From: Nitrospirota bacterium
Lineage (GTDB): Bacteria; Nitrospirota; Thermodesulfovibrionia; Thermodesulfovibrionales; Dissulfurispiraceae
Length of the DNA stretch: 38,211 nucleotides
NCBI GenBank assembly: GCA_009773415.1
Contig: WSNO01000030.1
Span: 1-38,211, forward strand
Direction: 5' to 3'
Shown here: positions 1-38,211 of the stretch, one piece after another
How positions within the stretch are numbered: position 1 is the first letter of the stretch
How the letters are laid out: each line of letters opens with the position of its first letter
Program-made: the position numbers and the translations under genes
Notes under the pieces: model-generated
Databases searched by the model: none
Seen by the model: only the letters and a program-made list of their open reading frames with translations
What the model was told of the DNA's origin: nothing

Positions 1-1
1 T

Positions 2-148
2 TTTGCCACGGGTGGGTATTTGGTCAAAGACGGCAACAGGCGTATCTTGAAACTCTGCCTTGCCATGAAACGCCGTCAGTGGTTTGAAGGTTTATGGGGC
101 AGGTCCAAGTCTTTCAACCTGCCCGTTTCTTTCCCTTCGCTTCTCTAA
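2..148 (+). pseudogene. C-terminal tail of a transposase (partial at window edge)
   Basis: An open frame runs in from the left edge and ends with TAA at 146-148. It translates to a basic, Trp-rich tail (GGYLVKDGNRRIL, then MKRRQWFEGLW) of the kind found at the C-terminus of DDE transposases of the IS4/IS1380 type. Only 48 residues are visible, so the family and whether the element is intact cannot be judged. It ends just beyond the 3' end of the convergent serC gene. The call rests on general resemblance, not on a catalytic motif. Confidence 0.4.
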
Positions 149-172
149 TGACAATTCCGGGTTTATGCGAGA

Positions 173-1324
173 CTACTGACCGATTACCTGCTCATAGGCC
201 CAGTCGAGCCACTCAAGACATACTGCAACATCATTCGTTGCAACCGTCGGTCCGCACCAGATGCGGAAGCCTGTAGGTGCCGCTTTATACGCATTAATAT
301 CGTATGCAACGCCTTCTGATGCGAGCAGCTTCTCGATCTTCCTTGCAGTCGCCTTCTGATCATCTGCAGAAAGCGAGGTAAACTTCGGATCGACTACCTT
401 CAGACAGACCGATGTGTTGGAGCGGATTGCCGGATCTTCCGCCAGAAAGCCGAAGTATTTGCTGACGGACACCCATTTTTCGACTGCTGCGAGGTTGTCG
501 TTCGAGATTTTCATCAGGCCCGGCAGTCCGCCCTGCTGCTTCGACCACTGAAGAGCGCAGAGCCAATCCTCCACGCACAGCATCGACGGGGTGTTGATCG
601 GCGAGCCGTTGAAGATATCCTCGTTGAGCTTGCCGCCCTTCTTCATTCTGAAGATTTTCGGCATCGGCCATGCAGGATCATAGCTTTCGAGCCGCTCAAC
701 CGCTTTCGGCGACAGTATGAGCATGCCGTGTCCGCCTTCGCCGCCAAGGCACTTTTGCCACGAGAAAGAGAGTGCATCTATTTTGGACCACGGAATGTCC
801 ATCGCAAAGAGCGCGCTGGTGGCGTCGCACAGGGTGATACCTTTTCTGTCGTCCGGAATCCAATCTCCGCTTGGAACCTTTACCCCGGCGGTCGTACCGT
901 TCCAGGTGAACACGACATCGTTGTCAAAGTTCACTTTTCTGAGGTCCGGCAATTGGCCGTAAGGCGCTTCATAGACGTTGGCATTGAGCTTCAGCTGCTT
1001 GGTAATATCCGTTGCCCAGTCCTTGCCGAAGCTTTCCCAGACAAGCACATCTACCGCTTTCGGGCCGAGAAGCGACCACATGGCGCATTCGAAGGCGCCC
1101 GTGTCAGAGCCGGCAAAAATACCAACTTTATAATCAGCCGGAATACCGAGGATCGGTTTGATGTTGTCGCATGCTGCCTTCAGCTTCTCTTTGCCTACAG
1201 CGGCTCGGTGCGAGCGGCCCGGCAAATAGCCGCCAAGCTCCTGAAGCGACCATCCTGGATGCTTGGTGCAGGGACCGGAACTGAAATTCGGGACAGCAGG
1301 TTTTTTTGCAGGCTTCTCTTTCAT
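173..1324 (-). CDS. serC: Phosphoserine aminotransferase (archaeal/alphaproteobacterial type)
   Basis: PLP-dependent class V aminotransferase converting 3-phosphohydroxypyruvate and glutamate to O-phosphoserine and 2-oxoglutarate, the second step of serine synthesis (it can also act in the pyridoxine pathway). The 383 residues match the longer TIGR01365-like subfamily. They start with [13 protein letters not shown], followed by the LPGRSHR substrate loop near residues 34-40, DATS near 167-170 (the Asp that contacts the pyridine nitrogen) and [13 protein letters not shown] with the Schiff-base Lys at about 191. The ATG is preceded by AAGGAG at good spacing. It stands alone, with no serA beside it, and is divergent from comF across a 413-bp gap. 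Confidence 0.93.
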
Positions 1325-1737
1325 ATCACAACTCCTTTATATTGACTGTGGTTGATTTAAACTTCAAGCGCATACTCGCAGCGCAATCACTTTGCATACC
1401 TTCGATAAACATATCAAGGCAGTTATTTCGAGAAACATGGCGAAAAACCAAACAAACACACCGGACAACCGTACCGAGTACTCTAAAGTGTGCTGTTATT
1501 ATAAATCAAACACTGAAACTCCTGTACAGCAGGGCAGATACGCCCCCTCTGCAATCAAAAGAGCATGGACATGATAGAATGCCTTATTGGAGCATGGTTC
1601 GGTAATGCATAATGAGCAAAGCAAAGAGAGCCGGCCGGTATGTTCGGCTTTTTATGGCATGCTGAAATCGGCCGTAGGGCATCCAGTGGGATTGCGATGA
1701 TATATCAAGACACTTCTTTTTCTGACTAATCGCTCAC
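1325..1737. other. Intergenic region between divergent serC and comF
   Basis: 413 bp without a convincing gene; short frames here lack ribosome sites and recognisable sequence. It must hold the serC promoter (minus strand) and the comF promoter (plus strand), but neither shows a clear -35/-10 pair. At 1629-1653 there is a short hairpin (AGCCG / CGGCT, 5-bp stem) followed by TTTTT on the plus strand. This is terminator-like although no gene precedes it, so it could close a small transcript or act as a leader structure for comF. Confidence 0.4.
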
Positions 1738-2436
1738 ATGGCGATTGCATCTCTTCTCGGTCTGCTCTTCCCGCAGCGCTGTCCGCTCTGCGACACGCAG
1801 GCTCATTCTTCACGAGCGGTTCCCATTTGCGAGTCCTGCTGGGCAACCATCCGGCACTACACGGGACCGGCATGCAGTCTCTGCGGATTGCCCGCCGTAT
1901 CTCATCATACGGAACGCTGTCAGGAGTGTGTTTCCAATCCGCCGGCGTTTGTTTTCGCGCGATGTTACGGAATCTATGAGGGCGTCCTGAAAGAAGCAAT
2001 CCATTTTCTGAAATTCAACGGCATGCGCAGACTTGCAAAGCCTCTCGCAGCATTGCTCTGTGAACTTCCCTTGCCGGCAGTTGATGCTGTTGTTCCCGTT
2101 CCGCTCCATATAAGTCAGCTCCGGAAGCGCGAATTCAACCAGACGGCTCTCATCGGGAAACATCTTGCCGGACATCTGCGAATTCCGCTTCGGACAGATC
2201 TGCTGATGAAGACAAAAGAAACCGCCGCCCAGATCAATGTCGACAGAAAGGAACGGCTCAGAAATCTCAAAAAAGCGTTCGCCGCTTCCAAAGATGCTTC
2301 GGGGCTTCGCATCCTTGTGATTGACGACGTCGTTACCACAGGAGCTACCGCACGCGAGAGCGCGAACGCCCTGAAAAACGCCGGCGCCAAAGAGGTCTTT
2401 GTAGTCGCCCTTGCCCGCTCGCTGCCGAAATATTAA
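1738..2436 (+). CDS. comF: ComF-family phosphoribosyltransferase-like protein
   Basis: ComF/GntX family protein, linked to DNA uptake and to processing of incoming DNA in competent bacteria; the biochemical reaction is not settled. The N-terminus carries four Cys pairs (C15/C18, C31/C34, C46/C49, C61/C64) typical of the zinc-binding double-zinc-ribbon domain. The C-terminal type I PRTase domain ends with the PRPP loop [12 protein letters not shown] at residues 193-204. The region [15 protein letters not shown] (about 130-144) is a second ComF signature. At 232 aa it is full length. The same window encodes ComM (34759-36294), so at least two natural-transformation-associated genes are present. 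Confidence 0.9.
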
Positions 2437-2446
2437 GCGCTTCAGC

Positions 2447-2476
2447 TTGCAAACTTTCCGGCAGAATTGTTATTAT
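2447..2476 (+). promoter_or_regulatory. Sigma70-like promoter for tRNA-Leu
   Basis: TTGCAA at 2447-2452 and TATTAT at 2471-2476 are separated by 18 bp. This puts transcription start a few bases before the tRNA at 2497, as expected for a single tRNA transcript. Prediction from sequence only. Confidence 0.5.
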
Positions 2477-2496
2477 TTATGTCTTGAGTCTGGACC

Positions 2497-2581
2497 GCCG
2501 AAGTGGTGGAACTGGTAGACACGCACGTTTGAGGGGCGTGTGGGGCAACCTGTGCGGGTTCGAGTCCCGCCTTCGGCACCA
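2497..2581 (+). tRNA. tRNA-Leu (anticodon GAG)
   Basis: An 85-nt class II tRNA with a long variable arm. The acceptor arm GCCGAAG (2497-2503) pairs with CTTCGGC (2571-2577), followed by discriminator A and an encoded CCA (2579-2581). The D-arm contains GGTAGAC. The anticodon stem CACGT/GCGTG encloses loop TTGAGGG with anticodon GAG, which reads CUU/CUC leucine codons. The T-arm contains GGTTCGAGTCC. It is flanked by its own promoter and an intrinsic terminator. Confidence 0.96.
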
Positions 2582-2596
2582 TTCTTATCAAAGAGA

Positions 2597-2627
2597 AAAC
2601 CGTATGCCGGCGATGCGGTTTTTTTTT
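2597..2627 (+). terminator. Rho-independent terminator after tRNA-Leu
   Basis: A 9-bp stem (AAACCGTAT at 2597-2605 with ATGCGGTTT at 2613-2621, one G-T wobble), a 7-nt loop and a run of nine T to 2627. It sits 16 bp downstream of the tRNA CCA end. Confidence 0.85.
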
Positions 2628-2693
2628 GTTCCTCATTCCTGTTAGCATATCAACTCGCAGCAATCACCTTATCTGTCCATTCAGGAGGTTCTC

Positions 2694-3026
2694 ATGTTGC
2701 TTGACGTAAACATTGACGGCGCTTCGGAGACATTTCAGATTGCTGATGCCTATCGTCCCGATCTTTCGGCAATTTCAGCGCGGATTGAACAATTGGCAAA
2801 CACCAAGGGACTCAGCGTTGCATCTCTTGATATGAGCGGGCTGATTCAGGCCATGATCAAGGGAATTGCCGGCTGTGAGCGCGGATGCCCTGCGGATGCA
2901 AAGGGGCTCACTGCCAGAGGATACAAAGGGTTTGAGCTTAACTATGTAGAGGGCGGGATTTTGACTGCACGATCTGTGGTCGGAAGCGGCAACCGGCTGA
3001 CGGTCAAAATGTTTCCTGATTTTTGA
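2694..3026 (+). CDS. Conserved-looking hypothetical protein, 110 aa
   Basis: I do not recognise this family. The gene is convincing because CAGGAGG lies 8 bases before ATG and because it fills the space between the tRNA terminator and the convergent nuclease gene. The protein is soluble, with no signal peptide or membrane segment. It has an amphipathic helix-rich middle (LSAISARIEQLANTKGL) and a short loop with two cysteines (GCERGCPADAKG, about residues 55-66) that could bind metal or form a disulfide. The C-terminus is predicted beta (ELNYVEGGILTARSVVG). No function is proposed. Confidence 0.7.
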   Translation: MLLDVNIDGASETFQIADAYRPDLSAISARIEQLANTKGLSVASLDMSGLIQAMIKGIAGCERGCPADAKGLTARGYKGFELNYVEGGILTARSVVGSGNRLTVKMFPDF

Positions 3027-3053
3027 TACCGTCCGGGTCGCGGAAAAATCTCG

Positions 3054-3539
3054 CTATCGGAGAAGCCTGTTAGCCCAAGACATAAATTCGGCAAGGCTGA
3101 AAACCTGAATGTTCTTTGCAGTCCCTGCTGCGTACTTACTTTTTTCAGCACACTCCCGGAGCCATCTGAGTGCTCCATCCTTGAATCCGCCCCCGTCGAT
3201 AATAATAACGATTCGGTCTTCCGGCATCGCTTCGACAGCATTTAAGTATAGATACGGCAGTTTTTCATCAACCGACCCGGCAGACTGCTGCCACTTGCAT
3301 TCAATACGCATGGTAAAGCCGTGTCGCTCCGATATCGCCAGAAACTCCGTGGTGCCGCTATGCCCATAAATTGAAACATACGGTGCATTTGTCAACAGTA
3401 ACTCCTTGCCGTACAGATCCAGCCGGTCTTTCCATTGCTTGTATTTGACGAGCTGAAACCCCTTGGCAAGAAATATCTCCTGAACCGTCTTCTCCAGAAG
3501 GTTTCCTCCAATGTTCGCTAAAGCGCCCTGCTTTTTCAC
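3054..3539 (-). CDS. Solitary PD-(D/E)XK superfamily nuclease
   Basis: 161 aa with the layout of a minimal PD-(D/E)XK nuclease: an N-terminal helix with a conserved-type Gly and Glu (NIGGNLLEKTVQEIF, residues 9-23), an acidic residue in a strand (E65 in TTEFLAI) and the E-x-K strand RIECKWQ (E80, K82). Then follows SVDEKLPYLYLNA, a pattern I associate with phage and restriction-like nucleases of this superfamily. No methyltransferase, specificity subunit or helicase is adjacent, so it is not an obvious restriction system. The start is GTG at 3537-3539. It lies between core genes and reads opposite to the signalling operon, across a 177-bp gap from that operon's promoter. DNA repair, phage-derived or defence roles are all possible. 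Confidence 0.65.
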   Translation of the reverse strand: MKKQGALANIGGNLLEKTVQEIFLAKGFQLVKYKQWKDRLDLYGKELLLTNAPYVSIYGHSGTTEFLAISERHGFTMRIECKWQQSAGSVDEKLPYLYLNAVEAMPEDRIVIIIDGGGFKDGALRWLRECAEKSKYAAGTAKNIQVFSLAEFMSWANRLLR

Positions 3540-3716
3540 TCTTTCATTCTCCGCATATCCGGAATCAGCTCATCGAGACACCTGCCACGCAGCGTCCTTA
3601 AGTATAAAAACTGCCGCCGGAAAAGTGAAGGGAGCGATAGAAATAACTGCGGAACCACGCGTCCCGTCAAGTGAGCCAACACCGCTAACATATCGGATTG
3701 TCTGCAATATCAGTGC

Positions 3717-3745
3717 TTTACACATAACAATGCTTGTATGATAAT
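3717..3745 (+). promoter_or_regulatory. Sigma70-like promoter of the CHASE2-PP2C operon
   Basis: TTTACA (3717-3722) and GATAAT (3740-3745) are separated by exactly 17 bp; each hexamer has one mismatch to consensus. The predicted start point, about 3752, lies beyond the ATG codons at 3738 and 3744. This favours the ATG at 3771 as the true start of the downstream gene, with a very short leader. Confidence 0.55.
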
Positions 3746-3770
3746 GTATCTGCATATTGACAAACGTCAT

Positions 3771-5966
3771 ATGAAACGATTTTCCCTGATAAACAGTCTT
3801 CTGCTCGCGGTTCTCGCGGTGGCCGTCATAGCGGCTCTCGTGGCCGCATGGGAGCCGATTGAGCGACTTGAATTGAAGCTCTATGACCTGCGCGCATCAC
3901 TCACCTCAAAAAGCAGCCTTACATCTGTTGTTATTGTCAGCATTGATCAGGAGAGCGCAAACCGCCTCGGTGGCTGGCCGTGGCCGAGAACCTATTTTGC
4001 TCAGGCGATTCATCAGTTGCAGGAGCGCGGCGCGAAACAGATCGGCCTCTCGGTCCTTTATGCTGAAAATGATCCGAACCCCGGTCTGTGGGAAATTCGG
4101 GACATCATTCGCAAAATAGAGACCGACCCCGGCTTGTTACGTCCCGGGCAAATCACTGCGCTGTTTCCACAACTGCAGGAAACCGAAAAACGGCAGATAC
4201 GAAAAGCCATCGTCAGCTCATCACTTTCAGCCCTCAGGAATGTTGTTCTCCCGCTCCTGAAAGAAGCGGAAAAGCGGATTGACTCCGACACTGCGCTCCT
4301 CAGCGCCCTTGCCGCCGCGCCGAATGTTGTTCAGCCGATAGCCTTTATTCTTGGAGATGGCGGAGCCAAAAGAAATCCTCCTGTTCCGGACTATCTTCAG
4401 CGCAATTCTCTTCCGGCCAGCGGAACAGAACGATTCAGCACGTCTGATACGCTGTCGGCTCCACTGCCGGAGTATGCACGGCTTGCGGCTGCTCTCGGAC
4501 ATATCAATGCCTTGCGCGACTCTGACGGCATCGTCAGAAGCGATCTCCTTTTTATTGCCTTCAACAACAGCCTTTATCCGTCTTTCGGCCTGCAGCTCGC
4601 TCTGAAGGAGCTGAATCTGTCGCTTCATGATGTCAGGATCGAAGAAAACCGGGTTATCCTCGGCGACCGTATCCTTCCGCTGATTGAAGGCAAGAAAGTC
4701 CAGATTGTTCCGCGCACGGCATCAGCATATCCCATCGTATCGTTTGCCGATCTTGTTGACGGAAAGGTTGATGCCAATGCATTCAGAAACAAGATCGTCC
4801 TTATCGGGCACCGCCACAGCATGCCGCTTGAGATGCTCCCCGCTCAGCCGGTCGGCATGCTGCCTTCCGTTGATGCCATAGCACATGTTGTCGACGTTGT
4901 TCTGAGCAAATCATTCGTGAGCCGGCCGGCGTGGGCGGTTGCCGCCGAGGCCTCTGTCATTGCCCTTCTTGCGCTGATGCTTGCTGCTTTCTGGAGCGCA
5001 CGGCTGCAGCTGGCGCTTATCACCTCCCTTGCCATCCTCTTCATATGGACCGCCATATCTTTTTCGCTCTTCCTGACTCAGGGTGTGTGGTTAAAAATTG
5101 CACATCCGATGGTGTTCTTCGCGCTGGCGCTCGGAGTGCTCTTCATCCGTACTGCATTGGTGCCGCAGCGTTCCGAAGATGCTGTCGGTTCGGAATTTTT
5201 CGATACCACTGACTTCAGGGTTCGCTTTGCGGCAAAAACGGATACCGGAATGGTGCGCGATCGGAATGAAGACAGCTACTGCGCAGACAAACATCTCGGA
5301 CTGCTCGCCGTTGCCGATGGGGTGGGCGGCCGCGCATCCGGAGCGGTCGCAAGCCGAATGACCGCGGACCTCGTTACTGAAAACCTCAAAAAAGGCTTTC
5401 CGGACGTCTCTGATGCCGTCAAACTAACGCGCTCCGATCTGTCCGAAACAACAAAGTCCCTCGGCATGGCGGTTATGGCAGCAAACAAAAGCGTTCACGC
5501 GACGGCTGAGCTCAATCCGCAACTCCGGAATATGGGGACCACGCTTACCGCCATGCTGTTTGACGGCAACCGGGCAAGCATCGCCCATGTGGGGGACTGC
5601 AGAGCCTACCTCATTCGCCATATTTCCATAGAGCAGCTGACCGACGATCACACGGTGGCGGTCGAGCATTCAAAAAGAGGGCTTTCAGAAGACATGGCTC
5701 AAATGCGCCACGTGCTGACCAGAGCAATCGGCATTACGCCGGACATTGTTCCCGATGTTGATGAACTTACCCTTACAGATGGCGATATCCTCCTCATCTG
5801 CTCAGACGGGCTTTTCAACATGGTATCTGACGGTGAGATTCTGGCGGTTGTCAAAAGCACGGGCGATCCGTTCCGGGCCTGCACCCGCCTCGTAGAGCTC
5901 GCAAACAGCAACGGTGGTCACGACAACACAACCGTAGTTGTTGCATATATTGAGAAAAGACGTTAA
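3771..5966 (+). CDS. CHASE2 sensor domain fused to PP2C-type Ser/Thr phosphatase
   Basis: 731 aa from the ATG at 3771 (numbers below count from the longer frame at 3738). TM1 (about 15-37) leads into an extracytoplasmic CHASE2 domain (about 45-390; IVSIDQESANRLGGWPWPR, ALRDSDGIVRSD, GKIVLIG-like NKIVLIGHRH). Three membrane helices follow (about 398-418, 424-446, 456-474), then a cytoplasmic PP2C/Stp domain (about 495-740). The metal ligands are present: RNEDS (E511), VADGVGG (D527), CSDGLF (D690) and GGHDNTT (D729). PP2C enzymes are Mn/Mg-dependent and reverse Hanks-type kinase phosphorylation. CHASE2 usually sits on kinases or cyclases, so its fusion to a phosphatase is notable. It is first in an operon with the FHA and kinase genes. 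Confidence 0.9.
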   Translation: MKRFSLINSLLLAVLAVAVIAALVAAWEPIERLELKLYDLRASLTSKSSLTSVVIVSIDQESANRLGGWPWPRTYFAQAIHQLQERGAKQIGLSVLYAENDPNPGLWEIRDIIRKIETDPGLLRPGQITALFPQLQETEKRQIRKAIVSSSLSALRNVVLPLLKEAEKRIDSDTALLSALAAAPNVVQPIAFILGDGGAKRNPPVPDYLQRNSLPASGTERFSTSDTLSAPLPEYARLAAALGHINALRDSDGIVRSDLLFIAFNNSLYPSFGLQLALKELNLSLHDVRIEENRVILGDRILPLIEGKKVQIVPRTASAYPIVSFADLVDGKVDANAFRNKIVLIGHRHSMPLEMLPAQPVGMLPSVDAIAHVVDVVLSKSFVSRPAWAVAAEASVIALLALMLAAFWSARLQLALITSLAILFIWTAISFSLFLTQGVWLKIAHPMVFFALALGVLFIRTALVPQRSEDAVGSEFFDTTDFRVRFAAKTDTGMVRDRNEDSYCADKHLGLLAVADGVGGRASGAVASRMTADLVTENLKKGFPDVSDAVKLTRSDLSETTKSLGMAVMAANKSVHATAELNPQLRNMGTTLTAMLFDGNRASIAHVGDCRAYLIRHISIEQLTDDHTVAVEHSKRGLSEDMAQMRHVLTRAIGITPDIVPDVDELTLTDGDILLICSDGLFNMVSDGEILAVVKSTGDPFRACTRLVELANSNGGHDNTTVVVAYIEKRR

Positions 5967-6001
5967 GCTTGTCCAGAGTGCGGAATAAAGGAGGATAAAG
6001 C

Positions 6002-6727
6002 ATGGCTAAGCTGGTTCTCAGATTCAAAGATGCTGTCCTGAAAGAACTCACGATTGAGAAAGACCATGTAATGCTCGGCAGAAAGCCGGAAAACGATCTT
6101 GCGATCGATAATCTTGCAGTATCAGGGTACCACGCCAAGATCCTCAGAGAAAATGACCAGTATGTCCTTGAAGACATGGGCAGCCTGAACGGCACATACG
6201 TCAACGGTGAGCGCATCACCCGCCGCACACTCAAAAGCGGCGAGCAGATTCTCATCGGCAAGCATACCATTGAATTTATCGCTCCGGAAGTAAAGGTGGA
6301 AGAACCCGCTCAGCGCCCGAAAGCCATGGATGAGACCGTCGTGCTCGACCCGCGCCTGCAGCAGCAGCTCCTCGGCCGCGTGGTGCCGGAACATCGCGGG
6401 GCAGCGATCAGCCCTGAAAAGTCAGATGTTCTCGGCGGCTTTGTGGTGATTGAAGGCTCCAGTGAAAAGAAGGAATTCGAAATGCGTGATCGTGTGACCA
6501 CAATCGGAAAAGATTCATCAGCCAGCATCCGCCTTCGCGGTTTCTTTACGCCGAAGATTGTCGCTCTCGTGAACCGGAGAAAGGAAGGCTACTTCATCAG
6601 CCCTGCGGCAAAAAACAAGCTCCCCAAGGTTAACGGGATTGAGATTGCAGAGCGATACGACCTCAAGGACGGTGATATTGTGGAAGTTCCGGGCCTGAAG
6701 CTTCAGTTTTACGTCAAGGGAGCTTAA
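6002..6727 (+). CDS. Double FHA-domain protein
   Basis: 241 aa, soluble. The N-terminal FHA domain (about 5-93) has the full phosphothreonine-binding set: GRKPENDL (26-33), SGYHAKI (41-47) and SLNGTYVNGERI (61-72). A linker (about 94-144) contains DETVVLD at 110-116, a threonine motif reminiscent of phosphorylated segments that FHA domains bind in cis, as in GarA/OdhI proteins. The C-terminal half (about 145-241) looks like a second, degenerate FHA fold (TTIGKDSSASIRLRG, KVNGIEIAERYDLKDGD) missing the Ser/His core. An AAAGGAGG ribosome site precedes ATG. It lies 35 bp after the phosphatase and 9 bp before the kinase. It is probably their shared adaptor or substrate. Confidence 0.92.
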   Translation: MAKLVLRFKDAVLKELTIEKDHVMLGRKPENDLAIDNLAVSGYHAKILRENDQYVLEDMGSLNGTYVNGERITRRTLKSGEQILIGKHTIEFIAPEVKVEEPAQRPKAMDETVVLDPRLQQQLLGRVVPEHRGAAISPEKSDVLGGFVVIEGSSEKKEFEMRDRVTTIGKDSSASIRLRGFFTPKIVALVNRRKEGYFISPAAKNKLPKVNGIEIAERYDLKDGDIVEVPGLKLQFYVKGA

Positions 6728-6736
6728 CGGACCCGC

Positions 6737-8038
6737 ATGGATATCCGTCGACCAGACGTTCCCATTCCGCAGGTCGGCAAGTACGAAGTCGACCGGGAGA
6801 TCGGCAAAGGCGGCATGGGAACCGTCTATCTCGGCTTCGACCGCTATCAGAACCGTGATGTGGCTATCAAGGTTGCATCGACTGCCGACATCGCTGATGA
6901 GGCCTACCTCCAGAAGTTCCAGAAAATGTTTTTTAATGAGGCCCGCATCGCCGGAATGCTCAACCATCCGAACATTCTGCCGGTGTACGATGCTGGGGTT
7001 GACGGGCCGCACCACTACATCGTTATGGAGTATGTCCCCGGCAGCAAAACTCTGAAGGATCACTGCAAGCCGGATTCGCTCCTGCCGGTTGAGCAGGTGG
7101 TCGAAATCATCTTCAAATGCTGCAAAGCGCTCGACTATGCACATCGACAGGGCGTTATTCATCGCGACATCAAGCCCGGCAATATTCTGCTTACCGAAAC
7201 AATGGACATCAAGATAAGCGATTTCGGCATAGCGCAAATCGTGCGTTCCGACACGACCCAGCCGGCAGGGTTAATCGGCTCCCCTGCCTACATGTCTCCC
7301 GAACAGATACGGGAAGAGGTGCTTACACAGCAGACCGATTTCTTTTCACTCGGTGTTCTCATGTACGAATTGCTCACCGGTCGCTCGCCGTTTCATGCGG
7401 ATATCTTTTCCGGCGTCGTCCGCAAGATTCTGTATGAAGAGCCTCTCCCTTTGCGCTTTTACCGCTCAGATATACCGAAAACTCTTGAAATCATCGTCAC
7501 CAAGGCTCTCAGCAAGCGGCTCAATGATCGATACAGGACCGGCACACAGTTCGCCACTGATATCAGCCTCACCTACATCAATCTCAAGGAATCCGAGGAG
7601 AAGATTGATCAGACTGAAAAGTTCAATATTCTCCGGAAGCTGACCTTCTTTCGTGAGTTCATCGATGGTGAAATATGGGAAGTACTCCGAGCCATGGTCT
7701 GGCGAGAATATCCGCCGAATGCGCGAATCGTCACAGAGGGATCGGTGGATGAAACCTTTTACATCATCGTCAATGGCCAGGTCTCTGTCTGCAAGGCAGA
7801 AAAAAACGTGGCGGTTCTGGTCGAAGGTGGCTGCTTCGGAGAAATGGGTTATCTGACCAAGGAAAAGCGCACCGCCAGCATTCTCTCGCTTACGGATGTT
7901 GTCCTGCTCGAAATGAACAGTTCCGCGCTCGAACAGGCGTCGCCCGGCTGTCAGCTCCGCTTCCACAAAGTCTTTCTGAAAACCCTGCTGGAGCGCCTTA
8001 CTGAATCCGCCGACAAGTCCGGAAGGGCTTATCCGTAA
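6737..8038 (+). CDS. Hanks-type Ser/Thr protein kinase with C-terminal cyclic nucleotide-binding domain
   Basis: 433 aa. Kinase domain about 15-285: glycine loop GKGGMGTV (23-30), ATP-binding Lys45 in VAIKV, the alphaC Glu in FFNEAR, catalytic HRDIKPGN (142-149), DFG (162-164) and activation segment with GSPAYMSPEQ. Residues about 300-420 form a cNMP-binding domain with a phosphate-binding-cassette-like stretch GGCFGEMGYLTKEKRTAS (364-381) that keeps Gly-Glu and an Arg. There is no transmembrane helix and no PASTA region, so the kinase is cytosolic. Its likely input is a cyclic nucleotide (inference), while the partner phosphatase senses outside. It ends the operon. Confidence 0.93.
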   Translation: MDIRRPDVPIPQVGKYEVDREIGKGGMGTVYLGFDRYQNRDVAIKVASTADIADEAYLQKFQKMFFNEARIAGMLNHPNILPVYDAGVDGPHHYIVMEYVPGSKTLKDHCKPDSLLPVEQVVEIIFKCCKALDYAHRQGVIHRDIKPGNILLTETMDIKISDFGIAQIVRSDTTQPAGLIGSPAYMSPEQIREEVLTQQTDFFSLGVLMYELLTGRSPFHADIFSGVVRKILYEEPLPLRFYRSDIPKTLEIIVTKALSKRLNDRYRTGTQFATDISLTYINLKESEEKIDQTEKFNILRKLTFFREFIDGEIWEVLRAMVWREYPPNARIVTEGSVDETFYIIVNGQVSVCKAEKNVAVLVEGGCFGEMGYLTKEKRTASILSLTDVVLLEMNSSALEQASPGCQLRFHKVFLKTLLERLTESADKSGRAYP

Positions 8039-8302
8039 AAGGGTCTGAGATCTCTCCCATTGCATCGGCAGCATGAGCCGAATGCTCTAATCGCAATCAT
8101 CTGGCGCTCATCCCGAAATTGTCATTAGTAGCATTTATAGGTTTCCGTCACTGCAGCGCTTATGTCGGGAGTCTTTATTTTGTTACTCCGACTTGTTCGG
8201 AGTCCTTCCTGCCGCTGCTATTCGGTGGGAAAATACCGGACGGATTAGGTACATGCGTTCGACGGAGCTCGCGCCGAGGGTAACGTAAGGAAAAAAGGCA
8301 TA

Positions 8303-8455
8303 AAAAAGTGGTGCTTGCTCCTCTTATGCGTCTTCAGCTCGGCGGTCTGCACATCCTGGGACATACGACTCGAGACTCTTACGTCTGAAACCTTACGTCT
8401 TGAGACTTTACAACCTTTCTGCCGAGCTTTTTAAGGAACAAGACCACCACTTTTT
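8303..8455. repeat. MITE-like imperfect inverted repeat with tandem-repeat core
   Basis: The outer arms are AAAAAGTGGTG (8303-8313) and CACCACTTTTT (8445-8455), an exact 11-bp inverted pair. An inner pair, AGCTCGGC (about 8336-8343) and GCCGAGCT (about 8421-8428), continues the symmetry with partial matches between. The centre (about 8366-8412) has roughly three degenerate 15-bp units built on GAGAC and TTACGTCT. No coding potential. It could be a miniature transposable element or a structured RNA; I see no clear target-site duplication. Confidence 0.45.
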
Positions 8456-8528
8456 CTGGAAGTCTCTCTTTGATTAACTTATAGCACCTTTTAAAGTGCG
8501 TGTCAAGCGTTTTTTTCCTGATTGTCAA

Positions 8529-8571
8529 GGCAAAGTAGAAATGTCCGGTTTTCGGCAAAGTAGAAATGTCC
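8529..8571 (+). repeat. Solo IS end: two tandem copies of an 18-bp motif
   Basis: GGCAAAGTAGAAATGTCC occurs at 8529-8546 and again at 8554-8571 (25-bp period). The same motif pair, slightly diverged, lies just before the ISNCY-like transposase fragment at 37311-37352. This identifies it as the terminal transposase-binding region of that element family. No transposase remains beside this copy. Confidence 0.6.
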
Positions 8572-8737
8572 AGATTATAAGGCAACCGACCAAGCTGGTT
8601 TTTTACGCGCCCTTGTCTTATAACGGCTTGGAGGATTGGGGGAGCTTCTCTTCGTATTGCTGGCATACTGCTCAAAACAAAACGCCCCGCTCTGATGCCC
8701 CTGCGCCGGGCTATCTGCTCCCGCAATTTGGAATTGC

Positions 8738-11151
<2,414 letters not shown>

Positions 11152-11194
11152 AACGCATTTATGATAACATAAAAGACGTTTCACCGCTCACGCC

Positions 11195-12733
11195 ATGAAA
11201 AGACAAAAAATTCAGATACCTTTATGGATCTTGGCTGCCCTGGGCTCGGGAATACTGCTCATTCTCGCTTTCCCGACGTTTAACCTTTATCCCCTTGCAT
11301 GGTTCGCATTTGTTCCTCTTCTGTTAAGCCTGTATTCCATGGATAACCGCCAGGCGTTCCGCGCCGGCTTTCTTTTTGGCGTTGTCTCCTTTTTCGGCAC
11401 CACATACTGGATCTATCATTCCGTAAATCACTACGGCTCCATTCCGTTTATTCCAAGCCTGCTGCTAGTGTTCGCTCTTTGTCTTTATCTGGCACTGTAT
11501 CCGGCGCTTTTTTCTATTCTGTTCGCGTCGCTTATTAAGCGTTCCTCGCTTCCGGCGGTGTTGCTCGCGCCTCTGTTCTGGACGGTCTGCGAATTTGCCC
11601 GTTCCTACGTGTTCACAGGATTTCCCTGGTCGAGCCTCGGATACTCCCAGTATAGTTTCCTTGCTGTGATCCAAATTGCTGATATTACCGGAATATATGG
11701 CATTTCATTTCTGGTGATGGCGGTAAATGGCGCTATTGTGGATGCCTTTCTTCTTAAACGCAGACAAGAAGAAAAGCCTCTCTTTCCGGCCATGCCTACA
11801 TATGCCGGATCGATAGCTCTTGTTTTTTTTCTTATATTCACTTTTGCCTACGGTTTCTGGCGGCTTCATCAGGACCGCACATCCGGTTCGGTTCAGGTAG
11901 CTATAGTACAAGGAAATATTGAGCAGGATAAAAAATGGGACCGCTCTTTTCAGAACTATGTCATCAAAACCTATCGGGATCTTTCGGAGCGGGCGGCACA
12001 GACAAAGCCCGATCTTATCGTGTGGCCAGAGTCGGCCATCCCTTTTGTCTTCGGCCGCGACAAGGAAATGACGAGCGAACATGTTGCGTTTCAGAAAACG
12101 CTTGACTCTTATCTGCTGTTTGGAACTGTTCTCCAGAAAGACCAGAAGCAGAATTCCTATTCAAACGGTGCCGCCCTGCTCAGTAAAGATGGATCGCTCT
12201 CGTATATCTATGATAAAATACATCTTGTTCCGTTTGGCGAGTATGTTCCTCTCAGGCCGCTTCTCTTCTTTGTTGATAAACTCGCCTATGGGATAGGTGA
12301 TTATGTTGCGGGCAACAATTATATCCGGGCAGTAACTCCTTTCGGCAGTTTCGCGACGCTCATCTGTTATGAATCCGTTTTTCCTGGGCTCGTACGCAAA
12401 TTTTACATCCGCGGCGGCGACTTTATGGTTACCATTACTAATGATGCCTGGTTTGGCACAACCAATGGTCCTTATCAGCACTTCAGCATTGCGGTTTTCC
12501 GTGCCGTGGAAAACCGCAAACCGATGGTAAGGGCTGCAAACAGCGGTATTTCCGGTTTCATAGACAGTAACGGAAAAATTTCAGGAACAACAGCATTAAT
12601 GACGAGAACCGTCATAACCGAAAAGATCGGTCTCGATAAAACCCTGTCCTTCTATACAAAGTTCGGCGATCTTTTTTCGTTTTTCTGTATAGCATTCACT
12701 CTTCTTATTTTTTTCAGAAAAAATAAACTGTAG
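11195..12733 (+). CDS. lnt: Apolipoprotein N-acyltransferase
   Basis: Inner-membrane enzyme that N-acylates the lipid-modified cysteine of lipoproteins, the last maturation step before Lol export. 512 aa. Residues about 8-225 hold multiple membrane helices (FPTFNLYPLAWFAFVPLL, FTGFPWSSLGYSQY). A periplasmic nitrilase-like domain (about 232-480) carries the catalytic triad: Glu279 in WPESAIPF, Lys341 in YDKIHLVPFGEYVP and Cys391 in ICYESVFPG. A final helix is at about 490-508. It is followed after 21 bp by prfB, so the two are likely cotranscribed. No clear Shine-Dalgarno is seen before the ATG. Confidence 0.96.
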   Translation: MKRQKIQIPLWILAALGSGILLILAFPTFNLYPLAWFAFVPLLLSLYSMDNRQAFRAGFLFGVVSFFGTTYWIYHSVNHYGSIPFIPSLLLVFALCLYLALYPALFSILFASLIKRSSLPAVLLAPLFWTVCEFARSYVFTGFPWSSLGYSQYSFLAVIQIADITGIYGISFLVMAVNGAIVDAFLLKRRQEEKPLFPAMPTYAGSIALVFFLIFTFAYGFWRLHQDRTSGSVQVAIVQGNIEQDKKWDRSFQNYVIKTYRDLSERAAQTKPDLIVWPESAIPFVFGRDKEMTSEHVAFQKTLDSYLLFGTVLQKDQKQNSYSNGAALLSKDGSLSYIYDKIHLVPFGEYVPLRPLLFFVDKLAYGIGDYVAGNNYIRAVTPFGSFATLICYESVFPGLVRKFYIRGGDFMVTITNDAWFGTTNGPYQHFSIAVFRAVENRKPMVRAANSGISGFIDSNGKISGTTALMTRTVITEKIGLDKTLSFYTKFGDLFSFFCIAFTLLIFFRKNKL

Positions 12734-12754
12734 TTTTTTGTGGAGGATTACCGA

Positions 12755-13865
12755 ATGATTACTCATGCAGAAATGCAGGAACATCTCAGAACGCTGAAAG
12801 AGCGTATTTCTTCGCTTCGAGGTTATCTTTGATGTCGCTCAACTGCAAAGTGAGCTTGATTTAATAGATCAGGATCTGACCAGAGAAGAGATATGGTCGG
12901 ATCCTGAAAAATCCAGAGATCTTCAGAAAAAAAAGACTCAGCTGAGCAATACGCTGCAACCGGTTGAAGAATCATATCGGAAAGCCGTATATCTTGAAGA
13001 ATCCCTTGATATTCTGACGGAAGATGGAGGTGACGTTTTTTTTGCAGAGTTTTTGGAAGAGATGAAGGAACTTGCACAAAAAATAGATTCTCTCGAATCA
13101 CGACTTCTCCTCTCTGGAGAAACAGATCACAACAACGCTATCGTCATCATTCATCCCGGTGCAGGCGGCACTGAAAGCCAGGACTGGGCTCAGATGCTGA
13201 TGCGTATGTATTTAAGATGGGCTGAAATTCATGGATATTCTACTGAAATAATTGATCATCAGGCTGGGGAAGAAGCCGGTATCAAAGGCGTTACTTTCAG
13301 TGTCTCAGGAGCCTTTGCATATGGCTATCTCAAGGCGGAAGCCGGCGTACACCGTTTGGTACGCATTTCACCATTTGATGCCAATAAACGCCGCCATACT
13401 TCTTTCAGCGCTGTACTCGTCTATCCTGAAATAGAAGACGACGTCGCTATTGAAATTCGGGAAGAGGATCTGAAAATAGATACCTTTCGTGCATCGGGAG
13501 CAGGCGGCCAGCATGTAAACAAGGTTTCATCCGCTATCAGACTGACTCATATTCCATCCGGCATTATCATTACCTGTCAGAGTGAGCGTTCCCAGCTCAG
13601 AAACCGTGAGTTGGCGATGAAAGTTCTAAAATCACGATTGTACGATCAGCAGGTTCGCTCGCGCGAAAAAAAACTGGATGATATTGTCGGCGATAAGAAA
13701 GATATCGCATGGGGAAGCCAGATTCGTTCATATATCATGCAACCTTACAGACTTATCAAGGATCATAGAACAAATGTTGAATCCGGAAATGTTGACGCTG
13801 TGCTGGATGGTGGAATAGATATTTTCATTCAGGGATATCTGAAAGCAAATATTTTAAAAAAATAG
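12755..13865 (+). CDS. prfB: Peptide chain release factor 2, made by programmed +1 frameshift
   Basis: RF2 recognises UGA/UAA stop codons. Translation starts at ATG 12755 after TGGAGGA, reads 25 codons to an in-frame TGA at 12830-12832, and resumes in the +1 frame at GAT 12831, giving 369 aa (E. coli RF2: 365). The downstream part alone forms an open frame with an internal ATG at 13053 that is not the real start. Stop-codon-recognition tripeptide SPF falls at about residues 205-207 and the peptidyl-hydrolysis GGQ at about 250-252, the same numbering as in E. coli. It follows lnt closely. Confidence 0.96.
12819..12832 (+). promoter_or_regulatory. prfB autoregulatory frameshift site
   Basis: GAGGTTAT precedes CTT TGA, the conserved slippery CTT followed by a poorly terminated UGA. 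The AGG acts as an internal Shine-Dalgarno-like stimulator just upstream, as in other bacteria. When RF2 is scarce, the ribosome shifts +1 on CTT and completes RF2. The stimulator here is shorter than the E. coli AGGGGG. Confidence 0.9.
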
Positions 13866-14183
13866 CTTACAGTACTATCTTCTTCTTTATATTAATAAGA
13901 AAAAGACAGTAGTAGTATTAGACGCAGTGAATTTGTGAAAAACCTCGGGAAGGCATTGAAGAAGCAGAAACAATTCTTTCAGTGATTTTTGCGGCTTCTT
14001 TCACATTTATCCACAGCTACCGAAAGGACAAAGGATATTCATAATTTTTTAACAGGCGACTGAACAGTTATTGCTCAGATTTTTCGCATTGAGCTATAAT
14101 GAGCAGTGCTTTGAAAAAAGTTTTTAACAATTGTGAAAAATATGTTGATAAACATAAATAAAACAACGGGATTGTTATCATAA
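13866..14183. other. Probable chromosomal replication origin (oriC) upstream of dnaA
   Basis: 318 bp of AT-rich non-coding DNA between prfB and dnaA. DnaA-box candidates: a perfect TTATCCACA at 14007-14015, TGTGAAAAA at 13934-13942 and 14132-14140 (reverse strand TTTTTCACA, fitting TTWTNCACA), and TGTTGATAA at 14143-14151 (reverse TTATCAACA, one mismatch). An AT-rich run around 14036-14055 could be the unwinding element. An imperfect inverted repeat (13873-13887 / 13897-13911, 13 of 15 pairs) may end prfB transcription. The dnaA-dnaN-gyrB order supports the call; the boxes could also serve dnaA autoregulation. Confidence 0.6.
14071..14100 (+). promoter_or_regulatory. Probable dnaA promoter
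   Basis: TTGCTC (14071-14076), 18-bp spacer, perfect TATAAT (14095-14100), followed by DnaA-box-like sites at 14132-14151 between promoter and start codon. This arrangement fits DnaA autorepression. Confidence 0.55.
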
Positions 14184-15527
14184 ATGTCTATGACCCTTCA
14201 TAAAGACGCATTGTGGGATAAAACTCTTGAGATTATATCGGGTAAGGTTGGAGAGAGCGCCTTTGAACTCTGGTTTCGTCCGATAAAACTCATTCAGATT
14301 AAAGAGAAAATCGCATATCTTGAGATTCCGAATCGGTTTTTCCGTGAATGGATTGAAGACAATTACCCGACAATCATTCAGGAAACGATAGAAGGGCTTG
14401 CTGAGCTTCAACTGGGACTGAAATTCAGAATCGCGGGCAAGGAAGACGAAGCGCTCAAGAAGATTGATACCCGCCTCGAAAACCGACGGACGAAGCTTGC
14501 AAGCAGAGGAATCTATTTGAACCCGAAGCACACCTTTGATTCCTTTGTAGTCGGTCCGTCAAACCAGTTTGCCCATGCGGCGGCAAAGCGCGTTGCCGAA
14601 AACCCGGGCAGCGCGTACAATCCGCTTTTTATCTATGGCGGAGTGGGGCTTGGAAAAACGCATCTGATGAACGCGGTCGGCAATATGATAGTTGACCGAA
14701 GCGCCAGCATCAGCGTTTATTATGTCTCGTCGGAACAGTTTGTGAATGAAGTCGTAACCGCAATGAGGCACGAGAGAATGGGTGAATTCAAGGATAAATA
14801 CCGGAATGTTGATGTGCTGCTGGTTGACGATATTCAGTTTATTGCCGGCAAAACAGCAACGCAGGAGGAGTTTTTTCATACGTTCAACGATCTGTACGGC
14901 AAGCAGAAGCAGATCATCATCTCGAGCGACCGCCCGCCGATCGATATTTCAGATATAACAGACCGAATGAGGTCCCGGTTCAGCATGGGGCTTATTGCCG
15001 ATATTCAGGCTCCCGAGGTGGAGACGAAGGTTGCTATTCTTTACAAAAAAGCTGCCGCAGATCGCTTGAAGATTCCCGAGGATGTAGTCTATTTTATTGC
15101 TACGCGGGTGAAATCAAACATTCGCGAGCTGGAGGGCTGCCTCATTAAGCTCGGGGCGCATGCCTCTCTTGTGGGTGCTCCGGTAGATCTTTCTCTTGCA
15201 AAGGCCGTGCTGAAGGACCTTATTGCGGACGACGATAAGCCGATCAGTGTTGACGGTGTTCAGAAAGCAATCTGCGAATTTTTTGGTTTGAAGTTGCATG
15301 ATCTAAAGGCCAGGCGGCGTACGCGGGAAATTTCAAATGCCCGCCAGATAGCCATGTATATAACAAAACATCTCACCCAGATGTCGCTGAGCGAAATAGG
15401 AGCTGCCTTTGGCGGGAAAGACCATGCAACGGTAATCTATGCCTGCAGACAAGTTGCAGAGAAGCGGACAGGCGATGAAACGCTGAACAAAACGATCGAA
15501 AACATCATGAAGCGGCTCAAGCAATAA
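14184..15527 (+). CDS. dnaA: Chromosomal replication initiator DnaA
   Basis: 447 aa. Domain I (about 1-80) begins LWDKTLEIISGKVGESAFELWF. The linker is short, then the AAA+ domain starts HTFDSFVVGPSNQFAHAAA (about 116-134), with Walker A GGVGLGKT (152-159), Walker B VLLVDDIQF (about 211-219) and the ISSDRPP sensor region. The C-terminal DNA-binding domain has the DnaA signature GGKDHATVIYACRQV (about residues 410-424). It opens oriC and is first in a dnaA-dnaN-gyrB run. The upstream region carries DnaA boxes. Confidence 0.98.
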   Translation: MSMTLHKDALWDKTLEIISGKVGESAFELWFRPIKLIQIKEKIAYLEIPNRFFREWIEDNYPTIIQETIEGLAELQLGLKFRIAGKEDEALKKIDTRLENRRTKLASRGIYLNPKHTFDSFVVGPSNQFAHAAAKRVAENPGSAYNPLFIYGGVGLGKTHLMNAVGNMIVDRSASISVYYVSSEQFVNEVVTAMRHERMGEFKDKYRNVDVLLVDDIQFIAGKTATQEEFFHTFNDLYGKQKQIIISSDRPPIDISDITDRMRSRFSMGLIADIQAPEVETKVAILYKKAAADRLKIPEDVVYFIATRVKSNIRELEGCLIKLGAHASLVGAPVDLSLAKAVLKDLIADDDKPISVDGVQKAICEFFGLKLHDLKARRRTREISNARQIAMYITKHLTQMSLSEIGAAFGGKDHATVIYACRQVAEKRTGDETLNKTIENIMKRLKQ

Positions 15528-15591
15528 TGAACGAGAAAGACGCAAAAGCATACCGGGACAGAAGCCAGGCCGAACAAACGAGGAGGGAAGC

Positions 15592-16701
15592 ATGAAGATT
15601 AAAGTCCAGCGGGAGGAGCTGCATAAAAAGCTCTCCGACATTCAGAACATTGTCGAAAAAAAGAACACGATGCCGATTCTCAACCATTTTTTGCTGACGG
15701 CGGAGAAGGGCGGCTCATTCATTACCGCAACGGACCTTGAGACTGCTCTCAAAGAGCCTCTTGATCTTGAGGTTCTTGAGGAGGGGAAGACCTGTATTCC
15801 TGCCAAGAAGCTGTTCGAAATCGTCCGTGAGATGGACGGGGAGATAAGCCTTGAGTCGACCGAAAAACAGTGGTTGAAGGTGAAGGGCGGCAAAAGCGTT
15901 TTTCGCATAGCTTGTCTCGCCGAAGACGAATTTCCGGTCTGGCCCTCGATTACTGCTTCCGGACAGACAGAAGAGATCCGGATTGACGCGTTGCTTCTTA
16001 GGGAGATTGTGGAAAAAACACTCTATGCGGCAGGCGAGTCTGATACCCGGTATGTCCTGAATGGTCTGCTTTTTCATCTGCAGCCGTCGGGCAGCCTCTG
16101 TGTAGTAGGAACCGACGGACATCGGCTTGCGCTTACCCAGAAAGCGATTTCGGTCTCGATGAAGGAAGAAAAGAAGCTTATCGTTTCAAGAAAATCGGTC
16201 AGTGAGCTCCGCCGTTTTCTCGGGGACGGAGGCGAATCGGTCAAAGTTATTATGGGGAAAAGCCATCTGCTTTTTTCGCTTGGAGAGATAGAATTTCTCA
16301 CCAGACTTATTGAAGGCACCTATCCGAATTACGAGCAGGTGCTGCCGATGGGCAACACCAAAACGGCGACCGTTGAAAAAGAAGCACTGATGAAGGCTCT
16401 GCGCCGAGTTTCGATTATGAGCAAAGAGCGGAGCAGTGCGGTAAAGGCTGATTTCGACACCAGCACCATGGTTATATCTGCGTCTAATCCCGATGTCGGC
16501 GAAGCGAAGGACGAAATCCCGATGACATACACCGGCGATACCATGTCGCTTGCATTTAATGCGCGCTACCTTCTTGACGCGCTCGGCGCGATGGGCGGCG
16601 GCGTTGTTATCATGAAACTGAACGAGCCGCTCAGCCCGGTGCTGATGACGGAAGAAGGCGCTGACGACTACAAGTGCGTCATCATGCCCATGCGGCTGTA
16701 G
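15592..16701 (+). CDS. dnaN: DNA polymerase III beta subunit (sliding clamp)
   Basis: 369 aa, three repeated clamp folds, normal length. Recognisable stretches include PILNHFLLTAEKG near the N-terminus, GTDGHRLAL in the middle domain, and the C-terminal VIMPMRL that closes the clamp family. The homodimer encircles DNA and tethers Pol III and repair partners. GAGGAGGGAAG precedes ATG. It lies 64 bp after dnaA, likely cotranscribed. Confidence 0.98.
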   Translation: MKIKVQREELHKKLSDIQNIVEKKNTMPILNHFLLTAEKGGSFITATDLETALKEPLDLEVLEEGKTCIPAKKLFEIVREMDGEISLESTEKQWLKVKGGKSVFRIACLAEDEFPVWPSITASGQTEEIRIDALLLREIVEKTLYAAGESDTRYVLNGLLFHLQPSGSLCVVGTDGHRLALTQKAISVSMKEEKKLIVSRKSVSELRRFLGDGGESVKVIMGKSHLLFSLGEIEFLTRLIEGTYPNYEQVLPMGNTKTATVEKEALMKALRRVSIMSKERSSAVKADFDTSTMVISASNPDVGEAKDEIPMTYTGDTMSLAFNARYLLDALGAMGGGVVIMKLNEPLSPVLMTEEGADDYKCVIMPMRL

Positions 16702-16730
16702 AAAAAGAAAAGGAAGCCGAAAAATAAAGG

Positions 16731-16767
16731 AAACGGGGACAGCATACCGCCCCTTTCTCTTTTTTTG
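16731..16767 (+). terminator. Intrinsic terminator or attenuator between dnaN and gyrB
   Basis: AAA-C-GGGG (16731-16738) pairs with CCCCTTT (16750-16756) with one bulged base, followed by CTC and seven T (to about 16767). It would reduce read-through into gyrB, whose own ribosome site (AAGGAG) follows directly. Confidence 0.55.
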
Positions 16768-16777
16768 TTTTTTGTAA

Positions 16778-19207
<2,430 letters not shown>

Positions 19208-19510
19208 CGGCAGGCGGCGCTGTCGGTTGACAGAATACATGAAATTCTTGACACATAAGTGAAAAGACCCCCCTTGGACATAAAGTCAGGGGGGGTATGT
19301 ATTTTCGACCTGGAGAGGGCTTTTTCGAGATGTTTCTGTGCAGATGTGCAACTTCCATCAAAAGGCAATCATAAACCGTTATCTGAAAAAAAGACCTGAA
19401 AGACAAAATCATTGCTGATTTTTTACAAAACCGGGCCCCGCTTTTTGCACTTATGCCGGGAATTTGAAGGTCCTTGCAAAGATCGTCATCGAATAGTTCT
19501 CCCCGCGTGG
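19208..19510. other. Intergenic region after gyrB
   Basis: About 300 bp without a gene. Apart from the GC hairpin at 19267-19296 I see no promoter, RNA or repeat I can support. Confidence 0.4.
19267..19296. terminator. GC-rich hairpin downstream of gyrB
   Basis: ACCCCCC (19267-19273) pairs with GGGGGGT (19290-19296), with inner GAC/GTC pairing (19277-19279, 19285-19287). No T-run follows on the plus strand; on the minus strand TCTTTTC follows. It may end transcription from either side. Confidence 0.5.
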
Positions 19511-20050
19511 TCACATGCCCGGCGTTTTGACTGCACCCGCATCCCGACCGTAGAGAGCCGCGCCGACAGCCCCGGTCAGTTCCGGCCTCTTCGGCAGTTT
19601 GACGGATATACCCAGCTTCTTCTCGATCAGTTTCACGATGCATATGTTCTTTGCCCCTCCTCCGGTAAAGACCAGCTCGGCACCGGGGGCTCCTGCCCGA
19701 TGCAGCATTGCCATTAGTCTGTCCACAATGGATTGGTGTACGGCCAGGGCTATGTCCCGGGTATTGCGGCCGAGGTTCTTGAGGCTGATGACTTCAGATT
19801 CAGCAAAGACGGTGCACATGCTGTTGATCCGCAGAGATTCCCGGCCGCTCAGGGCAGCGCCCCCGAACTCCTCCAGAGAGAAGCCAAGGGACGCCGCCAT
19901 GATCTCGAGAAACCGCCCTGTTCCGGCGGCGCACTTGTCGTTCATCTGAAAGTCGACGACATTGCCGGCAGAACCGAGCACGATAACCTTTGCATCCTGT
20001 CCTCCCACATCCAACACAGAGTGACAGGAGGGAAAGAGGTGGCGCGCGAG
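19511..20050 (-). pseudogene. Truncated 2-hydroxyacyl-CoA dehydratase activator (BadF/BcrA/HgdC-type ATPase)
   Basis: The C-terminal half of an ATP-dependent activator that injects electrons into 2-hydroxyacyl-CoA dehydratases or benzoyl-CoA-reductase-like enzymes. Recognisable: SVLDVGGQDAKVI, NDKCAAGTGRFLEIMA (with the cluster-binding Cys), INSMCTVFAESEVISL (second Cys), LVFTGGGAKN and PELTGAVGAALYG at the C-terminus. The N-terminal ASKHA subdomain with the first phosphate loop is absent. The frame instead runs into IS3-family sequence at about 20050, where family similarity stops (around HLFPSC). No dehydratase subunits are adjacent. Almost certainly inactive. Confidence 0.8.
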
Positions 20051-20057
20051 AAGTGGC

Positions 20058-20216
20058 TCAGGTTGTTTGGACAGGCGCAGGCGATTCATAAGTGGGAAGC
20101 TGCTCAGCATCATGCTGCCCGCTCATCGGTTTGCGCCGGTAATACACACTGCTCCGCGACAGCCCCAGCAGTTTGCTCTGCTTCGTTACCGGCAATGCGT
20201 GCTGACGATCTATCAT
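20058..20216 (-). pseudogene. IS3-family transposase OrfB, N-terminal fragment
   Basis: About 52 codons starting MIDRQHALPVTKQSKLLGL and continuing SRSSVYYRRKP, the characteristic OrfB N-terminus. It then loses similarity and stops at TGA 20058-20060. A neighbouring frame reads FPLMNRL, resembling the next OrfB residues, so a frameshift occurred near 20094 before the deletion point. Confidence 0.75.
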
Positions 20217-20515
20217 TTTCTGGCGCCCGGCTCGACTATGCGCCCGAGCGCGACTGATAAAAAATCGTTCTCCATCGTCAACTGGCCTATCTTGGCGTGG
20301 AGTTCTTTTGCTTCAGCTCCGCTGTCTTCCTTCCTGTCCCTGCTGAAGATTTCACCTGCACGCTCAATAAGTTCTTTCTTCCACTGGCCGACTACATTCG
20401 GATGAACCTGAGACCGTGCCGCCAGTTCACTGATCGCCTGCTCTGCTTTGACTGCTTCTAAGGCCACCTTGGCCTTGAATGCTACCCCGTGATTCCGTCT
20501 CGTCCTCTTTCCCAT
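20213..20515 (-). CDS. IS3-family transposase OrfA (helix-turn-helix protein)
   Basis: 100 aa. Begins MGKRTRRNHGVAFKAKVALEA, then an HTH (AISELAARSQVHPNVVGQWKKEL) and a leucine-zipper-like C-terminus (AKELHAKIGQLTMENDFLSVAL), the standard OrfA plan. Its TGA overlaps the ATG of the orfB fragment (ATGA). With orfB truncated it cannot form an active transposase, but it could still bind the IS ends. Confidence 0.85.
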   Translation of the reverse strand: MGKRTRRNHGVAFKAKVALEAVKAEQAISELAARSQVHPNVVGQWKKELIERAGEIFSRDRKEDSGAEAKELHAKIGQLTMENDFLSVALGRIVEPGARK

Positions 20516-20654
20516 GTTCGCTGCTCCTCTCTATCCGTTGTAGTTTAGAGCAGCTTCCCTCCACTTTAACACCCTGTCCGATTTTGCTGGGCCACCTCTA
20601 TTCTTCGGCACTGATAAAAAAACGAAGTATATCGTTCAAAAGTAGTTACCGCTG

Positions 20655-20660
20655 TATAAT
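20655..20660 (+). promoter_or_regulatory. -10 element upstream of the lipoprotein gene
   Basis: A perfect TATAAT 31 bp before the ATG at 20691. The -35 is poor (a CGTTCA-like hexamer at suitable spacing). It sits just outside the IS3 remnant. Confidence 0.4.
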
Positions 20661-20690
20661 ACGAAGCACCAAAAAAAACAAGGAGAACAA

Positions 20691-21197
20691 ATGAAAAGAA
20701 TGATTCTGGTAGCACTGGCGGTAGTGATGGCGACGATGACGATGGGGTGTGTTCACTCAAAGCTGACCGGGACGCTTGAACACGTTAACCCGCCCAATGC
20801 GGAAATAGCGTTCAATATCGCCCCAAAAGAAATATGGGCAACATTTGGTTGGGCAATCGTCCCCACGGAAACCACAACATTTGATGGTAAGTATGAAATG
20901 GAACGGGCTATCCAGCAGGTGTTTGCCGACAAAGCCATAGCTTTTAACTCCAATGACGCTAAGACCATTGTCAACATAACGCCTGAAAGATACAAAATGA
21001 AAATCAGTTTTAAGAAAACAACCGGCATCATGACAGCTACCGTTGAAGCCAATGGCAAGAAAGAAACGCTGAAAGCTTATGGCACCCACGAATTGCGTCC
21101 CTTTTTTGTCACATCAAATCAGCAAATGATGGAAAAACTTGCCAGAGACACACATTACGAACTTGCCACGAAGATAAGGGCTTGGCTGGGAATGTAA
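20691..21197 (+). CDS. Putative lipoprotein, 168 aa, unknown function
   Basis: AAGGAG precedes ATG. The N-terminus MKRMILVALAVVMATMTMGC is a lipoprotein signal peptide with lipobox Cys at residue 20, so it should be processed by Lgt, LspA and the Lnt encoded in this window. The mature part (about 148 aa) is mixed alpha/beta, with a WATFGWAIVPTETTTFDG segment, a KMKISFKKTTGIMTATVEAN beta-hairpin region and a helical C-terminus. I do not recognise the family. Its position between two IS remnants suggests acquired or rearranged DNA. Confidence 0.75.
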   Translation: MKRMILVALAVVMATMTMGCVHSKLTGTLEHVNPPNAEIAFNIAPKEIWATFGWAIVPTETTTFDGKYEMERAIQQVFADKAIAFNSNDAKTIVNITPERYKMKISFKKTTGIMTATVEANGKKETLKAYGTHELRPFFVTSNQQMMEKLARDTHYELATKIRAWLGM

Positions 21198-21221
21198 TCA
21201 CGGAAGCCCCCTCATAGTCCG

Positions 21222-21251
21222 AAAGGGCAGGTGGTTTGTCCCCTGCCCTTT
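21222..21251 (+). terminator. Hairpin after the lipoprotein gene
   Basis: AAAGGGCAGG (21222-21231) pairs perfectly with CCTGCCCTTT (21242-21251), with a 10-nt loop. There is no extended T-run, so efficiency is uncertain. It lies 24 bp after the stop codon. Confidence 0.55.
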
Positions 21252-21727
21252 ACTTCAGCGCCCCCCAAAGGCGCTTGAGCCGGAGTTGACGGAAGTGCTT
21301 CACATGCCGCGCCGGGAGGTAGTACAGCAATACGAAGACCGGAAAGATATTCCGGGCGGAGAAGGGAGCAGGCTGATAAAGCCCTTCAAGGACGGAGAGT
21401 AGCCCGAGTGGTTGACGAATTACCAAGGATTACCCGCCGTTATATCCTAAAGTGGTTGACCCAGCTTCAGTCCGCCAATCCTTTGGGCAATCAGCCAGGG
21501 ATGAGCGTGTCAGTAGTCGCCCGAAGGTGCGGTGTTCATCCCAATCAACTGTTTCAGTGGCGAAGATTGCATCTATGGATACTCTCTGAACATGAGCACG
21601 ACCTCAAGTAAAATGAAAACGATGCAAATCATGGGAATCTATCGAGGGAGCTTTATCATTTATTCTGAAAACCGATAGCGGCGTTGGCGCGTGTCAGGCG
21701 AAAAGAAACTGCTTCAGTCACGGAAAT
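21252..21727. other. Gene-poor stretch with transposase scrap
   Basis: Apart from the transposase fragment at 21498-21575 I find no supportable gene. A stretch at about 21280-21403 reads open (RREVVQQYEDRKDIPGG) but has no start, ribosome site or recognisable family; it may be further decayed coding DNA. Confidence 0.4.
21498..21575 (+). pseudogene. Fragment of an OrfA-type transposase helix-turn-helix
   Basis: Reads GMSVSVVARRCGVHPNQLFQ followed by WRRLHL, the HTH core of IS2/IS3- or IS66-type OrfA proteins. The residues on both sides in the same frame (21408-21611) do not resemble the family. It is a 26-codon relic, different from the IS3 remnant at 20.1-20.6 kb. Confidence 0.6.
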
Positions 21728-21764
21728 AAAAATCCCCCCTGAGCTGAGCTCAGGGGGGATTTTT
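21728..21764. terminator. Near-perfect bidirectional terminator
   Basis: An 18-base arm beginning AAAAATCCCCCC (21728-21745) and its exact complement (21747-21764), with one base between. A and T runs on the two sides make it work in both directions. It faces the 3' end of htpX (minus strand) and insulates it from the decayed region. Confidence 0.85.
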
Positions 21765-21858
21765 ATTTCATCCGGCGTGTCAGGTGCAACAGGCAGTTCA
21801 TTGCATCTGTCAGTCTCGAGCGGGAGCGTCCGGCGGAGGACAATGCCCCGGAAAAGCT

Positions 21859-22758
21859 TTACTTATACTCCGGATACTCGGACGCTTCGAGCGCCGCAAT
21901 CCTGTCGTCAAGGTCAGGATGCGTTGAAAAAAGCGCTTTCAGTCCGCTTCGTTTTGTTCCGGATATCCCAAAGGCGGCAAGCTTGTCAGGCAAATGAGGC
22001 TGGTTTACGGATGCCTTTAATGCCGCAAGGGCTCCTATCATGGGTTTTTTTCCGACCAAGTCCGCAGCGCCGCTGTCAGCCTTGAATTCCCGCTTTCTTG
22101 AGAAGTAAAAGACGATGATTGAAGCCAAAACAGCAAGGACTATCTCTGCTAAAATCGCGGTAATCCAGAAAGCAGGGCCATGTCCTTTTTCAGTCTTGAA
22201 TATAACCTTGTCGACGGCATGTCCTATTACGCGGGACAGAAAGAGCACAAACGTGTTTACCACGCCCTGAATCAGCGCCAGTGTAATCATATCGCCGTTG
22301 GCTGCGTGGGCAACCTCATGAGCGAGAACGGCTCGCACCTTTTCACGGTCCATCTTCCTGAGCATCCCTGACGATACGGCAACCAGGGACTTGTTCCTGC
22401 TCATGCCCGTCGCAAAGGCATTCATGTCATCAGAGGGGAAAATGGCGACCTCCGGCATGCCTATATTCGACTTTACTGCCAGTTCAGACACAGTCCGCAC
22501 AAGCCAACGTTCCGTCTCATTTGCAGGGTCTGTTATGACCTGTGCTCCGGAAACCCTCTTTGCCGTCCATTTGGATAAGGCAAGGCTGATAAATGAGCCG
22601 CCCATGCCGAACATGAGAGCAAAGATGAGCAGCGACTGATAGTTAAGTCCGTACGCGGTGAGATACGGCTCCACCCCGAGAACCCGCATCGCAATGCTTA
22701 AGACAATCAGAACGGCGAGGTTGGTAAGGATAAAGTAAATGACTCTGCGCATTCGCAT
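21859..22758 (-). CDS. htpX: HtpX-family membrane metalloprotease (M48)
   Basis: 299 aa inner-membrane zinc protease that helps degrade misfolded membrane proteins. Two N-terminal helices (about 7-27, 40-62), the M48 domain with GMPEVAIFPSDDMNAFATG (100-118), zinc motif HEVAH (147-151) and the third ligand Glu224 in RKREFKAD, plus two more helices (about 160-180, 196-218). The C-terminus has the STHPDLDDRIAALE signature. AGGAGG lies before ATG. In E. coli htpX responds to envelope stress; I see no obvious regulatory site here. Confidence 0.95.
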   Translation of the reverse strand: MRMRRVIYFILTNLAVLIVLSIAMRVLGVEPYLTAYGLNYQSLLIFALMFGMGGSFISLALSKWTAKRVSGAQVITDPANETERWLVRTVSELAVKSNIGMPEVAIFPSDDMNAFATGMSRNKSLVAVSSGMLRKMDREKVRAVLAHEVAHAANGDMITLALIQGVVNTFVLFLSRVIGHAVDKVIFKTEKGHGPAFWITAILAEIVLAVLASIIVFYFSRKREFKADSGAADLVGKKPMIGALAALKASVNQPHLPDKLAAFGISGTKRSGLKALFSTHPDLDDRIAALEASEYPEYK

Positions 22759-23034
22759 TTCCTCCTTTCAGCTGTTTCTATTTTACCATGCCGTGACAGC
22801 TTTCCGAAAAAACAGCGCAGCCCATCAGAACGATAAATCCGGGCAGAATCAGGTTTGGCTAATAAACGCAAGCTGCGCCAAAGAGAAAGAAACGCCCCCA
22901 AAACGCATCATTGTTCATATTCTGCTTGCGAAATGAACCACTCATAGAGGATAATAAAGGGTATTATTTTGATACATGTGAAAATGTATCTTTATGCAAA
23001 CTGCTTCTGAAAGCCGAAACTTGCGGGGTATCCA

Positions 23035-24135
23035 TTGAAGACGACTGCTTCGACATTGCCTTCCATTACTGTTAAGGGGAAAACCATTCCGGTTCCGGTT
23101 ATTCAGGGCGGCATGGGCGTCGGTGTTTCTCTGGCGCCGCTTGCCAGCGCCGTAGCCCGCGAAGGCGGCCTTGGAGTTATCTCCAGTGCCTGTCTGGACA
23201 GAATTGTGTCAAAGCGAACCGGCAGGAAGGTGAACACATACGAAGCGATCCGCGAAGAGATTGAGCTTGCCAGGGACAAGGGCGGTTTTGCCGGCATCAA
23301 CATCATGGTCGCCCTTCAGCGGGACTATGTTGATTCGGTCAAAGGTGCAATTGATGCGGGCGCAGATGCCATTATTTCCGGCGCCGGCCTGCCGCTGAAT
23401 CTTCCCGACATTCATCCGCCGAAAGATACGGCGCTCATCCCGATTGTCTCCTCTGCACGAGCACTTGAGCTGATCTGCAAGAAATGGGATCGCTTCAAAT
23501 ATCGTCCGGACGCGGTTGTTCTCGAAGGTCCGCTTGCCGGGGGGCACATTGGATTCAAGATGGATCAGGTTGATCTCGAGTCCAACAAACTGGAGAATCT
23601 TTTGCCGCCGGTGAAGGATATGGCGATAAAATACGGCAATATTCCGGTGATTGTCGCAGGGGGCATCTATACGCATGAGGATATTCAGCGATTCCTCGCG
23701 ATGGGCGCGGATGGCGTGCAGATGGGCACCCGGTTCCTCGCGACCGAGGAGAGCAGTGCTACCGAGGCGTACAAGCAGGCAGTCGTAGAGGTCAACCAGG
23801 AAAATACTTACCTTGCGTACCGGCCCGGCTCCCCGTGCGGCCTGCCGTTCCGCATAATCTATCAGTCGCCCATGTATCAGTCAACGCTCAGGCAGCTTCG
23901 CACCCCGAAATGCGACAAGGGCTATGTGCTCAACAAGGACGAAAAAGGCAACTATACGCTTTGTCCCGCAAAAGTGGACAACAGGGACTATTTCTGCATC
24001 TGCAACGGACTGCTCAGTTCGGCAGGATACAATTCCGACAAGGAAGAGCCGCTCTACACGGTCGGCACGAACGCATATCGGGTCGACAGGATTCTTGCTG
24101 TCAGGGAGTTGATGGACGAGCTGAAAGGGGCGTAG
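23035..24135 (+). CDS. Nitronate monooxygenase-like FMN flavoprotein with Cys-rich C-terminus
   Basis: 366 aa TIM barrel of the NPD/FabK superfamily. FMN-site signatures: IPVIQGGMGVGVS-like PVIQGGMGVGVSLAPLAS near the N-terminus, GINIMVALQRDYVD, the EGPLAGGHIGF active-site segment with His, IPVIVAGGIYTHEDI and GVQMGTRFLATEES. The last about 80 residues add cysteines (SPCGLPF, PKCDKG, LCPAKV, YFCICNG), not typical of classical nitronate monooxygenases and possibly binding metal or a cluster. The start is TTG (23035); no better ATG exists near the conserved N-terminus. The physiological substrate is unknown; enoyl reductase or other flavin chemistry is possible. Confidence 0.8.
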   Translation: MKTTASTLPSITVKGKTIPVPVIQGGMGVGVSLAPLASAVAREGGLGVISSACLDRIVSKRTGRKVNTYEAIREEIELARDKGGFAGINIMVALQRDYVDSVKGAIDAGADAIISGAGLPLNLPDIHPPKDTALIPIVSSARALELICKKWDRFKYRPDAVVLEGPLAGGHIGFKMDQVDLESNKLENLLPPVKDMAIKYGNIPVIVAGGIYTHEDIQRFLAMGADGVQMGTRFLATEESSATEAYKQAVVEVNQENTYLAYRPGSPCGLPFRIIYQSPMYQSTLRQLRTPKCDKGYVLNKDEKGNYTLCPAKVDNRDYFCICNGLLSSAGYNSDKEEPLYTVGTNAYRVDRILAVRELMDELKGA

Positions 24136-24153
24136 TTTCCGGAAAAATCCCGG

Positions 24154-24627
24154 TCAGTTCGTTTCGAGCAGTTTCGAGTACATCATCTCAGCGGTTTTCT
24201 CTTTCATTTTTACGACTACGTCGATGTTCGGCATGAGTTCTTTCGAGTCAATCAAAACCTGCGAAATCAGTACAACTTTCTGCCACGAGCCGGGGTCTTT
24301 CAGAATATCGATAACTTCCTGAAGCTGTTCCTGCGATAGCTTGTTCAACCCGTCCACAATGAGCGCCGGCGATGGAATGCCAGCCGGAGGAGTTCTGGTG
24401 AGAGCCGAAAGAACCATGACGCCGGGGGCATGCTTTTTCAGATCATCGGCGGGAAACGGGAGCGGACTGAAGTAACAGGGAGAGCCGAGACTGATAAGCG
24501 CCCGAAGTGTGCAGGCCGTCTTGCCGGTGCCCGCAAATCCGAGAACGAGTCCGCGCTGATGGCTTTTCAGCACATTTCGGAGGATCTCCTCCTTGACCGC
24601 AAAAGCCAGCATCCGGCTGATATCCAT
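24154..24627 (-). CDS. Small P-loop NTPase-like protein
   Basis: 157 aa. Walker A GFAGTGKT at 30-37 and a Walker B-like strand ALIVD at 88-92, followed by a helix (LSQEQLQEVIDILKD) and a strand-helix end. This is a minimal single-domain P-loop protein, shorter than AAA+ or RecA domains, with no arginine finger I can identify. It begins 7 bp after the HDOD gene stop, with GAGGGA before ATG, so the pair is an operon. The function is unknown; the link to HDOD suggests a signalling or regulatory role. Confidence 0.7.
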   Translation of the reverse strand: MDISRMLAFAVKEEILRNVLKSHQRGLVLGFAGTGKTACTLRALISLGSPCYFSPLPFPADDLKKHAPGVMVLSALTRTPPAGIPSPALIVDGLNKLSQEQLQEVIDILKDPGSWQKVVLISQVLIDSKELMPNIDVVVKMKEKTAEMMYSKLLETN

Positions 24628-24634
24628 TTCCCTC

Positions 24635-26167
24635 TTACCCCTGCCGCTGCTTGATGGCGAGCACGGTCGTATCGCGCAGAATGGTCAGGTATTTCAGTTG
24701 CCCGCCGGTTATTGTCTTGAGGCTGTCGCGTGCGCCTTCGGCGTAAAACAGGCCAATGGGTTTGGCGTTCACGATGATCGGCAGAACAATGACGTACAGC
24801 CCCAATCCTGCGCCTGCACGGTACCACTCCGGCACCAGTTGCCGGATATCCGGCGCTTCGATGTCCTTGATAACGAGGTCTGTCTGTTTCGCGACGGCAA
24901 GATTGAAAAAATTCTCCTGTTCGCTGAGCGGAATGCGAAACCACCGCATCGTTTGTTCAATATCACTGCCGAAGCCGAAGCGAACCGCCATGATAGGCTG
25001 CCGGGTGTCCTTGATAAAAAAGAGCGTCTTTGCCTTGCCGAAAAAACTCAGACCGCGGTACATCGTCTCAAGGGCGATGCGGATGATGTCATTCAGGGGG
25101 TGGTTCTGGAGCAAAGAGTTGTTCATCTCCTGCACCCCGCTGATGAAGATTACTTCAGGGCTGACCTCGGTAGCTGTTTCGGTCAGCGTCTCAATCGTTT
25201 TGATAGCCGTGCTGGAGATGCCGAGAGCCGACAGCCCGGTCGGTTCGGGAGAAATCTCCCCTGAGGCCCAGGCGGTTAACTGCTTGGAAAACGGCATGCT
25301 CTGCAGATTGATGTTGAAGACATGAGCATAGGAGGAGATGTCCTGAAATGTCGTTTTCAGCAGATCGCTGAATCCGCTCTCCAGCTGTCCGAAATGGCAC
25401 CCGTATGATTTGAGCAGCTCCCCGAGTTTTCTGTCGGTGTCCTTCGTCCCTGTGGCGAGGATGCCGGAAACTTCATTACTGAAATTCGCGACGGTGCAGA
25501 GCTTGTCGATGTCGCTCTGGGCTTTGCCGACGTCCGCCGCCCGCAGTTTTCTCATGCTCTGGATGATGCGCACCGGAAAATTCCACTCTTTGGCGATCGC
25601 AATGCCGAGTTCTTCAAACGACAGGCCGAAAGTCTCTGCTGCTGCAGCGGGATCGGAGAGGTGCTGAATACGTTTCTGGTACGCCTGATACTCGTCAGGG
25701 AGATAGAATCCGGCAATCATCTTCCCGAAGGAGTGAAAGAGCGAGCAGATGAAGGCTTCCTCCCCGCTCACAAACGACAGATCTCCTGATATTTTCCGCG
25801 CGAGGGTGCCGCTGAAGATGGATTTGACGATTGAATCGACAACATCAGTCGCGCCTCCTTTTTTGAAATGTTCAAAGAGGAGAAGCGTCATTGCCAGGTT
25901 TTTTATATTCTCGAACCCGAGCAGCACGATAGCGCGCGAGATGGTCGTGACTTCGCCGAACTCGACATAATTCACGCTGTTGACGAGTTTCAGAATTTTC
26001 GAGATGAGGGCATGATCGTTCAGGATAATATTTGAGAGCTCCGCGACGGAGGTGTCATTGGATGCGTCGAGCTTGTTGATGAGCGAGATGGTGCTCGACA
26101 TGACCGGAAAGTCATGGCTCGAACGGACTTTCATCAGAACCTGTTCTTTCGCCGTCTGTGGGGACAT
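24635..26167 (-). CDS. HDOD-domain protein with C-terminal GAF-like region
   Basis: 510 aa from ATG 26167 (an in-frame TTG lies two codons upstream). The N-terminal HDOD domain (about 10-215) includes LPVMSST-like FPVMSSTISLINKL, ILNDHALISKILKLVNS, AIVLLGFENIKNLAMTL and LFHSFGKM, where the catalytic His-Asp of true HD phosphohydrolases is missing. The middle (215-330) is helical. The C-terminal about 150 residues resemble a GAF sensor (ETMYRGLSFFGKAKTLFFIK, IVLPIIVNAKPIGLFYAEG). HDOD proteins act in signalling and motility regulation without enzymatic activity. No SD is obvious, so it may be nearly leaderless. Confidence 0.88.
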   Translation of the reverse strand: MSPQTAKEQVLMKVRSSHDFPVMSSTISLINKLDASNDTSVAELSNIILNDHALISKILKLVNSVNYVEFGEVTTISRAIVLLGFENIKNLAMTLLLFEHFKKGGATDVVDSIVKSIFSGTLARKISGDLSFVSGEEAFICSLFHSFGKMIAGFYLPDEYQAYQKRIQHLSDPAAAAETFGLSFEELGIAIAKEWNFPVRIIQSMRKLRAADVGKAQSDIDKLCTVANFSNEVSGILATGTKDTDRKLGELLKSYGCHFGQLESGFSDLLKTTFQDISSYAHVFNINLQSMPFSKQLTAWASGEISPEPTGLSALGISSTAIKTIETLTETATEVSPEVIFISGVQEMNNSLLQNHPLNDIIRIALETMYRGLSFFGKAKTLFFIKDTRQPIMAVRFGFGSDIEQTMRWFRIPLSEQENFFNLAVAKQTDLVIKDIEAPDIRQLVPEWYRAGAGLGLYVIVLPIIVNAKPIGLFYAEGARDSLKTITGGQLKYLTILRDTTVLAIKQRQG

Positions 26168-26317
26168 ATACAAAACTATACCAGAAAAATGGCGTAAAAT
26201 AAAGCATTGAGGGGATAGTTCCCCGGCGGAAGCCTGCCAGCAGAGGGCTGAGGCTTTGTTGCTTTTTGAAAAACCGTTCCGCTATGCTAAAAACAGTATA
26301 TTTTAAGGAGGTATTTC

Positions 26318-26659
26318 GTGTTTACCATTTCAGAAAAGGCTGCGGCGAAGGCCAGGGAAGTGCTTGCTGAAGAAGGAAAGGCCGGCTGGGGCTTGCGTGT
26401 ATTCGGTTCAGGGGGCGGGTGCTGCGGTCCGTCGTTCGGACTCGATCTTGAAGAAAAAGCTCAGGCCAATGATACGGTTTTTGAGCAGAATGGCCTGCAG
26501 GTTTTTGTTGATAACGACACAGTCGAAAAGCTCAACAGCATGCAGCTCGATTATTTTCAGGATGAAGAGCAGGAAGGCTTTGTGCTGACCGGCGGGGAAG
26601 CGCCGTCGTGCGGCAGCGGAAGCGCGCCGTCCTGCAGTTCCGGCTGCACCAGCTGCTGA
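26318..26659 (+). CDS. A-type Fe-S carrier (IscA/HesB-like) with atypical Cys-rich C-terminus
   Basis: 113 aa, GTG start after TAAGGAGG. The fold matches IscA/Erp[37 protein letters not shown] with C35/C36, and the [19 protein letters not shown] strand pair. The usual C-terminal CxC of A-type carriers is replaced by a longer tail with C98, C106, C110 and C113 ([17 protein letters not shown]). Likely an Fe-S cluster carrier or scaffold. It is immediately followed (2 bp) by hemB. Confidence 0.85.
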
Positions 26660-26661
26660 TC

Positions 26662-27633
26662 ATGTTTCCGGTCATTCGACCGAGACGCCTCAGAGCAAAC
26701 AGAACAATCAGGAGGATGGTGCGTGAAACCGCCATCTCTCCTGACAACTTTGTCTATCCACTGTTTGTAACGAACGGATCCGGAGTGCGCCTGCCCATCA
26801 GCTCAATGCCGGGCTGCTTTCAGGAGTCGGCCGACAATGCGGTGAAAAACGCCCGGGAGGCGTTCTCGCTCGGCATTCCGGCTGTCATTCTTTTCGGCAT
26901 TCCCGAGTATAAGGACGAAACCGGCTCTGCGGCCTGCAAAGAAACCGAGGCTGTCCAGACTGCGGTGAAGGCACTCAAGGATGCTCTGCCGGAGCTGTAT
27001 GTCATTACCGATGTCTGCATGTGTGAATACACAAGCCATGGCCATTGCGGCGTTATCCGCAACGGCGACGTCGATAACGACGCTACACTCGAACTGCTCG
27101 CGAAGGAAGCGCTTTCGCATGCGCGGGCTGGTGCAGACATGGTTGCCCCTTCCGACATGATGGATGGCCGGGTCGGCGCTATCCGTGAGGCGCTCGATCA
27201 GCATGGCTTCAGCGCACTGCCCATCATGTCGTATGCCGCAAAATATGCCTCGGCTTTTTACGGTCCGTTCCGCCAGGCGGCAGACTCCACCCCTCAGTTC
27301 GGTGATAGGCTGTCTTATCAGATGGATCCGGCAAACCGGCGGGAGGCGCTCAGGGAAGTTGCTCTGGACATTGAAGAAGGCGCCGATGTCGTCATGGTGA
27401 AGCCGGCTCTTGCCTATCTCGACATAATTTCCGATGTAAGGAATGCCTTCGACCTGCCGGTTGCCGCCTACAACGTGAGTGGCGAATATGCCATGGTCAA
27501 GGCAGCAGCCCAGCTCGGCTGGATAGACGGCGACCGGGTCATGCTCGAGATGCTTACCGCGATGCGCCGGGCCGGAGCAGACCTTATTCTCACCTATTTT
27601 GCCAAAGACGCAGCGAAAATCCTCCAGCAATAG
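26662..27633 (+). CDS. hemB: Delta-aminolevulinic acid dehydratase (porphobilinogen synthase)
   Basis: Condenses two 5-aminolevulinates to porphobilinogen in tetrapyrrole (heme, siroheme, cobamide) synthesis. 323 aa from ATG 26662, which lies 2 bp after the IscA-like stop; a longer in-frame start at 26608 would overlap that gene and is not family-like. Zinc-type active site [14 protein letters not shown] (C119, C121, C129), Schiff-base lysines K194 ([16 protein letters not shown]) and K247 ([11 protein letters not shown]). The three Cys place it in the Zn-dependent class. Tight coupling to an Fe-S carrier is suggestive but unproven as a functional link. Confidence 0.96.
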
Positions 27634-27774
27634 CCTGCGCGTCAACGTTTCACCAGGAAAAGCGATAACGCCCTCTTTTCGTTGCTTTTTTTAGTTGTCC
27701 TCGCCATGCTTCAACGGCTATACTACTATGTTACGGCTGTATGAATGCCGGCAAACGGTTTTAGGGGGTCCAGC

Positions 27775-29011
27775 ATGCCGTTGTTTGGCGAACTCTTTCT
27801 CAGTGAAGTCCTGAAAAAACCGGTTTTTGACCCGAAGGGCGAAATCGTCGGACGGGTGCGCGACGCTCTTGTCGTCAAAGGCAATCCGTTGCCGAAGATA
27901 GCGGCCATAATCCTGCAGCAGAGAAAACAACTCCAGATAATCCACTGGGAGCAGATCAACCTGTTCAGCAAGCGCGTCATATCCACGTTTCTCAATGAGG
28001 GAGAACTTCCTTCTTATGAACTGAAAGAGACAGACCTGCTGGCATCCCGCGATATTCTTGACAAACAGATTGTTGACGTAAACGGGGTGAAGATTGTCCG
28101 CGCAAACGACATCAAGCTGGAAGGCTACGAAGGTGAAGCGGTGCTCATCGCTGTGGATTCTCGGCATCGAGCGCGGCAGCGAAGGCCTGCTGAAGACCTT
28201 CAATTCCGATATCCCCTACAACCTGATTGCCTGGACGTACATGCAGCCGCTCAGTCCTCAGTTGAATGCAATTGCACTGACGGTTTCCCGTCAGATGGTT
28301 TCCGACCTGCATCCTGCGGACCTTGCCGAAATTATCAGTCAGGTTCCGCAGAAAGAGGGAGCGGCCCTCTTTGAAAATCTTGACATCGAAACCGCGGCGG
28401 AAGCGCTCTCTGAGCTTGAGCCGGACAAACAGGCCGAGATGATCGAATCCATTGAGCCCGAAAAAGCGGCTGACATTATCGAGGAGATGAATCCGGACGA
28501 TGCCGCCGACGTGCTGAGCGATCTGCCGACCGAAGTTGCAAAGGAGATTCTCGAACATATCGAGAAGGAAGACGCTGAAGACATCCAGGAGTTGCTGCAT
28601 CATGAGGAAGATACCGCAGGCGGCCTGATGAACAACCTTTTTATTGCCTATCCGCCGAATATTACGGTGAGCGAGGCGCTGGAGCGGTTCAGGAAGGATG
28701 CCGAGGAGGTCGAACCGGTCTATTATATTTTTGTAGTGGATCCGCTGGAAAAGCTGGTCGGCGTCCTGTCGCTGCGCGAGATGATTCTGGCGGATCCCGA
28801 CAAGCTTCTCGCCGACGTTATGCAGACAAAGCTCCGCACGGTAACTCCGGAGACGGACGAGATGGTTGTTGCCGAAATTATATCCAAATATGACCTTGTG
28901 GCTGTGCCGGTTGTTGACAGCGACGGCGTCTGTGCCGGCGTTATTACGGTTGACGATATTATCGATGTTATCATGCCGCGTGAAGGCAAACGCAAACGGA
29001 GAAAAGTGTGA
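27775..29011 (+). CDS. PRC-barrel / MgtE_N / CBS-pair protein, split by a one-base frameshift
   Basis: Reads from ATG 27775 (AGGGGG upstream) through a PRC-barrel domain (PVFDPKGEIVGRVRDALVV, KIVRANDIKLEGYEGEAVLI) to GTGGAT. An extra T at 28158/28159 then shifts the frame. Removing it continues as LGIERGSEGLLKTFNSDIPY into an MgtE N-terminal superhelical domain (DLHPADLAEIISQVP, ALSELEPDKQAEMIE, MNPDDAADVLSDLP, HHEEDTAGGLMNN) and a CBS pair (about 285-400), giving 411 aa. The MgtE transmembrane channel is absent, so this is a cytosolic Mg2+-sensor-like module. It overlaps the Nramp-like gene by GTGA. The frameshift may be a sequencing error, recent decay or recoding. Confidence 0.8.
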
Positions 29012-30243
29012 GGGGCTTCTGGAAAAAAGCCCTGCTCTTCCTCACGGTCATGGGTCCGGGGATTATTACCGCCAATATCGACAATGATGCGAGCGGTATC
29101 ACCACCTATTCCGTCGTCGGCGCACGTTTCGGCTATAGCCTGCTGTGGACGCTGATTCCGGTTACAGCGGCGCTGATTGTCGTTCAGGAGATGGTTGCCC
29201 GCATGGGTGTTGTAACAGGCAAAGGGCTTGCAGACCTCATCCGCGAAGAATTCGGGGTCAAGGCGGCATTCTATCTGCTGCTCGGCCTGTTTGTCGCCAA
29301 CTTCGGCAATACGGTTGCCAACTTCGCCGGATGGGCTGCAAGCATGCAGATTCTTGGTCTCAGCAAATACGCTATGGTGCCGATAGGCGCGGCCGCCATC
29401 TGGCTGCTTGTCGTCAAAGGCAGTTACCGGATTATAGAAAATGTCCTCCTCGTTGCGTGCCTTATATTTGTCGGGTACATTATATCCGGCTTTATGGCGA
29501 AGCCGGACTGGCTCGAAGTAGGCAAGAGCCTGGTTGTTCCGGACATCAAGTGGGATGCCGAATATCTTATACTGGCCGTCGGCATCATCGGCACAACAAT
29601 TACGCCATGGATGCAGTTCTATATGCAGTCTTCCATTGCGGAAAAAGGCATTAAAAAGGAAGATTACCGGCTTACCCGCCTGGATGTCATCGTCGGGTGT
29701 TCGATTACCGATATTGTCAGTTTCTTCATCATTGTTACCTGCGCAACGCTGCTCTATCCGCACGGCATCCGGGTTGAAGATGCGTCTGAAGCCGCAATCG
29801 CTTTGCAACCGCTGGCCGGAAATTATGCCGCCCTGATTTTCTCGATAGCGCTCGCCAACGCGTCCATTCTCGGGGCGATCATTGTTCCGCTGGCAACCGC
29901 CTATTACATCTGTGAGGCGATGGGCTGGGAGGCCGGGGTCAACAAGTCGTTCAAGGAGGCGCCGCAGTTCATGGGCATCTATACCCTCATCATCGGTGCC
30001 GCCGCCGCGATTATTCTTATTCCCGGCGCGCCGCTTGTCGATTTGATGGTGCTCTCGGCAATCGTGAACGGACTCATGCTGCCGTTTGTGCTGGTCTTTA
30101 TCATAAAGCTGATCAATAACAAGAAAATCATGGGTGACTATACCAACAGCAGGGCATACAACATAATCTCCTGGACTACGGTGACCGTTGTCGCTGTCCT
30201 GACCGTGCTTTTTGTGGTTGCTTCGATTTTCCCGATTGCGTAA
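29008..30243 (+). CDS. Nramp-related divalent cation transporter, divergent (NRMT-like)
   Basis: 411 aa, about 11 membrane helices. Overall Nramp/SLC11 layout: GPGIITANIDNDASGITTYS in TM1 (16-35) and VGIIGTTITPWMQFYMQSS in TM6 (191-209). The canonical transition-metal motifs DPGN (TM1) and MPH (TM6) are replaced by DNDASG and TPWMQ. Such replacements mark Nramp-related Mg2+ transporters in which the Mn-selective methionine is lost (family knowledge). GTG start overlaps the stop of the upstream MgtE_N-CBS gene, so the two are translationally coupled. I infer Mg2+ as substrate, with moderate confidence. Confidence 0.85.
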   Translation: MRGFWKKALLFLTVMGPGIITANIDNDASGITTYSVVGARFGYSLLWTLIPVTAALIVVQEMVARMGVVTGKGLADLIREEFGVKAAFYLLLGLFVANFGNTVANFAGWAASMQILGLSKYAMVPIGAAAIWLLVVKGSYRIIENVLLVACLIFVGYIISGFMAKPDWLEVGKSLVVPDIKWDAEYLILAVGIIGTTITPWMQFYMQSSIAEKGIKKEDYRLTRLDVIVGCSITDIVSFFIIVTCATLLYPHGIRVEDASEAAIALQPLAGNYAALIFSIALANASILGAIIVPLATAYYICEAMGWEAGVNKSFKEAPQFMGIYTLIIGAAAAIILIPGAPLVDLMVLSAIVNGLMLPFVLVFIIKLINNKKIMGDYTNSRAYNIISWTTVTVVAVLTVLFVVASIFPIA

Positions 30244-30254
30244 AGGAGGCAGCG

Positions 30255-31319
30255 TTGGTTAAAACGATTTACTGGCAGGATGATGTAGTAATGATGCTCG
30301 ATCAGAGCAGACTGCCGCTTGAAGTTGTCTACACTGAGTGCGGCGATTATCGCAAAGTTGCCGAAGGCATACAGAAACTCTGGATTCGCGGCGCGCCGGC
30401 CATAGGCATCGCAGTCGCCATGGGCGTTGCTCTCGGGGCTCAGGAGATTAAGGCGCAGAGCTTCGATGAATTTATGGATGGCCTTCAGCCGATTTTTGAA
30501 ACCATCAACGCAACGCGGCCGACGGCGGTCAATATCCACTGGGCGATCCAGCGGATCGGGAAATTTGTTTCTGATCATAAGGACGAAACCGTTGATATGC
30601 TCAAGAAGATGCTGATTGAAGAATCGCAGCGCATTCTTGAAGAAGATGTCGCCGTCAACCGCATGATTGGTGAATACGGAGCGCAATTCATTCGCGACGG
30701 CGATACCATTCTGACTCATTGCAATGCGGGAAGTCTTGCAACCGGAGGGTTCGGCACCGCTACTGCCGCAATGTATGTTGCCAAGGAGCAGGGCAAGCGG
30801 ATTCAGGTCTTTGCGGATGAAACCCGGCCGGTCAATCAGGGAGCGCGGCTCACCTCATGGGAGCTTATGCAGGCCGGCATCCCGGTCACGCTGATTACCG
30901 ACAGCAGCGCCGGCGCCGTGATGAAGCGCGGCATGATTGATCTCGCCATCGTCGGCACCGACCGCACGACGCGGAACGGCGATGTGGCAAACAAAATCGG
31001 CACATACACGGTAGCAGTGCTCTGCAGGGAGCACGGCATCCCGTTTTATGTTGCAGCTCCGCTGAGCAGCATCGATTTTACGATGGACTCGGGCGACAAT
31101 ATTCCGATTGAGGAGCGGCATCCCGATGAAGTCTGTACTATCTGGGGGCACAGAGTTGCTCCGGACGGCGTGAATGTACTAAACTTGGCTTTTGATGTCA
31201 CGCCGTCACGGTATGTGACAGCATTCTTTACTGAAAAAGGAGCATTCCGGCCGCGGGATATTCGCAAGCTTTCGCGCGAAGACGTCTCCCTCGACGCTAT
31301 CCGGCTGAAAAGCGAATGA
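30255..31319 (+). CDS. mtnA: S-methyl-5-thioribose-1-phosphate isomerase
   Basis: Interconverts methylthioribose-1-phosphate and methylthioribulose-1-phosphate in methionine salvage (or, in some anaerobes, a DHAP shunt). 354 aa, eIF2B-like fold. Substrate loop KLWIRGAPAIGIAVA (41-55), catalytic Cys156 in THCNAGSLATGG and Asp236 in GTDRTTRNGDVANKIGTY. TTG start with AAAGGAGG at ideal spacing. It lies 11 bp after the transporter gene and overlaps the next gene by ATGA. No other mtn genes are nearby. Confidence 0.95.
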   Translation: MVKTIYWQDDVVMMLDQSRLPLEVVYTECGDYRKVAEGIQKLWIRGAPAIGIAVAMGVALGAQEIKAQSFDEFMDGLQPIFETINATRPTAVNIHWAIQRIGKFVSDHKDETVDMLKKMLIEESQRILEEDVAVNRMIGEYGAQFIRDGDTILTHCNAGSLATGGFGTATAAMYVAKEQGKRIQVFADETRPVNQGARLTSWELMQAGIPVTLITDSSAGAVMKRGMIDLAIVGTDRTTRNGDVANKIGTYTVAVLCREHGIPFYVAAPLSSIDFTMDSGDNIPIEERHPDEVCTIWGHRVAPDGVNVLNLAFDVTPSRYVTAFFTEKGAFRPRDIRKLSREDVSLDAIRLKSE

Positions 31320-32311
31320 ACGTTCAGGATGTTTTTCAGACGTATGCACCAGAACTTCGGCAGGTTGAGGTTGAGCTTGCCAGCATTTTTGCGAATGACG
31401 TGGCGCTGATACCTCTGGTAGGGCACCATATCCTCGGAGGAGGAGGCAAGCGCATGAGGCCGCTTTTTTTGCTTCTGAGCGCCGATCTCTGCGGCTACTC
31501 TGGCAATAAACGGGCTATTCTCGGTGCGGTCATCGAAGCAATCCATACCGCATCCCTGCTGCACGATGATGTTATCGATGGCGCTCAGACACGCCGGGGC
31601 AAGACCGCCGCTCACGTTTTGTGGGGCAACCACATGGTTGTTCTCATCGGCGACTATTTGTATTCCAATGCGCTCAGAGTTGCGGTGGGCCAGAACAAGC
31701 AAAAGGTCATGGAGGCTCTTTCCGAGGCGACTACCCGCATGTCGGAAGCGGAAATCCTCCAGCTCAGCAAGACCGGCGACCCCTCAATCACCGAACAGGA
31801 ATATTTTCAGATTATTTCCGGCAAGACCGGCATCCTCATCTCGGCGGCATGCCGTATCGGCGCAGTGCTCGCGGACATGCCGGAAGAAAAAGAGATGGCG
31901 CTCCGCGACTTCGGCCTGAAAGCGGGAATTGCCTTTCAGCTTGCCGACGATGTGCTCGATTATGTTGCGCAGCAGGCATCGCTCGGCAAGAAGCTGGGCA
32001 AAGACCTCGAAGAAGGCAAGATTACCATGCCGCTTATCCATCTGCTCAAGGACGCGTCAGCAGCGGAGCGTGACGAGGTTGTTGCAATTATCGAGGAAGC
32101 TTCGCGTGAAAACCCCGACGAAAGCCATAACGGACATCATATGACCCGCATAATCGATCTCTATGCCAGATATGACTCGATAGACAAGGCACTTAAGACC
32201 GCACAGGGACTTGTTGAATCGGCCCGAGAAGCACTGTCTGTATTTCCGGATTCAGCGCACAAGGATGCTCTGCTGTCATTGGCAGAATACTCCATGCAGC
32301 GCAAAAGCTGA
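31316..32311 (+). CDS. Long-chain polyprenyl diphosphate synthase
   Basis: 331 aa trans-isoprenyl diphosphate synthase, probably making the octa/nonaprenyl tail of a respiratory quinone (IspB/HepT type). First aspartate-rich motif LLHDDVIDGA (D84, D85, D88), GGGKRMRPL substrate loop (42-50), second motif AFQLADDVLDY (D211, D212, D215), and GKDLEEGKITMPLIHLL. Small residues before the first Asp motif (HTASLLHDD) fit a long-chain product. ATG overlaps the mtnA stop. Exact chain length cannot be read from sequence. Confidence 0.93.
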   Translation: MNVQDVFQTYAPELRQVEVELASIFANDVALIPLVGHHILGGGGKRMRPLFLLLSADLCGYSGNKRAILGAVIEAIHTASLLHDDVIDGAQTRRGKTAAHVLWGNHMVVLIGDYLYSNALRVAVGQNKQKVMEALSEATTRMSEAEILQLSKTGDPSITEQEYFQIISGKTGILISAACRIGAVLADMPEEKEMALRDFGLKAGIAFQLADDVLDYVAQQASLGKKLGKDLEEGKITMPLIHLLKDASAAERDEVVAIIEEASRENPDESHNGHHMTRIIDLYARYDSIDKALKTAQGLVESAREALSVFPDSAHKDALLSLAEYSMQRKS

Positions 32312-32358
32312 GCGCGGGAGTATCATTTTCAGCGGCTTGATGGGATAATGTACTCACC

Positions 32359-32868
32359 ATGCATCCATTCCCCGAATTAGCGAAGAAGGCCGTAGAAGCA
32401 TATTGCACGGATGGCGTCATCCTCGATCCGCCTGAGACACTGCCCGCTGAAATGCAGCGCCGCGCAGGGGTTTTTGTGTCGCTCAAGAAGGATGGTGCAT
32501 TGCGCGGATGCATCGGCACCTTTGCCCCGACAACCGGAAACCTTGCCCTGGAAATTATCCGGAACGCGCTTGCGGCAGCAAATGAAGATCCGCGATTCAA
32601 TCCTGTCTCAGCACATGAACTGAACCAGATAGACTATTCTGTTGATATCCTCTCCGACCCGGTTAAAATTCAGTTCCTGAAGGAGCTTGATCCGAAGAAA
32701 TACGGCGTCATCGTTGTAAAAGGCTCCCGCAAAGGGCTGCTGCTGCCGGACCTCGAAGGCGTTGATACGGCGGAGCATCAATTGAGCATCGCAAGGATGA
32801 AGGCGGGGATCGATGCCGACGACCCTGATGTTGAGATTTTCCGGTTCACCGTTGACCGGTACAGATAG
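32359..32868 (+). CDS. amrA: AMMECR1-domain protein (AmmeMemoRadiSam system protein A)
   Basis: 169 aa. AMMECR1 signature LRGCIGTFAPT (about 51-61), DPRFNPVSAHEL, YSVDILSDPVKI, KYGVIVVKGSRKGLLLPDLEGV. In the AmmeMemoRadiSam system it works with a Memo-like protein and a radical SAM enzyme, but neither partner is next to it; the TIGR01212-type radical SAM protein at 36.3-37.2 kb is a different family. Molecular role not established. It lies 47 bp after the prenyl synthase in the same direction. Confidence 0.9.
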   Translation: MHPFPELAKKAVEAYCTDGVILDPPETLPAEMQRRAGVFVSLKKDGALRGCIGTFAPTTGNLALEIIRNALAAANEDPRFNPVSAHELNQIDYSVDILSDPVKIQFLKELDPKKYGVIVVKGSRKGLLLPDLEGVDTAEHQLSIARMKAGIDADDPDVEIFRFTVDRYR

Positions 32869-32915
32869 AGATTTCGCATAATCAGATTCGCTTCGCCAGA
32901 AGGGATTCCTTAACC

Positions 32916-33464
32916 ATGATCGAACTTGTCCGGACCCGCAGAAGCATCCGCACATACAGCGCCGAACCTGTCAGCAGTGATGCCATAGCGTTGCTGGTCG
33001 AAACACTGCTCCGGTCTCCGTCATCCCGAAACAACAAGCCATGGGAATTCATCATAGTTGATGACCGGCAACTGCTTGCCGGGCTTGCACAGGCAAAATC
33101 GAGCGGCTCGCAATTCCTGAAAAGCGCTGCTCTCGGAATTGTGATCTGCGCCGACAGCAGCAAATCCGATGTCTGGATAGAGGACTGCTCTATCGCGGCT
33201 ATTCTTGTGCAGATGGCGGCGCATTCTCTGGGGCTCGGGAGTTGCTGGATTCAGATTAGAAGCCGCATGCAGAATGAATCGCTTTCTTCAGAACAGCATG
33301 TGCGCGAACTGCTTGATATTCCACCCGCCCTCAATGTGGCGACAATCATCAGCATCGGACATCCGGACGAAATAAAAGAACCGGTTCCGGGAAACCGGCT
33401 GGATTTCGGGAAAGTCCGGCACAACAGGTTCGGGAATGTTTTCGGAGCGAAGATCGAAGATTAG
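32916..33464 (+). CDS. Nitroreductase-family flavoprotein
   Basis: 182 aa FMN-dependent NAD(P)H oxidoreductase. N-terminus IELVRTRRSIRTYSAEPVS with the basic FMN-phosphate contacts, then LLRSPSSRNNKPWEFIIVDD and AAILVQMAAHSLGLGSCWIQ (active-site helix), ending in a short IGHPDEIKEP region. The compact length fits small anaerobe nitroreductases. Substrate unknown. It ends the plus-strand cluster; its TAG (33462-33464) overlaps the stop codon of the convergent Sir2 gene. Confidence 0.92.
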   Translation: MIELVRTRRSIRTYSAEPVSSDAIALLVETLLRSPSSRNNKPWEFIIVDDRQLLAGLAQAKSSGSQFLKSAALGIVICADSSKSDVWIEDCSIAAILVQMAAHSLGLGSCWIQIRSRMQNESLSSEQHVRELLDIPPALNVATIISIGHPDEIKEPVPGNRLDFGKVRHNRFGNVFGAKIED

Positions 33465-34216
33465 TTTTTTGCAGCGAGAAGATCACGCAGAACCTGTCCC
33501 GCATTTTCCTGAAACAGCACGGCGGCAAGGTGGTCGAACGGCGTTTCGGTGCGGTTGATGAAGATGAGCTTTGCACCCGCATGATGAGCTGCTCTCGGGA
33601 TTGAAGCGGCTGGTTCAACCTGAAGCGATGAACCGACCATCAGCATCAGGTCGCTTTTTTGGGCATACGCATAGGCATCCCGCATTTTCTGCTCCGGCAT
33701 CGCCTGACCAAATGAAATCGTCGCGGGTTTGACAAAGCCTCCGCAGCTTTCACAGCGCGGATCAAAAGCCGACTGTTCGAGCATGGCGCGCACCTCTTCA
33801 ATCGGCCAGCGCCAACCGCACTGAACGCAGACGGCGAAGCGGTTGGTGCCGTGAATTTCGAGAACGTTTGCACTGCCGGCATCCTGATGCAGGCCGTCAA
33901 TATTCTGGGTCACCACGCATTTCAGCTTGCCCCGCGCCTCAAGCTCTGCCAGCGCATGGTGAGCCGCATTCGGCCTGGCAGCGCCGAACTCCTGAATCAG
34001 CTCGTTCTTCATGCGCCAGTATTCCTGCCTCGCCTCGCGGCTAGCAAGAAACTCCTGATAGGTTACGATGCGGTAACGCTCCCAGATGCCGCCGGGGCTG
34101 CGAAAGTCAGCCACTCCCGATTCGGTCGAAATGCCGGCGCCGGTGAAGGCAACGACAGTTTCCGATGCATGCAGAAGTTCGGTTGCCAGTCTGATTCTAT
34201 CGGCATATGGCTGCAT
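33461..34216 (-). CDS. Sir2-family NAD-dependent protein deacylase
   Basis: 251 aa. NAD-binding FTGAGISTESGVADFRSPGG (24-43), TQNIDGLHQDAG (103-114), catalytic His122 in EIHGTN, and a zinc site with C130/C133 and C155/C158 (CVQCG, CESCG). Removes acetyl or other acyl groups from lysines using NAD+. It starts 7 bp after moaC, so it is the last gene of the radical SAM - comM - moaC - sir2 run. Targets unknown; AMP-forming acetyl-CoA synthetase is a common one (family knowledge). Confidence 0.94.
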   Translation of the reverse strand: MQPYADRIRLATELLHASETVVAFTGAGISTESGVADFRSPGGIWERYRIVTYQEFLASREARQEYWRMKNELIQEFGAARPNAAHHALAELEARGKLKCVVTQNIDGLHQDAGSANVLEIHGTNRFAVCVQCGWRWPIEEVRAMLEQSAFDPRCESCGGFVKPATISFGQAMPEQKMRDAYAYAQKSDLMLMVGSSLQVEPAASIPRAAHHAGAKLIFINRTETPFDHLAAVLFQENAGQVLRDLLAAKN

Positions 34217-34223
34217 GGAAACC

Positions 34224-34700
34224 CTATCTTATCCGCTGAAAGGGGCCGCTCTTGCCCCCCTTTTTTTCCACAAGCATGATGTCGGAAAGTATCATTTCTT
34301 TGTCCGCCGCCTTGCACATGTCGTACACCGTCAGAGCGGCAACAGCAACCGCAGTCAATGCTTCCATCTCAACGCCGGTCTGTCCGGTAACCTTGACCGC
34401 GGCAGAGATGTCGACGCAATTCTTTTTTTCATTGAATGAAAAGTCGAGCACCACCGAAGTGACAGCAAGCGGATGGCACATGGGAATGAGTTCAGATGTT
34501 CGCTTTGCCGCCATTATCCCCGCTACCCGCGCAACGCCGAGCACATCGCCCTTCTCCATTTTACCCTGCCTGATGAGCGCCAGGGTTTCAGGCTTCATGG
34601 AAATAGAACCACATGCGACCGCAGTCCGATGGGTAGCGTGCTTATCCGTCACGTCGACCATGCGTGCCTTTCCCGTTTCATCAAAATGCGTGAGTTTCAT
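34224..34700 (-). CDS. moaC: Cyclic pyranopterin monophosphate synthase
   Basis: 158 aa from ATG 34700, preceded by GGAGG at ideal spacing; the frame is open 49 codons further upstream, but that part is unlike MoaC. Signatures: [48 protein letters not shown] (active-site Lys and His), [19 protein letters not shown]-type helix and [20 protein letters not shown] at the end. It completes cyclic pyranopterin from the MoaA product in molybdenum-cofactor synthesis. Other moa genes are not in the window. Confidence 0.96.
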
Positions 34701-34758
34701 AAAGCTGCCTCCGGGAACAACGCAATAAAGAAAACAACCTTTATGTTGATAACGAGCA

Positions 34759-36294
34759 TCATGCCGATTTGCGATCAAGCGTACGGTACTGAATCGCCTC
34801 TGCGATGTGCTGAGCCTCAATGGAATCCGCGCCTGCAAGATCCGCAACGGTTCGCGCGACTTTCAGAATGCGGGAGTAAGCTCTGGCGCTTAGCCCAAGG
34901 CGCTGCAGTGCGGTGTCAAGCAGCGAGTGGGCTTCATTTGTCAGTATGCAATACTTTTTGATATGCCGTGTTTTCATCTGGCCGTTGGCAAAGATTCTGT
35001 CGGTCTTAAACCGCTTTAACTGGCGGTCACGCGCCGCTATAACCCGTTCGCGAATCGCAGCAGACGACTCGCAAATATAGTCGCCGGTGAGTTCCTTGTA
35101 GGGAACCGCCGGCACATCGACATGCAGATCAATGCGGTCGAGCAACGGGCCGGACACGCGTGAGCGGTAGCGGTTAATCATGTTCGGGGTGCAGGTGCAC
35201 TGGTGTGTGCTGTCTCCCCAATAGCCGCACGGGCAGGGATTCATGGCGGCAACCAGTACAAACTGCGCGGGGTACGTAACGGAGGCCGCCGCGCGCGATA
35301 CCGATACGGAACCGTTTTCGAGCGGCTGGCGCAGCACCTCGAGAGCATTGCGTTTGAACTCCGGAAGTTCATCAAGAAAAAGGATGCCGTGATTCGCCAG
35401 CGACACTTCGCCGGGCCTCGGCATCTGGCCGCCGCCGATTAAGGCAATATCCGAAATGGTGTGATGCGGATTACGATACGGACGCGTGGCAATGAGCGAC
35501 TGACCTTCACGGAGAAGCCCCGCGACACTATGTATTTTGGTAGTCTCAAGCGCTTCCTGAAGCGTCATCGGCGGCAGTATGGACGGCAGCCGCCGGGCAA
35601 GCATGGTCTTGCCGCTGCCGGGAGGACCAATCATTAAAATATTGTGAGACCCCGCAGCAGCAACTTCCAGTGCGCGCTTTGCATGCTCCTGTCCTTTTAC
35701 TTCGGAGAAATCTTCCTCATAGGCGCCGAATTGCATCATGGCAGAGTGCACATCGATTGTTGTCGGATGCACGCGCCCGTCGGTTCCGGCCAGGAAAGAG
35801 ATAACCGCCGGAACACTCTGAAGGCCGAAGACATCGATTCCATCGACAACAGCAGCTTCCGGTGCGTTTTCTTTCGGCAGAATCAGCCCGCGCAGTCCGA
35901 GCCGTTTGGCCGCGAGTGCAAGAGGGAGTGCCCCGCGAATCGGCTTCACCTGTCCGTCAAGCGAGAGCTCGCCGGCTATCATATACTGCTGCAGAGGTTC
36001 AAGCGGAATGATGCCTTCGGCGGCGATCACGCCGAGCGCAATTGGGAGATCGAAGAGAGAGCCCTCTTTCTTCATGTCGGCAGGAGCGAGGTTGACGGTA
36101 ATCTGCTTGAGCGGGAAAGAAAAGCCGATATTTTTCAATGCGGCGCGGACGCGATCCTTTGATTCTTTTACGGATGCGTCGGGAAGCCCAACAATCGAAA
36201 AATGAGGAAGCCCCCGCGAAGAGATATCGACTTCCACGTCAACAGGGTGCGCATCAATGCCTATGACATATGCACTTCGAGCCTTGGAAAGCAT
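34759..36294 (-). CDS. comM: ComM/YifB-family Mg-chelatase-like AAA+ ATPase
   Basis: 511 aa. N-terminal Lon-like fold domain ([32 protein letters not shown]), AAA+ domain with [15 protein letters not shown], Walker A GPPGSGKT (223-230), the FLDELPEF Walker B region, and a zinc-like loop [15 protein letters not shown]-terminal [16 protein letters not shown]. In naturally transformable bacteria ComM is a hexameric helicase that promotes branch migration of incoming DNA. Together with comF it hints at competence, though both occur widely. The start overlaps the upstream radical SAM gene by 41 bp. Confidence 0.95.
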
Positions 36295-37177
36295 TTCGTT
36301 GGATAAACCTCGGTTCGATTTCCCGTATTATCTGCTGTCGCGTCCTGTCCCACCGCGGAGCGATGAGGATGTTGTCCGGCGCGGTGGCAAAAAGCCGCTG
36401 CAAAACGAGGTCTGGCGACAGACGTTCGATAAAGTCTACCAGAAAATCGAGGTATTCGGTATAACTAAATGTATAAAAGGGGTTTTTTGCATACGCATCG
36501 GCCAGCAGGGTGTCAGCGATAATCTGAAGTTGATGCACTTTCAGAAAGCCAATCGGCAGGCGCGACATTTCGTCGGCCATGGCCAGCATCTCTTCGCGCG
36601 TCTCGGTTGGAAATCCTACAATAAGGTGAGCGCCTATTTCAATGCCGCGGTTCCGCGTCATCTCAAGAGCATCCAGAAAAGTCTGATAATCGTGGCCGCG
36701 CTGAATGTACCGGAGCGACTTGTCGTAAATAGACTGAATACCGTATTCGACAAGGACAAAATGGTCAAGAGCGAGTTTTTCGAGCAGCGCTATTTTTTCT
36801 TCATCGACGCAATCAGGGCGCGTGCCGATGGTGAGCCCGATGACCTCAGGAAAGGAGAGCGCCTCACGGTACAGCGCCTCCAGCTCGGCGACCGGAGCAT
36901 AGGTGTTTGTATATGGCTGAAAATAAACAAGAAACTTGCTTGCTTTGTACCGCCCACTCAGGTAGCGGATGCCGTTGCGGATCTGCTCGCGAAGCGGCAG
37001 GTCCGGCTTGCAGCGCGACGGACGGAAGCTGTCGTTGTTGCAGTAAATACAGCCGCGATCTCCGAGGGTTCCGTCCCGGTTGGGGCAGGTGAAGCCTGCA
37101 TCAACATTTACCTTGTAAACGATCGTTCCGAACCGCTGTTTCAGCCAGGGACCGAACATGTTATAACGGGTAGCCAT
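36254..37177 (-). CDS. TIGR01212/YhcC-type radical SAM protein
   Basis: 307 aa. The cluster motif is C31-x11-C43-x2-C46 (FTCPNRDGTLGDRGCIYCNN), characteristic of the YhcC subfamily rather than CxxxCxxC. Then KFLVYFQPYTNTYAP, GLTIGTRPDCVDEEK, EYGIQSIYDKSLRYIQRGHD (barrel active-site strands) and HLIVGFPTETREEML. Reaction unknown. It leads the minus-strand run into comM, moaC and sir2. A short basic Cys/His tail (SKCICHRH) ends the protein. Confidence 0.92.
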   Translation of the reverse strand: MATRYNMFGPWLKQRFGTIVYKVNVDAGFTCPNRDGTLGDRGCIYCNNDSFRPSRCKPDLPLREQIRNGIRYLSGRYKASKFLVYFQPYTNTYAPVAELEALYREALSFPEVIGLTIGTRPDCVDEEKIALLEKLALDHFVLVEYGIQSIYDKSLRYIQRGHDYQTFLDALEMTRNRGIEIGAHLIVGFPTETREEMLAMADEMSRLPIGFLKVHQLQIIADTLLADAYAKNPFYTFSYTEYLDFLVDFIERLSPDLVLQRLFATAPDNILIAPRWDRTRQQIIREIEPRFIQRNAFQGSKCICHRH

Positions 37178-37310
37178 TTACATATTATTGAGTTTGCGGG
37201 GGATTTCTGTCAAAAAAACATATCACTCGAAATGCTGGAGCTATGATTCGGGCGAAGGCAAATCACTTCAAGTCTGTTCGGTATGTTTGAGCCCCCGAGC
37301 CTGTTGTAAC

Positions 37311-37352
37311 AGCAAAGTGATAATGTCCGAAGTGGGCAAAGTAGAAACGTCC
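37311..37352 (+). repeat. Terminal tandem repeats of an ISNCY-like element
   Basis: AGCAAAGTGATAATGTCC (37311-37328) and GGCAAAGTAGAAACGTCC (37335-37352), 24-bp period, immediately before the transposase start. They match the motif pair at 8529-8571 in the same orientation, so this is the left end of the element family also represented there. Confidence 0.6.
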
Positions 37353-37394
37353 TCATAAGCTGATAGGATGACCTCTTCAGAGAGAGGGGGCGTT

Positions 37395-37697
37395 ATGGCA
37401 AGAGAGGACAGAGTACCAATGAGTCAAAAGGACTTCAAGTGGCTTCATGTCATAGAGCGATATTTAGAGGGACAGATAGATCAACATCGTGCGGCGGAAC
37501 TGTTAAAACTGAGCATGCGACAGGTTCGGCGATTAGGCAAGCGATATCAGGCAGAGGGGGCGAGCGGTTTAGTGCACCGACTACGGGGACGCAGCTCCAA
37601 CCATGGTTTGAGTCCAGAGCAACGAGCACAGGCAATAAGCATCTACCGCCAACGATATATCGGCTTTGGCCCGACCCTAGCGGCAGAGAAGCTAGGG
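37395..37697 (+). pseudogene. ISNCY (IS1202/ISDol1-like) transposase, N-terminal fragment
   Basis: From ATG 37395 (GAGGGGG upstream) it reads MAREDRVPMSQKDFKWLHVI, then an HTH (RAAELLKLSMRQVRRLGKRY), EGASGLVHRLRGRSSNHGLS and FGPTLAAEKLG. This is the typical N-terminal third of ISNCY transposases, which then continue into an integrase-like DDE core. Similarity stops at about 37697. The frame runs on meaninglessly to 37763, where a second element begins, so the gene is truncated and inactive. Confidence 0.8.
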
Positions 37698-37762
37698 TGT
37701 AACATCTCACATTATTCTGACTCCAGATTGTCACGTTCATTTGATCCATTCGCATTAGGTTG

Positions 37763-37786
37763 ACCGGAAGCCGAAGGGCTTCCGGT
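37763..37786. terminator. Perfect hairpin at the 3' side of the ATPase gene
   Basis: ACCGGAAGCC (37763-37772), tetraloop GAAG, GGCTTCCGGT (37777-37786). It lies 10 bp beyond the stop of the minus-strand ATPase gene. No T-run follows on that strand, so it may be a structural or transposon feature rather than a strong terminator. Confidence 0.5.
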
Positions 37787-37795
37787 CCCTATGTC

Positions 37796-38211
37796 TCAGA
37801 TGATTTCGGTGGACGCCATGCGTACATGTTCGGCCGAGACGACCTTGCATTGCTCAGCCGCCGCTGCAATAAGAGCTCCTTTTGCCAGGAAGTTTGCTCT
37901 TCGAAGCAGCCCTCCTGAACCCTGATGGATTGCCAACACAGCCTCTTCCGAGAACAACTGTTCTTTAATGCCGGCTATCTGCAAGTGATGATTGATGTAG
38001 GCGGCCATATCTTTATGTTTGAGTCCTTCAAGATGACTCCTGCCAATGACTCTTGAGGACAGAGGTCTTGAGGTGTGGAACATGAGTTTGTCCAAGAGGT
38101 TGTTCTGGCCGGCCAGCACGATGGGCATGATGGGTTTTGAGTCCATGTCGAACTGGCTTATTGCATGCAATTGTGCGAAGACCTCAAGGCGCATGAGGGA
38201 TGCCTCGTCAA
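37796..38211 (-). CDS. ExeA/TniB-like AAA ATPase of a transposable element (5' part outside window)
   Basis: Open to the right edge: codons before the internal ATG at 38194 read DEASL, the Walker B of an AAA ATPase, so the true start lies beyond the window. Visible sequence: FAQLHAISQFDMDSKPIMPI, VLAGQNNLLDKL, PLSSRVIGRSHLEGL (sensor/arginine region), then a lid domain EEAVLAIHQGSGGLLRRANF and a helical C-terminus with SAEHVRMASTEII. Proteins of this kind accompany DDE transposases as target-selection or regulatory ATPases. The transposase would be expected just outside the window. Confidence 0.85.
   Translation of the reverse strand, partial: DEASLMRLEVFAQLHAISQFDMDSKPIMPIVLAGQNNLLDKLMFHTSRPLSSRVIGRSHLEGLKHKDMAAYINHHLQIAGIKEQLFSEEAVLAIHQGSGGLLRRANFLAKGALIAAAAEQCKVVSAEHVRMASTEII

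Follow-up and report, generated by a model that had tools for sequence, protein, structure and literature searches.

A CHASE2-PP2C fusion that probably inverted the input of an FHA-centred phosphorylation switch in an uncultured Nitrospirota-like bacterium

In most descriptions of protein phosphorylation circuits the kinase carries the sensor. In the DNA analysed here (a 38,211-nucleotide stretch, hereafter the window) an uncultured Nitrospirota-like bacterium encodes a phosphatase, an adaptor and a kinase in three adjacent genes, and the sensor domain is on the phosphatase. An earlier note on this DNA had read the genes as CHASE2-TM-PP2C, double FHA and kinase-cNMP in a row, with all catalytic residues apparently present. 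The three plus-strand open reading frames are arranged head to tail with gaps of 35 nt and 9 nt, and Pfam and NCBIfam searches upheld the domain calls for all three. The features discussed below are the following:

3738..5966, + strand: CHASE2-PP2C (P0001), 742 aa, with TM1 at ~17-35, CHASE2 at ~38-395, three TM helices at ~398-473 and an Stp1-type PP2C domain at 494-742
5190..5225, + strand: fusion junction, P0001 residues ~485-496, where a CHASE2-kinase-derived tail (E-A-D-x-I-E-T in homologues) runs straight into a former soluble PP2C start
6002..6727, + strand: FHA-FHA2 adaptor (P0002), 241 aa, with an intact, GarA/OdhI-like FHA1 at 1-96 and FHA2, an FHA fold without pThr-binding residues, at 142-239
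6329..6346, + strand: linker motif DETVVL (residues 110-115), with Thr112 as candidate phosphoacceptor and FHA1 ligand
6737..8038, + strand: Hanks-type Ser/Thr kinase (12-277) with a C-terminal cNMP-type domain (299-424) (P0003), 433 aa, no TM helix
7832..7885, + strand: phosphate-binding-cassette-like motif CFGEMGYLTKEKRTASIL of P0003 (residues 366-383), which has Glu369 and an Arg

Promoter- and terminator-like sites are no commoner in the region than chance predicts, and a tRNA is the sole match in an Rfam search of the window.

The first protein matches CHASE2 (PF05226, E=5e-46) and PP2C_2 (E=3e-17), with PF13672 and PF00481 above cut-off. Its phosphatase part matches PstP (1txo, E 9e-34) and has the metal-binding Asp motifs of Stp1/PrpC/PstP-type PP2C (PPM) enzymes, and it scores 204 bits with the Stp1-type model NF033484, below that model's full-protein cut-off of 230. 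The metal ligands D512, D527/G528, D690 and D729 are invariant across eight homologues. Hydropathy and the structure model (in which the CHASE2 part has low confidence, mean pLDDT 62) give helices at residues 9-55, 398-420, 424-447 and 455-473. An N-terminal TM helix and then a C-terminal TM group is the layout of a CHASE2 sensor, and one helix before and three after the domain put CHASE2 outside and PP2C inside the cell. The gene may start at Met12 (3771) instead of 3738, since several homologues begin there.

The second protein matches FHA (E=1e-23), and its second half is also an FHA fold by profile-profile comparison (probability 97.4%, E 1e-11) and by its structure model, residues 143-241 of which match the FHA domain of KIF1A (Z 14.6, rmsd 1.8, 96 aligned). 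The "double FHA" designation therefore stands as regards fold, but the second domain is degenerate; FHA2 has other residues in place of the phosphothreonine-binding Arg, Ser, His and Asn, so pThr binding is expected of FHA1 only. The comparison of FHA-FHA2 proteins covered 33, drawn from Nitrospirota, Acidobacteriota and deltaproteobacterial groups; the FHA1 residues R27, S41, H44 and N63, which make up an intact pThr-binding domain, are kept in 32 or 33, and Thr112 is present in 31, within a pattern (acidic, x, Thr, then hydrophobic residues) set in an otherwise variable linker. Thr112 is likely to be the phosphoacceptor. The proposal that the FHA protein is phosphorylated likewise appears likely, because no FHA protein and no intact Hanks kinase other than those of the operon was detected in the genome (see below) and because the linker Thr is nearly invariant. 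Identity to the corresponding proteins of the same-genus genome G182 is 87% for FHA2, 81% for the kinase, 59% for PP2C and 51% for CHASE2, and the fact that no other module of the operon is as conserved as FHA2 suggests that FHA2 bears an effector surface.

The third protein matches Pkinase (E=5e-54) and cNMP_binding (E=4.5e-16). K45, E68, HRD 142-144, K146, N149 and DFG 162-164 of a Hanks-type kinase are present, and with the PP2C ligands above they bear out the statement that no catalytic residue is missing.

How widespread is this arrangement? Among 296 sampled genomes of the phylum, full-length CHASE2-PP2C is confined to the window's own family, where it occurs in 9 of 31 genomes across five genera. 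CHASE2-PP2C, FHA-FHA2 and kinase-cNMP genes follow one another in the window's order, mostly with short gaps, in eight genomes, all of that family, a conservation of gene order far beyond chance. The ninth locus (G296) has CHASE2-PP2C and then the cNMP part only, the FHA gene and the kinase being absent, owing to a deletion or a misassembly; such a loss would break the switch there. The co-occurrence that the earlier note proposed to check is thus seen in full at eight of nine loci, with a cNMP remnant at the ninth, and fusions without traces of the partners, which that note had named, if routine, as evidence against its reading, did not occur in the genomes covered. When 84,980 species genomes were scanned with the CHASE2-PP2C alignment, none of the best 80 matches was a CHASE2-PP2C fusion from another family, 37 whole genomes of the organisms behind scan matches in other groups have no frame with both CHASE2 and PP2C, and a plasmid search for CHASE2-PP2C found no record covering the query. 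Outside the trio the neighbourhood differs among genomes, so the gene surroundings indicate no target. One other family of the same order commonly has soluble kinase-cNMP proteins, and hence the phosphatase half alone is unusual.

Three gene arrangements surround the same FHA-FHA2 protein. In arrangement A a CHASE2-kinase gene is followed by genes for a soluble PP2C and FHA-FHA2; it is found in several Nitrospirota families (in the window's own family in one genome, L094) and, beyond the phylum, in Terriglobia (L120, Acidobacteriota), Deltaproteobacteria (L121) and Desulfobacteraceae (L226). Arrangement B, present in several genomes of family f6, has soluble PP2C and FHA-FHA2 genes beside a kinase-cNMP gene that is mostly divergent, and arrangement C is that of the window; in L091, one of its eight loci, the FHA gene spans 2774-3490. 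CHASE2-Ser/Thr kinases are also known in cyanobacteria (PMC2176072). Arrangement A, the ancestral type, shares with the window homologous CHASE2, PP2C and FHA-FHA2 and the order of the PP2C and FHA genes. It differs in that CHASE2 is on the kinase and PP2C is soluble, whereas in the window CHASE2 is on the phosphatase and the kinase is of another lineage, so that the contrast drawn earlier between a usual receptor kinase with soluble phosphatase and a sensor-bearing phosphatase here is right as far as the relatives are concerned.

Phylogenetic trees of the separate domains bear on how arrangement C came about. In the CHASE2 tree the nine CHASE2-PP2C sequences form one clade (100/100) within the CHASE2-kinases (99/99) and are separate from the other CHASE2 proteins of the same genomes. 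The fusion PP2Cs also form one clade (93/88, under the starred threshold), beside the PP2Cs of CHASE2-kinase operons. FHA proteins of the trio operons are unresolved in the FHA tree, with one sequence from a CHASE2-kinase operon among them. The kinases of the operons fall into one lineage with other kinase-cNMP proteins, among them orphan ones from family f6 (100/100), apart from the CHASE2-kinases of the order (100/98). In the junction region CHASE2-kinases have the sequence EADSIETNKMLG, and soluble PP2Cs start like (M)LRLxxGxKTD; in the alignment of the fusion proteins a tail of the CHASE2-kinase type (e.g. AEIIENEE or MDLLETQD) passes directly into LRxVVGAKTD-like sequence. The trees and the junction sequence show that CHASE2-PP2C is of single origin, the CHASE2/TM part of such a kinase having been fused to the downstream PP2C, and that the old kinase is replaced by the separate kinase-cNMP lineage. 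The simplest history would be a deletion of the kinase linker and kinase domain that joined CHASE2/TM to the next gene. An origin of the CHASE2 part from CHASE2-cyclases or CHASE2-HD-GYP proteins is ruled out by the CHASE2 tree, as are several independent fusions, since a single clade is recovered in all bootstraps; the kinase tree rules out that the operon kinase is the old CHASE2-kinase without its CHASE2 domain.

The fate of the old kinase can be followed by synteny. G182, a genome of the same genus, carries arrangement C and also a CHASE2-kinase gene followed by PP2C and ScpA genes (L050). At the syntenic site of the window's genome, which is estimated to be 100% complete, PP2C and ScpA (the ScpA proteins are 71% identical) are preceded by a shortened membrane protein that includes a kinase domain; in this kinase HRD has become HRA, DFG has become EFG, and CHASE2 is absent. 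By these substitutions the old locus is decayed to a pseudokinase, and as a result the one intact Pkinase protein and the one FHA protein detected in the genome are both products of the operon, which is the only evident Hanks-kinase pathway there. With the operon apparently the last such pathway, few confounding kinases remain.

The reading we favour as probable is that the operon is a three-part phosphorylation switch around the FHA adaptor, with its input inverted by one fusion. The soluble kinase would most likely phosphorylate Thr112 in the FHA-FHA2 linker; FHA1 would capture pThr112, either in trans or, in the manner of GarA/OdhI, in cis, and this capture would alter the binding partners of the conserved FHA2 face. 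The PP2C domain would strip the phosphate from FHA-FHA2, its activity set by an extracytoplasmic signal that CHASE2 reads and the TM helices relay. Four parts of this scheme are inferred: FHA-FHA2 as the substrate, Thr112 as the site, the binding of pThr by FHA1 and the regulation of PP2C by CHASE2. In the ancestor, the common operon of CHASE2-kinase, PP2C and FHA-FHA2 genes, the outside signal would have acted on phosphorylation, which a separate kinase-cNMP protein would now provide; because loss of the kinase domain fused CHASE2 to PP2C, the signal would now act on dephosphorylation. One fusion shifted the sensor to the opposing enzyme, a change that formally reverses the sign of the input, with the adaptor protein unchanged. 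The states before and after are both extant in relatives, even inside one family, and the junction is still readable, which makes the operon a natural experiment in how signalling circuits tolerate inversion. More tentatively, and with some doubt, the whole Hanks-kinase network of this lineage may have been reduced to one inverted circuit, composed of an outside-sensing phosphatase, a kinase whose cNMP-type domain has a ligand other than cAMP or cGMP, and a single FHA switch; if this is true, the environment erases phosphorylation rather than adding it.

The earlier note had a cyclic nucleotide control the kinase, so that the operon would be a two-input logic (AND/OR) gate, with cAMP or cGMP bound by the cNMP domain and an outside signal setting PP2C. 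The window's cassette is compatible with cyclic nucleotides, as CFGEMGYLTKEKRTASI retains the nucleotide-contacting Glu and Arg found in PKG-like domains and its RTAS resembles PKG, and class III cyclases are present in each of the other eight genomes with CHASE2-PP2C. However, neither a class III (PF00211) nor a class I (PF01295) cyclase was detected in the window's own genome, even at E<=10, while class III cyclases occur in 21 of the 31 genomes of the family, and the cassette Arg is Asn in three genus-g7 sequences (two operons and the G296 remnant) although those genomes have cyclases; moreover, some members of the cNMP-domain family do not bind cyclic nucleotides. The case for cyclic-nucleotide input to the kinase is so far weak, and the gate seems to us unlikely.

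CHASE2 could instead have lost its sensing role and merely anchor the phosphatase in the membrane, leaving the kinase alone to set the switch. It is the least conserved module in the G182 comparison given above, and the paralogous locus in the window's genome has lost CHASE2 entirely; yet sensor domains, too, diverge rapidly, and an extracytoplasmic domain of ~360 residues with a conserved core is retained in all eight complete CHASE2-PP2C proteins, where helices alone would suffice for anchoring. We regard loss of sensing as quite improbable. It also appears rather unlikely that the FHA protein serves solely as a docking adaptor, bringing kinase or phosphatase to other phosphoproteins, and is not the main substrate. 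FHA domains often serve as adaptors and FHA1 retains every pThr-binding residue, but the near-invariant acidic-x-Thr-hydrophobic motif in a variable linker suggests that the FHA protein itself is phosphorylated, and kinases are known to phosphorylate FHA proteins such as GarA, OdhI and Fha1.

The inverted switch has partial parallels in known systems. GarA and OdhI of Actinobacteria, which act with PknB, PknG and PstP, are among the closest folds to FHA1 (Z ~17-18, 32% identity) and, like the window's protein, have a threonine motif outside the FHA domain. They have a single FHA domain, with the ETTS motif at the N terminus, whereas the window's protein has two FHA folds and its DET motif in the linker, and its scores with the NCBIfam OdhI and FhaB models are below cut-off. 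The Thr motif on which GarA becomes phosphorylated is not part of its FHA domain; GarA binds its own phosphothreonine and is thereby switched off (PMC5448819); by analogy FHA-FHA2, though not a member of that group, may work in the same way. The PpkA-PppA-Fha1 trio of Pseudomonas type VI secretion likewise combines a Hanks kinase, a PP2C and an FHA substrate, but it has no CHASE2 and, unlike the window, is tied to a secretion system. There the kinase carries the sensor part, and the phosphatase is soluble. PppA, PpkA and FHA-1 are listed for this secretion system (PMC6213207). In SiaABCD a SpoIIE-type phosphatase acts on a STAS protein against a HATPase-type kinase, whereas the window has a Hanks kinase with FHA. 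The sensor domain of SiaABCD is on the phosphatase, a member of the PP2C superfamily, and in this it resembles the window. For Campylobacterota, a PP2C with a periplasmic sensory domain has been reported and set beside SiaABCD (PMC9239204), and bacterial kinases with cNMP domains are known in Planctomycetota (PMC11032199).

Sensor-bearing PP2C-superfamily phosphatases and kinases with cNMP domains were thus already known, and none of the full-text papers searched brings together CHASE2, PP2C and FHA. What is new is CHASE2 on an Stp1-type PP2C that is paired with a Hanks kinase and an FHA adaptor, with the ancestral state preserved in relatives. The same domain set is reshuffled in PP2C-cNMP fusions of Myxococcota and deltaproteobacteria (L133, L138, L141, L144, L150, L155, L183 and L188), where the cNMP domain is on the phosphatase and not, as in the window, on the kinase.

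The nearest relatives of the window's kinase are orphan kinase-cNMP proteins of family f6 of the same order (L037-L042), in which DFS replaces DFG and whose genes have neither PP2C nor FHA neighbours. The PP2C-cNMP fusion phosphatases of Deltaproteobacteria and Myxococcota (loci L133, L138, L141, L144, L150, L155, L183 and L188) bear the cNMP domain on the phosphatase, whereas in the window operon it is the kinase that bears it. Three further loci are listed here, two of them from the window's own genome (G000):

L093 1-2195 (G296, a genome of the window's family): CHASE2-PP2C, with the kinase's cNMP part immediately after it
G000:C20:34000-48000 (L089 5611-7882): membrane-anchored pseudokinase with HRA and EFG motifs
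G000:C52 (L088 528-2585): further CHASE2 protein

The FHA gene and kinase domain are missing between the two parts of L093, through either deletion or misassembly. PP2C and ScpA adjoin the L089 pseudokinase, apparently a decayed remnant of a CHASE2-kinase locus, which is intact within the same genus (L050). The L088 protein has no cyclase match and resembles an HD-GYP domain in the sequence of its C-terminal half, whereas in many relatives CHASE2 adjoins a class III cyclase domain.

Other features of the window are as follows:

8529-8576: a pair of direct repeats of 23 nt each (GGCAAAGTAGAAATGTCC...), on the downstream side of the operon
12750-13865: prfB, in which CTT is followed by an in-frame TGA (GYL*) and reading resumes in the +1 frame
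13866-14183: AT-rich stretch upstream of dnaA-dnaN-gyrB

This arrangement in prfB is the classical release factor 2 frameshift. The AT-rich stretch, with three DnaA-box-like sites (at 13934, 14007 and 14132) and a flip in GC-skew sign, is likely the replication origin. The direct repeats are reminiscent of insertion-element ends.
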